Below, piece after piece: positions 1 to 64,000 of a DNA stretch of 64,000 nt; the stretch's first letter is position 1, and each line of letters starts with the position of its first letter. The stretch comes from Ferrimonas futtsuensis DSM 18154 (lineage in GTDB: Bacteria > Pseudomonadota > Gammaproteobacteria > Enterobacterales > Shewanellaceae). The stretch lies in NCBI RefSeq assembly GCF_000422645.1, contig NZ_AUGL01000008.1, positions 62,001 to 126,000 on the forward strand, in the 5' to 3' direction. The translations under genes and the position numbers were made by a program. The notes under the pieces were generated by a model. The model was not told the DNA's origin. It ran no database searches and saw only the letters and a program-made list of their open reading frames with translations.

Positions 1-125
1 GAGCTGCTAGAACTGCTTTGAGTCTGTTAAAAAGGGAGTTGGCACAGGAAATGTGTGGGTATTTTTCGATTGAGGCAATCGAATTCTCCGACAAACAATG
101 ATGCCGCCGCCGACCCGTCAGACAG

Positions 126-155
126 AAAAAACCCGGAACCTGGTTCCGGGTTTTT
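126..155 (-). terminator. Intrinsic terminator of gltA
   Basis: A near-perfect 11-bp stem (AACCCGGAACC, one-base loop, GGTTCCGGGTT) lies 22 bases beyond the gltA stop codon. It is flanked by A and T runs on both sides, so it can end transcription in either direction. The clear job here is ending gltA on the minus strand. Confidence 0.88.
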
Positions 156-176
156 CTGTTTTGGGGCGCGTTGACC

Positions 177-1466
177 TTAGTCCCGGTCAGACAGCTCGGC
201 GTAATCACGCTTGTCGGCACCAGTGTAGAGCTGACGGGGCCGGCCAATCTTGTGGCCTGGCTGGCTCAGCATCTCCTGCCAGTGGGCAATCCAGCCCACG
301 GTGCGGGACAGGGCGAAGATCACAGTGAACATGGAGGTTGGAATCCCAATGGCCTTCATGATGATGCCGGAGTAGAAGTCGACGTTGGGATAGAGTTTCT
401 TCTCAACGAAGTAGGGGTCTTCCAGCGCAATGCGCTCCAGCTCCATGGCCACGTCCAGCAGTGGATCATTGATGTCCAGCTCTTTGAGCACCTCGTGGCA
501 GGTCTCACGCATCACGGTCGCACGGGGATCGAAGTTCTTGTACACCCGGTGGCCAAAGCCCATCAGGCGGAACGGATCCTCCTTGTCCTTGGCACGGGCG
601 ATGAACTCAGGGATACGGTCAACGGTACCGATCTCTGCCAGCATCTCCAGACAGGCTTCATTGGCACCGCCGTGGGCGGGTCCCCACAGCGAGGCCACAC
701 CGGCCGACACACAGGCGAAGGGGTTGGCACCGGAGGAGCCCGCCAGTCGCACCGTGGAGGTGGAGGCGTTCTGCTCGTGGTCCGCATGCAGGATGAAGAT
801 GCGGTCCATGGCGCGCTCAACCACAGGGTTCACCTGGTAGTCTTCACAGGGCACAGAGAACATCATGTGCAGGAAGTTACCGGCGAAGGAGAGGTCGTTG
901 CGTGGATACACGAATGGCTGGCCAAGGTTGAACTTGTAGGCCATGGCCGCCAGGGTCGGCATCTTGGAGATCAGACGGTAGGCGCAGATCTCACGGTGTT
1001 TGGGGTCGTTCACATCCAGGGAGTCGTGGTAGAAGGCGGACAGAGCGCCTACCACACCACAAAGAATCGCCATGGGGTGGGCATCGCGGCGGAAACCTTT
1101 AAAGAAGGTGGAGATCTGTTCGTGAACCATGGTGTGGTAGGTCACTGTTTTCTCGAACTTCTCCAGCTCCGCCTTGCCGGGCAGCTCACCGAACAGCAAT
1201 AGATAGCAAACTTCTATATAACTGGAGCGGGTGGCCAGTTGGTCGATGGGGTAGCCGCGATGCAGCAGCACGCCCTTGGCGCCGTCGATGTATGTGATTG
1301 CAGACTCACAGGAAGCGGTGGCCATAAAGCCAGGGTCAAAAGTGAAGTACCCATGCTTGCCCAGAGTGCTGATGTCGATTACATCAAAGCCCGCGGAGCC
1401 CTGTTTAATGGGCAGTTCCACCGCTTCCTGGCCTGGAACCTGAAGTGTGGCTTTAGATTCAGCCAT
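177..1466 (-). CDS. gltA: Citrate synthase
   Basis: This cytoplasmic enzyme condenses acetyl-CoA with oxaloacetate to start the TCA cycle. At 429 residues it matches the Gram-negative hexameric (type II) enzyme. The HADHEQNAS segment carries one active-site His, and [13 protein letters not shown] carries a second His and the Arg/Asp residues used in substrate binding and catalysis. The start is supported by AAGGAG seven bases before the ATG. The gene is divergent from sdhCDAB, an arrangement also found in Escherichia and Shewanella, and ends at a strong hairpin terminator. The neighbouring sdh and suc genes leave little doubt about the assignment. Confidence 0.98.
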
Positions 1467-1516
1467 ACCGTGTTCTCCTTACTACATTCTTGTTATCTAT
1501 CCGTAACGTCCGTCCC

Positions 1517-1546
1517 ATTTTAAGAGACAGCAATCACAAAAATCAA
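1517..1546 (-). promoter_or_regulatory. Candidate gltA promoter
   Basis: On the minus strand, a TTGATT -35 element (1541-1546) and a TAAAAT -10 element (1517-1522) are separated by 18 bases, about 50 bases ahead of the gltA start. It fits a sigma-70 promoter, but no other evidence supports it. Confidence 0.45.
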
Positions 1547-1670
1547 TTGCCTGGTCGGATGTTTAATCGAAATTGCTTCACTTTCATGCACTTTTGGACG
1601 CTATTCACAGCTCACTGCCGGTTCGGATGGATCTGTGTGGCAAATCTCAGAAATTGGCAAAATGTGATGT

Positions 1671-1699
1671 TTGTAATCAAAAACAGCGCTATGTATACT
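1671..1699 (+). promoter_or_regulatory. Candidate sdhCDAB promoter
   Basis: A TTGTAA -35 element (1671-1676) and a TATACT -10 element (1694-1699) are separated by exactly 17 bases. Transcription would start near 1706, giving a leader of about 170 bases before sdhC. The 1467-1876 gap holds this and the gltA promoter; no gene is visible there. A long sdh leader recalls E. coli, where small RNAs act on the sdhC leader, but no such site was identified here. Confidence 0.5.
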
Positions 1700-1876
1700 G
1701 GGCGCGGGCCGCTGAAAAGAGGCAGTAGAGCGGTGAGGTCCTGCGGAATTACCCAGCAATCACTCGGCTAAAATATTGCCTATTTTCTGTTTAAAACGCC
1801 TACCTAGGAGTAGGGACGGATGTCCCAATTTCGGTGGAAATAACAAAAAGTGCTCAATGGAGCTGAGTGAGCAGCT

Positions 1877-2251
1877 GTGAATAAGCAAAGACCTGTGTAC
1901 CTGGATCTGAGCCAGATTCAGTTTCCCGCCACGGCGATAGCGTCGATTCTGCATCGTGTCAGTGGTGTCATCACCTTCGTCGCCCTTGCCATCCTGCTAT
2001 GGCTTCTGGCCACTTCCCTGAGCGGTGCTCAAGGATTTGCCCAGGTTCAATCCTATTTCCAGACGTTCTTCGTCAAATTCATCGTGTGGGGAATCCTAAC
2101 CGCGTTGGCGTATCACGCCATCGGCGGCATTCGTCACCTGTTCCAGGACCTGGGACACTTTGAAGAGATGGAGTCCGGCAACGCGTCCGCCAAGGCCAGC
2201 TTTGTCATAACTCTGGTGGTATCCGTTCTGGCAGGAGCCTGGTTATGGTAA
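1877..2251 (+). CDS. sdhC: Succinate dehydrogenase cytochrome b556 subunit
   Basis: This is the larger of the two membrane anchors of complex II. It helps bind haem b and ubiquinone in the inner membrane. The 124-residue product starts KQRPVYLDL and contains HRVSGVITF, with Ser and Arg of the quinone pocket. It also has AYHAIGGIRH, whose first His is the expected haem ligand, and three hydrophobic helices. The GTG start follows an in-frame stop at 1868, so no longer start is possible. It overlaps sdhD by seven bases, which suggests translational coupling. Confidence 0.96.
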   Translation: MNKQRPVYLDLSQIQFPATAIASILHRVSGVITFVALAILLWLLATSLSGAQGFAQVQSYFQTFFVKFIVWGILTALAYHAIGGIRHLFQDLGHFEEMESGNASAKASFVITLVVSVLAGAWLW

Positions 2252-2592
2252 AGAATGCCGCGACATTTGGACGCAGCGGCGTCCAGGATTTCGTTCTGAT
2301 TCGAGCCAGCGCTCTGGTGATGCTGGCTTACGTCCTGTTTCTGGTGGGTTACCTGGTGACCTCCCCCTCACTGACGTTCGACACCTGGCAGGGGCTGTTC
2401 GCCTCTGTGGGCATGAAAGTGTTCACCCTTTTGGCGCTGTTCAGCGTATTAATTCACGGGTGGATTGGTATGTGGCAGGTGGCCACAGACTACATCAAGC
2501 CCGCCAAGCTTCGTGCTTTTATCCTGTTTGTGATCAACGTTGTCCTGCTGGCCTACCTGGCCACCGGTGTTGTTATTCTGTGGGGTGTGTAA
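2245..2592 (+). CDS. sdhD: Succinate dehydrogenase membrane anchor subunit
   Basis: This second membrane anchor of complex II has 115 residues and three hydrophobic helices. The segment HGWIGMWQVATDYIKP matches the conserved SdhD stretch that supplies a haem-side His and the Asp-Tyr pair of the quinone site. It overlaps sdhC by seven bases. Its stop codon directly abuts the GTG start of sdhA, so the four sdh genes form one tight operon. Confidence 0.95.
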   Translation: MVKNAATFGRSGVQDFVLIRASALVMLAYVLFLVGYLVTSPSLTFDTWQGLFASVGMKVFTLLALFSVLIHGWIGMWQVATDYIKPAKLRAFILFVINVVLLAYLATGVVILWGV

Positions 2593-4347
2593 GTGAGTAT
2601 TCCAGTACGCGAATTTGACGCTATCGTCATCGGTGCCGGCGGCGCAGGCATGCGCGCAGCACTGCAAATTTCTCAGGAGGGCAAATCCTGTGCCCTGCTG
2701 TCCAAAGTGTTTCCGACCCGTTCCCATACCGTATCCGCTCAGGGCGGCATCACGGTGGCGCTGGGCAATGCCCACGAGGATAACTGGGAATGGCACATGT
2801 ACGACACCGTCAAGGGCTCCGATTACATCGGCGACCAGGACGCCATCGAATATATGTGCAAGACCGGCCCGGAAGCCATCATCGAGATGGAGAACATGGG
2901 CCTGCCGTTCAGCCGCTTCGACAACGGCAAGGTGTATCAGCGACCCTTCGGCGGCCAGTCGAAGAACTTCGGCGGCGAGCAGGCAGCCCGGACCGCGGCC
3001 GCGGCCGACCGTACCGGTCACGCCCTGCTGCACTGTCTGTATCAGCAGAACGTCAAGAACAAGACCGAAGTCTACTCCGAGTGGTACGCCCTGGATCTGG
3101 TGAAGAACCAGGACGGTGCCGTGGTGGGGGCCACCGCCATCGACATCGAAACCGGCGAGATTGTGTTCTTCAAGGCCAAGGCCACCGTGCTGGCCACCGG
3201 CGGCGCCGGCCGCATCTATGCCTCCACCACCAACGCCCACATCAACACCGGTGACGGTGTCGGCATGGCCCTGCGCGCCGGTGTTCCGGTTCAGGACATG
3301 GAGATGTGGCAGTTCCACCCCACCGGCATCGCCGGCGCCGGGGTACTGGTGACCGAAGGCTGTCGGGGTGAAGGCGGTTACCTGCTGAATAAGGATGGCG
3401 AGCGCTTTATGGAGCGCTACGCTCCTAACGCCAAGGACCTGGCCGGCCGCGATGTGGTGGCCCGCTCCATCATGACCGAGATCCGCGAAGGCCGCGGCTG
3501 CGATGGCCCCTGGGGGCCCCACGCCAAGCTGAAGCTGGACCATCTGGGTGAAGAGGTGCTGGAATCGCGCCTGCCGGGTATCTGTGAACTGTCCCGTACC
3601 TTCGCTCACGTTGATCCGGTGAAGGAGCCGATTCCGGTGATCCCCACCTGTCACTATATGATGGGCGGGGTACCCACCAACGTGAACGGCCAGGTGATCG
3701 GCCTGGGCGACAAGCCGGTTCAGGGTCTGTTTGCCGTGGGTGAGATCGCCTGTGTGTCGGTACACGGCGCCAACCGCCTCGGCGGCAATTCCCTGCTGGA
3801 TCTGGTGGTCTTTGGTCGCGCGGCCGGTAAGCACCTGGGTGAAACCCTGGCAGCTCAAACCGAAGCCCGTGACGCCTCAGAGTCTGACATCGATGCCTCC
3901 CTGGCTCGCCTCAACCGTTGGGAGAACAACCAGAGCGGCGAAGATCCGAACCAGATCCGTAAGGACCTGCAGAACTGCATGCAGCTCAACTTCTCGGTAT
4001 TCCGCCAGGGCGAAGCCATGGCCGAGGGGCTCCAGGAGCTCAAGACCATTAAGGCCCGCCTGGAGAATGCCAAGCTCAACGACCGCTCCAAGGCGTTCAA
4101 CACCAACCGCATCGAGTGCCTGGAACTGGATAATCTGATGGAGACCGCCCTGGCCACCGCCGAGGCAGCCAACTTCCGCACCGAGAGCCGCGGTGCCCAC
4201 TCTCGTGAAGATTTCACCGAGCGGGATGACGGCAACTGGCTGTGCCACTCCCTGTATGACCCCATCACAGGCGAGATGTCCAAACGTGACGTGAACATGA
4301 CGCCCAAGCTGCGGGAAGCCTTCCCGCCCAAGAAGCGTACCTACTAA
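2593..4347 (+). CDS. sdhA: Succinate dehydrogenase flavoprotein subunit
   Basis: This catalytic subunit oxidises succinate to fumarate on covalently bound FAD, facing the cytoplasm. The 584-residue length is typical. [10 protein letters not shown] near the N-terminus is the dinucleotide-binding loop, [10 protein letters not shown] carries the His that usually bonds FAD, and [11 protein letters not shown] and [11 protein letters not shown] are family signatures near the active site. The start is a GTG immediately after the sdhD stop codon. No ATG nearby gives a better N-terminus, because the protein already begins close to the FAD fold. Confidence 0.98.
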
Positions 4348-4360
4348 GGAGTGACAGGGA

Positions 4361-5068
4361 ATGAGTTTGCAAGTTTCTGTCTACCGCTATAACCCGGAGA
4401 CTGACGCCAAGCCCACCATGCAGGATTACACCCTGGACCTGCCGGAAGGCAAGGACATGATGGTGCTGGACGTGCTGATGATGCTCAAGGAGCAGGATCC
4501 CGGGCTGACTTTCCGCCGCTCCTGCCGTGAGGGCGTGTGTGGCTCCGACGGCCTGAACATGAACGGTAAGAACGGTCTGGCCTGTATCACCCCCATCTCC
4601 GCCTTCAACGGCAAGAAGCTGGTGATTCGTCCGTTGCCGGGCATGCCGGTGATTCGCGACCTGGTGGTGGACCTCAGCCTGTTCTACAAGCAGTACGAGA
4701 AGGTGAAGCCCTACCTTATCAACGACGATAAGAATCCAGGCCGTGAGCACCTGCAATCCCCGGAAGAGCGTGAAAAGCTCGATGGGCTGTATGAGTGCAT
4801 CCTGTGCGCCTGCTGCTCCACCGCCTGCCCCTCCTTCTGGTGGAACCCGGACAAGTTTGTCGGCCCCAGCGGCCTGTTGCACGCCTACCGCTTCCTGGTG
4901 GACAGCCGCGACACCGCCACCGACGAGCGCCTGGCAGAGCTGGATGACGCCTTCAGCGTGTTCCGCTGCCACGGCATCATGAACTGCGTGAACGTTTGCC
5001 CCAAGGGTCTGAACCCCACCAAGGCGATCGGTCACATCAAGTCAATGTTGCTGCAACGGGCGGTGTAA
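4361..5068 (+). CDS. sdhB: Succinate dehydrogenase iron-sulfur subunit
   Basis: This subunit carries electrons from SdhA to quinone through three clusters. The 235-residue protein has CREGVCGSDG and a later GLAC for the [2Fe-2S] centre, CILCACCSTACP for the [4Fe-4S] centre, and CHGIMNCVNVCPKGLNP for the [3Fe-4S] centre. It starts 13 bases after sdhA behind AAGGAG. An intrinsic terminator follows at 5105-5142, so sdhB is probably the last gene of the main sdh transcript. Confidence 0.98.
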   Translation: MSLQVSVYRYNPETDAKPTMQDYTLDLPEGKDMMVLDVLMMLKEQDPGLTFRRSCREGVCGSDGLNMNGKNGLACITPISAFNGKKLVIRPLPGMPVIRDLVVDLSLFYKQYEKVKPYLINDDKNPGREHLQSPEEREKLDGLYECILCACCSTACPSFWWNPDKFVGPSGLLHAYRFLVDSRDTATDERLAELDDAFSVFRCHGIMNCVNVCPKGLNPTKAIGHIKSMLLQRAV

Positions 5069-5104
5069 TGATGCAACGCGTTGTTTATCGTTGTATTTGA
5101 TATC

Positions 5105-5142
5105 AAGGTCACCTCTTCGGCTGCGAAGAGCGTGACCTTTTT
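5105..5142 (+). terminator. Terminator or attenuator between sdhB and sucA
   Basis: The inverted repeat AAGGTCAC-CTCTTCG / CGAAGAG-C-GTGACCTT has a 15-bp stem with one bulge and is followed at once by a T run. It sits 36 bases after sdhB and about 120 bases before sucA. It should stop most sdh transcripts, leaving sucA to readthrough or its own promoter. Confidence 0.85.
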
Positions 5143-5260
5143 GTATAGTGCTCTAACGCCCCGAATCGATAAAATACGACTAAAGGGCAGTGGTAAAAAC
5201 AATAACAATGCCTTAGAAAGGCAACAGGTATAACCAGGCTTGGTTGATAAAGGAATACAG

Positions 5261-8074
5261 ATGCAACAAGGCTCACTGCAGGACTGGCTGGACAGCTCCC
5301 ATCTAGCCGGTGCCAACGCAAGTTACATCGAAGAGCTGTACGAACTCTACCTGGACGAACCAGAAGAGGTATCGCAACAGTGGCGTGAGATCTTCGACCG
5401 GTTGCCCACCAACGGAGCGGGCCAGGAGGCGAATCACCGTCGCATCCAGGACTACTTCCGTCAGGTAGCCATGGAGCAGACCAGTTCGGTGAAGACCGCC
5501 GTCGACCCTGAACTGACCGCAAAGCAGGTTAAGGTCCTGCAGATCATCAACGCATACCGTTTCCGTGGCCACCAGGCTGCCGACCTGGATCCCCTGGGTC
5601 TGTGGAAACGTGACCCTGTCCCCGAACTGACCCCAGAATTCCACGGTCTCACCGACACCGACATGGAGCGCGAATTCAACATCGGCTCCTACGCGTCGGC
5701 CAGCGGTGACACCATGAAGCTGTCCAAGCTGCTGGACGCCCTGAAAGCCACCTACTGTGGTTCCATCGGCGCCGAGTACATGCACATCACCTCCACCGAG
5801 GAGAAGCGATGGATTCAGCAGCGCCTGGAGCCCATCTCCGGCAAGGCCAGTTTCGACGGCGAACACAAGAAGCGGATCCTGGCTGGCCTCAACGCCGCCG
5901 AAGGTCTGGAGAAGTACCTGGGGGCCAAGTTCCCCGGTGCCAAGCGCTTCTCCCTGGAGGGCGGTGATGCCCTGATCCCCATGATGCGCGAGCTGATCTA
6001 CCGCGCCGGTCACCATGACACCAAAGAGGTGGTGGTGGGCATGGCGCACCGTGGCCGCCTCAACGTGCTGGTGAACGTACTGGGCAAGAAGCCCCAGAAT
6101 CTGTTCGACGAGTTCGCCGGCAAGCACGATGAGACCCTGGGCAGTGGTGACGTTAAGTACCACCAGGGTTTCTCTTCCGACTTCGCCACCCCGGACGGCA
6201 ACGTCCACCTGGCCCTGGCTTTCAACCCCTCTCACCTGGAGATCGTGAATCCGGTGGTGATGGGCTCTGTGCGCGCCCGTATGGACCGCCTGGGCTGTGA
6301 GAACGGCCAGAAGGTGATGCCAGTGACCATCCATGGCGACTCCGCCATCGCCGGTCAGGGGGTGGTCCAGGAAACCTTCAACATGTCCAAGACCCGCGGC
6401 TTCAGCGTCGGCGGCAGCGTGCGGGTGGTGATCAACAATCAGGTGGGCTTCACCACCTCTAACCCGGAAGATACCCGCTCCACCGAGTACTGCACCGACA
6501 TCGCCAAGATGGTGCAGGCCCCCATCTTCCACGTGAACGCCGACGACCCGGAAGCGGTGGCCTTCGTTGCCCAACTGGCGGTGGATTACCGCCACGAGTT
6601 TGGTCGTGACGTGGTGATCGACCTCATCTGCTACCGTCGACACGGTCACAACGAGGCGGATGAGCCCAACGCCACTCAGCCTCTGATGTACCAGAAGATC
6701 AAGAAGCACCCCACTCCCCGCAAGGTGTACGCCGATCGCCTCATCGACAGTCAGGTGATGAGCCCGGAAGAGGTCACCGAGCAGATCAACGCCTATCGTG
6801 AACTGCTGGACCAGGGCGAGTGTGTGGTACCCGAGTGGCGCACCATGGAAGCCCACTCTGTCGACTGGAGCCCCTTCCTGGGGCACGACTGGAACTCTGA
6901 GTACCAGTCCCAGGTTCCTATGCCCAAGCTGACTGAGCTGGCCAAGGCCATTTGTGATGTGCCCGAAGCCCATAAGCTGCAATCCCGGGTGGCCAAGACC
7001 TACAAGGACCGCCAGCTGATGGCGGCCGGTGAGAAGCCGCTGGATTGGGGGATGGCCGAGACCCTGGCCTACGCCACTCTGCTGGATACGGGCACCCGCA
7101 TCCGCCTGACCGGTCAGGATTCCGGCCGGGGCACCTTCTTCCACCGCCACGCGGTGCTGCACAACCAGGACGATGCCACCACCTACATGCCGTTGCGCCA
7201 CCTGCGTGACGGCCAGGGCACCATCGAGATCTACGACTCGGTGCTGTCCGAGGAGGCGGTGCTGGCGTTCGAGTACGGTTACGCCACCGCCGAGCCGGCG
7301 ACCCTGACCATGTGGGAAGCCCAGTTTGGTGACTTCGCTAACGGTGCCCAGGTGGTGATCGACCAGTTCCTCAGCTCCGGTGAGCAGAAGTGGGGCCGTC
7401 TGTGCGGCTTGACCATGTTGCTGCCGCACGGCTATGAGGGGCAGGGCCCCGAGCACTCCTCGGCCCGACTGGAGCGCTTCCTGCAGATGTGTGCCGACCA
7501 CAACATGCAGGTGTGTGTGCCCTCCACCCCGGCCCAGGTGTATCACATGCTGCGCCGTCAGAGCGTCCGCCCCATGCGTCGCCCCCTGGTGGTGATGTCG
7601 CCCAAGTCATTGCTGCGTCATCCTTTGGCGGTGAGCGACCTGGGGGAGCTGGCCAACGGCACCTTCCAGAACGTCATCGGCGAGATGGATGAGCTGGATC
7701 CCAAGGCGGTGAACCGGGTGGTATTCTGCTCCGGTAAGGTCTACTTCGACCTGCTGGAGAAGCGTCGTCGCAGTGAACTGACCGACGTGGCCCTGATTCG
7801 GGTCGAGCAGCTCTACCCCTTCCCACACGAAGAGATGGCCAAGGTGCTCGCAGACTACCAGCACGTGACCGATTTCGTCTGGTGCCAGGAGGAACCCCAG
7901 AACCAGGGGGCCTGGTATTCCAGTCAGCACCATTTCTGGCAGGCGATCCCCTCCGGGGCGAACCTGACTTACGCGGGCCGTCAGGCCTCCGCGGCCCCGG
8001 CGGTGGGTTACCCCTCTGTCCATAACAAACAACAACAGGCGCTGGTGAATGCCGCCCTGAATATTGAAGAATAA
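5261..8074 (+). CDS. sucA: 2-oxoglutarate dehydrogenase E1 component
   Basis: This thiamine-diphosphate enzyme decarboxylates 2-oxoglutarate within the 2-oxoglutarate dehydrogenase complex. I place the start at the ATG at 5261, giving 937 residues. AAAGGA lies seven bases upstream, and [19 protein letters not shown] aligns with the known E1 N-terminus. An upstream TTG at 5240 is possible but less likely. [13 protein letters not shown] and [13 protein letters not shown] are recognisable cofactor and active-site segments. sucB follows after 20 bases, so the two are co-transcribed. Confidence 0.97.
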
Positions 8075-8094
8075 TTGCACAAGGAAAGGTTCAG

Positions 8095-9297
8095 ATGAGC
8101 ATCGAAATTAAAGTCCCCGTACTGCCAGAGTCAGTCGCCGATGCCTCCATTGCCACATGGCACGTCCAGCCCGGTGAAAGCGTCAGCCGCGACCAAAACC
8201 TGGTGGACATCGAAACCGACAAAGTGGTACTGGAAGTGGTGGCGCCGGAAGATGGCACCATCAGCGAGATCATTCACGCCGAGGGAGACACCGTTCTGGC
8301 GGAGCAGGTGATCGCCATGTTCAAGGCCGGCGCCGCACCCGGCGCCGAGGTGACCAAAGAGGAAGCCCAGGCCAAGGCGGAAACCCCGGCGGCCGCCGCC
8401 GACGAGGGCGATGCCAATGACGCGCTGAGCCCTTCGGTCCGCCGCCTGATCGCCGAGCACAACCTGGAGGCTGCTCAGATCAAGGGCACCGGCGTTGGCG
8501 GTCGCATCTCCAAAGAGGATGTGGAAGCCTTCCTCAAGTCCAAGCCCGCCGCCGCCCCGGTCGCAGCCGAGTCAGCCCCTGCGGTTGAGCTCAATGGCCG
8601 CACCGACAAGCGGGTGCCGATGACCCGTCTGCGTAAGCGCATCGCCGAGCGTCTGCTGGAGGCCAAGAACTCCACCGCCATGCTGACCACCTTCAATGAG
8701 GTCAACATGCAGCCGATCATGGTGCTGCGTAAGCAGTATCAGGACATTTTCGAGAAGCGCCACGGCATTCGCCTGGGCTTCATGTCCTTCTACGTAAAAG
8801 CCGTGGTCGAGGCGCTCAAGCGCTACCCCCAGGTCAACGCCTCCCTGGATGGCGATGACATGGTGTACCACAACTACTTCGACATCAGCATCGCCGTGTC
8901 CACCCCTCGTGGTCTGGTGACGCCGGTGCTGCGTGACGCCGACAAGCTGTCTGTGGCCGAGATCGAGAAAGGCATCAAAGAGCTGGCCATCAAGGGCCGC
9001 GACGGCAAGCTGACTGTGGAGGAGCTCTCCGGCGGCAACTTCACCATCACCAACGGTGGTGTGTTCGGCTCGCTGATGTCCACCCCCATCATTAACCCGC
9101 CTCAGAGTGCCATCCTGGGGATGCACGCCATCAAGGATCGCCCCATGGCGGTCAATGGCCAGGTTGAGATCCTGCCGATGATGTATCTGGCCCTGTCCTA
9201 TGACCACCGGGTCATCGATGGCAAGGAGTCTGTGGGCTTCCTGGTGACCATCAAGGAGCTGTTGGAAGATCCGACGCGTCTGCTGTTGGACATCTAA
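8095..9297 (+). CDS. sucB: Dihydrolipoyllysine succinyltransferase (E2 of 2-oxoglutarate dehydrogenase)
   Basis: This core subunit transfers the succinyl group from E1 to CoA. Its 400 residues show the standard order. A single lipoyl domain occupies about residues 1-75, with the lipoylated Lys at 43 in ETDKVV. An Ala/Glu-rich linker follows, then a peripheral-subunit-binding domain near 105-145 ([14 protein letters not shown]). The C-terminal catalytic domain ends in [11 protein letters not shown], where H371 and D375 are the expected catalytic pair. A hairpin at 9309-9333 separates it from sucC. Confidence 0.97.
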
Positions 9298-9308
9298 TAC
9301 CAAAATGC

Positions 9309-9333
9309 GACCGCACCGGCTGTCGGTGCGGTC
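9309..9333 (+). other. Intercistronic hairpin between sucB and sucC
   Basis: GACCGCACCG and CGGTGCGGTC form a perfect 10-bp stem with a five-base loop, 12 bases after the sucB stop. There is no T run, so it is unlikely to be a full terminator. It may protect the sucAB message from decay or set the ratio of SucAB to SucCD. Confidence 0.7.
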
Positions 9334-9390
9334 ACCCCATGCCTGGTCGGAGTACGACCGGAATAACAAGACGTTATATGGATAGAACAT

Positions 9391-10557
9391 ATGAATCTGC
9401 ATGAGTATCAAGCTAAGCAGCTGTTCGCTGAGTACGGCCTGCCCGTATCTGAGGGTTACGCCTGTGACACCCCTCAGGAAGCTGCTGAAGCCGCCGACAA
9501 GATTGGCGGCGACAAGTGGGTCGTTAAGTGCCAGGTGCACGCCGGTGGCCGTGGTAAGGCCGGTGGTGTAAAGCTGGCGTCCAGCAAGGAAGAGATCCGC
9601 GAGTTCGCTCAGAACTGGCTGGGCAAGAACCTGGTGACCTACCAGACCGACGCCAACGGCCAGCCCGTGGCCAAGATCCTGGTGGAGTCCTGCACCGACA
9701 TCGCCAACGAACTCTATCTGGGCGCCGTGGTGGACCGCGGAACCCAGCGCATCGTCTTTATGGCCTCCACCGAAGGTGGCGTAGAGATTGAGAAGGTGGC
9801 GGAAGAGACTCCTGAACTGATCCACAAGGCCGCCATCGATCCCCTGGTGGGCCCTCAGCCTTACCAGGGCCGTGAACTGGCGTTCAAGCTGGGCCTCAAG
9901 GGTGACCAGATCAAGCAGTTCACCAAGATCTTCATGGGCCTGGGGCAGATGTTCCTGGACCTGGATTTCGCCCTGCTGGAGATTAACCCTCTGGTGATCA
10001 CCGACCAGGGTGACCTGCACTGCCTGGACGGCAAGATCAACATCGACTCCAACGCCCTGTACCGTCAATCCTCCATTCGCGAGCTGCACGATCCCTCTCA
10101 GGAAGACGCTCGCGAAGCCCATGCGGCTCAGTGGGAGCTGAACTACGTGGCCCTGGACGGCAGCATCGGCTGCATGGTCAACGGCGCCGGACTGGCCATG
10201 GGCACCATGGACATCGTTAACCTGCACGGTGGTCAGCCTGCCAACTTCCTGGATGTGGGCGGCGGTGCCACCAAGGAGCGCGTTACCGAAGCGTTCAAGA
10301 TCATCCTGTCCGACGCCAACGTGAAGGCGGTACTGGTGAACATCTTCGGCGGCATCGTCCGCTGTGATCTGATTGCCGAGGGCATCATCGGTGCCGTGGA
10401 AGAGGTGGGCGTCGAGGTGCCTGTGGTTGTTCGCCTGGAGGGCAACAACGCCGAGCTGGGCCAACAGCGCCTGGCCGAGTCTGGTCTGAATATCATCGCT
10501 GCCACCAGTCTGACCGACGCCGCGCAGCAAGTAGTGAAAGCCGCGGAGGGTCAGTAA
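9391..10557 (+). CDS. sucC: Succinate-CoA ligase, ADP-forming, beta subunit
   Basis: With SucD it converts succinyl-CoA to succinate with substrate-level phosphorylation. The 388-residue length equals that of the E. coli protein. The N-terminal [19 protein letters not shown] and the [13 protein letters not shown] loop belong to the ATP-grasp nucleotide-binding domain, and the C-terminal part has the CoA-ligase fold ([10 protein letters not shown]). Its TAA stop shares one base with the sucD ATG. Confidence 0.98.
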
Positions 10558-11429
10558 TGAGCGTTCTTATCAATAAAGACACCAAGGTGATCTGCCAGGG
10601 CTTCACCGGCGGTCAGGGGACCTTCCACTCCGAGCAGGCGATCGCCTATGGGACTCAGATGGTCGGTGGCGTGTCTCCAGGCAAGGGTGGCACCACCCAC
10701 CTGGGTCTGCCGGTGTTCAACACCGTTCGTGAAGCGGTCGAGGTCACCGGCGCCACTGCCACCGTGATCTACGTACCGGCGCCTTTCTGCAAGGACGCCA
10801 TCCTGGAAGCCATCGACGCTGGCATCGAGCTGATCGTCACCATCACCGAAGGCATTCCGACCCTGGATATGCTGGAAGTGAAGGTGAAGCTGGATCAGGC
10901 AGGCGTGCGCATGATTGGCCCCAATTGCCCAGGTGTCATCACCCCGGGTGAGTGCAAAATTGGCATCATGCCCGGTCACATCCACAAGCCTGGCAAAGTG
11001 GGCATCGTTTCCCGCTCCGGCACCCTGACCTATGAGGCGGTTAAGCAGACCACCGACGAAGGCTTCGGTCAGTCCACCTGTGTGGGCATCGGTGGTGACC
11101 CAATCCCGGGTTCCAACTTCATCGACGTGCTGGAGATGTTCGAGAAGGATCCGGCTACCGAGGCGATCGTGATGATCGGTGAGATTGGCGGTACCGCGGA
11201 AGAGGAGGCGGCCGCCTTCATCAAGGCCAACGTCACCAAACCTGTGGTCTCCTACATTGCCGGTGTGACCGCACCTCCAGGCAAGCGTATGGGCCACGCC
11301 GGCGCCATCATCGCCGGTGGTAAGGGTACCGCCGACGAGAAGTTTGCCGCCCTGGAAGACGCCGGTGTCAAGACCGTGCGTTCCCTGGCCGAGATCGGAT
11401 CCGCCCTGCGCGAAATCACCGGTTGGTAA
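10557..11429 (+). CDS. sucD: Succinate-CoA ligase, alpha subunit
   Basis: This subunit binds CoA and carries the phosphohistidine intermediate. The 290-residue protein has the CoA-binding Rossmann segment [16 protein letters not shown] near the N-terminus, [12 protein letters not shown] in the middle, and [17 protein letters not shown], where His 247 is the expected phosphorylated residue. Its ATG overlaps the sucC stop by one base. Its 3' UTR is unusually structured and ends in a strong terminator. Confidence 0.98.
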
Positions 11430-11471
11430 TGCCAGTTTCATTAGGTAGATGTTCAATCTAATGCGACCAAG

Positions 11472-11550
11472 AAATTGTTCCAATTAAGGCGTAAGACGCC
11501 GCTGCTAGTGGCCCTAACAGTCAGTCTTACAACGCAGAGTGGAACAATTT
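11472..11550 (+). ncRNA. Structured sucD 3' UTR, candidate UTR-derived small RNA
   Basis: AAATTGTTCCA (11472-11482) pairs perfectly with TGGAACAATTT (11540-11550). Inside this, GTAAGAC (11491-11497) pairs with GTCTTAC (11524-11530). The nested inverted repeats would fold the transcript into one long stem between sucD and its terminator. In E. coli the end of the same operon is processed into the small RNA SdhX, so the position is suggestive. I see no sequence similarity to SdhX and cannot show a mature RNA. Confidence 0.4.
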
Positions 11551-11633
11551 AAGCCAGCAGTAGTGAACAGATATTGAGTAAAATTGGTGTCATCTGTCCC
11601 GTGTCAGTGCTCACTCACTGACCGGCACAGAGG

Positions 11634-11660
11634 CGGGCCCCGAAAGGGGCCCGTTTTTTT
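11634..11660 (+). terminator. Terminator of the suc operon
   Basis: CGGGCCCC-GAAA-GGGGCCCG is a perfect 8-bp GC stem capped by a stable GNRA tetraloop and followed by seven T residues. It is about 205 bases after sucD and closes the sdh-suc region. From here to 11959 I see no gene, only short open frames without ribosome-binding sites. Confidence 0.95.
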
Positions 11661-11959
11661 ATGTCTGCGCTGTCGTGGCCAATCACCTCCAACTCATCCC
11701 GGGGGAGTTCAAGGCACGAGGCCAATGAGCCGGAAAAGGGGCGTCTGGGCGACCGGGAGGCAGTCTGAGTATGACGGTGGCGCAGGTGTTGTCGGCCAAT
11801 GCCGGCTGTGCGTCCGAGTTTGGAGAGAGGCGAGCCCTGGTCATGCCCCGGCAGGAGCATTTGCCATTCTGGCCTGATTGGCTGCCCGGTTTCAGCCAAT
11901 TTCTCGATCTGGCTGGCAGGGTGAGTGATGTGCCCTGGACCCAAAGTGCGGGGCGCTAG

Positions 11960-11986
11960 AAAAGAGCCAGCCCGGAGGCAGGCTCT
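11960..11986 (-). terminator. Terminator of the TonB-domain gene
   Basis: On the minus strand AGAGCC and GGCTCT form the base of a GC-rich hairpin followed by TTTTCT. It lies just downstream of the stop codon at 12003. Confidence 0.7.
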
Positions 11987-12002
11987 CTCGATGGTTCCTC
12001 TT

Positions 12003-13073
12003 TTAACCTTTGCGTACCAGAAATTCCATTTTTACCTGGGTGTTGGCCGTCACCGGTTGGCCATCCTGGAACTTGGGGGCGTAGCGCCACTTCTTTACCG
12101 CTTTCTTGGTCTCTCTGACAAAGTCTTTGTGCCCCTCGCTCTCAAGCACCTTCATGTCGGTCACAAAGCCCTGTTTGTCGATGGTGATATCCAGGACGAC
12201 GGAGCCGTTCTTACCGCGTTGAATGGCTGATTTGGTCCACCTTGGCTCCTGTCGAAAAAGAGGTTTCTGCTCCTGGTTGTTGTCCCAGGGTTTCATCTGG
12301 GCGATCGCCAGGCAGTGTGCGGTGGCATCGTCACTGCGACCGCTTTGCTCCAGCAGGGGGACCAGCCGGGAGTGGGCAGCCAGGGCATAGGGGTGGCTGT
12401 ACTCCAGATCCTCCAGCAGTTCAATGACGGTGCCGAAATGCTCTATGGCGGCCTCATCTTCGCTGAACCCCTGGGCCCACAGGGCGTTGACGTATTCCGC
12501 CTCAACTCGCTCCAGGGTCTCCCTGGGGGCTTTCTCCTTGATGATCTCCAGGGCGTCACCGGCCAGGCTGCGACCTTTTCTGGCCAGCTGGCTGTCACGC
12601 ATGCAGATGCGTGATGCTTCCAACATCAGATTGGCATAGGCCAGAGAGTCTTTCTCATAGACCTCTTCACCCAGGGCCAGCATGGCGTTGAGGTGGCTCT
12701 TGCGATGGTCGAAATCCGTTTCGATCAATCGCGCATAGATCTCCAGCAGCTTGTCACTCTCCTTGCCGTATGCTTTTTTGTAGCTTTTTAAAGCCTGCTT
12801 GAGCAGGGACGCCGCCTTCTCCTGTTCGTTGGGGGGCAGTTGCTTGGCCAGGTTAATGCCCAGGTTGGCGTAGTCGACGGAATCGACACCAAAGAGGTCG
12901 GCACCCAGTCGATAGGCTTCCCGGGCATGAGTCAGGGCAGACTGGAGGTCTTTGGCGTTGACGGCTTGCTGGTAGGCGTTGTAGGCCTGGTCAAATTCTG
13001 CGGAGCCTGCCACAGCCTTAAGTGGTGCACTCAGGGCCAGAGTCAGGGCAGCAATTGCTAGAGAGCGGTACAT
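12003..13073 (-). CDS. Secreted protein with helical repeats and a C-terminal TonB-like domain
   Basis: The 356-residue product begins with a Sec signal peptide (about 1-22, cleaved after AVAG or nearby). An Ala-rich helical region of about 230 residues follows, with the spacing of TPR-like repeats. The C-terminus is a TonB-type domain from about residue 265 (GSVVLDITIDKQGFVTDMKVLES, then WRYAP). True TonB has an uncleaved membrane anchor and a Pro-rich linker; neither is present here. The protein is therefore probably periplasmic and not a standard energy transducer. It stands alone with its own terminator. Its function is unknown. Confidence 0.75.
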   Translation of the reverse strand: MYRSLAIAALTLALSAPLKAVAGSAEFDQAYNAYQQAVNAKDLQSALTHAREAYRLGADLFGVDSVDYANLGINLAKQLPPNEQEKAASLLKQALKSYKKAYGKESDKLLEIYARLIETDFDHRKSHLNAMLALGEEVYEKDSLAYANLMLEASRICMRDSQLARKGRSLAGDALEIIKEKAPRETLERVEAEYVNALWAQGFSEDEAAIEHFGTVIELLEDLEYSHPYALAAHSRLVPLLEQSGRSDDATAHCLAIAQMKPWDNNQEQKPLFRQEPRWTKSAIQRGKNGSVVLDITIDKQGFVTDMKVLESEGHKDFVRETKKAVKKWRYAPKFQDGQPVTANTQVKMEFLVRKG

Positions 13074-13306
13074 ATGAACATCCTTGTTTTGAATTTAACC
13101 AAAAAATACTAAACAGATTCAGTCGAATGTAAAGAGAAACCGCTGCTGGAACATCCTTTTTCGCTCGAGTAAAAAGTTCCTTTTCTCTGCATCTTTTTTT
13201 GGGCTTTGCGCACCGTATTGCAGAGTTACCGTAAAAGCTGGTCCCAAGCGCCCATCACTGCTTTAATTGCACCATTAGCTCACTCAAATCCATATAAGGG
13301 ATGAAC

Positions 13307-13609
13307 ATGTTTAAGACTTTGGTTAAGGCAGCCAGCACGGCGATTCTGGCTCTGGGCATGGCTGCGACGGCGCACGCGGCTCAGCTGCACAGCGGCGAAG
13401 TGGTGGAGACCATGAACGCCGGCGGTTACACCTATGTGCAGATTAAGGAAGAGGGCAAACTGGTTTGGGCCGCTGCGCCGGAGACCAAGGTGAAAAAGGG
13501 TGACAAGGTGGAGTTCGATGAGCAGATGAACCTGCCCAGCTTCGAGAGTAAGAGCCTGAAGCGCACCTTCTCTCCGATCATTTTCGCCGGCAAGATTGTG
13601 GTCAAGTAA
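13307..13609 (+). CDS. NrfJ-like small secreted protein
   Basis: This 100-residue protein has a Sec signal peptide (cleavage near AHA-AQL) and a mature part beginning SGEVVETMNAGGYTYVQI, followed by KLVWAAAPETKVKKGD. That pattern matches the NrfJ-related family found near nitrite-reduction genes in epsilon- and gammaproteobacteria. I chose the second ATG at 13307 because AAGGG lies six bases before it, while the first ATG at 13301 directly abuts AAGGG. No nrf genes are nearby; nap genes lie 3 kb away. Its biochemical role is not established. Confidence 0.72.
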   Translation: MFKTLVKAASTAILALGMAATAHAAQLHSGEVVETMNAGGYTYVQIKEEGKLVWAAAPETKVKKGDKVEFDEQMNLPSFESKSLKRTFSPIIFAGKIVVK

Positions 13610-13624
13610 GGCCAGACAGGCGGT

Positions 13625-13653
13625 AAAAAGCGGGGTCCTCTGGGACCCCGTTT
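13625..13653 (+). terminator. Terminator between the NrfJ-like gene and the oxidoreductase gene
   Basis: CGGGGTCC and GGACCCCG form a perfect stem with a four-base loop, flanked by AAAAAG on the left and TTTCTG on the right. It can serve the convergent genes on both strands. Confidence 0.8.
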
Positions 13654-13672
13654 CTGTTTGTGCTGCGCCAGT

Positions 13673-14896
13673 CTAGGCGCGGCGCTGGCGGAAGGCGTGG
13701 GCGCCGAGACGCCTGACGGTGCCCGCCACTGCCAGCCAGGCAGACAGATTGGGTTTGGGCGCCTTGCCATGGCCCATGCGTTCCAGCTGGAACTCATACC
13801 AGGTGATCCCCAGCATCGCCATGGCATCCACCCCTTTAAAGCCTGTGGTGGGTTCTTTGAAGCGAATCTCAAAGTCTGCATCGGCCATGGCACGGTTGGG
13901 CAGATCCGGCATCACCGACAGCGGCCGCGCCAGCCCCACCATGTCCACGGCGCCACTGGCCAGGGCCTGGTTCATCCCCCGGCTGCTGCGAAACCCTCCG
14001 GTGACCACCAGGGGTACAGAGACGCGGCGACGCACTTGCTCGGCGTATTCCAGGAAGTAGGCCTCTCTTGCCCGTGTCGAGGCTTTGCGGTTACCGGAGA
14101 TCATCGCCGGCGCCTCGTAGGTGCCGCCGGAGATCTCAATCAGGTTGATCCCCTCTGCTTCCAGGGCCTCGACCACCGCCATGGACTCCGCTTCGCTGAA
14201 GCCATCCTTCTGAAAGTCGGCGGAGTTCAGTTTGATGCCAACAGGGTAGTCATCGCCGACCTGGGCACGAATGGCCCGGTAGACCTCGAGCACGAAGCGC
14301 ATCCTTTTTGAGGCATCGCCCCCCCAATCGTCTTCTCGCTGATTGTGACGAGGAGAGAGGAACTGGCTTACCAGGTAGCCGTGTGCGCCGTGGATCTGCA
14401 CGCCATCGAAACCCGTCTCTTTGGCCAGTCGGGCCGACCTAGCAAAGGCGCCGATGGTCTGAACAATCTCATCGTCGGTCATCGCCCTTGGGGTATTGAA
14501 GGATTTCTCCAGACCGCCGCCCAGGGGAATGGCAGAGGGCGCCAGAGGTTCCTTGCTGAGCATGGCGGGGATCTGCTTGCCCGGATGGTTCAGTTGCATC
14601 CAGATCTGACTGCCGTTGCTCCTGCCTGCGTCGGCCCAGGCGCGAAAGGCGCTCAGGTCACTGTGGTCGTCCAGCACCACGTTGGCCGGTTCGCCCAGGG
14701 CGGTTCTGTCCACCATCACGTTGCCGGTGACGGAGAGGCCGATGCCGCCGTCGGCCCAGGTGCGATACAGCCGGGGCAGGGCGGTGGTGGGGTTGTGATT
14801 GCGATCGCCCAATTGCTCGCTCATGGCGGATTTGAACAGGCGGTTGCTGAACTGGACCTCTGGAGTCAGTTGCAATGGGGTGGCGATATCAGTCAT
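13673..14896 (-). CDS. Old Yellow Enzyme family NADH:flavin oxidoreductase
   Basis: This FMN-dependent ene-reductase-type enzyme has 407 residues and a TIM-barrel pattern. It contains QIHGAHGYLVSQFLSPRHNQR, the conserved His/Tyr-containing active-site and FMN segment of the NADH-oxidase branch, and VVTGGFRS near the phosphate-binding end. Physiological substrates are usually unsaturated aldehydes, ketones or nitro compounds. It lies directly downstream of a TetR gene, and a copy of the shared operator lies 14 bases before its start. The ATG at 14896 has AGGAG six bases upstream. Confidence 0.88.
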   Translation of the reverse strand: MTDIATPLQLTPEVQFSNRLFKSAMSEQLGDRNHNPTTALPRLYRTWADGGIGLSVTGNVMVDRTALGEPANVVLDDHSDLSAFRAWADAGRSNGSQIWMQLNHPGKQIPAMLSKEPLAPSAIPLGGGLEKSFNTPRAMTDDEIVQTIGAFARSARLAKETGFDGVQIHGAHGYLVSQFLSPRHNQREDDWGGDASKRMRFVLEVYRAIRAQVGDDYPVGIKLNSADFQKDGFSEAESMAVVEALEAEGINLIEISGGTYEAPAMISGNRKASTRAREAYFLEYAEQVRRRVSVPLVVTGGFRSSRGMNQALASGAVDMVGLARPLSVMPDLPNRAMADADFEIRFKEPTTGFKGVDAMAMLGITWYEFQLERMGHGKAPKPNLSAWLAVAGTVRRLGAHAFRQRRA

Positions 14897-14909
14897 CCAT
14901 CTCTCCTGC

Positions 14910-14924
14910 TAGACCGGTCGTCTA
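14910..14924 (-). promoter_or_regulatory. Candidate TetR operator before the Old Yellow Enzyme gene
   Basis: TAGACCGGTCGTCTA is an imperfect palindrome (TAGAC-N5-GTCTA with a perfect GACCGGTC core). Thirteen of 15 bases recur in the promoter of the adjacent tetR gene at 15582-15596. It sits just upstream of the oxidoreductase ribosome-binding site, where a bound repressor would block transcription. Confidence 0.7.
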
Positions 14925-14936
14925 TAAATTGATTTC

Positions 14937-14960
14937 AAAAAAGCGCAGCCTGGGCTGCGC
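14937..14960 (-). terminator. Terminator of the tetR gene
   Basis: On the minus strand GCGCAGCC-CA-GGCTGCGC is followed by TTTTTT. It is a textbook intrinsic terminator just after the tetR stop, so the downstream oxidoreductase gene needs its own promoter. Confidence 0.9.
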
Positions 14961-14976
14961 CTGGTATTCATGGTGA

Positions 14977-15570
14977 TTAGCGCAAGATGACCTTGAGCAT
15001 CAGGGCCATATCCTGACGGAACCCTTGGGTGCTTCCCTGAAGTTTGATTCGAAGTAACCCGCCTTCCCATCTGTCCCAGAACAGCCTGGCCATCTGTTCG
15101 GCGGTCAGGTCCTGGCGCACCTCATGGCGTTGCTGCGCCTCCTCAAACTGTGAGGTGAGCCAGCTCTGCCAAAGGGTCCAGCCTCGCAGCATCGCCTGGG
15201 TGCACAGTTCACTCTGGCCCCCGACCTCGGCGGTCAGGTTACCCAGCATGCACCCTTTCTCCAGCCCCTCCTGCTCCAGCTTATCCAGGGTGAACTCTAT
15301 AACAGCCAGTAATCTCTCCATGGGCGCCAGGCCCGGCTGGTCCGTCACCTGCTTCAACTGACTCACGTACTGGTCGATGTAATAGTGAATCACCTCGGCA
15401 GCAAACTGCTCTTTGCTGTCGAAGTAGTGGTAGAAGGAGCCTTTGGGGATCTTCACCCTGTCCAGGATCTGTTTCAGGCCGGTGCCGTGATAGCCCTGTT
15501 CACTGAGCAGGGTAACGCCCGCCTCCAGCAAAGGTTGCCGATTGTGATCGCTTCGTCTTGGTCTTGCCAT
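14977..15570 (-). CDS. TetR/AcrR family transcriptional repressor
   Basis: The 197-residue regulator has an N-terminal helix-turn-helix (about 8-55: LLEAGVTLLSEQGYHGTGLKQIL followed by KGSFYHYFDSKEQF) and a variable ligand-binding C-terminal domain. It probably represses itself and the Old Yellow Enzyme gene, as NemR does for nemA in E. coli. I place the start at the ATG at 15570 (MARPRRSDHN). The predicted transcription start falls on this codon, so the message may be leaderless. Longer frames would run through the promoter. Confidence 0.88.
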   Translation of the reverse strand: MARPRRSDHNRQPLLEAGVTLLSEQGYHGTGLKQILDRVKIPKGSFYHYFDSKEQFAAEVIHYYIDQYVSQLKQVTDQPGLAPMERLLAVIEFTLDKLEQEGLEKGCMLGNLTAEVGGQSELCTQAMLRGWTLWQSWLTSQFEEAQQRHEVRQDLTAEQMARLFWDRWEGGLLRIKLQGSTQGFRQDMALMLKVILR

Positions 15571-15576
15571 GCTTGT

Positions 15577-15606
15577 ATTATATGACCGGTCGTCTAGAAA
15601 TGTGAA
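15577..15606 (-). promoter_or_regulatory. tetR promoter with an operator inside the spacer
   Basis: Reading the minus strand, TTCACA (15601-15606) and a consensus TATAAT (15577-15582) are 18 bases apart. The palindrome at 15582-15596 fills most of the spacer. This is the classic arrangement for autorepression. Confidence 0.75.
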
Positions 15607-15630
15607 GCCCAAAGTTTAGAGTCATCTAAA

Positions 15631-15978
15631 CTAGCCGAAATGGTTGCCATTTTCGTAGTATTTGAAGGGATCGAGCGGGTAAAACCGAACACAGACATCC
15701 AGCTCCTTCTCCTCCCCTCTTAACCGGTTGCGCACCGCATCTGTGATGATTTCAGCCACTCTGTCCTGGATCTGCTGGCCACGCTCAAACCATTGAACGT
15801 CAATGAATGGGTAGCGATTTGCATCCATCTTGTCGTCAAAAATGAACTCTGTGGGCAACAGCTCAATGGTGAAATGGTCCCGGGGGCAGCCCACCACCTC
15901 GGCCAATTGGTCCACCAGGGCCTCGCTCATGTGCATCACTTGCTGACGCTCCATTCCACTGATTCTGATATGGGGCAT
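15631..15978 (-). CDS. DUF1904 / tautomerase-like small protein
   Basis: The 115-residue protein starts MPHIRISGM. The Pro after the initiator Met resembles the catalytic N-terminal Pro of the 4-oxalocrotonate tautomerase superfamily. VDVQWFERGQQIQDRVAEIIT and DVCVRFYPLDPFKYYENG match what I recall of DUF1904. I chose the ATG at 15978 because AGGAGAG precedes it; the upstream extension has no such site. It is transcribed in the same direction as tetR but appears independent. Its substrate is unknown. Confidence 0.72.
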   Translation of the reverse strand: MPHIRISGMERQQVMHMSEALVDQLAEVVGCPRDHFTIELLPTEFIFDDKMDANRYPFIDVQWFERGQQIQDRVAEIITDAVRNRLRGEEKELDVCVRFYPLDPFKYYENGNHFG

Positions 15979-16217
15979 CCCTCTCTCCTGTTTTTTGGTT
16001 GGTCGCTCTACCGGCATTGTAGGCGTTAGCCGGTCAGATTTCATCGGTCGTTACAGAGGGGAACACACCAGCGATGCCGGAACCAACTTCGCCTTGCGGG
16101 TCGCGAAAGTGGCGGAAAAATGTGAAATCTGTTGGCTTTGGTGGTGGCGAAGTGTGTCCGGGTGCAAAAATGTGATTGTTTTGTGAACTCAAAAGGCAAC
16201 TGAAACAAGCAGTTTTA

Positions 16218-16231
16218 TTGATGAGGATCAA
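16218..16231 (+). promoter_or_regulatory. FNR-type site upstream of napF
   Basis: TTGAT-GAGG-ATCAA is a perfect match to the FNR consensus TTGAT-N4-ATCAA, 119 bases before the napF start. Oxygen-responsive control of nap by FNR homologues is well known. A second near-palindrome, ATGGG-N6-CCCAT (16254-16269), lies downstream. It may be a binding site for another regulator, but it does not match the NarP 7-2-7 arrangement. Confidence 0.82.
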
Positions 16232-16349
16232 GCGAGACTTCATCTATTTCCTAATGGGTATATCCCCATCGTTAACCCAGCGGTTACATTGCACACGAGT
16301 TTGAAGAATTCTCGGGCGCGAGCCCGATTTATTTGACTGGGACAACAAG

Positions 16350-16835
16350 ATGGCACGTTCTCCGCTGTGGCGCAGAGCCACCGGCCGCAAGGCTCAGGTT
16401 CTGCGAATGCCACATCTGGTTTCAGAGGAAGAGTTTATTGACGGCTGCACGCGCTGTCACCAATGCCTCTCCTCCTGTGAAACCGGCGTCATCGTTATCG
16501 GCGATGGGGGCTTCCCCGAGCTGGACTTTGACAAGGCGGAGTGCAGCTTTTGTGGACATTGCGCCAAGGCTTGTGGGGAAGCCCTTTTTCAGGATTCGGA
16601 GCACTCCCCCTGGCCCTACCGCGTGGCACTGGACGACACCTGCCTAACCTTGCAGGGCATTGAGTGTCGCAGCTGTGCAGACGCATGCGATATGGCCGCC
16701 ATCAGCTTCAAGCCGACAATTGGTATCTCTCATCCGGTTCTCTCAACGGCTTGCAATGGTTGCGGAGCCTGTCTACCTCGTTGTCCCAGTCAATCCCTCT
16801 CTTTGCAGATACCCAAGGAGTCTGCCCATGACTGA
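16350..16835 (+). CDS. napF: Ferredoxin-type protein NapF
   Basis: This cytoplasmic iron-sulfur protein of the periplasmic nitrate reductase system is thought to help mature NapA before export. The 161 residues hold four Cys clusters: CTRCHQCLSSC, CSFCGHCAKAC, CRSCADAC and CNGCGACLPRC. An Arg-rich N-terminus (MARSPLWRRATGRK) is also usual for NapF. It overlaps napD by eight bases and opens the operon behind the FNR site. Confidence 0.92.
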   Translation: MARSPLWRRATGRKAQVLRMPHLVSEEEFIDGCTRCHQCLSSCETGVIVIGDGGFPELDFDKAECSFCGHCAKACGEALFQDSEHSPWPYRVALDDTCLTLQGIECRSCADACDMAAISFKPTIGISHPVLSTACNGCGACLPRCPSQSLSLQIPKESAHD

Positions 16836-17070
16836 ACACATCTGTTCATTGGTGGTGAATACCCAGCCGGAAAAACGGTTCGTGGTGGAATCCCGTCTCA
16901 ATGAGCTGCCCGGAGTCAGCGTCGAGGTCAACGACCCCTCCGGCAAGATGGTGGTCCTGCTGACACACACACATCAAAACTCCCAGGTGGAGTGCATTGA
17001 CCAGATCAAAGGGTTGCAGGGTGTAGGCGCAACCTCCCTGATCTATCACCAAAAAATTTCTAACGACTGA
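16828..17070 (+). CDS. napD: NapA maturation chaperone NapD
   Basis: NapD is a small cytoplasmic chaperone that binds the NapA twin-arginine signal peptide and delays export until the cofactor is loaded. The 80-residue protein starts MTEHICSLVV and contains RLNELPGVSVEVND, typical of the family. The start at 16828 is chosen because AAGGAG lies seven bases before it and the N-terminus matches NapD. A longer reading would run through napF. Confidence 0.92.
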   Translation: MTEHICSLVVNTQPEKRFVVESRLNELPGVSVEVNDPSGKMVVLLTHTHQNSQVECIDQIKGLQGVGATSLIYHQKISND

Positions 17071-17092
17071 CCGTAAAAGGTTCAAGGAATAG

Positions 17093-19588
17093 ATGATGAA
17101 ACTATCACGTCGAGACTTTGTAAAAGCGCAAGCCATCGCGGCCGGCGCTGCTGCGGCTAACCTGGCTGTTCCCGCTGCTGCTAAGGGGATCATCGCCACC
17201 CGCAACGACGACACCATTGTTTGGGATAAGGCGCCTTGCCGTTTCTGTGGCACCGGCTGCTCCGTTCTGGTGGGCACCAACCAGGGTAAGGTGGTGGCGG
17301 TTCAGGGCGACCCACAGGCGCCGGTGAACCGCGGCCTGACCTGCATCAAGGGCTACTTCCTGCCCAAGATCATGTACGGAAAGGACCGTCTGACTCAGCC
17401 CATGCTGCGTAAGAGCAACGGCAAGTACGACAAAAATGGTGAGTTTACTCCGGTCTCCTGGGATGAGGCCTTCGACGTGATGGCCGACAAGTTCAAAGCG
17501 GCCCTGAAAGAGAAGGGCCCGACCTCTGTGGGCATGTTCGGCTCCGGTCAGTGGACAGTGTGGGAAGGGTACGCCGCCGCCAAGCTGTACAAGGCCGGTT
17601 TCCGCTCCAACAACATCGATCCCAATGCGCGCCACTGTATGGCTTCCGCTGTGGGTGGCTTCATGCGCACCTTCGGCATCGATGAGCCCATGGGCTGCTA
17701 CGACGACCTGGAGCAGGCCGATGCCTTCGTTCTCTGGGGCTCCAACATGGCGGAGATGCACCCCATCCTGTGGTCGCGCCTCAGCGCCCGCAAGCTCTCT
17801 GCCGAGCATGTGAAGGTGGCGGTACTCTCCACCTATGAGCACCGCAGCTTCGAGCTGGCGGATAACCCCATGGTGTTCACCCCACAGACGGATCTGGCGA
17901 TCCTCAACTTCATCGCCAACTACATCATTCAGAATGACAAGGTGAACCACGACTTCGTCAACAAGCACACCAACTTCCGTAAGGGGATCACCGACATCGG
18001 CTACGGCCTGCGCCCCGAGCATCCTCTGGAGAAGGCGGCGAAGAACCCCGGCAAGGGCGGCTCCGAAGCCATTGATTTCGAGCAGTTTAAGAAGTTTGTT
18101 GCCGACTACGACGTCGACACCGTAGCCAAGCTCTCCGGTGTGGAAGCGGACAAGCTGATCGCCCTGGCGGAGCTGTACGCCGACCCCAACCGCAAAGTGG
18201 TCTCCTATTGGACCATGGGCTTTAACCAGCACACCCGTGGCGTGTGGGCCAACAACCTGGTGTACAACATCCATCTGCTCACCGGTAAGATCTCCCAGCC
18301 CGGCAACGGCCCCTTCTCCCTGACTGGCCAGCCCTCCGCCTGTGGCACCGCCCGGGAAGTGGGCACCTTCGCTCACCGTCTGCCCGCAGACATGGTGGTG
18401 AAGAACCCCAAACACCGCGCCTACTCAGAGAAGATCTGGAAGCTGCCCGAGGGCACCATTCCGCCTAAGCCCGGATACCACGCCGTGTTGCAGGACCGCA
18501 TGCTCAAGGATCGCAAGCTCAATGCCTACTGGGTGATGTGCAACAACAACATGCAGGCCGGTCCCAATATCAACGAAGAGCGCCTGCCGGGCTACCGAGA
18601 TCCCGCCAACTTCGTGGTGGTGTCCGACCCTTACCCAACGGTGACCGCCATGGCCGCCGACCTGATCCTGCCCACCGCCATGTGGGTGGAGAAGGAGGGT
18701 GCCTACGGCAACGCCGAGCGTCGTACCCAGTTCTGGTATCAGCAGGTGAAGGCGCCGGGCGAAGCCAAGTCTGATCTGTGGCAACTGGTGGAGTTCTCCA
18801 AGCGCTTCAAAGTGGAAGAGGTGTGGCCCGAAGAGCTGCTGGCCCAGAAGCCCGAATACCGTGGCAAGACCCTGTTCGACGTCCTCTACGCCAATGGCCA
18901 GGTGAACCAGTACGGCCTGGATGAAGTCCCTGCCGAGCGCCTGAACGACGACGCCCGCGCCGCCGGCTTCTACATCCAGAAGGGGCTGTTCGAGGAGTAC
19001 GCCACTTTCGGTCGTGGCAAGGCCCACGATCTGGCCGACTTCGACACCTACCATCAGGTGCGCGGCCTGCGCTGGCCGGTGGTCAACGGTCAGGAGACCA
19101 AGTGGCGCTTCAAAGAGGGTGCCGATCCCTATGTGAAGGCGGGCAGCGATTTCCAATTCTATGGCAAGCCAGACGGCAAGGCGGTGATTTTCGCGCTGCC
19201 CTTCGAGCCTGCGGCAGAGTCTCCGGATGGCGAGTTTGACCTGTGGCTCTCCACCGGTCGGGTTCTGGAGCACTGGCATACCGGCACCATGACCCAGCGG
19301 GTCCCCGAGCTGTACAAGGCGTTCCCCGATGCTGTGGTCTTTATGCACCCACTGGATGCCAAGGAGCGCGGCCTGCGCCGTGGCGACAAGGTGATGGTGA
19401 GTTCTCGTCGCGGCGAGGTGGAGACCGTGGTGGAAACCCGTGGCCGCAACAAGCCGCCTCGTGGTCTGGTCTTTATGCCCTTCTTCGACGCCAGCACCCT
19501 GGTCAACAAACTGACTCTGGATGCCACCGACCCGCTGTCGAAGGAGACCGACTACAAGAAGTGCGCCGTCAAGGTGCGTAAGGCCTGA
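17093..19588 (+). CDS. napA: Periplasmic nitrate reductase, molybdenum subunit
   Basis: NapA reduces nitrate to nitrite in the periplasm with a bis-molybdopterin guanine dinucleotide cofactor and one [4Fe-4S] cluster. The 831 residues match the usual length. A twin-arginine signal occupies the N-terminus (SRRDFVK, then Ala-rich to about 30). Cys 49, 52, 56 and 84 bind the cluster (CRFCGTGC and TCIKG). Cys 182 in NARHCMASA is the expected molybdenum ligand. Either of two adjacent ATG codons (17093, 17096) could start translation behind AAGGA. Confidence 0.98.
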
Positions 19589-19638
19589 TTGAGAGATGGG
19601 CCCTGAGGGGCCCCTTGCCAAAAGAATTGGAGAACACC

Positions 19639-20085
19639 ATGAAACTTCGAATTGCCCTGTGTGGCGCACTTCTGCTTCCCCTGGTGGCCATTGCCGCCGA
19701 AGAACACCAGTTTGGCATGCGTTCAGATGTGCCCCTGGAGGAAACCAACAAGGCGCCGGGACTGAAGAAGGTCTTGAAGGAGATCGACCGCCAGGCACTG
19801 AACTACGTAAACCAGCCGCCTCTGGTGCCCCACAAAGTTCAGGGGTATCAGATCACCCAGTCCACCAACCGCTGCCTGCAATGTCACGACGTGGACAACT
19901 ACCTGACCACCGGTGCGCCTCGGGTCAGCCCAACCCACTTTACCGATCGTGACGGCATCGTGCTGCCGCATGTGGCGCCTCGTCGCTACCTGTGCCTGCA
20001 GTGCCATGTGACCCAGGCGGATGCCAAGCCTCCGGTGGCCAACACCTTCGAAGGCCTGGGCCAGTTTGCCAAAGATAAGGAGTAA
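19639..20085 (+). CDS. napB: Periplasmic nitrate reductase, dihaem cytochrome c subunit
   Basis: NapB passes electrons from NapC to NapA. The 148-residue precursor has a Sec signal peptide (MKLRIALCGALLLPLVAIA) and two haem c sites, CLQCH and CLQCH, in the NapB order with further His residues for axial ligation. The ATG at 19639 is preceded by TTGGAG. The longer frame starting at TTG 19615 would disrupt the signal peptide. Confidence 0.96.
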   Translation: MKLRIALCGALLLPLVAIAAEEHQFGMRSDVPLEETNKAPGLKKVLKEIDRQALNYVNQPPLVPHKVQGYQITQSTNRCLQCHDVDNYLTTGAPRVSPTHFTDRDGIVLPHVAPRRYLCLQCHVTQADAKPPVANTFEGLGQFAKDKE

Positions 20086-20088
20086 GCC

Positions 20089-20700
20089 ATGAAATTACCT
20101 GGCTTTATCGGGCGTATTTGGGGCTGGCTCCGCCGCCCCAGTGGCAAGGCGCTGGGCAGCCTGCTGCTGGTGGGTTTTGTCGGCGGCATCATGTTCTGGG
20201 GTGCGTTCAATACCGGCATGGAGATGACCAACCGTGAAGAGTTCTGCATCGGTTGTCACGAGATGGAGGCGAATGTCTACGAGGAGTACGTTACCACCAT
20301 CCACTACAACAACCGCAGTGGCGTGCGTGCCACCTGTCCGGACTGCCACGTGCCTAAGGACTGGACCCATAAGATGGTGCGGAAAATTCAGGCCTCCAAG
20401 GAGTTGTGGGGTAAGGCGATCGGCATCGTAGACACACCGAAGAAATTCAGTGATCACCGTCTGGTTATGGCGGAGCGGGAGTGGGCGCGGATGCGCAAAA
20501 CCGACTCCCAGGAGTGCCGTAACTGCCATAACTTTGAGTTTATGGACTTTACCGAGCAGAAAGGGGTGGCCGGTCGCATGCACGCTTCCGCCAGCGAGCA
20601 GGGCAAGACCTGCATCGACTGTCATAAAGGCATCGCCCACAAACTGCCGGAGAACTATGAGGGCAATGACGCCATCTCTGAGACGCTGGCAGCGCACTAG
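20089..20700 (+). CDS. napC: Tetrahaem cytochrome c quinol dehydrogenase NapC
   Basis: NapC oxidises membrane quinol and feeds periplasmic reductases. The 203-residue protein has one N-terminal membrane anchor (about 20-40) and four CxxCH haem sites: CIGCH, CPDCH, CRNCH and CIDCH. It follows napB by three bases. The NapC/NirT family includes CymA, which serves many reductases in Shewanella. There is no napG or napH here, so NapC is the only quinol dehydrogenase visible for NapAB. Confidence 0.96.
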   Translation: MKLPGFIGRIWGWLRRPSGKALGSLLLVGFVGGIMFWGAFNTGMEMTNREEFCIGCHEMEANVYEEYVTTIHYNNRSGVRATCPDCHVPKDWTHKMVRKIQASKELWGKAIGIVDTPKKFSDHRLVMAEREWARMRKTDSQECRNCHNFEFMDFTEQKGVAGRMHASASEQGKTCIDCHKGIAHKLPENYEGNDAISETLAAH

Positions 20701-20717
20701 CGTTTGAGAGTTCGGAA

Positions 20718-20748
20718 TTTGGCCCGGAACCCAGTCAGTCGGGCCAAA
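20718..20748 (+). other. Hairpin after napC
   Basis: TTTGGCCCG (20718-20726) pairs perfectly with CGGGCCAAA (20740-20748), with no T run after it. It stands immediately before the true terminator and may stabilise the 3' end of the nap message. Confidence 0.6.
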
Positions 20749-20754
20749 TAGACT

Positions 20755-20788
20755 AAGGGGGAATCCATTGGATTCCCCCTTGTTTTTG
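20755..20788 (+). terminator. Bidirectional terminator between napC and the DsbA-like gene
   Basis: AAGGGGGAATCC and GGATTCCCCCTT form a 12-bp stem with a short loop, followed by GTTTTT. It ends the nap operon and can also stop the convergent gene on the other strand. Confidence 0.9.
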
Positions 20789-20805
20789 TGTGTTGCCTAC
20801 GGGAC

Positions 20806-21459
20806 TCAGGCGGCGCTGAGGTGACCGGCAATCTCCCGCAAATCATTGATGAAGGTCTCAACCGGCTGACCACCACTGATGATGTACTCATCGTTGATGA
20901 TGAAAGCGGGGACCGAGGTGATGCCCAGGCGTACATACTTCATCTGGTCCTTACGAACCTCGTCGCCATACTGGTCGCTCTCCAGCACCTCTCTGGCCTC
21001 TGTGACGGCCAGGCCCGCGGCCTCGGCGCACTGAATCAGGGCGTCGTGGTCACTGGGGTTACCCCCATTGGTGAAATAGAGATGGAACAGGTGCTGCTGC
21101 AGGGCGGATTGTTTGCCCTTGAGTTCGGCCCAGTGGAGCAGACGATGGGCGTCGAAGGTGTTGTAGGTGGTGGGCTGGCGGTCCAGGTGCATCTCAAAAC
21201 CCAGTCGGTTGGCCCGCTTGTCCAGCACCAACTGGTTTTGTCCGACCTGTGCGTCGGTAAAACCATATTTGTTTTTGAGATTTTCCGTTCGCGACTGGCC
21301 TTCTGGGCCCAGATGGGGATTGATCTCGAAGGGCTGCCAATGGATCTCGGCATCCAGTTCCCCTTCAAGCTCGGTCAGCGCCGTCTCGAGCGCCTTATAA
21401 CCGATGATGCACCAGGGGCAGGTGACGTCCGAGACGATGTCGATACGCAGATGGTTCAT
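20806..21459 (-). CDS. DsbA family oxidoreductase (FrnE-like)
   Basis: The 217-residue protein has a thioredoxin-fold active site CPWC near residue 14 in DIVSDVTCPWCIIG. GFTDAQVGQNQLV and the late SVPAFIINDEYIISGGQP (with the cis-Pro Val-Pro) are typical of the FrnE branch of DsbA proteins. There is no signal peptide, so it probably acts in the cytoplasm on thiol-disulfide exchange. Its exact substrate is not known. It is a single gene facing nap across a shared terminator. Confidence 0.88.
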   Translation of the reverse strand: MNHLRIDIVSDVTCPWCIIGYKALETALTELEGELDAEIHWQPFEINPHLGPEGQSRTENLKNKYGFTDAQVGQNQLVLDKRANRLGFEMHLDRQPTTYNTFDAHRLLHWAELKGKQSALQQHLFHLYFTNGGNPSDHDALIQCAEAAGLAVTEAREVLESDQYGDEVRKDQMKYVRLGITSVPAFIINDEYIISGGQPVETFINDLREIAGHLSAA

Positions 21460-21630
21460 TGCTTTATCACCAAATCAGGTTCGAAACTCCACACTACTGG
21501 GTAACATAGTGGGGGTCAATCGACCCATTCGCAGTATAGATTAACAATTTTTCACAATTGCTCGCAGGATCAAAGGCTGGCCTGAACTGGGATCATCGGC
21601 ACATCAAAATAACCCGGTGCGTGATCAGGA

Positions 21631-22425
21631 TCACTGACTGGAGAGGGCCTGGCCCAGAGGCTGGAAGTAACGGTGCACCATGGTGTTAATCAGCTGTAAA
21701 TGGTCGGCCGTCGGGTAAGCACCCGCCTGGGCCAGCTTGCCCTGTTTGGTGCCGCTGACCAGATAGTGGTTCTTTATCTGGTGATCCTGAATGCAGGCTT
21801 CAAACGCCCTTGCCATCAGCTCGGTGGGTAGAGAGAAGTAGCGCCGTCCCAGTTGGTCATCCAGGGCCAGGGCGTTATCGACAAACTCTCCGTGGGCCTC
21901 TTTATCCGGGGCAAACACCGCATTAAACAGCTCTGACAACCTCTGATTCAACGGATGGGAGTGCATCGGCTGCTGCAGTAGCCACAGGTTGCTGGCAAAC
22001 GCACTGGCCTTGGCGGGGGTGACAAAGGCCTTGGCGGCGATGTGATGGTCAAAGGCGTGCCAGTATTCGTGGGCCAGGGCGCCGGCGCCGGCGTTTTTGG
22101 CCAGGGCCAGGGTATGGGCGCCCGGTTCGTAGTGGGCCTGGCTGTGGGGACTGCCTCCGGTGCCGAAAGCCAGGTGCAACTTGCCCCTCAGTCCTATTAC
22201 CTGGGGCGGCACATTGAGGATGTACGCCAGGTCCGCCATGGCGTCGAACACCAGGTTGGCGGCCAACTGTTGTTCACGTCGGGTCACCCATCGGCCCACC
22301 CTGACCCCGGCCAGGCCAAACTGGTCGCGGATCTCGGCGAAGGAGACATCGTCGCCACAGCGGTAGTCCGGACCGCGGCGAAAGTGCTGACGGTGCAGGG
22401 CACCTGGGGAGTGGTTGTCGTTCAT
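21631..22425 (-). CDS. Putative zinc metalloprotein with HEYWH motif (CLCA_X-like family)
   Basis: The product is about 264 residues from the ATG at 22425. It carries GALAHEYWHAFDHH, an HExxH zinc-protease-type motif, after a region (VGRWVTRREQQLAANLVFDAMADL) that I associate with the bacterial family named CLCA_X. No signal peptide is visible, so it may be cytoplasmic. The start is uncertain: no good ribosome-binding site precedes 22425, and an in-frame ATG exists at 22539. Its function is not established. Confidence 0.65.
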   Translation of the reverse strand: MNDNHSPGALHRQHFRRGPDYRCGDDVSFAEIRDQFGLAGVRVGRWVTRREQQLAANLVFDAMADLAYILNVPPQVIGLRGKLHLAFGTGGSPHSQAHYEPGAHTLALAKNAGAGALAHEYWHAFDHHIAAKAFVTPAKASAFASNLWLLQQPMHSHPLNQRLSELFNAVFAPDKEAHGEFVDNALALDDQLGRRYFSLPTELMARAFEACIQDHQIKNHYLVSGTKQGKLAQAGAYPTADHLQLINTMVHRYFQPLGQALSSQ

Positions 22426-22667
22426 GGGGGGATCTATACCCCACGGGGCGGTATCCGACAAGGGCTGGGTGCACCACAGCGGCACAGCTGGTGGGAGGAG
22501 CGGGCGAAAAGGCTGATGCTCAACGAGCCTACCGGGCATGGGAGACCCTCCATCACCATTCGATGCGGGCTGACTAAGGCGGTGATCGTCAGCATAGACG
22601 CCAAGGTGTTTGTCGGCCTAACCGGGAGGGGCAAGCCTGCCCCTCATGGGTGTAGGTACGCGTCTGG

Positions 22668-23027
22668 CTACTCCTGCAGAGTAAAACGACCGGTGTCTGA
22701 CTGGTAGTCGAAGTGCAGCAGCTCGGTGACCATCTCCAGGGTCAACTGGGAGACCTTGGCGCAAGGCTGAGGCCAGGGTTTGTCGTCGGTGGCGTCAAAC
22801 TCCTTGATGTACTCGGCGAGGCGGTCGCCGTCCAGCCGCAGTGCCAGGGGGTGATCGTCGGCACCGAAGTAGTGGCTGGTGACCTGTTCGAGGGACTGGT
22901 AGTAGTTCAGGTGGATGTGACCCTGGGCCTGATCGGCACCGCATAGGGGGATCAGACCGCTGTCCTGGGCTTGATGCCACTGGGACTGGGTAACCACTTT
23001 AAAAAGAGATGGGATCAACGGCTTCAT
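22668..23027 (-). CDS. DUF952 family protein
   Basis: The 119-residue cytoplasmic protein has the DUF952 pattern: LFKVVTQSQWHQAQDSGLI near the start, then HIHLNYYQSLEQV, and LRLDGDRLAEYIKEFD in the middle. The family is small and widely distributed, and its biochemical role is unknown to me. It lies between a metalloprotein gene and a thioredoxin-like gene on the same strand, with gaps of 125 bases or more, so co-transcription is not evident. Confidence 0.72.
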   Translation of the reverse strand: MKPLIPSLFKVVTQSQWHQAQDSGLIPLCGADQAQGHIHLNYYQSLEQVTSHYFGADDHPLALRLDGDRLAEYIKEFDATDDKPWPQPCAKVSQLTLEMVTELLHFDYQSDTGRFTLQE

Positions 23028-23113
23028 GCTCCGTAAGACTCTCGGGAATTCAAGCTATCAGATCCGACCAACTTGGGGAAGCCCCACAGGCGGGAAACTC
23101 TCACGGGTGATAC

Positions 23114-23136
23114 GGCCCTGGCGTAAAGCCGGGGCC
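23114..23136 (-). other. Hairpin downstream of the peroxiredoxin-like gene
   Basis: GGCCCTGGC and GCCGGGGCC pair over nine bases with one wobble and a five-base loop, 16 bases after the stop codon at 23153. There is no T run, so termination is uncertain. Confidence 0.4.
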
Positions 23137-23152
23137 AGCAGGTGTTAGATGA

Positions 23153-23764
23153 TCACGGCTTGAGCATCAGTTTGGCGGCGGTCAGGATCAGCTCAGGGGC
23201 CACCCTGACTTTGTAATTGGGGTTGAGGTAGGAGAAGTGCACCAGGCCGTCGGCGTCCACCAGGTAAACCGCCGGAACCGGCAGCACCACCAGGTCCGAG
23301 CCCTGTTCGGTGACCAGGCGGCGGCCCATCTTGCCCCGGTAGGCGGCGGAAAGCTCTGGCGTCAGGGTGTAGGCCAGGCCGAAGGACTCGCTGGCCTGCA
23401 GGCTCCGGTCTGACAGCAGCAGGTAACCCGTGTCGCCCGGACCGTCCCGCAACTGCTCTGCGGGATCCGGAGAGATGGCCACGATCTGTACTCCCATGGA
23501 TGCCAGCTGTGCTTCGATTTTCTTCAGGCCTGAGAGTTGGGCATTGCAGTAGGGGCACCAGCCACCGCGATAGAAGACCAGCAGTGACGGCTTTCCTTTC
23601 AGCCAGCCACTCAGAGGTTGGCTACGACCATCCAGGCCGGTCAGCGCGGGGGCGGGGATGGTCATGCCGTTGAGCAGAGGCGTGACCTGGGTCGGGGCCG
23701 GGGCGATGGCGGCATGCAACGGCAAGCTGAGCAGCAGGGCTGCGAAGAGTCCCCAAAGGTTCAT
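23153..23764 (-). CDS. Exported peroxiredoxin/thioredoxin-like protein
   Basis: The 203-residue precursor has a Sec signal peptide (MNLWGLFAALLLSLPLHA). An AhpC/TSA-like thioredoxin domain follows, with active site RGGWCPYCNAQL. The mature protein is probably periplasmic and may reduce peroxides or disulfides. The ATG at 23764 has AAGGAA upstream and begins the signal peptide; the longer open frame would bury it. A second small exported protein gene lies 90 bases upstream on the same strand. Confidence 0.8.
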   Translation of the reverse strand: MNLWGLFAALLLSLPLHAAIAPAPTQVTPLLNGMTIPAPALTGLDGRSQPLSGWLKGKPSLLVFYRGGWCPYCNAQLSGLKKIEAQLASMGVQIVAISPDPAEQLRDGPGDTGYLLLSDRSLQASESFGLAYTLTPELSAAYRGKMGRRLVTEQGSDLVVLPVPAVYLVDADGLVHFSYLNPNYKVRVAPELILTAAKLMLKP

Positions 23765-23854
23765 GGTGAGTTCCTTGTTGTCTGTTGTCTTAATCAGGGG
23801 CGTGCGACCTGGGGCCGTCACGCCCCAACAGACCGGGGGAACTCACCCTCTATT

Positions 23855-24253
23855 TCATCCCTGCATCAGGCTTTGGCAGCGGGTTTTGTATTTACCCATC
23901 AACGGGCCGAGGGCGCTGGGGTCGGGCAGGCTGGCCAACTGCGCCTCTTTGGCCTGGGCGATGGCGGCTTTGGCCGGCTCCTGCCCGCCGAGGGCGGCGG
24001 CCTGCTGCTCCGCGGTAACGGCCGATAGTTGCAGCCGCTGTCCGACTGCCTGCATCTGTGGCGCATTCATGCCGGCAATGGCATTGGAGGCTATCTGGTA
24101 ATAGGCGGCGCACTGAACCAGGCCATCCCATTGCTGCTGATCCTTGACGGACAGTTCGGGGGCATTCGCCTGAGTCTGGTTGACCATCACCGCACCGGCG
24201 CCGACCAGGCCAGCCAGGATCAATCCGGCAATCACGAGAGAGGACTTCATCAT
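23855..24253 (-). CDS. Small exported or membrane-anchored protein, unknown
   Basis: The 132-residue product begins with a hydrophobic segment (LVIAGLILAGLVGAGAVMV) that could be a signal peptide or anchor. A soluble Ala/Gln-rich helical part follows with two Cys residues (LVQCAAYY and KTRCQSLM) that might form a disulfide. I do not recognise the family. The start is supported by AGGAAG before the ATG pair. It may be expressed with the peroxiredoxin-like gene downstream. Confidence 0.6.
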   Translation of the reverse strand: MMKSSLVIAGLILAGLVGAGAVMVNQTQANAPELSVKDQQQWDGLVQCAAYYQIASNAIAGMNAPQMQAVGQRLQLSAVTAEQQAAALGGQEPAKAAIAQAKEAQLASLPDPSALGPLMGKYKTRCQSLMQG

Positions 24254-24346
24254 TTTCTTCCTTAGGGTGGTATGCTGAAGACCTTAATTGAGTGTGACCA
24301 AGATCGCAAATTCAGTAAAACTGCGATACCGATAACTGGAGTGTTC

Positions 24347-24940
24347 ATGGAGCTGCCCTTCTCCCAATCCTGCGAAAACAACAAGGCGCCGATTCTGGCG
24401 GTGCTGAAACAGGCCCTGGCCCCCGCCACTCACGTGTTGGAGATAGGCAGTGGCACCGGTCAGCACGCGGTCTATTTCTGCGAACACCTCGCCCACCTGC
24501 AGTGGCAGCCCTCGGATCAGGGGGAGTACCTGACCGCGCTGAAGATGCGTCTGGAGCGCTTTCCCAAACCCAATCTGGGGCCGCCTCTGGAGCTGGATGT
24601 GACCGGATGCTGGCCGGCACAGAGCTTTGATGGGGTGTTCACCGCCAACACCTGCCACATCATGGCCTGGGAACAGGTGGTGCAGATGTGGCGGGGAGTG
24701 GGGCAGGTACTGCAGCCCGGAGGCCGCTTCTGCGTCTACGGCCCCTTCAATCGCAACGGCCGTTACACCAGCGACAGCAACGCCCAGTTTGATCAGTGGT
24801 TGATGCAGAGGGATCCCATGAGCGGCATCCGCGACCTGGAGGCGATGGAGGCCCAGGGGGAGAGTCAGGGGATGTCACTGGCGACCATCCATACCATGCC
24901 GGCCAATAATCTGCTGCTGGAGTTTCATAAGGCCTTGTAG
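24347..24940 (+). CDS. DUF938 family SAM-dependent methyltransferase
   Basis: The 197-residue protein starts MELPFSQSCENNKAPIL and has THVLEIGSGTGQHAVYF, the SAM-binding loop. FTANTCHIMAW is the conserved segment of the DUF938 family, and YGPFNRNGRYTSDSNAQFD is also typical. The substrate is unknown. The ATG at 24347 is preceded by GGAG; a longer reading adds a Lys-rich stretch without similarity. Its 3' end overlaps the convergent gene by 16 bases. Confidence 0.85.
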   Translation: MELPFSQSCENNKAPILAVLKQALAPATHVLEIGSGTGQHAVYFCEHLAHLQWQPSDQGEYLTALKMRLERFPKPNLGPPLELDVTGCWPAQSFDGVFTANTCHIMAWEQVVQMWRGVGQVLQPGGRFCVYGPFNRNGRYTSDSNAQFDQWLMQRDPMSGIRDLEAMEAQGESQGMSLATIHTMPANNLLLEFHKAL

Positions 24941-26082
24941 GGCAGGGCGCTGCGATACAGCTTCATCAACTGCTCCAGTTGCCGCTGTTCCTGAAGTACC
25001 GCATCGGCCACCGCCTGATCAAACAGGGGGTGATAGAGCAGATGGTTGGAGTAGGTCCAGCAGGGTTCGAAGCCCCGGGTCAGCTTGTGTTCTCCCTGGG
25101 CGCCGGCGTCAAACAGGGCCAGGCCGTGATCGATGCAGTAGTCGATACCCTGGTAGTAGCACAGCTCGAAGTGCAGCCCCCGGTGTTCCCTGAGGCTGCC
25201 CCAGTAGCGGCCATAGAGGGCATCCTTCCCTTTGAGGTAGAGCGCGGCGGCGGACCACCGGCTCTGCTCCGCCTCCCTGGCCATCACCAGCACCGCCGCG
25301 TCGGGCAGGCGTTTGTGCAGCTCCTGAAAGAACGCCAGGTTGAGGTAGCCGAAGTGACCTGATCGTTTGGCGTAGGTGTGTTGGTAGCATTTTAGAAACT
25401 GCCGCCACAGGTCGTCGGTGATCTGTCCTCCTTCGAAGCGCTGAATCACCATATCGCTGCAGCCTTTGCGTTCCTTGAGGATGCTCTTGCGCTTGCGCGC
25501 GGTCAGTCCGGCAAGAAACGCGGTAAAACTCTCGTAGCCCCGGTTATGCCAGCGGAACTGGATATCTTTGCGCTGACGCCAGCCCTGACGCTCCAGTTTG
25601 TCGGACAACCCCTTTGGGGGAAACAGCCACTGCATGCCGGAGAGCCCCAGTTCCTGTCCCTGCTCCTTGAGGCTGTCGGACAGGGTCATCAGCAGCCACT
25701 CCTGGTCCACCTCATCGGCCGTGCCCAGCCTGGGGCCGGTCACCGGGGTAAAGGGGACGGCATTGATCCACTTGGGGTAGTAGTCCAGCCCATGAGCTTC
25801 ATAGGCCCGGGCCCAGCTCCAGTCGAACACATACTCACCGAAGGAGTGCAGTTTGATGTAGCCGGGTAGGGCGGCAACCAGGCGCTCACCCTTTTCGATC
25901 AGCAGGTGCAGGGGCTTCCAGCCACTGCTCTTGCCCACGCAGCCGCTGACCTCCAGCGCCGCCAGGAAGCCATGGCACAGAAAGGGCTGGTCGCCGGGAA
26001 ACAGGGCGTCCCAGCTCTGGGCGTCAATCTTGTCGATGGCATCGAGCCATCTCAGGGTGAAGGGGCCACAGTCCCTGGCCAT
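24925..26082 (-). CDS. FemAB/GNAT-like family protein (COG3146 type)
   Basis: The 385-residue cytoplasmic protein is built from acetyltransferase-like folds. ARKRKSILKERKGC, the PDAAVLVMAREAEQ strand and the YWGSLREHRGLHFELCYYQGIDY segment resemble the FemAB-like proteins annotated as possible peptidoglycan or lipid-modifying N-acyltransferases. The actual acceptor is not known. The gene is monocistronic and its end overlaps the convergent methyltransferase gene. Confidence 0.78.
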   Translation of the reverse strand: MARDCGPFTLRWLDAIDKIDAQSWDALFPGDQPFLCHGFLAALEVSGCVGKSSGWKPLHLLIEKGERLVAALPGYIKLHSFGEYVFDWSWARAYEAHGLDYYPKWINAVPFTPVTGPRLGTADEVDQEWLLMTLSDSLKEQGQELGLSGMQWLFPPKGLSDKLERQGWRQRKDIQFRWHNRGYESFTAFLAGLTARKRKSILKERKGCSDMVIQRFEGGQITDDLWRQFLKCYQHTYAKRSGHFGYLNLAFFQELHKRLPDAAVLVMAREAEQSRWSAAALYLKGKDALYGRYWGSLREHRGLHFELCYYQGIDYCIDHGLALFDAGAQGEHKLTRGFEPCWTYSNHLLYHPLFDQAVADAVLQEQRQLEQLMKLYRSALPYKAL

Positions 26083-26213
26083 GGGTGCTCCATCTGGTGA
26101 CAGTGTCGGGTCGCCCCTTTTCGGGAGGCGGCTTCACGGCAGAGGCAGGCGCCGGTACCTACACCAAAGTTAGCACTCCCTAACCGGCTCTGTCAGCCCG
26201 GAGTCGGCACAGT

Positions 26214-26238
26214 AAAAAGGGGACTCCATGGAGTCCCC
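26214..26238 (-). terminator. Terminator of sstT
   Basis: On the minus strand GGGGACTCC and GGAGTCCCC form a stem followed by TTTTT, starting 25 bases after the sstT stop codon. Confidence 0.9.
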
Positions 26239-26262
26239 TGCATCATCCTAACCTGACTAGGG

Positions 26263-27483
26263 TTAACCGGCTTTACGCTCTGCTTCGCGGCAGGCGGCGG
26301 CGGTGAAGATCACGTCGGTGGAGCTGTTCAGGGCGGTCTCTGCAGAGTCCTGAATCACGCCGATGATGAAACCAACGGCCACCACCTGCATCGCCACATC
26401 ATTGGAGATGCCGAACAGGCTGCAGGCCAGAGGGATCAGCAGCAGGGAGCCACCGGCCACGCCGGAGGCACCACAGGCGGACACCGCGGCGACGATGGAG
26501 AGCAGCAGGGCGGTGGGCAGATCGACCTGTACGCCCATGGTGTGCACGGCAGCCAGGGTCAGCACGGTGATGGTGATGGCGGCGCCAGCCATGTTGATGG
26601 TGGCCCCCAGGGGGATGGACACGGAGTAGGTGTCCTCATGCAGGTCCAGGCGCTTACACAGGTCCATGTTCACCGGTACGTTGGCGGCAGAACTGCGGGT
26701 AAAGAAGGCGGTCACACCGCTTTCACGCAGACACTGGAACACCAGCGGGAAGGGATTCTGGCGGGTCTTGACGTAGACAATGGATGGGTTGACCACCAGA
26801 GCGATGAACGCCATGGCCCCCAGCAGTACCGCCAGCAGGTGGGAGTAGCCAGCCAGGGCATCGAAGCCGGTGGTGGCGATGGTGTTGGCCACCAGGCCGA
26901 AGATGCCGATGGGGGCAAAGCGAATCACCACCTTCACAATGCTGGTGATCCCTTCGGAAACGTCGTGGAACACCTGCTTGGTGGCGTCGGTGGCTTTGTG
27001 CAGAGCCAGACCCAGAGCGATACCCCAGGCGAGGATGCCGATGAAGTTACCTGTCATCAGCGCGTTCACCGGGTTGTCTACTACCTTGAACAGCAGGGTG
27101 TTCAAAACTTCAGTGATCCCTTCCGGTGGGGCTACGGTGGCGTTATTGGTCACCAGGGCCAGGGTGGTGGGGAACATGAAGCTCAGCACCACTGCCGTCA
27201 GAGAGGCGGCGAAAGTGCCGAACAGGTAAAGCATGATGATCGGCTTCATGTTGGTGTGCTCTCCGCGCTTTTGATTAGCGATGGAGGAGGCCACCAGGAT
27301 GAACACCAGGATCGGGGCCACGGCCTTCAGGGCGGACACAAACAGGCCGCCGAGGAAGCTCACGGACTTGGCGCTGTCTGGCGCGACCATGGCCAGGCCG
27401 ACACCGGCGATGATGCCCACCAGGATCTGCAGGACCAGGCTGCCGCTTGCGATTTTCTTAAGTAGAGATTGCTGATTACTCAT
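26263..27483 (-). CDS. sstT: Serine/threonine:sodium symporter
   Basis: This inner-membrane transporter of the glutamate-family (DAACS) symporters imports serine and threonine with sodium. The 406 residues contain the typical helices and re-entrant loops: [20 protein letters not shown] holds the Ser-rich substrate loop, [16 protein letters not shown] the Asn-Met-x-Gly region of the transport core, and [20 protein letters not shown] the second loop. It is monocistronic with a strong terminator. Confidence 0.95.
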
Positions 27484-27585
27484 GATTTGCCTAACGCATT
27501 ATTTTTATATTGGGCGGACAGGCCGCCAGAACGGGGAATTTTGGCAATTTTCCTTGCGTCATGTCCACCCGGATTCGATATTTGA

Positions 27586-27599
27586 TTGATCTTAATCGA
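27586..27599 (-). promoter_or_regulatory. FNR/CRP-family-like site upstream of sstT
   Basis: TTGAT-CTTA-ATCGA matches the FNR pattern with one mismatch, about 100 bases before the sstT start. It could also serve the divergent cupin gene at 27757. No experimental analogue is known to me. Confidence 0.35.
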
Positions 27600-27687
27600 C
27601 ACTATTTCCATATGAATTAACTTAAACAACTCATTCTTATGATTTAATGCTTCAAACTTATGCGTTGGTCCGATCTCTTGGCCAAAA

Positions 27688-27705
27688 CCCCTTATCTGTA
27701 AGGGG
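27688..27705 (+). other. Hairpin upstream of the cupin gene
   Basis: CCCCTTA-TCTG-TAAGGGG is a perfect 7-bp stem with a four-base loop, 51 bases before the start codon. It has no T run. It could be an operator or a leader structure. Confidence 0.4.
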
Positions 27706-27756
27706 GATAGCGTTATGGGTCTGAAATGTGATCACGTGGTAAACGGATGGTGAATT

Positions 27757-28080
27757 GTGAAGAACCTGCTAACTGACATTCCCGAAATCTTAACAGCCGA
27801 GGTGTTTCAGACCATCATCGAGAATAAAGGGGTGAAAATTGAAAGAATTACCTCCTTGGGACAGGTGACGCCAGAGGGAGAGTGGTACGATCAAGCCGAA
27901 AATGAGTGGGTGGTGCTGCTTAAGGGGGGCGCCCGGTTGATGTTTGAAGATGGGCGGGAACAACACCTGGAGGCCGGAGATCATGCCTGGCTGCCATCGG
28001 GCTGCAAACACCGGGTCAGTTGGACCGATCCGCAGCAGCCAACCCTGTGGCTGGCGGTGCACTGGCCGAACGGAGAGTGA
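27757..28080 (+). CDS. Cupin-domain protein
   Basis: The 107-residue protein is a single cupin barrel. GEWYDQAENEWVVLLKG followed by LEAGDHAWLPSGCKHRV carries the usual metal-binding Glu and His residues. Such small cupins may act as binding proteins or simple oxygenases; the substrate is unknown. The start is GTG at 27757, since no ATG gives a full cupin. A TerB-like gene follows after 75 bases. Confidence 0.82.
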   Translation: MKNLLTDIPEILTAEVFQTIIENKGVKIERITSLGQVTPEGEWYDQAENEWVVLLKGGARLMFEDGREQHLEAGDHAWLPSGCKHRVSWTDPQQPTLWLAVHWPNGE

Positions 28081-28155
28081 GCATTCAGACCGGCCTGAGG
28101 AACCAGTTTCAGAGGTCCGGGGTCCAAAACTGCATTAACACAGGAGTTTCTGCCC

Positions 28156-28593
28156 ATGATAAATCGCCTTAAATCTCTGTTTTCTGACCAGGGCTCCGTC
28201 GCCGAAGAGTTGAACGTGGAGTTGGCCAGTACCGCTTTGCTGCTGGAGGTGGCCAGGGCCGACTCTCAGATCAGTCATGAGGAGAAGGAGGCGGTCTGGC
28301 ATCTGGTCAAGGGGCTGCATCAGCTGTCCGATCGAGAAGCCCGCGATCTCATCGAGGAGGCACTGATCCAGACCGAGCAGGCCAATTCCATCCACAACTT
28401 CACCAACGTGGTGAAGAAGAACCTGCACCTCAAGCAGAAGATTAAGTTGATCGAGGGGCTGTGGCGGGTGGCTTACGAGGATAATGAGCTCGACCCCCAT
28501 GAAGAGGCGATGATCCGCAAGGTGAGCGATCTGCTCTACCTGCGCCACAGTGAATTTATCCAGGCCAAGCTGGCGGTTACCGGCGAGCTGTAA
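28156..28593 (+). CDS. TerB-fold tellurite-resistance-like protein
   Basis: The 145-residue all-helical protein resembles the TerB family: ELASTALLLEVARADSQIS, then EEKEAVWHLVKGL, and RVAYEDNELDPHEEAMIRKV, with two acidic metal-binding loops (ADSQIS and EDNELDPHE). It has no signal peptide. No other ter genes are present, so a role in tellurite resistance cannot be claimed. A strong AGGAG lies before the ATG. Confidence 0.82.
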   Translation: MINRLKSLFSDQGSVAEELNVELASTALLLEVARADSQISHEEKEAVWHLVKGLHQLSDREARDLIEEALIQTEQANSIHNFTNVVKKNLHLKQKIKLIEGLWRVAYEDNELDPHEEAMIRKVSDLLYLRHSEFIQAKLAVTGEL

Positions 28594-28655
28594 TCTGCTC
28601 CTTGAGTCGTCGACCCGCCTCCCCCATAATGCCTGCCTTCAATCTAGGGGGCGGT

Positions 28656-29399
28656 ATGAGCGGCGAAACAGTTCTGTTTGATGGCAAAGATGAGTGGGGC
28701 CAGGTTCGGGTTATTGAGCAGGGGCCGCATCGCATCCTCAGTTTCGGCCCGGCCGATGAGCAGAGCCGTATCCTCACCAAGCAACCCTGGGTGCTGCAAC
28801 ACGACTACACCCGGGCCATGCTGCTTTCTCTGTTGTTCTGCCAGCCCAAGCGTGCCCTGGTGCTCGGCGTCGGCGGTGGCTGTCTTATCTCCGCCCTGGC
28901 CAATGCGGTCAAGGGGATCAAGATCACCGGGGTGGAACTGCGGCCCCTGGTCACCGAGATGGCCCTGACCCATTTTCGCCTGCCCCGCAGCAAGCGCATC
29001 GAACTGGTTCATCAGGAGGGCGCTGCTTTCCTGGCCGAGGGCAACCACAAGCGGGTGGACCTGCTGTTCACCGACCTCTACGGCGCCGACGCCGTCGACG
29101 ATGTTCAGCTCAATGAGCGCTTTATCGATGATGCCGCCGCCCTGCTGAAAGAGGATGGCATGCTGGTGCTCAATTGTTGGGAGGAGCATCGTCACCATGA
29201 AGGCCTTAATCGTGCCCTGGCTCGCCACTTTCCGGTCTGTCACAGCTGCCCCACCGCCGATGGTAATCTGGTGATCCTGGCCGCACGCGCGCCCCAAACC
29301 CAGTCCCTGGCTCAGCTGAGAGACAAGGCCCAGCAGCTCTCCCCGAAACTGGGTTATCCCCTGACCGACAGCCTGGGGCGACTGGAGCCCTGGGGCTGA
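28656..29399 (+). CDS. Spermidine synthase-like methyltransferase-fold protein
   Basis: The 247-residue protein has the Rossmann motif ALVLGVGGGCLISAL and an acidic residue after the next strand (ITGVELRP), as in aminopropyltransferases. VDLLFTDLYGADAVDDVQ corresponds to the active-site loop. It lacks the usual spermidine-synthase proton-acceptor signature DSTDP, so true polyamine synthesis is doubtful. The start at 28656 follows AGGGGGCGGT. It stands 62 bases after the TerB-like gene and may share its transcript. Confidence 0.75.
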   Translation: MSGETVLFDGKDEWGQVRVIEQGPHRILSFGPADEQSRILTKQPWVLQHDYTRAMLLSLLFCQPKRALVLGVGGGCLISALANAVKGIKITGVELRPLVTEMALTHFRLPRSKRIELVHQEGAAFLAEGNHKRVDLLFTDLYGADAVDDVQLNERFIDDAAALLKEDGMLVLNCWEEHRHHEGLNRALARHFPVCHSCPTADGNLVILAARAPQTQSLAQLRDKAQQLSPKLGYPLTDSLGRLEPWG

Positions 29400-29519
29400 T
29401 ACGATACCGATCTGTTGATTGCGTTGATTGACCTGTGTTTTTGGGCTAGAACTAGTTGGCTCGCCGAAGGAGTTGGCGAGTTCCACTGAGGTTCTCTCAA
29501 TACGGACAGGAGGTCTGTT

Positions 29520-30515
29520 ATGCACGCCAAATGGTGGTACGTTAAGCCCAATCTGATCGACGGCTATGGTCCGCTTCTTCCCCCTTCAACGCCCATGGAC
29601 CACGGAGAACAGCGCTTTTTCCGTGATGCCAATAAACTGCGCCTGACCGTTGAGGGCGCCTGGGTCCGCGACGACAAAGATGGCTGGCCCAAGGGCAGCA
29701 ACGATCTGGTGATCGCCAGTCGTTTCCGCATCGGTAAAAAGCCCCCCATCACCAAGCTTCACCTCTACAAGCCGGATGTTCCGGAGAAAACCTGGGAGAC
29801 GGTGGCATTTCATCCGGAGATTTTCGCCACCAACGACTTTCGTGAGGCCGATGGTGAAATCGCCCTGCAACTGAATGTCTATGACGAGGATGGCCTGCGG
29901 GATGACGCCCAGCAACAACTCAACCAGGCCCTCGACAGCTCAACCAGCGCCTTTGCCCTGGCGTTCCCGGTGTTTGCGCCCTATGCCAGCCTGACCGCCG
30001 GAGTCGGCAAGGCGATGGCGGCCCTGGTGGACAAGCTGGATGAGCACGATGAACTGATCAAGGGCAAGATCAGGCTGTCGGTGAACAAACCGGCGAACCA
30101 GCCGTTCGATCACCTGCAGCCCGGGCTGCTGGTGTGTTTTGCCTCGGACGTGGATGCCTCCTCGCTGATGCTGGGATCCGATCGCAAAATCTATTATCAG
30201 GATGGCGGGGTCCATAAACCCTATCAGGAGAAGAGTTATTGCGTTATCCGCATCGACAGGGATGGACCCAGTGCGCCTGAGTTTGAGATCAATCAGAGCA
30301 TGGCCACCCTGCTGACCGAGATTGAGAAGGGCAAGGGCAGCAAGGGCACCGAGGCCCTGGTGCACCTGAGGGAAACCCTGGAAGCCTACACCACCTTCAA
30401 GCGGCTCAAACGTCACAATGAGCTTCAGGGCAAGGCCAGCCGCAGCGAAGAGGAGAATCAGCTGTTGGATGAGCTCAAATCGGATCCCAAACTGGCGCCC
30501 TACATCGGCGGCTAG
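29520..30515 (+). CDS. Hypothetical 331-residue protein
   Basis: I do not recognise this protein. It begins MHAKWWYVKPNLIDGYG and the first half reads as beta-rich (FRIGKKPPITKLHLYKP, then GEIALQLNVYDEDGL). A short hydrophobic Ala-rich helix comes near residue 140-160 (SAFALAFPVFAPYASL). The C-terminal 80 residues are charged and helical. There is no signal peptide. AGGAGG nine bases before the ATG makes the start secure. The gene is monocistronic with a clear terminator. Confidence 0.7.
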   Translation: MHAKWWYVKPNLIDGYGPLLPPSTPMDHGEQRFFRDANKLRLTVEGAWVRDDKDGWPKGSNDLVIASRFRIGKKPPITKLHLYKPDVPEKTWETVAFHPEIFATNDFREADGEIALQLNVYDEDGLRDDAQQQLNQALDSSTSAFALAFPVFAPYASLTAGVGKAMAALVDKLDEHDELIKGKIRLSVNKPANQPFDHLQPGLLVCFASDVDASSLMLGSDRKIYYQDGGVHKPYQEKSYCVIRIDRDGPSAPEFEINQSMATLLTEIEKGKGSKGTEALVHLRETLEAYTTFKRLKRHNELQGKASRSEEENQLLDELKSDPKLAPYIGG

Positions 30516-30537
30516 GGGCGAAATCAGCTGTTTCAGG

Positions 30538-30561
30538 GGGCGCCGACCGGCGCCCATTTTT
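30538..30561 (+). terminator. Terminator of the 331-residue protein gene
   Basis: GGGCGCC-GACC-GGCGCCC is a perfect 7-bp stem followed by ATTTTT, 23 bases after the stop codon. Confidence 0.9.
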
Positions 30562-30614
30562 GACCCTGTCCGGGGTGTTAATCTGGGATCTGAGTCAGCC
30601 GGGAGGGCAAGAGG

Positions 30615-30887
30615 ATGAAGCCAAACTAAACCACCATCAAACAGATAACCCTGGGCTGGCTGGCCTTCTGTTACCTTTTCTCCCTGATGCTTATCCCCAT
30701 TTTTCCCTTGGTGACCGTGGGCTTCAGCCTGCCCATCGCCCTGATGATCATCTTGTTAGGTCCTGTCCTGTTTATGGTGCAGGGGGTGCTCATTGGCGCC
30801 ATGGTGTGGCTGGGACTGAAGATGCTGGGGCGCCTGGCGCAGGCCATGGGAAAACGTGAGGCCCTAAATCGCATACTGGGCCAGTGA
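30615..30887 (+). pseudogene. Small two-helix membrane protein interrupted by a stop codon
   Basis: An ATG at 30615 with AGAGG upstream starts MKPN and meets TAA at 30627-30629. The same frame then continues TTIKQITLGWLAFCYLFS into two hydrophobic helices and a basic tail to 30887. The intact frame would give about 90 residues. Translation could restart at the ATG at 30687, giving 66 residues that lack most of the first helix, but that ATG has no good ribosome-binding site. It may be a real nonsense mutation or a sequencing error. The family is unknown. Confidence 0.5.
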
Positions 30888-30909
30888 GACGCAGCAGAGT
30901 TGCGGCAAG

Positions 30910-31473
30910 TTACAGTGTGAGGCCGTGTTCCATATCCGCCAGGAAGCCGACCTCTTTTAGGTATTTGAGCTTTATCCTGTCGCACCTGGCCACAAGCTCA
31001 TTGGCCATCTTCAGGGTGTTTATCACCTTGCGCATGTTGTCTCTGCCGGCTTTGTAGTCTGTGTAGTTATCCTCGTCATAGCAGTAATCCGCCAGCTTCT
31101 CCCAGAGGTCCCTCGATTTTTTCAACCCCTTGGAGACCGCCAGGCTTCGCTGCCTCAGCTTTGCAAAGGTGTCGGCGTGAGAAAACAGCTGTTGGCGATA
31201 CAGCTCAAACACCGGAGTCATCTTGTCGGGGTTGTCTTGCCATGCCTGGGCCAACTGGGGTTCGGAGAAGTTGAACGAAAGAAACTGAAACTCCCGGTGC
31301 TGCTCCAGGCTGTGGTTGAAATCGGTCGAAAGGTCGTTGTAGCGCTGTTCGTACTTTTTGTAGAGTTCGGTGCCGGTATTCCAGTTTTTGTCTGTGCAGT
31401 AGATTTTCCCCCAGGAGGGGAAGGCGAAGAAAAACGCCACCATGATCAGGATGTGCGTTGAGATTCCTTTCAT
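30910..31473 (-). CDS. Secreted helical protein of unknown function
   Basis: The 187-residue precursor has a signal peptide (MKGISTHILIMVAFFFAFPSWG). The mature part is helical and charged with Cys residues in IYCTDKN, DYCYDED and VARCDRI that could form disulfides. I do not recognise the family. I start it at the ATG at 31473 rather than the TTG two codons upstream. It is isolated from ttrA by a terminator and ends close to the convergent broken membrane-protein gene. Confidence 0.6.
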   Translation of the reverse strand: MKGISTHILIMVAFFFAFPSWGKIYCTDKNWNTGTELYKKYEQRYNDLSTDFNHSLEQHREFQFLSFNFSEPQLAQAWQDNPDKMTPVFELYRQQLFSHADTFAKLRQRSLAVSKGLKKSRDLWEKLADYCYDEDNYTDYKAGRDNMRKVINTLKMANELVARCDRIKLKYLKEVGFLADMEHGLTL

Positions 31474-31622
31474 GTTCAATTGCCTTGATGATGTTTTCCA
31501 TAGTCTACGGCAGAGCTCATCGGCTTTTACCGCAGTAGATCAAGGTCGATTCAGTCGGCGTCAGTTCATTCCCGCATCGGCGTCTGCCAAAGGGGAGGAC
31601 TCCAGGCCTGGTTGGCCGAGAC

Positions 31623-31652
31623 AAAAAAATCCGGAGCCTGGCTCCGGATTTT
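31623..31652 (-). terminator. Terminator of the ttrBA-type operon
   Basis: ATCCGGAGCC and GGCTCCGGAT form a 10-bp stem with a one-base loop; on the minus strand it is followed by seven T residues. It lies 54 bases after the ttrA-like stop codon. Confidence 0.9.
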
Positions 31653-31705
31653 GCGTTAAGAGAATTGAACATCCCTGTTCAAGCCCGTTCTCTTAGACCT
31701 TGCTG

Positions 31706-34700
31706 TTACACTTTGCGGATGCCCACCGGGACACCATGACGGCAGGTGGAGCCGAAGGTGCGATCCCGGTAGAGGCTGGCGCCCTTGCGGGTGGGATCCA
31801 CCACGTTGAAGGGGTTGGGGTTGATGCCGCCGCCACGCTCGGGCTCACCGGCAATCTCAGTGCCATCGATGCTGATGGCCTGGGCGCCGAACTGGCTGTG
31901 GCCGAAGCCGATGCCCACCGAGATGGTGCCTTTGGCCACGGTGTTGTCCGCCTGGACCACACCCTCCAGGGTGGTGCCCTTGGGAGACAGGACCTGCGCC
32001 CGGTCACCGGACTTCAGGCCATACTTGCCCGCATCTTCGGCGTTCATCTGGATGAAGTTGGCTTCACCCAGGGCGGTCAGCCGTGGCAGCTGGGCCGAGT
32101 AGGCGTTGCGCAGCTGTGGCTTGAAGGTGGAGAAGCTGAAGGGGTACTGCGCCTCACTCCAGTGATCCCGCACCGCAGAGCCATCCCAGAAACGGTCCAC
32201 ATCGAAGGTGGGCTGGCCATCCAGGTACTCGCCGGTGTAGGAGTCCTTCACCTGGGCCAGGGTCTCGTTGTAGACCTGGAACTGAACATCCATGCGGATG
32301 GCCGGATTGAGGAACTCACCGTCGTAGCGCTGCTCCAGCTGCTCGTAACGGCCGCCTCGGGTCAGCAAATACAGAGTCGGGCCCAGCTCCTCGGACTTGA
32401 GGCGCTTGGCAAACTCGCCCTGGATGCGGTCGACACTGGTGAACTGGATGTCCTCCTGGGTGGGGGAGGGCAGTACCTCACCGGAGTGAGCGGCGTTGGC
32501 AAACAGCGGTATGTACATATCCTGGGGCACATGCAGACCGTAGCGACGGCCCTTGGCGTCGGAGAAGGCGTCGTCGCCGAACCCGGGCAGGCCCAGGGTC
32601 TTGCTGACGTCGATGATGAACTGTTCCATGCACACCGGGTTGCCCTTGGCGTCCTTGACGGTCTTGGGTTCAATCACCGGCACCGTGGCCACGTCACCGA
32701 CGTACTCACTGCCCCACATGCGCGAATACATCCACTGCTCATACTGCAGCAGGTCCGGCACCAGGTAGTCGGAGTAGACGTTGGTTTCGTTGATGTAGGG
32801 GTCGATGCCGACGATCAGCCCCAGCTGTCTGGGGTCGGTGATGGAGTCCACCACCTGGTCTTCCAGGCCTGAGCAGTTGTAGATGGGGTTGGTGGACCAG
32901 ATGAACCACGCCTTGAACTGGAAGGGGTTGGCGTTGGCGTGGGCCACCAGCATCTCACCGCTGTTGTCCTGTACGAAGGTGTTGTTCCAGGGCTGATTGG
33001 CCGGATAGGGGTTCTCGCCCCGGGCCAGTTTAGCCTTGTACTCTTCACTCTGTTCGTAGTCGCCGGAGCGTTCGGCGTTGAACCCGACCGGCTCCACATG
33101 GTGGAAGTCATTGAGCTTGTACAGCGGGCCGTCGAAGATCTCATACATCATGCCGAAGCCTACGCCGGTCATGTGGTTCAGGCCGCCCTTGGCGTTGTGA
33201 GCCCCCACCATGGTAGCCAGCATCGCCTGGGCGAAGGTGCACTGTCCGCCGTCGGTGGCGTTACAGCCGGTGTTGGTTTCAATGGCCACCTGGCGGCCGT
33301 GGGAGGTGAACTCCTTGGCCAGCTCCTGAATTTTGGCCACCGGCACGCCACTGTGCTTGGCGTACGCCTCCAGGCTGTGCTCGTTGACCCGCTTCTTGAG
33401 CAGGGCGAAGGCGGTTTCCACATTGACCTTACTGCCGTCGGCCAGCTTGACCTCGCCCTGGTAGTAGAGACTGGCCTGCTGGTCGCTGTCGCTGGTCACC
33501 AGTTGGCCATCGCCCTCGCGGCGCACCATCTTCACTTCGTCGCTGCCCAGGCCCATCGCCTCGGCGGTGAGGAAGCGGTTGTGCAGCGGGTGACCCGGCT
33601 GCTTCACCACCAGGTAGGTGGCGTTGGTGTAGTTGACCTCACCCTGCTTGTCCGCCGCCGCCTGGCTTGGGGCCGCCAGGTAGTGTTTGCGGTAGCGCTT
33701 GTGGTTGATGATGTACTGCAGCATGCCGAACAGCAGGGCGGTGTCGCCGCCGGAGCGGATCGGCACCCACTCGCTGTTGTCCGCGTCGGTCTCGGAACTG
33801 AGGGAGCGCAGCAGCGGATCGATCACCACGTATTTGAAGTCCCCCCGTTCTGCGCGGGCCTTGGCCAGGCGGCGGGAGCCGGAGTTGAGGCTGTTGCCGG
33901 ACAGGCCGGGGTTGGTGCCGATGAAGATGGCGAACTTGCAGTGCTCGAAATCTGTGATGGGCAGGGCGATCTCATCCACGGCGTCGAAGCAGCCCAGGGC
34001 CCAGCCTGCCACCTGCTGGTGACCGCAGTAGGAGTCCTTGTTGCCGACGTTGGGGGTGCCCCAGGCGCTGTGGGAGAAGCGATGCATGAAGTCCCAGCGG
34101 TTCGCCTGTTCGGTGGAGGTGGAGACCAGCAGCTGGTTCTTCACCGGGCCGAAGTCCGGGTAGAGGGGGTTGGCCAGCTTGGGGTTGGCGTGGATCGCCT
34201 TGAGACCGTCCACATGGCCTTCACCAAACAGGTTGCCCCCTTCGGTGACCTCCTTGATCATCTGCTCATAGGAGATGGTCTTCCACTTGTTCTCACCACG
34301 CTTACCCGCCCGCTTCAGGCACTGAGTGATCCTGTGCTTGTTGCTGAAGGCGTCCAGCACCGCGTTGCCGCGACCACACAGGGTGGCGGCGTTGTCCTGA
34401 TTGTACTGGCTGGCGGCGGCCAGGCGGAACATCGCCTCCTTGGGCGGCACGGACATGCTGAAGGGCTCGGTGTTGCTGGTGAGCATATAGGGGTTGCCCC
34501 AGGCGCGCACCACCTGGTCGGTGGCCTCATCGATGCTGACCCGGGCGCCACAGACGTTGAAGCAGCCGTAACACTTGGAGAAGGCAAAGCGCTGCCCTTC
34601 GGCAGGTTTGATGGAGTTGCCGTCCACCTGGAACTCGGGTTTCAGGGAGGTGGGGGCGAATTTTTCCAGCGCCTTGTCGCTGGTGGGGGTCTCAGCCTGT

Positions 34701-34771
34701 GCTGCCTTGGCGGCGCCGGAGGCGGAGAGGGCCGCGACTGAGCCGGCCTTGAGGAATTGTCTACGATCCAT
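31706..34771 (-). CDS. ttrA: Tetrathionate reductase-type molybdopterin oxidoreductase, catalytic subunit
   Basis: The 1021 residues match tetrathionate reductase subunit A and are far longer than thiosulfate/polysulfide or arsenate reductases. A twin-arginine signal (MDRRQFLKAG) directs folded export to the periplasm. Cys 67, 70, 74 and 132 fit the [4Fe-4S] site. Cys 249 in NKDSYCGHQQ is the probable molybdenum ligand, as expected for sulfur-oxyanion and arsenate reductases. The symbol is by family resemblance; the physiological acceptor is not proven. It follows ttrB by six bases. Confidence 0.8.
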   Translation of the reverse strand: MDRRQFLKAGSVAALSASGAAKAAQAETPTSDKALEKFAPTSLKPEFQVDGNSIKPAEGQRFAFSKCYGCFNVCGARVSIDEATDQVVRAWGNPYMLTSNTEPFSMSVPPKEAMFRLAAASQYNQDNAATLCGRGNAVLDAFSNKHRITQCLKRAGKRGENKWKTISYEQMIKEVTEGGNLFGEGHVDGLKAIHANPKLANPLYPDFGPVKNQLLVSTSTEQANRWDFMHRFSHSAWGTPNVGNKDSYCGHQQVAGWALGCFDAVDEIALPITDFEHCKFAIFIGTNPGLSGNSLNSGSRRLAKARAERGDFKYVVIDPLLRSLSSETDADNSEWVPIRSGGDTALLFGMLQYIINHKRYRKHYLAAPSQAAADKQGEVNYTNATYLVVKQPGHPLHNRFLTAEAMGLGSDEVKMVRREGDGQLVTSDSDQQASLYYQGEVKLADGSKVNVETAFALLKKRVNEHSLEAYAKHSGVPVAKIQELAKEFTSHGRQVAIETNTGCNATDGGQCTFAQAMLATMVGAHNAKGGLNHMTGVGFGMMYEIFDGPLYKLNDFHHVEPVGFNAERSGDYEQSEEYKAKLARGENPYPANQPWNNTFVQDNSGEMLVAHANANPFQFKAWFIWSTNPIYNCSGLEDQVVDSITDPRQLGLIVGIDPYINETNVYSDYLVPDLLQYEQWMYSRMWGSEYVGDVATVPVIEPKTVKDAKGNPVCMEQFIIDVSKTLGLPGFGDDAFSDAKGRRYGLHVPQDMYIPLFANAAHSGEVLPSPTQEDIQFTSVDRIQGEFAKRLKSEELGPTLYLLTRGGRYEQLEQRYDGEFLNPAIRMDVQFQVYNETLAQVKDSYTGEYLDGQPTFDVDRFWDGSAVRDHWSEAQYPFSFSTFKPQLRNAYSAQLPRLTALGEANFIQMNAEDAGKYGLKSGDRAQVLSPKGTTLEGVVQADNTVAKGTISVGIGFGHSQFGAQAISIDGTEIAGEPERGGGINPNPFNVVDPTRKGASLYRDRTFGSTCRHGVPVGIRKV

Positions 34772-34777
34772 AATGGG

Positions 34778-35494
34778 TTACCTCTGCCACGCTTGGGGGA
34801 ATTTCAGGCTGAACTGGGCGTTGCTCTCCGCTTCGGTCAGGCCGATGTAGAACACATTGGGGTGGGTGTTGTTGGCCGCCTGGAGGACCAGAGGGTTCTC
34901 CTGCTCCAGCACCTTGGCGATCTCGCTGCCCTTGTCGTTGATGTCGCCAAAGATGCGGGCGCCACCGGTACAGGTGGTGACACAGGCGGGCAGCAGGCCA
35001 CGGGCGGTGCGCTGAACGCAGAAGTTGCACTTGTCCACCGTACCTGTGTTGGAGTTGACGAACCGCACTCCCTCGTAGGGACAGGCTTCGATGCACATCT
35101 CACAGCCGATGCATTCGGTGGAGTCCACCACCACGATGCCGTCCTGTTCACGCTTGAAGGTGGCACCGGTGGGGCAGATTTCTACGCAGCTGGGCTTGTC
35201 GCAGTTGTTGCACAGCAGCGGCAGGTTGAAGGCGTAGGGTTTGCCCTGAACCTCTGAGCTGGCCTGGTAGACCGCGGTGCGGTTCTCCTTGGGCAGGCTG
35301 CCGTTCTCGTTACCGCAGGAAACCACGCAGGCCTTGCAGCCGTTGCAGCGGCGCAGGTCAATGACCATGGCCAGGTGTTTGCCACCCTTGGTACGAATGG
35401 CGGCCACCGCGTCGGCGGCGGAGATAAAGGAGAGAGAACCGACGCTCAGGGCTCCCCCCGCCATCAGTTTCAGTATCGATCTTCTATCTAACAT
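34778..35494 (-). CDS. ttrB: Tetrathionate reductase-type iron-sulfur subunit
   Basis: The 238-residue electron-transfer subunit has a twin-arginine-like N-terminus (LDRRSILKLMAGG) and four ferredoxin-type Cys groups: CNGCKACVVSC, CNNCDKPSCVEIC, CIGCEMCIEAC and CNFC followed by a distant CVTTC. I place the start at 35494, with AGGAG seven bases upstream; the longer frame would mask the signal. It is the first gene of a two-gene operon. The third subunit of tetrathionate reductases, the NrfD-like quinol oxidase TtrC, is absent on both sides. Confidence 0.85.
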   Translation of the reverse strand: MLDRRSILKLMAGGALSVGSLSFISAADAVAAIRTKGGKHLAMVIDLRRCNGCKACVVSCGNENGSLPKENRTAVYQASSEVQGKPYAFNLPLLCNNCDKPSCVEICPTGATFKREQDGIVVVDSTECIGCEMCIEACPYEGVRFVNSNTGTVDKCNFCVQRTARGLLPACVTTCTGGARIFGDINDKGSEIAKVLEQENPLVLQAANNTHPNVFYIGLTEAESNAQFSLKFPQAWQR

Positions 35495-35584
35495 GGTTCG
35501 CTCCTGATGGTATTTCTTAAGGAGAAATACTCGCATGTGAGATCAGTTGCGCCGATTTAATATAGAGGCACAATAGTTTGGTTT

Positions 35585-35602
35585 CTTAGAAAACTCTCTA
35601 AG
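35585..35602. promoter_or_regulatory. Small inverted repeat upstream of ttrB
   Basis: CTTAGA-N6-TCTAAG is a perfect 6-bp dyad 91 bases before the ttrB start. Its position suits an operator for a specific regulator, but no regulator gene is adjacent. Confidence 0.35.
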
Positions 35603-35669
35603 GGACGTAGAATGAATTGGTTTAATTCACTCGTTGGAATCAGTATATGTCTGGAAAATTTAATTATGG

Positions 35670-35685
35670 TGTGAGCCCCATCACG
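35670..35685 (-). promoter_or_regulatory. CRP-type site upstream of the ttrBA-type operon
   Basis: TGTGA-GCCCCA-TCACG matches the CRP consensus TGTGA-N6-TCACA with one mismatch, about 176 bases before ttrB. CRP drives anaerobic respiration in Shewanella, so the site makes sense. The rest of 35495-36047 is AT-rich and holds no gene that I can support. Confidence 0.6.
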
Positions 35686-36047
35686 CCAAGATTTTGAATT
35701 TTTATAATTGTGAATTTCAGGCCGAATTTACCCGGGCGGGAAATGCATTTTCTGTATCCCGGCAAAAGGCGTTCTTTGATGTATCTCTTTGTTAATTATT
35801 GGTTTTTGTCGAGCCTTATTGTGGATGAAAAGAGATTGCAATAAAGTGGGAAAAGCAATTTTTGATTTGCGGGAAATATATCTCCATTCGGTTATTACAT
35901 CCATGTCATTATATCCCGGGTCGATATAGGTCATTTGTGGTGTGGCAGGTAGACATCTTTTCTCTTACCGCCAATCTTTTGTGCATTCACTCCCGTTTTT
36001 CTTTTCGGCCCTGAGTAAACTGGCTCAATGAACTGAATCCGAGAAAA

Positions 36048-36647
36048 ATGATGAAAAGAGTGATGCTGTTCCTCTGTCAGGGGTTGGAAGAACTGGAGGC
36101 GGCGGCCTTCACCGATGTTTTCGGTTGGACCACCACTTACGGGCTGGAACCGGTGGAGCTGGTGACCGTGGGACTGAGACCTAAGGTGCGCTGCGCCTGG
36201 AACTTCACCATAGAGCCCCAGAGCCTGCTTGATGAGGTGGACCCGGACAGTTTCGATGCCCTGGTGATTCCCGGTGGGATGAGTCGCGCCGGCTTTTACG
36301 AGGATGGCTATGATGAGCGGCTGCTGCAGCTGATTCGTCGGTTCCACCACAGTGATCGCTGGGTGGCGTCGGTGTGCGTCGGTGCCCTGCCCATGGCCAG
36401 GGCGGGTGTGCTCCAGGGGCGCCGGGCCACCACCTACCAGTTCAGCGAAAAACGCCGGGCCCAGCTCAGGCAGATGGGGGCGCAGTTGTGCGATCAGCCT
36501 GTGGTGGAAGACCGCCGGCTGATCACCTCGCAAAATCCGGCCACCGCGGTGCCCGTGGCTCTGCGGTTGGCGGAGGTGCTTACCTCCAGAGCCAATCTGG
36601 AGCGAATTTGCGAGGGGATGGGCTTCTCGGTCCCCGAGCCTCTCTGA
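36048..36647 (+). CDS. DJ-1/PfpI family protein
   Basis: The 199-residue protein has the DJ-1 fold. VMLFLCQGLEELEAAAF has the conserved acidic residue, ALVIPGGMSRAG follows the second strand, and Cys 110 in VASVCVGALPMA is the reactive nucleophile at the elbow. Members act as chaperones, glyoxalases or proteases, and the activity here cannot be told. It converges with ygiD. Confidence 0.88.
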   Translation: MMKRVMLFLCQGLEELEAAAFTDVFGWTTTYGLEPVELVTVGLRPKVRCAWNFTIEPQSLLDEVDPDSFDALVIPGGMSRAGFYEDGYDERLLQLIRRFHHSDRWVASVCVGALPMARAGVLQGRRATTYQFSEKRRAQLRQMGAQLCDQPVVEDRRLITSQNPATAVPVALRLAEVLTSRANLERICEGMGFSVPEPL

Positions 36648-36674
36648 TCGCCGGATTGCCTTTGGCGCCCAGTT

Positions 36675-37472
36675 TTACCACAGGTAGAAACTGGCGCGCT
36701 TGCCGAGGACCGCCAGTTCATGGTGCTCGAGGGCGGCGGATTCAGTGACGCCGTAACAGACCATCAGGGGCAACAGGTGCTCCTCCCTGGGGTGACAGAA
36801 GCGGGCGCCGGGGGCTTGCTCCCAGAGGATCAGCCGCTGACGCCGCTGGGATTCACTCAGTCTCGAGCTGGTGCAGGTTTCAATCAGCCAGTGCTCGAAG
36901 GCGGCATTGGCCTGGTCGGCGCCCCCCTGATCTTTAGCAAAGAAGGCGCGCATGTTGTGGAAGGAGAAGCCGGAGCCCACCACCAGCACCTTGCCATCCC
37001 CCAGGCCACTGAGGGCACGCCCCATCTCGATGTGCTGCGCCGGGTCCAGACTGTGGTTGAGCGACAGTTGCACCACCGGGATGGTCGCCTCCGGAAACAG
37101 GATGCTCAGGGGGACAAACATGCCATGGTCAAAGCCCCGCGTCTCATCCAGTTCGGGCGACAGCCCCGCCTGTCGGAGTTTTTGGTGGAGCTCCCTTGCC
37201 AGCTCAGGGGCCCCCGGAGCCGGATACTGAATCTGGTAGGCCCGCTCGTCGAAGCCATAGTAGTCGTAGATGAGACTTGGTGAGGCCGCCGAGGTGATGC
37301 TGGGCCTGTCCGCCTCCCAATGGGCACTGACCACGACTATGGCCGAAGGGGGCGCCATGGTCTGGGCGATCGCCTTCAGTCTGTCCACCATCTGCCGGTG
37401 GCCGGGGTCGCCCAGCAGCGGCATGGGACCGCCGCCGTGGGAGAGATAGAAACTGCGGTACTGTCGGGTCAT
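36675..37472 (-). CDS. ygiD: Extradiol ring-cleavage dioxygenase (YgiD/4,5-DOPA dioxygenase family)
   Basis: The 265-residue class III extradiol dioxygenase cleaves catechol-type rings using a divalent metal. SHGGGPMPL and VVSAHWE carry metal-binding His residues, and GFDHGMFVPL is the conserved catalytic segment. I start at 37472 (MTRQYRSFYLSHGG); an in-frame ATG four codons upstream has no spaced ribosome-binding site. It is the third gene of the doxX-yqjG-ygiD operon, 14 bases after yqjG. Confidence 0.85.
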   Translation of the reverse strand: MTRQYRSFYLSHGGGPMPLLGDPGHRQMVDRLKAIAQTMAPPSAIVVVSAHWEADRPSITSAASPSLIYDYYGFDERAYQIQYPAPGAPELARELHQKLRQAGLSPELDETRGFDHGMFVPLSILFPEATIPVVQLSLNHSLDPAQHIEMGRALSGLGDGKVLVVGSGFSFHNMRAFFAKDQGGADQANAAFEHWLIETCTSSRLSESQRRQRLILWEQAPGARFCHPREEHLLPLMVCYGVTESAALEHHELAVLGKRASFYLW

Positions 37473-37486
37473 GGCCGGTTCCATCC

Positions 37487-38434
37487 TTACAGTGAGTGTG
37501 GGCCCAATGGCACGATGCCGCCGGGATTCAGGGCTTTGACCGAGTAGTAACCCGCCTTGATGTGGTCCAGATTGACGGTGTCGGCCACCCCCTCCAGGGC
37601 CAGAATCCGCCGCAGATAATGCCGCAGCCTGGGCATGGCGCTCAGGGTGTTGCGGTTGCATTTGAACAGGCCGTAATAGGCGGCATCGAAGCGCACCAGG
37701 GTGACAAACAGACGCAGGTCCGACTCGGTGAGTGTGTCGCCAAACAGGTAGGGACGGCCATCCTCCAGCCGAGTCTCCAACTGGTCGAGCATGGCAAATA
37801 CCCTGTGGTACGCCTCCTCATAGGCCAATTGGCTCGAGGCAAATCCCGCCTGGTAGACGCCGTTGTTGAGCTCGGTGTAGAGCTGGGTGCTCAGGGCGTC
37901 TATCTCGCCGGCCAGGGGCTGGGGATAGAGATTCAGGCTATTGCCGGTCAGGTGGTCGAAGGCGCTGCCGAGCATGCGGACGATGTCCGCCGACTCGTTG
38001 TTCACCAGGGTGTCTGTGCGCGTGTCCCACAGCACCGGCACCGTGGCCCGGCCGGTGTATTGGCTGTCGGCCCGACTGTAGAGCTGGTGCAGAAAACGGG
38101 CGCCGTGGAGGCTGTCCTCGGTGGCACCGGGGTAGCCACCAAACTGCCAGCCCTGGTTGCTCAGCCTGGGGTCGACCACGCTGACGCTGATCAGCTTATC
38201 CAGTCCTTTCAGCTTCAGGGTCATCAGCACCCGGGATGCCCAGGGGCAGATGTAGGCCACATACAGGTGATAGCGGCCGGCTTCGGCCTTGAAGCCTCCC
38301 TTTCCTGTGGGCCCAGGGGCGCCATCCGGGGTTATCCAGTGGCGGAAAGAGGAGGTCTGGCGGATAAAGCGCCCTTCATCGTCCTGGCTCTGTACCGGCT
38401 GCCAGTCCTCTGTCCAACGTCCATTGATTAACAT
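37487..38434 (-). CDS. yqjG: Glutathionyl-hydroquinone reductase
   Basis: This xi-class glutathione transferase removes glutathione from glutathionylated hydroquinones. The 315-residue protein has AYICPWASRVL, with the catalytic Cys, WDTRTDTLVNNESADI and a C-terminal all-helical domain. The ATG at 38434 follows AAGGAG; earlier ATGs lie inside doxX. It pairs with a DoxX gene upstream, as yqjF-yqjG do in E. coli. Confidence 0.92.
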   Translation of the reverse strand: MLINGRWTEDWQPVQSQDDEGRFIRQTSSFRHWITPDGAPGPTGKGGFKAEAGRYHLYVAYICPWASRVLMTLKLKGLDKLISVSVVDPRLSNQGWQFGGYPGATEDSLHGARFLHQLYSRADSQYTGRATVPVLWDTRTDTLVNNESADIVRMLGSAFDHLTGNSLNLYPQPLAGEIDALSTQLYTELNNGVYQAGFASSQLAYEEAYHRVFAMLDQLETRLEDGRPYLFGDTLTESDLRLFVTLVRFDAAYYGLFKCNRNTLSAMPRLRHYLRRILALEGVADTVNLDHIKAGYYSVKALNPGGIVPLGPHSL

Positions 38435-38486
38435 GCTGCGCTCCTTAAAGAGTTGAGGCGGGCCGGGCCCGCCACCGTCATCGGTC

Positions 38487-38936
38487 TCAGCGATTGAGCT
38501 TCTGGGCAATCAGGTTGTCCAGGGCGAGTCGGCCGCCTCCCTGAAGGGTCAGGGCCAGGCTGATGACCGCCAGTGTCAGGGCATATTCGTAGCCGTTGTT
38601 GCTCATAAACAGGCCGTTGCCGATGTGCACGCTGAACATGGCCACCAGCATGGTGAAGGCGGACACGGCGGCGGCGGGACGGGTCAGCAGTCCCAACACC
38701 AGGGCCAGGCCACCGAAGAACTCGGCACTGCCCGCCATCAGGGCCATCAGGTAGCCGGGTGCCAGGCCGATGCTGGTCATCCACTGACCTGTGCCTTCCA
38801 GGCCGTAGCCGCCAAACCAGCCAAACAGCTTCTGGGCACCGTGGGCAGCCAGGATCAGGCCGGTGGGCACACGCAGAATCAGGGCGGCGTTGCCGGCGGT
38901 GGAGTCGAAAAGGGATTTCACAAAGGGGCTGTTCAT
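38487..38936 (-). CDS. DoxX family membrane protein (YqjF-like)
   Basis: The 149-residue inner-membrane protein has four hydrophobic helices and the DoxX segment LILAAHGAQKLFGWFGGYG. In E. coli the related yqjF lies upstream of yqjG and is induced by aromatic compounds through YhaJ. Here the gene heads a three-gene operon divergent from a LysR gene, which suggests the same kind of control. The role of DoxX proteins in this setting may be quinone or redox related but is not settled. Confidence 0.85.
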   Translation of the reverse strand: MNSPFVKSLFDSTAGNAALILRVPTGLILAAHGAQKLFGWFGGYGLEGTGQWMTSIGLAPGYLMALMAGSAEFFGGLALVLGLLTRPAAAVSAFTMLVAMFSVHIGNGLFMSNNGYEYALTLAVISLALTLQGGGRLALDNLIAQKLNR

Positions 38937-39101
38937 AATCTGTTCCTCAGGTTTGGGTCTGGGTGACGAGGCTGACGGTTTGCCTCGACTGTTGGGAACA
39001 CTTTAACTCTCGCCGCATAAGTGATATATGCCTTGCCTGTTGTGTTATTATCAATGCTGCGTGGATAATTGGTCGAGATTGAATCAAGCAAGGGTGGCGA
39101 C
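38937..39101. promoter_or_regulatory. Shared divergent promoter region of doxX and the LysR gene
   Basis: The 165 bases between the divergent starts are AT-rich in the middle and probably hold both promoters and the LysR-binding sites. I could not pick a single convincing T-N11-A box. Confidence 0.4.
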
Positions 39102-40013
39102 ATGGACAGACTGGAAGCGATGCGCACCTTCGTGGCGGTGGTCAGCGAAGGCGCTTTTACCCGGGCGGCGGAGCGGCTGGGGCACTCGCCTCAGTTGGTA
39201 AGCAAATACGTGTCGCAGCTGGAGCAGCGGCTGGGCAGTCGGTTGCTCAACCGCACCACCCGCAAGGTCAGCCTGACGGAGGCGGGGCGGGTCTACTACC
39301 AGCGGGCGCAACAGGTGCTGGCGGAGATTGACGAGATGGAGAGCCAGCTCGGCGATCTGCAGCACAGCCCTAGGGGGCAGCTGCGCATCAGCGCCCCGGT
39401 CTCCTTTGCCAGCCGCCACATGGCCGGGTTGCTGTGCGATTTTCGCAGGGCCTATCCCCAGGTGCAGATCGACCTGCACCTCAACGATCGCCGGGTGGAC
39501 ATCGTCGAGGAGGGGTTCGACATCGCCCTGCGCATCGGTCAGTTGCAGGACTCGTCGCTGATCGCCCGGAAGATTGTCTCCATCAACCTGGCCTGGGTGG
39601 CCTCTCCCGGTTATCTGCAGGCTCACGGCACGCCGCAGAGCCCTGAACAGCTGGCTGACCATCAGTATCTCAACTACAGCTACAGCGACAACAGTCAGCT
39701 ATTTGGCAAGGGTGCTGGCGCCCTGGTGCAGCAGCATGGCATCAGCTGCAACAACGGTGACGTGCTGGTGGAGGCGGCGGTGCAGGGGGCGGGCATCGCC
39801 CTGCAGCCCACCTTCATCGCCGGCCCGGCCATCGCCGACGGCAGGCTGGTGACCCTGATGCCGGAGCACACCCCTGCCCCCATGGGGCTCTATGCGGTGT
39901 ACGCCCACCGTCAGCTGCTGGCCAGCAAGGTGCGCAGCTTTATCGACTTCATGGACGGCTATTTTGGTTCGCCCCCCAGCTGGGATCTGGGGCTTTACTC
40001 CAGGGACAGCTGA
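39102..40013 (+). CDS. LysR family transcriptional regulator
   Basis: The 303-residue regulator has the winged helix-turn-helix at its N-terminus (FTRAAERLGHSPQLVSKYVSQ) and a two-lobed effector domain. It belongs to the CrgA-like branch by its GRVYYQRAQQVLAEIDEME and PRGQLRISAPVSF segments. It is divergent from doxX-yqjG-ygiD and probably senses a quinone or aromatic compound to control them. The start is the ATG at 39102; an upstream in-frame start gives an unusual extension. Confidence 0.9.
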   Translation: MDRLEAMRTFVAVVSEGAFTRAAERLGHSPQLVSKYVSQLEQRLGSRLLNRTTRKVSLTEAGRVYYQRAQQVLAEIDEMESQLGDLQHSPRGQLRISAPVSFASRHMAGLLCDFRRAYPQVQIDLHLNDRRVDIVEEGFDIALRIGQLQDSSLIARKIVSINLAWVASPGYLQAHGTPQSPEQLADHQYLNYSYSDNSQLFGKGAGALVQQHGISCNNGDVLVEAAVQGAGIALQPTFIAGPAIADGRLVTLMPEHTPAPMGLYAVYAHRQLLASKVRSFIDFMDGYFGSPPSWDLGLYSRDS

Positions 40014-40278
40014 GCATCGCCGATCGGGGGGAGAGGAGCTCAATAACCCCGAATCCGGGTCACTCTCCACCGAGGTTGAGGACCGCCTTGGGCCTCAGTT
40101 CAGTGCAATCCAAAGCCCTCACAGGCCCGGCTTCGGCGCAAACTGATCAAAACAGAGTCAGTTGCGCCTTCAAACCCAGTGCTGGCGCGGGTTGTGTATT
40201 GTCGCTGGCGCACTGCTGCGGTACTCTAAGCCGTTTCCATTTTGAATAATTTCACGCTCCCGGAGATAAGGTATCCCT

Positions 40279-43200
40279 ATGAGTCAAGAGGCGTTTCGAC
40301 TGCGTCGCATCATCATCATCGACAGTTTCTGGAAGGGAAAGGTCAATGAGATCGATTTCGACGGCCACACCCAGCTCGAGGGAACCAACGGCGCCGGCAA
40401 AACCTCACTGATGAGGCTGTTGCCCCTGTTCTACGGCATGCGTCCCGGCGACATCGTCTCCAAGGTGGATCAGGCGAAGAACTTCGTCGATTACTACCTG
40501 CCGCGGGAATCCAGCATGCTGGTGTACGAATATGAGCGCGTGGAAGCCTACCAACACCATATCTGCTGTATGGTCGCCAGCAGCACCTCGGGTCGCACCA
40601 TCCAATATAAGTTGTTTGATGCCCCCTACCAGCAGGACCACTTCATCGGCCCGGATCATCGCCCCTACAAGATGGCGGAGATCGAGCGTAACTATGGCCG
40701 CAACTGCTTCAAGTCCAACTATCTGAACGTCGCCAAGTACCGCCAGGTGATTCAAAACCTGAGGGAGGGGCGCACCAGCAGTGACGTACGCGAGCTGCAG
40801 CGCCGTTTTGCCTTCAGTCAGAATCCCATGCCCCATGTGGATAAGGTGGTCAATGGCACCATCGAGAAGAACCTGGATTTCGATGCGGTAAAGAAGATGC
40901 TGGTGGCGATCACCGCCGACTATCTGGCTCGGGGTCAGGCAGGGGATCACCGCGAGCCGATGCAGCTCAACAAGGATGAGATTGGCAGCTGGCTGTCGGA
41001 CATTCAGGCCAGTCGTGAAGTCCATGGTATCTCAGAGAAGATTGCCCGCTGGCAGGGCGAGTTCAGCGAACTGGAGCAGCATCTGAATCAGCTCAGTCAT
41101 CTGTATGCGCTGCTGAAAACCCAGCAGATCGAGCTGGATGAGCAGCAGCAGCAGCAGGGCGACGCCATCAAGGTGATTCGGGACAGCCTTAAGACGCTCA
41201 AAGCGGATTACAACCGACAGCGTGATGAGCTGCAGGAGCAGCTGACCACGGCCCGCGATGATCTCAAGGCCAAGCAGCAGGAGTGCGACCGCCTGGATGA
41301 TCAGAAAGCGGATTTTGATGACGACGATGCCGCCTCCTATCAGTTGAAAGCGGATGAGAAGCACCGCTTGACCGCCGAGTTGCAGGACGTCGAACAGATC
41401 CTCTCCAGCCTCGAAGGGGACGTCGCCAAAATCGCCGACAAGTATCGCGATCTGCTGCACAAGACCGAGCTTCAGCTCTCGAAAGGGGAGGGGGAGATCA
41501 ACGCCCGGCTCTCCAGCATTCGCGAGAAAGCCAGCGAGCGTCTCAGCGAGATCGATGCAGGCTATCAGCAGAAGCGCCGTCAACTGGAGCAGGCTCAGGA
41601 CAGCCGGGCCCTGGAGCTGAAAGAGCAGCTGATGACCGAACAGCATAAGCTGAGGATCAACCGCGACAGCCGCGCCAACCCCCAATCGGATCCTGAGATT
41701 GAGCTCGCCCTGCAGCAATCCCGTCAGCAACTGAGCGAAGCGCAGTCCCATCGCAACGAACACCTGATGGCCCTGGCGCAGATCGCCAAGCACCTGGGTG
41801 AGCTTGAGCGTCAGCGGGATCACCAACTGTCCACCCGTGCCGCCGAGCATAAGCGTCTGCAAGAGTTGCAAGCTCAGCGAGACACCCTGTCACTGCAGCT
41901 GAATCCCAACCCTGGTTCCCTGCAGCAGTTTTTGGCCGAGCAGAGCGAAGTGGGTGAGTGGAAGCAGACCATAGGCTGTCTGCTCTCTCCGCAGCTGCTG
42001 GCGCGCACCGATCTGAACCCAAGCTGGAGTGGCGAGGGGCTCGAGAGCCTCTATGGCGTGCGTCTGGACCTGGCGCCCCTGCAGCACAACAACCCCCTGG
42101 CTCGCAACGAAGCTCAGCTGAAAGAGCAGTTGGCGGAGTTGGACCAGCAGGTGGAAGCTCAGAAGCAGCTTAATGAGCAGCAAGACCAGTTGCTCAAGGA
42201 GATGGGCAGCACCATTGCCGAACAGCAGCAGAAGCAATCGGCGGCTCACCAGCAGGAAGGGCGGTTTGCCAGTCAAATAGATCAGCTGCAACAGCAGCTT
42301 GAGCGTCAGCAGCGGCTGCGCGACGACAGTGTGAAGCAGAAGCTGGCGGAGCTCGACCAGGAAGCGGAGCAACTGCGCAAACGCATTACCCAGCTCGAGC
42401 ATCAGCAAGCGGAGCAAGTGGCGCAGGCTCAGGAGCAGCAGCACGAGCTGCACAACCTCTCCATGGAAGCCCGGGCGGACGTGGAAACTGAGCGCGACAG
42501 CCAGATGGAGACCCTGAGTGAGCAACTGCTCACTCTGCAGGAAACCTGCGCCGAGCGCCGCAAAGATTACAAGCGCCAGCAGAAGCAGGCTCTGGAGCAG
42601 GTGGATCCCGATGGCGAGATTGACCGTCGTCACCAGCAGCGCAAACAGCTGAACGCCAAGCTGATGCGTTGCACCGAGTTTCAGCAGAAAGCCAACGATT
42701 ACCGCTTCTTCCTTGAGCAGCAGTTCTGTCACCGCGATCAGCTGGGCCAGCAACTGATGGACCTGCAGCAGCGGGTGTCACAGCTGGACAATACCCAGAG
42801 CAAACTGAAAGCGGACTTCGACAGTCACTACGGCAAGCAGGATAACGACCTGGGCAAGCTGAAGGAGAAGCAGGAGCGTACCCTGGAGCTGCTGGACCAC
42901 ATCGGTAGGGCGAAGACCAGTTGTGAAGCCCTGGAACTGGACGCGGCCATCGACCCCAACCTGCCGGTGTATCAGGCTCAGCTGCTGCCGGAATTCGTTA
43001 AGCAAAATCAGCAAAAATTCAGCCAGTTGGAGAAGAGTCTCAACCGTGAGATCACCAACTTCTCCAGCACCCTGCGAACCAAGCATGGCAAGAGCAGCCT
43101 GTATGAGTCCTGGGTGAAACTGGTGGCGGACAACGACCACCATCAGGGCTGTGAGGCGGTACTCAAGTATCGCGACCCCATCGGCGACCTGCTGGCCAGC

Positions 43201-43989
43201 GCCGGTCAGCTCAAGGCTTCCACCAGCCTGCTGATTCAAACCAATGCGCAGATGATCAATGAGTTCTACCAGCACTTGGAGAATTTCGACCGCCGCATCA
43301 AAGCCGTGGGGCGCCGCCTGTCTGAGCGGGTCACCAAGCTGGCTCAATTTGAGGCCTTTGCCGAGATCAGCGTGGGTACCGTCACCAAACTGGATCAGCT
43401 CGAATACTGGAGCCCACTGCAGAGCTTCTCTGAGCGCTACCTAATGTGCAAAGACAAGCTGCAAGACATCAACAGTGACATCCCGGAAGAGCTTATCGAA
43501 GCGATGCAGTCTCTGGCCCGGGTACTCCCTGCAGAGGGGGTGCAGCTCGAGCACAACGACCTGTTCGATCTTGAGTTTGTCATCACCGAAAAGGGCCAGG
43601 TGAAACGGGCCCGCAATGCCAGACAGCTGAAGAAGGTGAGCTCCACCGGCCTCTCCTACCTGGCCATGTTGTCTCTGTTCGCCGGCCTGCTGGCGATGCT
43701 CAGAGGCGACAGCAAGCACCCCAGTTCCATTATCCTGCCGGTGGATGAGCTGGGCGAGCTGGCGGCGGAGAACATCAAGCTGCTGCTGACCATGTTCGAT
43801 GACAACGCCATTCAGATTCTGTCCGCCTCTCCGGCGACCGACCGTCAGGTACTGGCCCTGTACAAGAACCACTACAAACTCAAAGACAGCAAGATCTATC
43901 AGGCCTCGGTGCCCATGTCCAAGCTGGAACAGCTGATGGCGTCCCGCGCCGCGGCCAAGCAAACTCAAGAGGCGGCTACTCATGTTTAA
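40279..43989 (+). CDS. SMC-like coiled-coil ATPase, DUF3584 type (condensin-like defence subunit)
   Basis: The 1236-residue protein has SMC architecture. A Walker A site lies at residues 35-42 (GTNGAGKT) and a YLP motif at 73-75; GKT plus YLP is the hallmark I recall for DUF3584. Long Gln/Glu-rich coiled coils flank a hinge-like break near 548-605 (EWKQTIGCLLSP to LYGVRLDL). A signature-like SSTGLSYLAML begins at 1121, and Walker B LPVDE ends at 1157. It probably forms the DNA-loop-extruding motor of a Wadjet/MksB-like complex. The next gene overlaps it by eight bases. Confidence 0.85.
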   Translation: MSQEAFRLRRIIIIDSFWKGKVNEIDFDGHTQLEGTNGAGKTSLMRLLPLFYGMRPGDIVSKVDQAKNFVDYYLPRESSMLVYEYERVEAYQHHICCMVASSTSGRTIQYKLFDAPYQQDHFIGPDHRPYKMAEIERNYGRNCFKSNYLNVAKYRQVIQNLREGRTSSDVRELQRRFAFSQNPMPHVDKVVNGTIEKNLDFDAVKKMLVAITADYLARGQAGDHREPMQLNKDEIGSWLSDIQASREVHGISEKIARWQGEFSELEQHLNQLSHLYALLKTQQIELDEQQQQQGDAIKVIRDSLKTLKADYNRQRDELQEQLTTARDDLKAKQQECDRLDDQKADFDDDDAASYQLKADEKHRLTAELQDVEQILSSLEGDVAKIADKYRDLLHKTELQLSKGEGEINARLSSIREKASERLSEIDAGYQQKRRQLEQAQDSRALELKEQLMTEQHKLRINRDSRANPQSDPEIELALQQSRQQLSEAQSHRNEHLMALAQIAKHLGELERQRDHQLSTRAAEHKRLQELQAQRDTLSLQLNPNPGSLQQFLAEQSEVGEWKQTIGCLLSPQLLARTDLNPSWSGEGLESLYGVRLDLAPLQHNNPLARNEAQLKEQLAELDQQVEAQKQLNEQQDQLLKEMGSTIAEQQQKQSAAHQQEGRFASQIDQLQQQLERQQRLRDDSVKQKLAELDQEAEQLRKRITQLEHQQAEQVAQAQEQQHELHNLSMEARADVETERDSQMETLSEQLLTLQETCAERRKDYKRQQKQALEQVDPDGEIDRRHQQRKQLNAKLMRCTEFQQKANDYRFFLEQQFCHRDQLGQQLMDLQQRVSQLDNTQSKLKADFDSHYGKQDNDLGKLKEKQERTLELLDHIGRAKTSCEALELDAAIDPNLPVYQAQLLPEFVKQNQQKFSQLEKSLNREITNFSSTLRTKHGKSSLYESWVKLVADNDHHQGCEAVLKYRDPIGDLLASAGQLKASTSLLIQTNAQMINEFYQHLENFDRRIKAVGRRLSERVTKLAQFEAFAEISVGTVTKLDQLEYWSPLQSFSERYLMCKDKLQDINSDIPEELIEAMQSLARVLPAEGVQLEHNDLFDLEFVITEKGQVKRARNARQLKKVSSTGLSYLAMLSLFAGLLAMLRGDSKHPSSIILPVDELGELAAENIKLLLTMFDDNAIQILSASPATDRQVLALYKNHYKLKDSKIYQASVPMSKLEQLMASRAAAKQTQEAATHV

Positions 43990-44608
43990 GCACACAGTGG
44001 AAAAACTTCTGGCCGGTGACGTGATCTGCCAAACCGCCTTTGCTGACGAGTATGAGTACCTGCAGTCAGAAGCCAATCGACTCAAGGTGGATGAGTTTCT
44101 GCAGCAGCTTGAGCGCAGCCTCACCCACTTTGAGACCGCCGATGCCTTCTACTGCACCTACAACAGCGTCGATGACAGCAACCGCAAGAAGATCAGTGAG
44201 CTGTTCAGCAGCATGCGCAGCCATTTCCGGCCCTTGGTGGAGTGGCTGGATATGCTGCTGCAGGCCACCGGCAGTGATGCGCCTCTGAGAGCCAAAGACA
44301 GCATCAAGTTTACCTCTCTGCTGGAAGCCTTTGAGCACGACCAGACTCTGGCGGAGCAGTTGCGTCGCCTCACCAACATGGTGCCCTTTAAAACCTCGCG
44401 GGTGGAGCTTCGGGATCAGTTGGGTACCGTGTTCCAGCGCCTGGAGGAGATGGGGTACCTGGTGCGCCACGCCCAGGGCAGCAACAGCTACTATGCGACG
44501 GCTCGTTTCGATCTTATCTACCTGCTGATTGAGTTTCTCAACGACAGTGAGAAGCTGGAACTGCCGGAAATACAGCCTGAAGATCCACAGGCGGAGCTGC
44601 TGCTGTAA
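43982..44608 (+). CDS. Small partner subunit of the SMC-like complex (kite/MksE-like)
   Basis: The 208-residue protein has no signal peptide and is mostly helical with a C-terminal winged-helix pattern (ELRDQLGTVFQRLEEMGYLVRH, then YYATARFDLIYLLIEFL). In size, predicted fold and position it fits the kite subunit (MukE/MksE/JetB) that binds the kleisin. The assignment rests on context more than on sequence similarity. It overlaps the ATPase gene by eight bases and shares one base with the next start. Confidence 0.68.
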   Translation: MFKHTVEKLLAGDVICQTAFADEYEYLQSEANRLKVDEFLQQLERSLTHFETADAFYCTYNSVDDSNRKKISELFSSMRSHFRPLVEWLDMLLQATGSDAPLRAKDSIKFTSLLEAFEHDQTLAEQLRRLTNMVPFKTSRVELRDQLGTVFQRLEEMGYLVRHAQGSNSYYATARFDLIYLLIEFLNDSEKLELPEIQPEDPQAELLL

Positions 44609-45849
44609 TGGGCCTCTACGACCGCGAACAAGTCGCCAAACTGCTGCGGCAAATTGGCCAGGCCGATGAGCTGCTCAGTGCCGCCTATGTGGATGGCAGC
44701 ATCAGCAGTCGCAGTGACAACGACAGCCAGCTGCGAGCGCTGCACAAAGCCAAGCTGCTGCGCCCGGAGGAGGACCTCGGCGACTATCGTCTGACGTCGG
44801 ATCTCAAGCGCCTGCTCAATAAGCTGCTGCGCCATCAGAGCAGCTACCGGCAGCTGACCGACATGGGCAAGGTGATGGACGCCCTCGAGGACGCCACCCA
44901 CGATTATCGCAGTTCCTATGAAACCGATCAGTGGGACGACGCCGAGCACTATCTGGACCAGTTTGATGATCTGGTGTTCGAGGCCAGAGACAGCCTCAAC
45001 AACAGTCTGGACAACATGCACTACGCCATCTCCAGCCAGTTCGGTTTTGTGGCGACACTGAATGCCAAGGTGCGCGAGAACGAAAAGGCGCTGGCCTACG
45101 CCCAGAAGCTGCTCAATGAGCTGCAGCAGATCGACCCTGAGATCTGTTATGACTGGATCTTCGACTCTGCGCCCACCGAGTTCGCCCGCAAGGTTACCGG
45201 CTTCGTACGCTGGTACCGCGACGCCCTCAAGCGGCTGGCCCACGTGATCGACAAGATGCGCCAGAGCCTGTTCCGGCTGCGTCGTCAGGTGAAACAAGCC
45301 AATCAGCTTAAGGGGATGGCCCGCTTCCTTCGTCAGCACCCTGAGTATCAACTGTCGGAAGAGCTGCCCTTCAGCGAAACCCTGCCTCAGGCACTGAGAC
45401 TGTCGCCGCCGCTCACCACTGGGGGCCACCCCGATGTGCGCAGCAGCGCCCAGGAGGAGTCCCTGGTTGCCATTGTTCAGCACCTGCGCAAGCTCAGCCA
45501 GGCGGCGCCGGAAGTGCGGGGTCGAGAGGGTGTCGAGGTGGAATCTGACGCGTTGGAGATCCTGGGTTACATCAGTGACTGGGCCCTGGATGAGGTGGAG
45601 AGTTACTTCGAGCAATCCCTCGAGACCTCACTGAGCGCCCTCGACTACTGGCAGAAGCGCCAGAGCCACTGGATGGAGCAGGGCTGGCAACTGGAGCCAG
45701 AACCCTGGATTGAGTTGGTGTTTGGCTACTACTGCAGCCTGAGCATCGACCTGCAGCGCAGCCTCGATCTTGAGCTGGAAGAGGCGTTGGTCGATGGCAC
45801 CAACAACAACTTTACCTACAGCAACATCACCGTGGGTTTGCGTTCATGA
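44608..45849 (+). CDS. Kleisin-like subunit of the SMC-like complex (MksF/JetA-like)
   Basis: The 413-residue protein is helical, with long coiled segments (about 65-230) between a smaller N-terminal domain (MGLYDREQVAKLLRQIGQ) and a C-terminal domain (PWIELVFGYYCSLSIDLQ). This matches the kleisin layout that bridges SMC heads. I recognise no catalytic motif. The ATG overlaps the previous stop (TAATG) and its end overlaps the next gene by four bases (ATGA), so all four proteins are probably made in fixed ratios. Confidence 0.66.
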   Translation: MGLYDREQVAKLLRQIGQADELLSAAYVDGSISSRSDNDSQLRALHKAKLLRPEEDLGDYRLTSDLKRLLNKLLRHQSSYRQLTDMGKVMDALEDATHDYRSSYETDQWDDAEHYLDQFDDLVFEARDSLNNSLDNMHYAISSQFGFVATLNAKVRENEKALAYAQKLLNELQQIDPEICYDWIFDSAPTEFARKVTGFVRWYRDALKRLAHVIDKMRQSLFRLRRQVKQANQLKGMARFLRQHPEYQLSEELPFSETLPQALRLSPPLTTGGHPDVRSSAQEESLVAIVQHLRKLSQAAPEVRGREGVEVESDALEILGYISDWALDEVESYFEQSLETSLSALDYWQKRQSHWMEQGWQLEPEPWIELVFGYYCSLSIDLQRSLDLELEEALVDGTNNNFTYSNITVGLRS

Positions 45850-46514
45850 GTGACAGCCGCCCGGATCGCATCACCCAGGCGGGACGCTTTAATGATGAGA
45901 AGCGCGGCAGCGCACCGGTTAAGGCGGACATGGTGCTGGTGAATGCCCTGGGCAGTTTACAGCTCAACGGGGAGCGTTACCCCGTGCTCCCCTTTGCCGG
46001 AGCTGGAAGCTTGATTGATCAGCGTTTTATCGACTCGGTGGAACACCCGGCTCTGGTATTGGTGGAGAACCTGTCGGTGATGACCGCCTTGCCCAGGTTG
46101 TTGCTGCCGGAGCCCCTGAGCGATGCACTCTTCCTCTATCGCGGGGACATGAAGGACACCTCCAACTCGGCGGCCAGCAAGGCGTTTGCGCGATTGTCCT
46201 GCCCGCTTAAAGTGGTGTTTGCGGATTTCGACCCCAAGGGGGTGGAGATTGCCCTGACGTGCGGGGCTGAGCAGGCGTTGTTGCCCGAGCAGCAGCAGTG
46301 GCCGCTTATCTGTGATGCCGGCTGGAGATCCCTCGAGGGGCCGGAGCAGCGCTGGCAGAACCAAAGGGATGCCAGAGTTGGCCTGGGCGAGCGGGCGGCA
46401 AAACCCGAGTGGGTAGATACAGCGCTGTCCACCATGGGCCGCTTCGGCCAGACCCGTACCCAAGAGCACCTTATTGCCCACCAAGTGCCACTGGCACTCT
46501 TTCCCCTCTCTTAG
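45846..46514 (+). CDS. Minimal Toprim protein of the SMC-like operon (JetD/MksG C-terminal-like)
   Basis: The 222-residue protein has a Toprim pattern: Glu 74 in ALVLVENLSVM and the Asp pair 127/129 in VVFADFDPKGVEIAL, with FLYRGD between them. This matches the nuclease half of JetD/MksG, which cleaves plasmid DNA in Wadjet systems. JetD proteins are usually near 380 residues with an N-terminal DNA-binding part. Here only about 70 residues precede the Toprim Glu. It is the last gene of the operon; no terminator is obvious in 46515-46734. Confidence 0.7.
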   Translation: MSDSRPDRITQAGRFNDEKRGSAPVKADMVLVNALGSLQLNGERYPVLPFAGAGSLIDQRFIDSVEHPALVLVENLSVMTALPRLLLPEPLSDALFLYRGDMKDTSNSAASKAFARLSCPLKVVFADFDPKGVEIALTCGAEQALLPEQQQWPLICDAGWRSLEGPEQRWQNQRDARVGLGERAAKPEWVDTALSTMGRFGQTRTQEHLIAHQVPLALFPLS

Positions 46515-46734
46515 ATTTCAAAACCCCTAAGTTCCGCCTGCTTCCCAGAGCTGGTGACGAACGGCGCAATCCAGCGGCTCTGCTTTTGATTGTCATTGTG
46601 GCGAAGGCCGTAGTCCAGTGGCTTTGATGTTGACCACCGACCTCTTTCAGAGAACCCCACTTTCGCTGCCATCCCATCTTGGGCCAATCCTTGCTTAGCT
46701 ATACTCATCCTCTGCTGAGCTAAGGAGCACACGG

Positions 46735-47595
46735 ATGGCCCAATCACTCAAACTGCTGGTGGTTACCGATCTCGACGGAACCCTGCTGGATCACCACAAC
46801 TACAGCTTTCAGGCAGCCGTGCCTGCCCTGGCGCGGCTGGAGAGCCTGGGCATCCCCGTCATCCTCAACACCAGCAAAACCGCCGCCGAGCTGGCGCCAT
46901 TGCGGGCGCAACTGAACAATCACGCCCCCTATGTGGTGGAGAATGGCGCTGCGTTGTTCTGGCCCCCGGAAGTGGACCTGCATCAGGCCATGGACGAGCA
47001 CCACACTGGTGCAGCGCCCGGTTATCGCCTGCAAGCTTTTGGTGCAAATCGGGCGCAAATTCTCTCCGCCCTGGCGCAAATTCGCCGGGATACCGGGCTC
47101 AAACTCGAAGGCTTCGCCGACTGGGATGTGCCCACCCTGATGGACCTCACCGGCCTGGATGGCGACAGTGCCGCACAGGCCCTGGACAGGCAGTTTTCCG
47201 AGCCCCTGTTGTGGCAGGGCAGCAATGCCGATCTGAAGACCCTCAGGCGGGCGGTAGAGGGTTATGGGCTCAAACTGCTGATGGGCGGGCGTTTCCTCCA
47301 CGTAGTCGGGCACAGCGACAAGGGCTGCTGCTTGGCGCCGCTGCGACAGGCCTACGCCCACCACTGGGCCATGGAGGGGGGCGAGTTGCCCAGAGTGATC
47401 GCCCTGGGGGATGGCGACAACGACATTGCCATGCTGGAGCTGGCGGATCACCCGGTGCTGGTGCGCTCGCCGGTCAATCCGCCTCCCAGCCTCAGCGATG
47501 CCACCCGAGCGATCACCCAGGTGACCGAACGCTGCGGCCCAGAGGGCTGGAACGACACCATTAACCTGCTGCTGGACCAGTACCGGCTCCCCTGA
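46735..47595 (+). CDS. HAD phosphatase of the mannosyl/glucosyl-3-phosphoglycerate phosphatase family
   Basis: The 286-residue HAD-IIB phosphatase has VVTDLDGTLLD (nucleophile Asp 12, acid/base Asp 14), the NTSKT motif, and ALGDGDNDIAML near the C-terminus. It should remove phosphate from glucosyl-3-phosphoglycerate to give glucosylglycerate, a compatible solute. Mannosyl-3-phosphoglycerate is the alternative substrate. AAGGAG precedes the ATG. A glycosyltransferase and a phosphorylase follow on the same strand. Confidence 0.82.
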   Translation: MAQSLKLLVVTDLDGTLLDHHNYSFQAAVPALARLESLGIPVILNTSKTAAELAPLRAQLNNHAPYVVENGAALFWPPEVDLHQAMDEHHTGAAPGYRLQAFGANRAQILSALAQIRRDTGLKLEGFADWDVPTLMDLTGLDGDSAAQALDRQFSEPLLWQGSNADLKTLRRAVEGYGLKLLMGGRFLHVVGHSDKGCCLAPLRQAYAHHWAMEGGELPRVIALGDGDNDIAMLELADHPVLVRSPVNPPPSLSDATRAITQVTERCGPEGWNDTINLLLDQYRLP

Positions 47596-47700
47596 GCCTC
47601 GGCCCTGAAAGGCGCTGGCATCACACTTGCTACGTGAGGGGGAGAGGCAATGTGTCCTGCGGACCAGAGCATGGATTGGGAAAGGCTAAGGGAGAGCACC

Positions 47701-48927
47701 ATGGGCGATTTTTATCAGAACGGCATCATCACCACCCTGCACAATCTGACCGACCGCGACATCAATGACCTGGAGACCGAGCTGACTCAGTTCAGTAAAT
47801 CCCGCCCCATGTCTCTGGTGCTGCCCTCTCTGTACAGCGAGCTGCAGGGACCGGCCCTGGATAACATCGTCCAGGAGCTGACCCAGGTGCCCTATCTGGA
47901 GGAGATCGTCATCGGACTGGATCGGGCCGACCGCGACCAGTATCAGCACGCCCTGGAGTTCTTCAACCGCCTGCCCCAGAGCCACAGGGTGTTGTGGAAC
48001 GACGGCCCCAGATTGCGGGCCATCGATGAGAGGCTCAAGGCCGAAGGGCTGGCGCCTACCGAGATGGGCAAGGGGCGCAACGTCTGGTACTGCCTGGGTT
48101 ATGTGCTGGCCCGGGGCAAAACCGAATCCGTGGCCCTGCACGACTGTGACATCCTCACCTATGACCGCAGCATGCTGGCCAGGCTGATCTATCCGGTGGC
48201 CAACCCCACCTTCAATTACGAGTTCTGTAAGGGATTCTACGCCCGGGTGGCCGAGGGCAAAATGAACGGCCGGGTTACCCGGTTGCTGGTGACGCCGCTG
48301 CTGCGCTCCCTCAAGAAGATTTTGGGGCACCTGGATTATCTGGAGTTTCTCGACTCTTTCCGATACCCCCTGGCCGGGGAGTTCTCCTTCCGCATCGATG
48401 TGATCAACGACATCCGCATCCCCAGCGACTGGGGGTTGGAGATTGGCGTGTTGTCGGAGATGAAGCGCAACTACGCCACCAACCGCCTGTGTCAGGTGGA
48501 CATCGCCGACTGCTACGATCACAAGCATCAGGATCTGTCCAAACACGACGACAGCGGCGGCCTGTCCAAGATGTCCATCGACATCAGCAAGGCGATATTC
48601 CGCAAGCTGGCCACCAACGGGGTGGTGTTCTCCACCGAGACCTTCCGCTCTATCAAAGCCACCTATTACCGCATCGCCCTGGATTTTATCGAGACCTACC
48701 GCAACGACGCCGCCATCAACGGCCTCAAGTTCGATGTGCACAGCGAGGAGGAGTCGGTGGAGCTGTTTGCCGAGAACGTGCTCAAGGCCGGGCTACACTT
48801 CTTGGACAACCCCATGGAAAAACCCTTTATTCCCAGCTGGAGCCGGGTGCGCAGCGCCATCCCCGACATCTTCGAGCAGTTGGTGGAGGCGGTGGAGGAG
48901 GATCACCGGGAGTTTATGAGGTCCTGA
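47701..48927 (+). CDS. Glucosyl-3-phosphoglycerate synthase-like glycosyltransferase
   Basis: The 408-residue GT-A fold enzyme resembles the GpgS/GT81 group. LVLPSLYSEL leads the sugar-nucleotide domain, and HDCDIL (Asp 148, Asp 150) is the metal-binding DxD motif. PLAGEFSFR and DWGLEIGVLSEM contain acceptor-site residues. It probably joins glucose from a nucleotide sugar to 3-phosphoglycerate. The ATG at 47701 follows AGGGAGAG; the upstream ATGs do not fit the family. Confidence 0.8.
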   Translation: MGDFYQNGIITTLHNLTDRDINDLETELTQFSKSRPMSLVLPSLYSELQGPALDNIVQELTQVPYLEEIVIGLDRADRDQYQHALEFFNRLPQSHRVLWNDGPRLRAIDERLKAEGLAPTEMGKGRNVWYCLGYVLARGKTESVALHDCDILTYDRSMLARLIYPVANPTFNYEFCKGFYARVAEGKMNGRVTRLLVTPLLRSLKKILGHLDYLEFLDSFRYPLAGEFSFRIDVINDIRIPSDWGLEIGVLSEMKRNYATNRLCQVDIADCYDHKHQDLSKHDDSGGLSKMSIDISKAIFRKLATNGVVFSTETFRSIKATYYRIALDFIETYRNDAAINGLKFDVHSEEESVELFAENVLKAGLHFLDNPMEKPFIPSWSRVRSAIPDIFEQLVEAVEEDHREFMRS

Positions 48928-48928
48928 T

Positions 48929-50689
48929 ATGTCGAGCGACGATTTGCTGGCCCACAGCAGCCTGGACAATTTGCATCAGCAGTTGGTGGACCATCTGCAG
49001 CTCATCTACCCGGACACCGACCAAGGCACCCTGGCGCTGCAGCTGATGCAGGCTCTGGGCGTCGAGGGCCGGGTGGATGGGGTGGAAGCCAGGGCAGAGC
49101 CCTGGGATGAGACCGACCTTATCGTCATCACCTATGGCGACAGCCTTAAGCGCGAGGGGGAGGTGCCCCTGCATACCCTCAAACGCTTCCTGGACCGCTA
49201 CCTGGCTAAGCTGGCCACCGGGGTGCACATACTGCCGTTTTTCCCCTACAGCTCGGACGATGGCTTCTCGGTCATCGACTACGCCAGGGTCAACCCCAAC
49301 CTGGGTGAGTGGCAGGACATTCAGGAGATTGCCGCAGACAGCCGGTTGATGGCGGATCTGGTGATCAACCACTGCTCCAGTCGCAGCCGTTGGTTCGAGC
49401 AGTTCAAGGCGGGGGAGGCACCGGGCAAGGACTACTTCATCAGCGCCGACCCCAATGGCGATTACCATCAGGTGGTGCGCCCGCGCACCAGCGATCTGCT
49501 GCGGCCGGTGACCACCGCCGAGGGTGAGCGCCATGTGTGGTGCACCTTCAGCCATGATCAGGTGGATCTCAACTTCGCCAACCCCCAGGTGCTGGTGGAG
49601 ATGGTGAAGATCATCGCTCTCTACCTCAGTCAGGGAGTGACCATCTTCCGCCTGGATGCGGTGGCCTTCCTGTGGAAGGAGCTGGGCACCAACTGCCTCA
49701 ACCTGCCTCAGACCCATGAGATAATCCGCCTGCTGCGCACCCTGGTGAACTTCTACGACCCCAAGATCTTGCTGATCACCGAGACCAACATCCCCAACCG
49801 GGAGAACCTGGCCTATTTCGGCAACGGCAACGAAGCCCACGCCATCTACAACTTCTCCCTGCCACCGCTGCTGCTGCACACCATGCTCACCGGCGATTGC
49901 AACGCGCTGAAGCTGTGGCAGATGAGCATGCCGCCGGCCCAGTTGGGCACCACCTACCTCAACTTCATCGCCTCCCACGACGGCATTGGCCTAAGGCCGG
50001 TGGAAGGCCTGCTGGATGACAAGCAGATTGCCGACATCGCCACCACCATGGAGTCTTTCGGGGCGCGCATCTCCTGGCGCAGCCTCGGCTATCAGGGGCT
50101 GCGCCCCTATGAGATCAACATCTCCCTGTTCGATGCCATGAAGGGCACCCTAGAGGGCAGCGATGAGTTTCAGCAGGAGCGCTTCCTGTGCATCCACGCC
50201 ATCATGCTGGCCCTGGAGGGACTGCCCGCCATCTACATCCACAGCCTGCTGGCCACCAAGAACGACCACGCCAAGGTGCGCAACACTGGCAACAACCGCA
50301 GCATCAACCGTCATTGCTGGGACGTGGACGAACTGGAGCCCCTGCTGGAGGACGCAAACAGTCACCACCATCAGGTGTTTGTTCGCTTGACCCAGCTGGT
50401 GCGCATGCGCCAGCAGCAAGCGGCGTTCCACCCCAGCGCCACCCAGTTTGTTCTGCATCTGCGTGACGAACTCTTCGGCCTGTGGCGTCAGAGCAAGCTC
50501 AGAGATCAGAGCGTGTTCGCCGTGGCCAACGTCACCAACCAGCCTCAGCCTCTGCGCCTCTCCAGTCTCAACCTTATCGGCACCGACACCTGGTGGGACC
50601 TGCTCAGCGATGAGGAGTACACCGACCTGCACGGCGAGATAGAGCTGGCGCCCTATCAGGTGGTGTGGTTGACCAACAAAGCTCGATAA
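48929..50689 (+). CDS. GH13 sugar phosphorylase (probable glucosylglycerate phosphorylase)
   Basis: The 586-residue enzyme is a sucrose-phosphorylase-like member of GH13_18. FRLDAVAFLWKE holds the nucleophile Asp 243, LITETN the acid/base Glu 285, and ASHDGIGLR the third carboxylate Asp 351. Next to a glucosylglycerate synthase and phosphatase, the likely substrate is glucosylglycerate, split by phosphate into glucose 1-phosphate and glycerate. Sucrose is less likely. It starts one base after the synthase stop and ends at a terminator. Confidence 0.8.
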   Translation: MSSDDLLAHSSLDNLHQQLVDHLQLIYPDTDQGTLALQLMQALGVEGRVDGVEARAEPWDETDLIVITYGDSLKREGEVPLHTLKRFLDRYLAKLATGVHILPFFPYSSDDGFSVIDYARVNPNLGEWQDIQEIAADSRLMADLVINHCSSRSRWFEQFKAGEAPGKDYFISADPNGDYHQVVRPRTSDLLRPVTTAEGERHVWCTFSHDQVDLNFANPQVLVEMVKIIALYLSQGVTIFRLDAVAFLWKELGTNCLNLPQTHEIIRLLRTLVNFYDPKILLITETNIPNRENLAYFGNGNEAHAIYNFSLPPLLLHTMLTGDCNALKLWQMSMPPAQLGTTYLNFIASHDGIGLRPVEGLLDDKQIADIATTMESFGARISWRSLGYQGLRPYEINISLFDAMKGTLEGSDEFQQERFLCIHAIMLALEGLPAIYIHSLLATKNDHAKVRNTGNNRSINRHCWDVDELEPLLEDANSHHHQVFVRLTQLVRMRQQQAAFHPSATQFVLHLRDELFGLWRQSKLRDQSVFAVANVTNQPQPLRLSSLNLIGTDTWWDLLSDEEYTDLHGEIELAPYQVVWLTNKAR

Positions 50690-50690
50690 C

Positions 50691-50713
50691 AGGGGCGCTT
50701 CGGCGCCTCTTTT
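50691..50713 (+). terminator. Terminator of the glucosylglycerate operon
   Basis: AGGGGCGC-TTCG-GCGCCTCT, with one wobble pair and a stable TTCG loop, is followed by a short T run just after the phosphorylase stop codon. Confidence 0.85.
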
Positions 50714-50785
50714 CCTATCAGAACCACAGTTCTCTTTGCGTCCATTGCGACCTCATTTCTGATTTTTCACAGTAGATCAGTCATC

Positions 50786-50825
50786 TATGGCCAATCTCTC
50801 TAGCGATTGTGAGAGATTGGCCATA
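50786..50825. repeat. Perfect 15-bp inverted repeat at the left edge of the AT-rich island
   Basis: The repeat arms lie at 50786-50800 and 50811-50825 (TATGGCCAATCTCTC and its exact reverse complement) with a ten-base loop. No long T run follows. It could be a terminator, a transposon remnant, or a recognition site for integration. Between it and 51158 I see no supported gene, only a shift to AT-rich DNA from about 50990 that probably includes the promoter of the next gene. Confidence 0.75.
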
Positions 50826-51158
50826 CTTTTCTGATGCTTAGAGAGGTAGTTTGGGACATCTACAAATCGATTCAATGTGGGTTCGAGGCTGGTTACCCGG
50901 GAAGCATGGGCGGAGCCGTGTCGGTGCATTGGAAGGATGAATGTGGTTACGGTTTTGAATCAATGAGTTGTGGGTTAGCGGGTGTTTATACTCGAATGTC
51001 ATTCGTTTATATAATGCGCGTAACATAAAGATAATATCTATTGACTCAGGTTTTCAAAAAGTGATTAGTTATAAATGTTGATGTTTTGCTAATCATAATG
51101 AAATAACTTTGATTTATTAGAAGAACAGAAACTAACTAGAGTTGAGATTCATTGAAGT

Positions 51159-52652
51159 ATGAGAGTTGAATTAGAACACCTAAAAGGAATATCAAGCTTA
51201 AAGTTTGATATTCCTAACCAAGGTCTATGGCTTTTAACTGGTTTGAATGGCTCTGGAAAAACCAGCTTACTGGCAGCATTGTTCCGAATAAAGAAATCTA
51301 GGGCTTTTCAGGATTACTATAAAACAACCGCCACACAAAGTAGGTTGGATACATTTAGGCAATCTAAAGTGAGATATATTATTGATGGTGAGGAGGTTAC
51401 TTATACTTATGGAGGGAAAAGGTGGCCTCCAAAACCGAAACGTAACTCATCACTTCTTAGAAGGTTTCCATTTTCCAGTACTCAGTTTATTGAAGCCAAT
51501 GGAAGTAGAGTTGAACCATATGGCGATGAAATCATTCCGAGAAGAATTAATGCCGCGAACGATGTGATTCGAGATTTTATGTCATCTGTATTAGGAGATT
51601 TGAAGTGGAATGAACTTAAATATGTGAACACAAGAAGAGGAGTGGGTAATCAAGCTTATCTATTACCTTACAGAGCGGGTAGAGAGCTACATTATTACTC
51701 AGAAAAGAACTTTAGTCTAGGAGAGCTTTGCATATTGAAACTAGCAGAAAAGTTATCTATGTCACAAGATAACAGTCTAGTTCTCATAGATGAAATAGAA
51801 ATGGCTTTACATCCTCAGGCACAGGTTAGATTGTTACATAAACTAGAGCGTGTTGCAAATGATAAAAGCTTGACAGTAATATTTTCCACACATTCTTCAA
51901 CACTAATTAAAAATGTGGACAGAAATAAAATAATCTTGCTTTCCGATAATGGAACTCACGTGGATGTTAAAAGGCAAGTATATCCTGCTCATGTCCTTGG
52001 AGAAATTGCATTTGACGAAGAATTAAACACGGATTTTGTTTTCTTTGTTGAAGATGAGCAAGCAAAGGTTCTGCTAGAACAAATGTGCGGTAAGTTTTAT
52101 GAGGTGTCTGATGTATTTAAGCCGATGTTTAAAGTTGTTCCCGTAGGTGGATATTATCAAGTTTTAAAAATGCTTGACAGATCTAGCCAGATACTCCCGG
52201 GTCATGTTCGAAGGTATGCATTCCTTGATGATGATGTTCGAACAGAGGCAATTCCAAATGCACGAAGACAAGGTACCAGAACAGTAACTGATCTTTATGA
52301 TAGATTAGATGCCAAAGTTAATTTCTTACCGTGCACTCCGGAAGTCGGCTTGGTAGACTTTATTGAGTCACAAGCTAACTTAAATATGAGCTTTTGCGGG
52401 GTGGAAGTGAGAATTGGTAATTATGTGTTATCTCGGGAATATCAAGCCATTAATGGAGACAACGCAAGACAGGTAGCAAAAAATAAGTTAAATGCAATTG
52501 TAGATTATATCCAGGATCGCTCAGGAGATGAAAGGGTTTCAATTCATCGCAATTTATATAGAGGCTATATTGATAACCACTACCGCAATATAGGGAGTCT
52601 GATGGGGTTACTTGGTCCAGTTTTTAATTCAAGGAATAATCGTAATCACTAG
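51159..52652 (+). CDS. OLD-family ATPase with C-terminal Toprim nuclease domain
   Basis: The 497-residue protein has an ABC-type ATPase followed by a Toprim domain. Walker A is residues 28-35 (GLNGSGKT), a signature FSLGE lies at 185-189, Walker B LVLIDE at 207-212, and the H-loop His at 245. Toprim residues are Glu 298 in FFVEDEQAK and Asp 357/359 in FLDDDV. OLD-family proteins are anti-phage nucleases, alone or with partners such as GajB. Here no helicase follows; two unfamiliar genes do. Its AT-rich codon use differs sharply from flanking genes. Confidence 0.86.
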
Positions 52653-52751
52653 CCCACTAAGTAAGCTTTTCTTCGATTTTAGATTGCCAGTTTCATTTGG
52701 CTATTTTTAGTCTTTTGTGCAGAAAAGATATAATTCAAAATTGAGTGTAAT

Positions 52752-53771
52752 ATGAAAAAAAACTACAATATAGAATTTTGGAACTTTGTTTGTCACTTTG
52801 GTGATTTAAAACTTTTGGACAGATATGTACAATTTGTTCATCCTGCATTTATGAATGAGCATATTAGGAATTATGGCGACTCCAGATGGCTTTTTAATGG
52901 GGTTCGTTTAATTGAGGTGACAATTAATAATGAAAGGCTTCCTTTTATATATGGTAGGATAGTAAAAGATACGATTTTAGAAAGAGAGCAGGTTCTTAAA
53001 GGTGATGAGCTAATTGATGATAATCTTCGTATTCAAAATTCACCCTCATCTATATTCATTCTCTCGTTAAAAGAACATCGTATGTTTTTCATAAAGGAGC
53101 AAAAGGACTCTCCAACAATGGAAAACTTTAAAGCAACAATTGAAAAGTTTATAAATAATGAACGTAGAACTTATATAAACGATGAATATGAATATCAAAA
53201 GAAGCTCAGGCAAGAGAGAGGTGGAAACTATAAAGTTACGAAAAAATGTGACTTAGAAGCTTCGTTTCCAAAACCTGACATAGAGGTAATCCCTTTATCT
53301 TCTGATGCAGATATTGATGAATTTATCAGAGGTATGAAGTCTATAGACAAGTTATCTTTGAAGCTAGTGATGCCGAATAGTGAGTATGATTGTAATGAGT
53401 TCTTTAAGTCTTGGAGAGAAAAGAATAAAAAGCTTGGCCAATCTAAGTCCAAAGTGGAATTTTCAAAGAGTAAGAAAACACTACCTCATGAAGAAGTTGC
53501 AGATCTTTCGAAAGAAGCAGTGAAAGATGGAAATATCTTAATCAAAATGACTGGTAAAGATATTAATGATGATAAATTGATTGGTACACATGAAGAGTTT
53601 AAACTAACTAGAACTATAGGTGATATAAATGATTCACCACGAATATTGGTCAAAGAAACGTACGAGTCATTTTTGGAGCTTATTAGGGACGGAGTTGTTA
53701 GAGCCCCTAGGATTTCAGATGGAAGTAGCATCAAGGAGAAGCTTGAATTCATCATTAATATGATTAAGTAG
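52752..53771 (+). CDS. Unrecognised 339-residue protein in the OLD island
   Basis: I do not recognise this protein. It begins MKKNYNIEFWNFVCHFGD. The N-terminal 130 residues look like a mixed alpha/beta domain (RLIEVTINNERLPFIYGRIVK, then IFILSLKEHRMFFIKEQ). A Lys/Glu-rich, probably helical middle follows, with a C-terminal domain (GDINDSPRILVKETYESFLEL). There is no signal peptide or membrane segment, and no catalytic motif is evident. It lies 99 bases after the OLD gene and eight bases before the membrane-protein gene, with the same AT-rich codon use. Confidence 0.7.
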   Translation: MKKNYNIEFWNFVCHFGDLKLLDRYVQFVHPAFMNEHIRNYGDSRWLFNGVRLIEVTINNERLPFIYGRIVKDTILEREQVLKGDELIDDNLRIQNSPSSIFILSLKEHRMFFIKEQKDSPTMENFKATIEKFINNERRTYINDEYEYQKKLRQERGGNYKVTKKCDLEASFPKPDIEVIPLSSDADIDEFIRGMKSIDKLSLKLVMPNSEYDCNEFFKSWREKNKKLGQSKSKVEFSKSKKTLPHEEVADLSKEAVKDGNILIKMTGKDINDDKLIGTHEEFKLTRTIGDINDSPRILVKETYESFLELIRDGVVRAPRISDGSSIKEKLEFIINMIK

Positions 53772-53779
53772 GTGCACTA

Positions 53780-54589
53780 ATGACAGATTCAAATAGCGAT
53801 TTATCTGAGTTGACTAGTGAGAGTAACTTTTGGAAACTTTACATTATTATACGAAGAATAAAGAGCGGTACTGATACTAAAGTTATATCCCTCCTTTCTT
53901 TCATTTTGATTTTTTTGTTAAACGTCAATACGGAAGGGGATGTTGTATATCTCTCAGATGAGATCCAAAAGGTTTCGGGGAATATAATTGGTTGGTCGGT
54001 TTCGATTGTGGGTTTTATTCTTGCTGGATATTCAATATATTCGACCTTGTCAGATAAGGAATTTCAGTTATCAATGTCTAAATTCCATGATAAGAAAAAT
54101 GGAGTTAGTCATTTAAAAAGTAGTCATTGCGTATTTATTAAAGTTGTTGTTGATATAATATCTCTAACACTTATAACGTACCTTTACTCTCTATTCATGA
54201 AAACAGATATTCCAATGCAAGCTTCAAATGTTTTTGTTTTTGGAGTGTCGGTCTACAAAGTTTATTTGTATTTTACACTATCACTTCTGCAGTCATTTTT
54301 TGTTCTTATTTTATTGATGTGTAAGTCATTCATATACAATGTGTATCATAGCATTATGACATCTATACGCTGGTATGGAGAGAATAAACCTGAAGAAGAG
54401 CCTGCAATAGTAGTTGAGAGAGTGGCTTTGACTTTTCAAGAGGAAATAATAGTTGAGTTGATGACAAATGGCAGATCGGAATGGATTCGCTTAGAGGATA
54501 TAGATGATAGCGAGTGTACTATTTATATGACGAAAGAGGTTTTGAATCAAATAAAATATATGAAGAGTAGTAAGGCACAAAGACAGTAA
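53780..54589 (+). CDS. Four-helix membrane protein in the OLD island
   Basis: The 269-residue protein has four hydrophobic stretches near residues 36-52, 68-88, 122-142 and 154-185, and a charged C-terminal tail of about 75 residues (EEIIVELMTNGRSEWIRL and following) that would face the cytoplasm. I recognise no named family. Membrane proteins paired with a nuclease or sensor often act as abortive-infection effectors, but that is inference from context. It starts eight bases after the preceding gene and is probably co-transcribed. Confidence 0.7.
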   Translation: MTDSNSDLSELTSESNFWKLYIIIRRIKSGTDTKVISLLSFILIFLLNVNTEGDVVYLSDEIQKVSGNIIGWSVSIVGFILAGYSIYSTLSDKEFQLSMSKFHDKKNGVSHLKSSHCVFIKVVVDIISLTLITYLYSLFMKTDIPMQASNVFVFGVSVYKVYLYFTLSLLQSFFVLILLMCKSFIYNVYHSIMTSIRWYGENKPEEEPAIVVERVALTFQEEIIVELMTNGRSEWIRLEDIDDSECTIYMTKEVLNQIKYMKSSKAQRQ

Positions 54590-54658
54590 AGAAGATTAAA
54601 TTACATTACAGATACAAAGACACCCATGCTGAGAGGCAAGATACAGGTGATACAATGG

Positions 54659-54872
54659 TTACATGGACACCCATGCTAAGAGGGGACCTGCTATCTATAG
54701 CCCAAATTGCTCCTGCCCTAATGAGCAAGGAGCATTTTTGCTACAGGGCCTTTGGCCATTGTTTGAGTCGCGGCGTGAGTGCTCAGTCTACATTCCGGGA
54801 GGAATCAGTACGGCGATGATGCTGGATGTCCAGATGCCGTGATAGGTAGTGGTTTCTTGATGTAGGTCAGGG
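54659..54872. repeat. Tandem repeat unit A, 214 bp
   Basis: The unit starts TTACATGGACACCCATGCTA and ends GATGTAGGTCAGGG. It recurs 225 bases downstream (unit B) with only scattered differences; the last 85 or so bases are essentially identical. It contains a hairpin (TGCTCC / GGAGCA then TTTTT, about 54709-54742) that acts as a terminator for the island. It also has CCGGGAGG and CTGG-ATGT-CCAG stem-loops enclosed by a CTACAT / ATGTAG pair. Confidence 0.9.
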
Positions 54873-54883
54873 GCCTTGGGGCC

Positions 54884-55097
54884 TTACATGGACACCCATG
54901 CTAAGAAGGGGCCTGCTATCTGAAGCCCAAAATGCTCCTGCTCCAATGAGCAAGGAGCATTTTTGCTTCAGGGTGTTTGGCCTTTGTTTGAGTAGCGGCG
55001 TGGGCGCTCAGCCTACATTCCGGGAGGAATCAGTACGGCGATGATGCTGGATGTCCAGATGCCGTGATAGGTAGTGGTTTCTTGATGTAGGTCAGGG
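54884..55097. repeat. Tandem repeat unit B, 214 bp
   Basis: This second copy of the 214-bp unit is separated from unit A by 11 bases. Differences from A fall mostly in the first half. At the base of the hairpin, CTGAAGC / GCTTCAG replaces the TAGC / GCTA pairing of unit A, so paired positions have changed together. Nothing protein-coding is visible in either unit. Confidence 0.9.
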
Positions 55098-55148
55098 TAA
55101 GGCGCCGAGCTCAGCCTAAACCAATTGAAGAGTCTCAACATCAGTGGG

Positions 55149-55271
55149 TTACAACCACTGACGTAGTTCGATGATCAATCCGTCTGGATCTCTGATCTCC
55201 CCCCGCAGAGAGCCGCCGACATTGACCGGTTCTACGGTTATGGCAATCCCTTTGCTAAGGGTAATTACAAA
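55149..55271 (-). pseudogene. C-terminal stump of a VOC/glyoxalase-family gene
   Basis: The minus-strand frame ending at TAA 55149-55151 reads ITVEPVNVGGSLRGEIRDPD and then GLIIELRQWL. The RDPDG-IELRQ ending is typical of vicinal-oxygen-chelate (glyoxalase-like) proteins, usually 120-140 residues. Only about 40 residues remain. Similarity stops at the GACACCCATG motif (55272-55281), which suggests that insertion or recombination there removed the rest. In the stump frame this motif supplies ATG GGT GTC, so a 43-residue peptide could still be made. Confidence 0.7.
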
Positions 55272-55281
55272 GACACCCATG
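55272..55281 (+). mobile_element. Left-end motif of the transposase-bearing segment
   Basis: GACACCCATG is followed by TTAA. The reverse complement of the right end (56585-56593, GGATACCCA followed by GGTTAA) matches it closely, so the pair looks like terminal inverted repeats enclosing the transposase. Further copies of the motif lie at 54619-54628, 54666-54675, 54891-54900 and, inverted, 56509-56517. Confidence 0.6.
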
Positions 55282-55467
55282 TTAATGGAGCGTTCATTTT
55301 GCTTCGATTGGGCTAGCTGAATCTAGTGGTTAACAGATGAGGTTTACTGCACTTCCGATAGTGAAGGGGTCTGGAGTTGTGGCTTTGGGCTGTACTTTTT
55401 GGGCAATGGGCGCGTTTAGGCCGTCGAGCGCTGCGTGGTCGACATGAAGGCGGGGTTTTGCTGACGA

Positions 55468-56445
55468 TTAGGCGAGTAATCGTTTGGCGTTGGTTGAGCT
55501 TCGTATTCGCTTCAACCCGTCGGCTTGGCGGCATTGGCGTATGCTGTTCTCTCGGCCTGCCAAGTGATGGAATTGGTACTCGAAGCCTTGGGTAAGCTCC
55601 ATCCAGTTGTCGAGTTCTATCTCCAGCCTGGTGAGCAGGTCGGCGGTGCCCTTGGTGATATGTCCTGCCTTGTCTTCTCGTATGACTCTGCCGGTAAACT
55701 CCACCAGCTCCAGGTAGTCATTGAGGTGGCAGGGTAGGGTACAGTTCTCGATATCCTCTGCATCAAACGCTTTTAGCCTTGCCGGCTGCTTTCCAGCTAA
55801 CGCGGCATTAATGCGTAGTTGGATTGAGGTATGGTCTGATTGCTCGGGTGTGCTGGCCATCTTGGCTCTGATGGGATTGAGGTCGACATAGGCCATACAA
55901 GAGAGTAGGGCCTGTTCATCCAGCAGCGCCTGAGACTTGAATCTGCCCTCCCAAAAGCGACCGCTGCAGTTATCTTCCCTGTTGGCTTTACGGGCGATGA
56001 ATTCGTTGAGGGTCCGCATAAACCAGCTAATGTCGGTTAATCGCTGACGGTACTGAGTCACCAATTGCTCCACTCGGTGCAGCTCCCAACTCTCCATCTC
56101 ATCACGCTCTTCCTCTATCAGGAAGCGGCGGGTCATGACATTGCCCGTAAACAGCATATGCCAATGCTCAACGACTTCTAAATCGCTCCAGACATTGGCC
56201 TTGTCCACATTGACGTAAAGCACCGCGTGGGTGTGGTTGCTCATGACGGCAAAGGCGATGACTTCAATGGCAAACACTTGTGTCAGTGACAGCAACCGTT
56301 CTTGTACCCATTCCCTGCGGTGTTCATAACACTTGCCGGTGTAAGGATCTTGGCCACATAGGAAGGCGCGTCGAACGCATCGGCTGACGCAGTGATAGTA
56401 GCGGGTATCGTCCAAGCTGATTTGTTGCTTCCTGGCTTTAGGCAT
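55468..56445 (-). CDS. Y1/REP-associated-type transposase family protein
   Basis: The 325-residue protein belongs to the IS200/REP-transposase-like group: YYHCVSRCVRRAFLCG near the start, then AVMSNHTHAVLYV with the H-x-H metal motif (His 71, His 73), and the family block CSGRFWEGRFKSQALLDEQA. In my alignment from memory, the position of the usual catalytic Tyr, just before the ARKANRE segment, is Ile. AAGGAG precedes the ATG. The flanks carry repeated GACACCCATG-like motifs. Whether it is an active transposase is uncertain. Confidence 0.85.
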   Translation of the reverse strand: MPKARKQQISLDDTRYYHCVSRCVRRAFLCGQDPYTGKCYEHRREWVQERLLSLTQVFAIEVIAFAVMSNHTHAVLYVNVDKANVWSDLEVVEHWHMLFTGNVMTRRFLIEEERDEMESWELHRVEQLVTQYRQRLTDISWFMRTLNEFIARKANREDNCSGRFWEGRFKSQALLDEQALLSCMAYVDLNPIRAKMASTPEQSDHTSIQLRINAALAGKQPARLKAFDAEDIENCTLPCHLNDYLELVEFTGRVIREDKAGHITKGTADLLTRLEIELDNWMELTQGFEYQFHHLAGRENSIRQCRQADGLKRIRSSTNAKRLLA

Positions 56446-56452
56446 CGTTCTC

Positions 56453-56604
56453 GCTCCTTGAGAATGAAAACTAAGGATAGGCGTAGAAGAGATTTGTTGC
56501 TGTTAGTGTGGGTGTCCACGTATGGGGAGCTCCTTGAGAGTGAAGACTTTGGGTAGAACTGACGACGATCCGTTGTTGTTAACCTGGGTATCCACATAAG
56601 GGCT
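56453..56604. repeat. Two 76-bp imperfect direct repeats upstream of the transposase gene
   Basis: Units at 56453-56528 and 56529-56604 both begin GCTCCTTGAG and end near a TGGGT(G/A)TCC motif (56509 and 56585, exactly 76 bases apart). On the minus strand the first unit supplies the transposase ribosome-binding site AAGGAG. The second is a diverged copy of the same 5' region. Confidence 0.8.
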
Positions 56605-56680
56605 GTGTGTGGCTGTGCTATATTAAATATTTGGTTTATTGACAGTTTTCAGCTGTGGTTAGCAAACGAGAGGGTAATGG

Positions 56681-57193
56681 ATGAAGAGCTTTTGTGGAAA
56701 ATTTCTAACTCTGATTCACTTCTTGGCCGCGATGACCTTGATGCTGATTGCGCTGATAACCATTCTCTGGTCAGCGTACGAGATTGTCGAGGGCATCTTC
56801 TTTAGTGACAGGACGGCGTTTATTCCCGTTGTGTTGCATTCGGTTGGGGCTATCATCATTGCGGCTGCCATTATTGATGTTGCGCAGTATATGGTCGAAG
56901 AGGAGGTCTTCCAGGAAAAGGAGCTTCGCAATCCTGAAGAAGCCCGGAAGACGATTACTAAGATCATGGTGATTATTGCAATCGCGGTTAGCATCGAAGG
57001 ACTGGTATATATATTTAAGGCGGGCACTGAAGATCTGCGGTTATTGATCTATCCGGCAGTGCTGATTCTTGTTTCCTCGATATCGATTGTGGCTCTTGGC
57101 ATTTATCAGAAACTGAGTGTCAGTGTCGAAACGAAAACGGACTCTCATCTGGTTTTAGGGGACGATGAACCTCAAGATTCCAAGATGTCTTAA
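56681..57193 (+). CDS. Four-helix membrane protein of unknown function
   Basis: The 170-residue protein has hydrophobic helices near residues 8-32, 46-66, 93-112 and 121-142, with a short charged C-terminal tail. VEEEVFQEKELRNPEEARKT forms a cytoplasmic-type loop between the second and third helices. I do not recognise the family with confidence. GAGAGGG lies six bases before the ATG. It sits just right of the mobile segment and may belong to the host chromosome. Confidence 0.65.
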   Translation: MKSFCGKFLTLIHFLAAMTLMLIALITILWSAYEIVEGIFFSDRTAFIPVVLHSVGAIIIAAAIIDVAQYMVEEEVFQEKELRNPEEARKTITKIMVIIAIAVSIEGLVYIFKAGTEDLRLLIYPAVLILVSSISIVALGIYQKLSVSVETKTDSHLVLGDDEPQDSKMS

Positions 57194-57223
57194 GCTGTCT
57201 CCCCATAATTGGGGAGATAGCTT
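57192..57223 (+). terminator. Hairpin ending the membrane-protein gene
   Basis: AAGCTGTCTCCCC and GGGGAGATAGCTT form a 13-bp stem with one mismatch, right at the stop codon. It lacks a T run, so termination may be partial. It also lies downstream of the convergent oxidoreductase gene. Confidence 0.5.
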
Positions 57224-57263
57224 GAGCGAGTGCGCAGGAAACCACTAGTTACGCCGAACTGGC

Positions 57264-58382
57264 TTACTGCTCTCTACGCTTATTGTGCACCACGCAGAAG
57301 TTACCTCTGCGGGTGCGGCACTTGGAGCATCGTTCACAGATGGCTGGGCTGCGGTCACCCTCTTTCCAGCGCCTAACCAGCTGCGGCTCGGCCAGAAGAG
57401 GCCGCGCGATGGCGAAGTACTCAATCTTGGTGGTGCTGGCGATCTCTTCCAGAGTCTCGATGTCAGACAGGCCGCCGACGGTGATGACAGGTACGTTGAT
57501 CTCTTCACTGACTACCTTGCCAAAATCCAGGAAGTAGCCCTCTTCCTGAATCTTATGCTCGTCAAACTCCTCTCCCACCAGGGTGTCTGCTTTGCCGTGA
57601 ATGTTGCCGGAGATCTCAATGGCGTCGACGCCTACGGCTTCCAGGTTTTTGCAGATGACTCTTGTCTCGTCGAAGGTGAGTCCACCTTCAAAGAACTCTG
57701 ATGCGGTCAGCTTCACCATGATTGGAAAGTCGGCACCGACCATCTGGCGCATCCTGGCGTAGATCTCCAGCAGGAACCGCATGCGGTTCTTCAGGCTGCC
57801 ACCGTACTCATCTTCGCGGCGGTTGTAGTAGGGGCTTAGGAACTGATTGATCAGATAGGTGTGGGCGCCGTGGATCTCAACACCGTCAAAGCCGGCTTCC
57901 TTGGCTCGCCAAGCGGCCTTGGCGAAGGCATCGATGATGTAGTCGATCTCCTCCTTGGTCATCGCCTTGCCTTGTGTCTTGGTGCCTCTTTCCGGCACAT
58001 CACTGGGGGCGAAGATGACTCGCTCGCCCACATTGTGGGTGGTCTTGGTGCCGCCATAGGCAAGCTGCATTACTATCTTGGCGTCACTTTCATGGACCAG
58101 GTCGGTCAGCCTGAGGTACTCGTTGATGAAGGAGTCATCGTAGATCCCCATCATGCCCGGGTTGGGCTGTTCCTCCTCGACGATGTTGGCGTAACCGGTG
58201 ATGATCAGCCCCACTTCGCCCTTGGCCAGTTCATCGTAGATGGCGTAGAGCTTATCGGTCATATGGCCATCTTCGGTGGTCATATTTTCCCAGGTCGCGC
58301 TTCTGACAAAACGGTTCTTCAGCCTCATGCTTCCGAGATGGGACTGTTCAAATAAGCTCTTCACTTCTGGCCTCAACAACAT
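57264..58382 (-). CDS. Old Yellow Enzyme family NADH:flavin oxidoreductase (second copy)
   Basis: The 372-residue flavoenzyme has the TIM-barrel order of the OYE/NADH-oxidase family: NRFVRSATWENMTTEDG near the start, VEIHGAHTYLINQFLSPYYN for the active site, and VITVGGLSD near the FMN phosphate site. A C-terminal Cys group (CERCSKC and NFCVV) recalls the iron-sulfur motif of the 2,4-dienoyl-CoA reductase branch, but the usual second half is absent. It is distinct from the TetR-linked homologue at 13673-14896. The substrate is unknown. Confidence 0.85.
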   Translation of the reverse strand: MLLRPEVKSLFEQSHLGSMRLKNRFVRSATWENMTTEDGHMTDKLYAIYDELAKGEVGLIITGYANIVEEEQPNPGMMGIYDDSFINEYLRLTDLVHESDAKIVMQLAYGGTKTTHNVGERVIFAPSDVPERGTKTQGKAMTKEEIDYIIDAFAKAAWRAKEAGFDGVEIHGAHTYLINQFLSPYYNRREDEYGGSLKNRMRFLLEIYARMRQMVGADFPIMVKLTASEFFEGGLTFDETRVICKNLEAVGVDAIEISGNIHGKADTLVGEEFDEHKIQEEGYFLDFGKVVSEEINVPVITVGGLSDIETLEEIASTTKIEYFAIARPLLAEPQLVRRWKEGDRSPAICERCSKCRTRRGNFCVVHNKRREQ

Positions 58383-58902
58383 GCAAAAAATTGGCCGAAT
58401 TCTTACATGAAAACCCGATGGCCTGCTAAAGCCGGGCTCTCATAAAAATCATGAATTTTATACATTTAGTAGATGCATGGCGGTCATGATTGAGGCGCAG
58501 CCGTACCGTCTTCAGGCATGTGGCTGATTTGAAGGAGCTTATTGAGTCGCCCATCTGTGCCGCAAACCAGAACGTCAGCAGTTCAGCCCAGCTGCGGTTG
58601 GTTCGTGTTGGAGGGGAAGAGCAACGACGCGGTAATTTCTTCGGTCATTGAGGCTCTTAGTCAGCTCGAATCCTGCCCATGTTGCTTAACCTTTCAATCA
58701 GTTGCTATGTCAGCCATCAAGGCCATAGCATTTATCGATTACAACAATCTACCCTGTCTGTTTCTACGAATGAAAGCTGACTTCTACCTTTAATGAAATT
58801 ACAACGCAGCTTCGTAGTGGATCGTTGAATTACGTGAGCCCAAGGCGCCTGCATTGCTGATTGCAGGGAGCTGCCGCCAATCACTCAAGATAGGTAGAGG
58901 TC
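58383..58902. other. Gene-free region before katG
   Basis: These 520 bases hold no gene that I can support. An open frame at 58542-58793 lacks a ribosome-binding site and family features. ATAG-N7-CGAT near 58727-58741 is a weak match to one OxyR half-site and would make sense before katG, but it is not convincing on its own. Confidence 0.4.
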
Positions 58903-61179
58903 ATGAAAATCAATGCTCGAGTATCAAGTCGCTGGGCTGTCAGTGCGCTGATGTTGGCGCTGTGCAGTGCCGGAGCCATTGCCGCCACACCTGTTTCCTC
59001 TGAAGATCCCAAGGACAACGCCTCCGTCGGACAAGCGAAGCCGAACCATTATTGGTGGCCGCAGCAATTGGACCTGTCGCCATTGCGAGACCATGATGCC
59101 CACTCCAGTCCTTATGGTGCCGACTTTGATTATGCCAAGGCGTTCAGCCAATTGGATATGGCACAACTCAAGGCTGATATGAACGAGTTGCTCACCAACT
59201 CCCAGGACTGGTGGCCTGCCGATTTCGGTAATTACGGGCCACTGTTCATTCGCCTTGCCTGGCACAGCGCCGGCACCTATCGCACCCTGGATGGTCGCGG
59301 CGGCGGCGATGGTGGTCAAATGCGATTTGACCCGCTCAACAGTTGGCCTGACAACGGTAACCTGGACAAAGCCAAACGCCTGCTTTGGCCATTGAAACAG
59401 AAGTATGGTGAGAAGATCTCCTGGGGCGACCTGATGATTTTGGCTGGTACCGTTGGCCTGGAAAACATGGGGTTCAAGACCTTTGGTTTTGCCGGTGGCC
59501 GCAGCGATGACTGGGAACCCGATCTGGTTTATTGGGGACCGGAGCTTGAGATGCTGGCCAGCGACCGGGAAGACAGCAGCGGAAAGCTGCAGCGGCCGCT
59601 GGGTGCTACTCATATGGGACTCATCTATGTGAATCCGGAGGGGCCCAAAGGCAAGCCGGATCCCGCCGGATCTGCTAAGAACATTCGCGTCGCATTTGGC
59701 CGCATGGCCATGAACGACGAGGAAACGGTCGCTTTGATTGCCGGTGGGCACACTTTCGGCAAGATGCACGGTGCCCATAAGCCAGCGGATTGTGTCGGTG
59801 CCGAGCCGGGCGCTGCAGGAACCGATGAGCAGGGTTTGGGCTGGAAGAACCGCTGCGGTAAGGGCCACTCGGAAGACACGGTCACCAGCGGCCTGGAAGG
59901 GGCTTGGACTCAGGCGCCGACTCAGTGGACCACTCTTTACCTGGAAAACCTGCTTAACCTCGAATGGGAGCAGAGCCGCAGCCCGGCAGGGGGCATCATC
60001 TGGGTACCGACGGACAAGTCGGTGCATGACAGCGTTCCTGATGCTCACATCGAGGGCAAGAAGAATCCCCCGGTGATGACCACCGCCGATCTGGCATTGA
60101 AGTTTGACCCGGCGTACCGCAAAGTGGCCGAGCGCTTCCTGGCGGATCCTGAGGCATATCGCCTGGCCTTTGCCAAGGCGTGGTACAAGCTGACTCACCG
60201 TGACATGGGGCCGGCGGCTCGCTATCTGGGCAGTGAAGTGCCCAGTGAAACCCTGATTTGGCAGGATCCCGTGCCGCCAGTGGAGCACCCACTGGTGACC
60301 GAGGCGCAGGTGCGTCAACTGAAACAGCAGGTTCTTGATTCTTCGCTGACCACGGGTCAGCTGGTCAGAACCGCCTGGGCGTCTGCATCGAGCTTCCGTG
60401 CTTCTGACATGCGTGGCGGGGCCAATGGCGCCCGCGTGGCGCTGGCTCCGCAAAACCAGTGGGCGGTGAACAACCCTGATGAGCTGAAAACGGTGTTGGC
60501 TGAGCTGGGCAAGATCCAGAAGCGGTTTGCGGAAGGTGGCGGAGCCATCTCCATGGCCGACCTGATTGTGCTCGCCGGTGCCGCCGCAGTGGAAGAGGCG
60601 GCCAGGCAGGCCGGCGTAACCGCGGCAGTACCTTTTGTTCCCGGTCGTACCGATGCCAGCCAGGAACAGACCGATGTGACCTCCTTCGCCCTGCTGGAGC
60701 CCACAGCCGATGCCTTCCGCAACTACTTTGATGCGTCGCGCAGCTATCGCCCACCGGCAGAGATGCTGGTGGACAGGGCTGAACAGCTTAATCTGACGGT
60801 GCCCGAGATGACCGTATTGCTGGGCGGATTGCGGGTACTGGGTGCCAACAGCGATAACAGCCCCCACGGCGTTTTCACCGATAAGGAGGGGCAGCTTAGC
60901 AACGATTACTTTGTGAACCTGATGGACATGTCCATTCGTTGGGAGAAAGCAGAGCAGGAGGAGCTTTACTACGGCTTCGACCGGGACAGTAACCAGCAGA
61001 AGTTCTCCGCAACCACGGTGGATTTGATCTTTGGATCCAACTCAGAGTTACGCGCCGTGGCAGAGGTGTACGCCTACGATAATGCTCAGCAGAAGTTCGT
61101 TGATGACTTTATTAAAGCCTGGAGTAAGGTGATGCAGCTGGATCGTTTCGATTTGGGCCATCAACTGAGCCAGCGCTGA
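58903..61179 (+). CDS. katG: Exported catalase-peroxidase
   Basis: This bifunctional haem enzyme destroys hydrogen peroxide. The 758-residue protein carries the distal triad Arg 117, Trp 120 and His 121 ([12 protein letters not shown]), the Tyr 242 and Met 268 partners of the Trp-Tyr-Met crosslink, and the proximal His 283 in GGHTFGK. An N-terminal Sec signal ([15 protein letters not shown], cleaved near ATP) marks the periplasmic KatG subgroup rather than the cytoplasmic enzyme. AGGTAGAGG precedes the ATG. Confidence 0.95.
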
Positions 61180-61269
61180 AACTCGGTGCGGGTTTGGGTG
61201 TTTAACCGAGCATTCAACTTTTCCCAGCCGTGAGGGGCTGGTATCACAAGCGATTGACAGAAGCGTATG

Positions 61270-61305
61270 AAAGGCCCGCTTGGCAACTGCCAAGCGGGCC
61301 TTCTT
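61270..61305 (+). terminator. Bidirectional terminator between katG and the hydrolase gene
   Basis: AAGGCCCGCTTGGC-AACT-GCCAAGCGGGCCTT is a perfect 14-bp stem with a four-base loop, bordered by A-rich and T-rich bases on either side. It separates the convergent genes. Confidence 0.9.
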
Positions 61306-61356
61306 ATCTGCTCAGCTTCCGGGCGTCTTTGCTTGAGGCGGGTGACCTCTGACGCC

Positions 61357-62271
61357 TCAATGCTGCTGCAACCAGTCGTGTACCTTCTCGTTGGCCAGGT
61401 CGGCGGAGGAGTGCATGAACCAGTGGCCGCCGGGAACCGATTCCACCTGGCCCTTGTTCAGGGCCTCTACCTTCTCGGCCCAGCTATTGGCGTGGAACCA
61501 CACCTTCTTATCCTTGCCGTAGAGGAACAGGAAGGGGGTGCCATAGTCTTCCACCTCCAGAGAGGGCGGAAGCTGCTTGGCGAGGATCGACTTCCACAGA
61601 TGCCAGTAGGGGTAGGTCAGGCGAGGATCGGAGCGCAGGTCGTCGATGGTCTTATGCGGGTCCACATCTTCGATGTGCAGAATCTCCTCGGCGGTGTAGC
61701 GGGTGAGGCTCTCCCCCCAGGACTCGGGCAGGGCCCAGGCCACGGCCAGGGCAAAGGTGTACTTGACGTTGATGGCGGGGCGCTTCTCGTCGCCGAAGCT
61801 GCCGATGTCGTACAGCACCACCCGGTCTACCAGGTCGTTCTTCTCCAGGTACTTAAAGGCAAACACCGCGCCCCAGTCGTGGGCCAGCACCGTCACCTTG
61901 TCTTTGCCCAGTGATTCAATGAAGCTGTCGATGATCGCCCGGGTCTGCTGAATGTTGAATTCGGGGCGCTGGCCATTGTCGTCCAGTTCGAAGCCCGGCA
62001 GGGTGAAGCGCACGCAAGTGTAGTGGTCCTTGAGGTAGTCCACCTGCTTGTCCCACATCTCCAGGCTGTCGGGGTAGCCGTGGATCAGCACCAGGGTCTG
62101 CGGTCCATTGCCCTCAATCTGGACTTCCAGGTTGTTGACGATCTCCGGTAACTTGGCCTGGAACGCCTCGTCGGGCATGGGACCGTTGGTGGAGAACGAA
62201 TAGAGCATGTACAGAACGGGAGAGAGTAATACCAGTACTGCTATCACAGCGGTCACGAAGACTTTCTTCAT
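61357..62271 (-). CDS. Membrane-anchored or exported alpha/beta hydrolase
   Basis: The 304-residue protein begins with a hydrophobic anchor or signal (VFVTAVIAVLVLLSPVLYML). The alpha/beta-hydrolase fold that follows resembles haloalkane dehalogenases and epoxide hydrolases. LVLIHGYPDSLEMW gives the oxyanion strand, VTVLAHDWGAVFAF the nucleophile Asp (HDWG), and GGHWFMHS the catalytic His. The nucleophile Asp points away from esterases. The ATG at 62271 follows GGAAGG; a longer frame places the anchor internally. Confidence 0.85.
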   Translation of the reverse strand: MKKVFVTAVIAVLVLLSPVLYMLYSFSTNGPMPDEAFQAKLPEIVNNLEVQIEGNGPQTLVLIHGYPDSLEMWDKQVDYLKDHYTCVRFTLPGFELDDNGQRPEFNIQQTRAIIDSFIESLGKDKVTVLAHDWGAVFAFKYLEKNDLVDRVVLYDIGSFGDEKRPAINVKYTFALAVAWALPESWGESLTRYTAEEILHIEDVDPHKTIDDLRSDPRLTYPYWHLWKSILAKQLPPSLEVEDYGTPFLFLYGKDKKVWFHANSWAEKVEALNKGQVESVPGGHWFMHSSADLANEKVHDWLQQH

Positions 62272-62681
62272 ATTGCTTCCTTTCCTGCGTTTTCTTTGTG
62301 AGTTGAACGTACTCCTCTTCGACATAGAGGAATCTCTGTGTTGTCCGACTTTCGGTACTCCCCGCAGCCGCCTGACAGTCGCGAGTGCCAACCCTTAGGG
62401 CAGCGGCCGTGTCATCCTCATGGCAATATCTGAATTAGAGTAATTGCTCTAGTTTAGTATGGCCGGGAATGTAACTAATGATCAACACTTTTTGCTAAAG
62501 AGCGATCGCCCGCTCGCGCCCAGGCGGCCGGAGTCGAATTAGAGTTGTTACAAAAGGGGTCACTTTTCCGCGGTGTTTATACCGACTGTTCTGATACTCT
62601 TGTGGTTTAGCCTAATCTTCTGAGTAAACAAGAGATCTGCCTTGAGATTGCCAGAGGAAGCATTGCCAAAAGGAGCTGAAT
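62272..62681. other. Divergent promoter region without a gene
   Basis: These 410 bases separate the divergent hydrolase and membrane-protein genes. A small dyad, TAGAG-N6-CTCTA at 62436-62451, is the only structure that I noticed. No coding signal is supported. Confidence 0.4.
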
Positions 62682-63107
62682 GTGACCCACAGTAAGGAAG
62701 CGAAGGCCCTGGTGGCCAGTATGGCGATCACCGTGTTCTACGCCATCTACCGGTTGTTCAATACCCTGATGTTTTCCGATTGGACCAATGGCGCCGAACT
62801 GACCGGTTTTGTTGCCATCTGCCTGTTGTCCCTGGCCGGGGCCTATGGCGGCTATCAGATGTTGTCGCGCCGACGCTTTCCCTTCGTGCTGGTGAGCCTG
62901 TTCTGGGCGGCGCAGTCCTTCTATCTGCACGGCACTTTCGGGGCGTGGGACCTGGGCGAGACCCCCATGCTGGGTTTGGCAGCCAGTCCCGAGGCCACCT
63001 CCATCACCGTCAGGTTGCTTCCCCTGGCGATGTACATTGTGGTGACTGTATTGTGGCTGACCCAGAGGCATCTGACCGTCTCATCCACCGCCGAGCACTC
63101 CTCCTAG
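62682..63107 (+). CDS. Small membrane protein of unknown function
   Basis: The 141-residue protein has hydrophobic helices near residues 10-28, 38-58, 66-83 and 108-128. I do not recognise the family. The GTG start at 62682 is preceded by AAGGAG with good spacing, and no ATG start gives the first helix. It stands alone between a hydrolase gene and ahpC. Confidence 0.62.
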   Translation: MTHSKEAKALVASMAITVFYAIYRLFNTLMFSDWTNGAELTGFVAICLLSLAGAYGGYQMLSRRRFPFVLVSLFWAAQSFYLHGTFGAWDLGETPMLGLAASPEATSITVRLLPLAMYIVVTVLWLTQRHLTVSSTAEHSS

Positions 63108-63354
63108 ACTGTCCATCGGCTGAGTGCTTCTGGCGCTGCAGAAGTGCTCAGCTAGGCCTGGCGGGTCAGCCTAAATCTCCCCCCTTGCTCCTCCTCGCTT
63201 TTCCCTTCTCTATCCTTTCTCACCCTCTTAATCGATAAATGAGTTTGTATTGATAGTTTGCAACCGCTTTTGTTGGTGACCGGTCTGGGGCACTATAGCT
63301 CCATCGACGCAGCGGGCGTCACCATTTAAACCTTGCGAATAAGAGAGATACGAC

Positions 63355-63912
63355 ATGATCAACACTCAGATTAAGCCTTTCAAAGCCACCGCCTTCAAAC
63401 AGGGCGAGTTTGTCGAGATCACCGAGCAGGATGTGAAGGGCAAGTGGGCGGTGTTCTTCTTCTACCCTGCGGATTTCACCTTCGTCTGCCCCACCGAGCT
63501 GGGTGATCTGGCGGACCACTACCAAGAGCTGCAGCGCCGTGGCGTCGAGGTGTTCTCCGTGTCCACCGACACCCACTTCACCCACAAGGCCTGGCACGAC
63601 AGCTCCGACACCATCGGCAAGATCAACTACTTCATGGTGGGCGACCAGACCGGCACCATCACCAACAACTTTAACGTGATGCGTGAAGGCCAGGGCCTGG
63701 CAGACCGCGCCACCTTCCTGATTGACCCTGAGGGCGTCATCCAGGCGATGGAGATCACCGCCGAAGGCATCGGCCGCGACGCGGAAGACCTGATGCGCAA
63801 GGTGAAAGCGGCCCAGTATGTGGCCAACAACCCAGGTGAAGTGTGCCCGGCCAAGTGGAAAGAGGGTGAACAGACTCTGGCCCCTTCCCTGGACCTGGTC
63901 GGCAAGATCTAA
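63355..63912 (+). CDS. ahpC: Alkyl hydroperoxide reductase subunit C (2-Cys peroxiredoxin)
   Basis: This cytoplasmic peroxidase reduces hydrogen peroxide and organic peroxides. The 185-residue protein has the peroxidatic Cys 45 in FTFVCPTEL and the resolving Cys 164 in GEVCPAKW, as in the AhpF-linked AhpC group. AGAGAG lies before the ATG. An ahpF partner could follow beyond the window end but is not seen in the last 88 bases. ATAGTTTGCAA at about 63254 is only a weak OxyR-like half-site. Confidence 0.95.
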
Positions 63913-63940
63913 TCTCTGCCGGGGTCTCTCCCCAGTGCCT

Positions 63941-63962
63941 CCCGCCGCCCTGGTGCGGCGGG
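63941..63962 (+). other. Hairpin downstream of ahpC
   Basis: CCCGCCGC-CCTGGT-GCGGCGGG is a perfect 8-bp GC stem about 28 bases after the ahpC stop, without a T run. It may be a processing or stabilising hairpin in an ahpCF message. Confidence 0.5.
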
Positions 63963-64000
63963 GTGGTCACCGGCCACCACTTCACTCCCATCATCGACCA

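What the first reader, a model, noticed from the sequence alone, without database searches (positions are those of the whole stretch)
40279..46514. Four-gene SMC-kite-kleisin-Toprim operon resembling Wadjet/MksBEFG with a distinct architecture
Seen directly: a 1236-residue coiled-coil ATPase with GKT and YLP motifs, two helical partner proteins (208 and 413 residues) and a Toprim protein, overlapping by 8, 1 and 4 bases. Established: Wadjet (JetABCD) and MksBEFG are condensin-like complexes that cleave plasmids with a Toprim subunit. Inferred: this is a related anti-plasmid or chromosome-handling complex. Its gene order (ATPase, kite, kleisin, Toprim) and DUF3584-type motor differ from the usual jetABCD layout.
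Basis: partly seen in the sequence, partly recalled or inferred. Interest (0 to 1): 0.85.

Follow-up and report, generated by a model that had tools for sequence, protein, structure and literature searches.

The report
Plasmid-cutter-like DNA-looping machine with optional nuclease
Four tightly packed genes of a marine bacterium encode a DNA-looping motor complex plus a DNA-cutting subunit, related to known plasmid-destroying machines; in related bacteria the motor is kept while the cutter is often missing, and in the genus Psychromonas it is the only such machine we could recognise.

Summary
In detail: four same-strand genes at 40279-46514 overlap by 8, 1 and 4 bases. They encode a DUF3584 SMC ATPase, an MksE-type kite, a kleisin-like protein (no sequence family; its moderate model has MukF chains as top matches) and a DUF7281 Toprim protein (nearest solved folds MksG and topoisomerase VI-A). 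The reading as a Wadjet/Mks relative holds, with corrections. Gene order is SMC-kite-kleisin in 45 of 45 loci read, and the Toprim is optional. In 247 genomes of the order, 91 carry the SMC and 53 of those the Toprim by profile. DUF3584 and MukB rarely share a genome (3 seen, about 35 expected, though clade history inflates this). The 17 sampled Psychromonas genomes have it but lack recognisable SMC, ScpA, MukF and full-scoring MukB. In four pairs of relatives the Toprim's dN is 3-13 times that of the core genes. The window's Toprim lacks the ~75-residue N-terminal domain of its relatives; Ferrimonas senticii shares this short form, which is constrained. Best reading: a loop-extruding condensin whose Toprim subunit restricts small circular DNA, its core also doing chromosome work. 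New variant of a known kind; no activity was tested.

The parts
40279..43989 (+). SMC-type coiled-coil ATPase, 1236 aa, DUF3584 family
   Evidence: ORF; PF12128, 848 bits, profile 1-1191 of 1191; 20 invariant columns in 17 sequences, window included, among them G35 N37 G40 K41 S1122 G1124 D1156 E1157
40381..40404 (+). Walker A GTNGAGKT (residues 35-42)
43639..43662 (+). ABC signature SSTGLSYL (residues 1121-1128)
43744..43749 (+). Walker B Asp-Glu (D1156, E1157; E1157 the expected catalytic base)
   Evidence: role from general knowledge of SMC ATPases
43982..44608 (+). kite subunit, 208 aa, MksE family
   Evidence: PF21980 38.3 bits, cut-off 27; MksE in 20 of 22 sequences, DUF4194 in 5 of 22, at E <= 0.01
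44608..45849 (+). kleisin-like subunit, 413 aa: winged-helix-like start, long helices, disordered linker about 249-321, winged-helix-like end
   Evidence: model, mean pLDDT 65.5, pTM 0.37; MukF chains rank first
45846..46514 (+). Toprim nuclease-like subunit, 222 aa, DUF7281; lacks the ~75-aa N-terminal domain of its relatives
   Evidence: PF23947 106.6 bits; alignment of 27; model, MksG / topoisomerase VI-A
46065..46067 (+). Toprim Glu (E74, invariant in 27 of 27 sequences, window included)
46224..46232 (+). Toprim DxD (D127, D129, invariant in 27 of 27 sequences, window included)

Best explanation
The operon encodes an SMC-kleisin-kite motor with a Toprim endonuclease subunit: a distinct branch of the MksBEF/Wadjet group. 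Shown by sequence: an intact ATPase site, a kite, the acidic residues of a Toprim, one tightly overlapping operon, purifying selection on all four genes. Supported by moderate models: kleisin layout and Toprim fold. Inferred: two SMC motors joined by the kleisin load on DNA and extrude loops; on a small circle the motor runs out of DNA, and the stalled complex activates the Toprim dimer to cut the circle, while the large chromosome is spared. Also inferred, from distribution: the SMC-kite-kleisin core does chromosome organisation by itself in several families, and the Toprim adds restriction of small circular DNA. In the window's genome, which also has SMC and ScpA, the plasmid-restriction role is likelier to dominate. 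The short Toprim of this Ferrimonas lineage would dock without the N-terminal domain.
For: Family and fold. Constraint: (window against F. senticii). Gene order SMC-kite-kleisin in 45 of 45 loci, Toprim downstream in 27 of 45 (L106, L118 and L014 completed by hand). Core kept without Toprim: 38 of 91 genomes by profile, 7 of 19 in the window's family. In the 18 Toprim-less loci, tblastn with 27 Toprims found one row, which is a kleisin stretch reached through a mislabelled query; a family profile found nothing in 22 Toprim-less loci and all 5 controls, 4 of them members of the profile. Chromosome role: DUF3584 in 19 of 19 genomes of the window's family and in the 17 f180 (Psychromonas) genomes; those 17 lack SMC, ScpA, MukB at E <= 1e-100 and MukF. 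Toprim-bearing copies in five plasmid-collection records opened and in one phage.
Against: No activity was tested. The models are of moderate quality: the kleisin matches have TM-scores 0.16-0.21 and rmsd 10.7 at Z 12.6, near the tool's stated chance level for helical models, and 14-3-3, syntaxin and STAT also rank high; the Toprim's Z 5.8 is below the tool's caution line of 8 and Foldseek gave no significant match. The window's Toprim matches no JetD model. Exclusion with MukB follows families and could be clade history. 24 of 247 genomes show none of the three condensins, so a missing SMC does not prove that DUF3584 replaces it; 68 of 91 DUF3584 genomes also have SMC. The operon's place differs between window, F. 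senticii and G301, which fits a mobile defence cassette.
Confidence: 0.6

Rival explanations
1. Pure defence: the four genes are only an anti-plasmid (or anti-phage) system, and the Toprim-less copies are decaying or work with another nuclease.
For: Toprim-bearing operons in plasmid records, one next to a TnsD transposition gene, and in a 209-kb phage. Fast-evolving Toprim. Whole-operon swap at one fixed Shewanella site (G453). No fixed place in Ferrimonas. Defence-like ATPase about 4.6 kb downstream.
Against: Presence in every sampled genome of whole families (19 of 19 in f1; 17 of 17, 12 of 12, 11 of 11 and 9 of 9 in f180, f178, f173 and f185, where the totals are reconstructed from handle order). 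Open core genes in five Toprim-less pairs, dN/dS 0.03-0.13 in the 5 of 15 gene comparisons that were not saturated. Only recognisable condensin in the 17 Psychromonas genomes.
Confidence: 0.27
2. Pure chromosome condensin in which the Toprim protein is a topoisomerase-like or regulatory partner (decatenation, break repair) rather than a plasmid nuclease.
For: Same distribution data; the Toprim model resembles topoisomerase VI-A as well as MksG; the acidic residues are kept in 27 of 27.
Against: Absence of the Toprim in 38 of 91 genomes by profile is odd for a housekeeping enzyme; relatives match JetD models; presence in plasmid records and a phage. I did not test for a catalytic-tyrosine domain; the window protein lacks the N-terminal domain altogether.
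Confidence: 0.1
3. The window copy is degenerate: its shortened Toprim is a decaying gene.
For: 222 aa against 272-334 in relatives (L118's 541-aa frame, with a spurious start, set aside); no JetD match.
Against: F. senticii has the same short form, 63% identical, open frame, dN/dS 0.12; acidic residues intact.
Confidence: 0.03

Closest known systems
MksBEF / MksBEFG (Pseudomonas, Corynebacterium)
   Same: SMC ATPase + MksE kite (Pfam MksE over cut-off) + MukF-like kleisin; Toprim subunit whose model is closest to C. glutamicum MksG
   Different: Order is SMC-kite-kleisin-Toprim, not mksFEBG (order from passages of PMC10123090); DUF3584 motor of 1236 aa against 1111 aa for C. glutamicum MksB (same passages); short Toprim without N-terminal domain; Toprim often missing in relatives
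Wadjet (JetABCD) types I-III
   Same: Same four kinds of subunit; PADLOC describes JetC models as DUF3584 domain; some Toprim relatives match JetD1/2/3 models, best E 6e-9; some SMC relatives match JetC1/2/3 models, best E 1.2e-7; kites match DUF4194, PADLOC's label for JetB1, in 5 of 22; kleisin model matches a chain of the Wadjet-II entry 9qe1, Z 9.8, rmsd 3.3, 140 residues. Wadjet-II of N. vireti cleaves circular DNA (passages of PMC12647877)
   Different: The window's kite, kleisin and Toprim match no Jet model and its SMC only a 17-bit JetC2 stretch; none of 27 kleisins matches a JetA model; different gene order
MukBEF
   Same: The kleisin model's best matches are MukF chains; DUF3584 and MukB rarely share a genome
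   Different: No MukB (PF04310) or MukF (PF03882) profile match among the four proteins at E <= 1 or in this genome; a Toprim gene is present
SMC-ScpAB
   Same: General SMC architecture
   Different: Coexists with it in the window's genome (SMC at G000:C14, ScpA at G000:C20)

Membership tests
Wadjet (JetABCD) | Four-gene operon with kleisin, kite, SMC and Toprim nuclease | tested here: met
   content met, kleisin and Toprim folds resting on moderate models
Wadjet (JetABCD) | Gene order jetA-jetB-jetC-jetD (kleisin-kite-SMC-Toprim; order recalled, and mksFEBG in PMC10123090) | tested here: not met
   SMC-kite-kleisin in 45 of 45 loci (three completed by hand)
Wadjet (JetABCD) | Matches curated Jet models (PADLOC-DB 2.0.0) | tested here: not met
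   window proteins only JetC2 at 17.1 bits over 49 residues; some Toprim and SMC relatives do match JetD and JetC models; kites of relatives were not scanned
Wadjet (JetABCD) | JetD with an N-terminal CAP-type arm plus Toprim with acidic active residues | tested here: inconclusive
   acidic residues in 27 of 27; N-terminal domain missing in window and F. senticii, present in the other 25, its fold not tested
Wadjet (JetABCD) | Restricts small circular plasmids by cleavage | not testable with these tools
   needs experiment
MksBEF(G) | Kite of the MksE family | tested here: met
   38.3 bits, cut-off 27; 20 of 22 at E <= 0.01
MksBEF(G) | MukF-like kleisin | tested here: inconclusive
   MukF chains rank first (E 6e-4; Z 12.6, rmsd 10.7 over 235), but TM-score 0.16-0.21, model pLDDT 65.5, and Z near chance level for helical models
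MksBEF(G) | Gene order mksFEB(G) | tested here: not met
   order as stated in PMC10123090 (passages)
[quoted passage not shown]
   1236 aa here, 917-956 aa in L018, L019, L021, L022, 1111 aa in C. glutamicum
MukBEF | MukB N-terminal domain (PF04310) and MukF (PF03882) | tested here: not met
DUF3584 (PF12128) | Profile over the gathering score along the whole length | tested here: met
   848 bits, profile 1-1191 of 1191
DUF7281 (PF23947) | Profile over the gathering score | tested here: met
   106.6 bits, cut-off 27

The most novel reading that the evidence does not exclude
In Psychromonas, and perhaps in four genomes of another family (f174; one of the four has the Toprim by profile), a Wadjet-like complex, nuclease-bearing in 16 of the 17 Psychromonas genomes, is the cell's only condensin: one machine both folds the chromosome and cuts small circular DNA. 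Elsewhere in the order (Shewanella and others) the same core has repeatedly shed its nuclease, a natural series from plasmid restriction machine to chromosome condensin of the kind proposed, but not shown, for the origin of MukBEF and MksBEF.
Probability: 0.4. Interest if true: 0.88.

Novelty: new variant of a known kind. Interest (0 to 1): 0.66.

Why it matters
[quoted passage not shown] This family holds both states side by side: the same core with and without the nuclease, even in one genus (Shewanella: 10 of 17 with, 7 of 17 without, by profile), at the same chromosomal site in 17 of 17, and a genus in which no other condensin was recognised. That makes the question testable by removing one gene in harmless marine bacteria. 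It also draws attention to two Pfam families still named 'unknown function' (DUF3584, DUF7281) whose members in this window the PADLOC models do not recognise as Wadjet.

Tried and rejected
Led nowhere or rejected. Sequence searches of PDB gave no convincing hit: single proteins SMC and Toprim and profiles of all four; MksG appeared for the Toprim only at E 0.31. Viral-contig scans: 332 stretches for the SMC alignment and 5 for the phage kleisin, none confirmed. A kleisin-Toprim fusion in G349, which I suspected, is false: the two lie in different frames. My motif regular expressions were too strict for divergent rows (12 of 60 passed all three) and are used only for the window's own motifs. 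Identifying the f180 genus by DNA similarity to plasmids was inconclusive; contig length settled it. Foldseek found no significant match for the Toprim model (topoisomerase VI-A ranked second at E 0.48). The MksE search of 25 genomes missed the DUF3584-linked kite in the window's own genome and in Psychromonas, so it only speaks against a canonical MksE: 63.8 bits or more in 4 of 4 control genomes, none over the cut-off in 17 Psychromonas, two weak hits of 17.6-19.6 bits in G422 and G435 not followed up. DUF7281 misses divergent members: G171 has a Toprim-like fourth gene by position and alignment but no match, so profile-based absence counts are upper bounds. I read the loci of 18 of the 38 profile-negative genomes of the order. 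In one search the proteins of L014, L015, L017, L038 and L039 were among the queries, so their labels rest partly on position; the kleisins of L017 and L039 are only weakly similar to the window's (E 0.004 and 0.66).

Rows dropped before counting. Of 103 genomes with MukB at E <= 0.001 I kept 94 with E <= 1e-100 and dropped 9 weak ones (G321, G322, G396, G403, G417, G424, G463, G473, G483); four of these (G396, G417, G463, G473) are over the Pfam cut-off by under 3 bits, and G396 is one of the 17 f180 genomes (23.8 bits, cut-off 23). For DUF3584 I kept the 91 over the cut-off and left out G384 and G482. For DUF7281 I kept the 55 over the cut-off of 58. L145 was left out of the tree because it is the same genome as L106. 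In L154 and L155 (interrupted SMC genes) only the larger piece entered the tree. The SMC search scored only two candidates per genome; the ScpA search scored all its candidates. In one search one of 16 gene comparisons in Toprim-bearing pairs failed (kleisin of L118/L142), and 10 of 15 in Toprim-less pairs were saturated.

Papers. Whole text: PMC3668011. Outline, abstract and one section: PMC10586767. Passages only: PMC10123090, PMC7485682, PMC12287153, PMC4255302, PMC10512200, PMC2405808, PMC9674854, PMC5735904, PMC12647877. The rest were seen as search listings. Not in print as far as searched: the listings show no title or abstract start on a DUF3584 - MksE - kleisin - DUF7281 operon; one search found no paper under DUF7281 (0 occurrences in all 17 rows); one search found none with both Psychromonas and MukB. 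Five papers hold the word DUF3584; I looked into two: one tabulates a chromosome segregation ATPase with DUF3584 among its domains on archaeal plasmids, the other a weak phage hit. Petrushenko et al. 2011, which named MksBEF, was not read and may already include some of these proteins.
Full report
WHAT IS THERE. The four genes are real, at the stated coordinates and overlaps. The motor is a full-length DUF3584 protein (PF12128, 848 bits). In an alignment of 17 sequences, window included, key Walker A, signature and Walker B residues are invariant. The 208-aa protein passes Pfam's cut-off for the condensin kite MksE; 20 of 22 sequences match MksE at E <= 0.01 and 5 of 22 also DUF4194. The 413-aa protein reaches no family cut-off; among 27 sequences only scattered weak matches appear. 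Its AlphaFold model (10 sequences, mean pLDDT 65.5, pTM 0.37) shows helices and a beta hairpin at the start, long helices, a disordered linker at about 249-321, and helices plus a hairpin at the end. Six of the top seven Foldseek rows are chains of MukBEF or MukEF entries, by length MukF (9gm7_C E 6e-4, 7nz2_C1 E 1e-3), but TM-scores for the first two are only 0.16-0.21; MukF leads the second alignment (Z 12.6, rmsd 10.7 over 235 residues) and a chain of a Wadjet-II entry appears at Z 9.8. Unrelated helical proteins score up to Z 12.3, so I take this as support, not proof. The 222-aa protein is DUF7281 (106.6 bits); in 27 sequences the Glu and the two Asp expected of a Toprim are invariant. 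Its model (5 sequences, pLDDT 63.7, pTM 0.66) has no significant Foldseek match, but the first seven rows of the second alignment are MksG, topoisomerase VI-A or Spo11 (Z 5.8 to 4.5), above the first unrelated row at 4.0; such Z values are low.

ORGANISM AND PLACE. The nearest named relative found is Ferrimonas senticii (SMC 76% identical). The window's genome also has SMC and ScpA and no MukB or MukF match. Neighbours upstream are a LysR regulator, a DoxX and a GST-type protein; downstream a HAD hydrolase, a protein without Pfam match and an alpha-amylase family protein. These three downstream genes lie together in G301 of the same genus, without the operon beside them. F. senticii has the operon among other genes within 8 kb. 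So in these three genomes the operon has no shared place.

A SHORT NUCLEASE. The window's Toprim lacks about 75 N-terminal residues that 25 of the other 26 aligned sequences carry; the exception is F. senticii, which has the same short form. In JetD that end is a CAP-type domain (PMC10586767, section read); whether the missing domain here is such a domain was not tested. The short gene is constrained: dN/dS 0.12 against 0.08-0.09 for the other three, with synonymous sites near saturation.

THE OPERON ACROSS GENOMES. In 45 of 45 loci the SMC, kite and kleisin genes stand in this order, three of them completed by hand. The Toprim follows in 27: directly in 25, about 5 kb on in L116, and after one small gene in L132. 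In 18 it is missing; tblastn with 27 Toprims gave one row there, a kleisin stretch reached through a mislabelled query, and a family profile found none in 22 Toprim-less loci but all 5 controls, four of which were in the profile. On a tree of 60 SMC head regions (38 with Toprim, 22 without) presence of the Toprim changes at least 7 times; the deep branches mostly carry it, which suggests losses, but direction was not inferred and several branches are long. Core genes stay open where the Toprim is missing (5 pairs, no stops; dN/dS 0.03-0.13 in the 5 of 15 gene comparisons that were not saturated). In four Toprim-bearing pairs the Toprim's dN exceeds that of the core genes: 12-14, 5-6 and 5-12 times in three close pairs, 3-5 times in a more distant one whose Toprim start is uncertain.

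DISTRIBUTION. Same 247 genomes of the order in every search: DUF3584 91 over the cut-off; DUF7281 55 over the cut-off, 53 of them with DUF3584; SMC 120 at E <= 1e-30; MukB 94 at E <= 1e-100. DUF3584 and MukB occur together in 3, with 34.6 expected (Fisher p 1e-20), but genomes are not independent and the pattern follows families, so the p value overstates the case. DUF3584 goes with SMC in 68. It is in 19 of 19 genomes of the window's family, and in 17 of 17 of f180, 12 of 12 of f178, 11 of 11 of f173 and 9 of 9 of f185; these four totals are reconstructed from handle order, because lists of unmatched genomes are cut. In wider samples it is rarer: 7 of 274 over the cut-off in a class sample and 20 of 378 in a phylum sample, all 20 in the window's class.

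PSYCHROMONAS. G307, one of the f180 genomes, has its operon on a contig of 3,052,410 bases, exactly the size of the finished Psychromonas sp. CNPT3 chromosome (PMC3668011, whole text); its 16 f180 companions share the genus code g231. None of the 17 has SMC, ScpA (8 of 8 SMC-bearing genomes in that call do), MukB at E <= 1e-100 (one weak 23.8-bit match in G396) or MukF (4 of 4 MukB-bearing controls do). All 17 have DUF3584 and 16 have the Toprim by profile. Four f174 genomes also have DUF3584 without SMC, ScpA or MukB. Twenty-four genomes have none of the three, so absence of a known condensin has other outcomes too.

SHEWANELLA. In 17 of 17 loci the operon sits near the same sodium:dicarboxylate symporter gene downstream, with or without the Toprim. 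In one (G453) the whole operon is of the window's subfamily while the other 16 are of the other, as if swapped in place.

MOBILE COPIES. The plasmid collection has 26 records with an SMC match at E <= 1e-10. In the five regions that I opened a kite-sized gene, a kleisin and a Toprim gene follow. Two have an interrupted SMC gene, one of them also a split kleisin; the V. parahaemolyticus record of 939 kb may be a chromosome. One operon lies beside a TnsD gene. A complete operon lies in the 209-kb Dolichospermum phage Dfl-JY45, annotated as hypothetical; the kleisin search found no other phage record.

HOW IT LIKELY WORKS. Inferred from MukBEF and Wadjet: a kleisin-joined pair of SMC motors extrudes loops; on a small circle it stalls and the Toprim subunit cuts. 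The distribution adds that the motor alone earns its keep, most simply in chromosome folding, and that the cutter is under different, faster selection.

MEMBERSHIP. It works like Mks/Wadjet, but fails two tested features of Wadjet (order, Jet models) and one of MksFEBG (order). I therefore file it as a separate DUF3584 branch, a new variant of a known kind.

Noticed in passing
L152 (PP438435.1:86907-93262): Jumbo phage Dolichospermum phage Dfl-JY45 carries a complete SMC-kite-kleisin-Toprim operon (1233/205/411/272 aa), annotated hypothetical. A phage-borne condensin-nuclease could attack plasmids or rival phages, or fold phage DNA.
   Followed up: partly
L153-L157 (plasmid-collection records): Four-gene operons of this family on Aromatoleum, Enterobacter (IncC, beside TnsD; SMC interrupted by an IS), Vibrio and Rhodoferax records.
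   Followed up: partly
window 51159-54589: AAA ATPase (497 aa; best PADLOC match ATPase-Toprim_I-B, 127 bits) followed by two genes without PADLOC match: a possible defence cassette about 4.6 kb downstream of the operon.
   Followed up: no
L113 (G453): A Shewanella genome has the window-type (divergent) operon at the site where 16 other Shewanella loci have the other subfamily: an in-place swap.
   Followed up: partly
L018, L019, L021, L022: Loci with 917-956-aa SMC-like proteins, kite- and kleisin-sized neighbours and weak DUF7281 matches; seven proteins tried from L019 and L021 give only weak Jet matches (20.5 bits or less) in PADLOC.
   Followed up: no
L149 about 13513-13734: Thiocystis violacea has SMC, kite and kleisin, and a short ORF that resembles only the start of a Toprim gene by eye; the family profile found nothing there.
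   Followed up: partly
L023 / G249:C1:1604478-1604884: A second, broken DUF7281 copy in two pieces, one with a stop, away from the intact operon.
   Followed up: no
G422:C49:136879, G435:C1:633457: Two f180 genomes have a weak MksE-like match (17.6-19.6 bits); in G435 it lies away from the DUF3584 locus, in G422 on another contig: a possible second Mks/Wadjet system.
   Followed up: no
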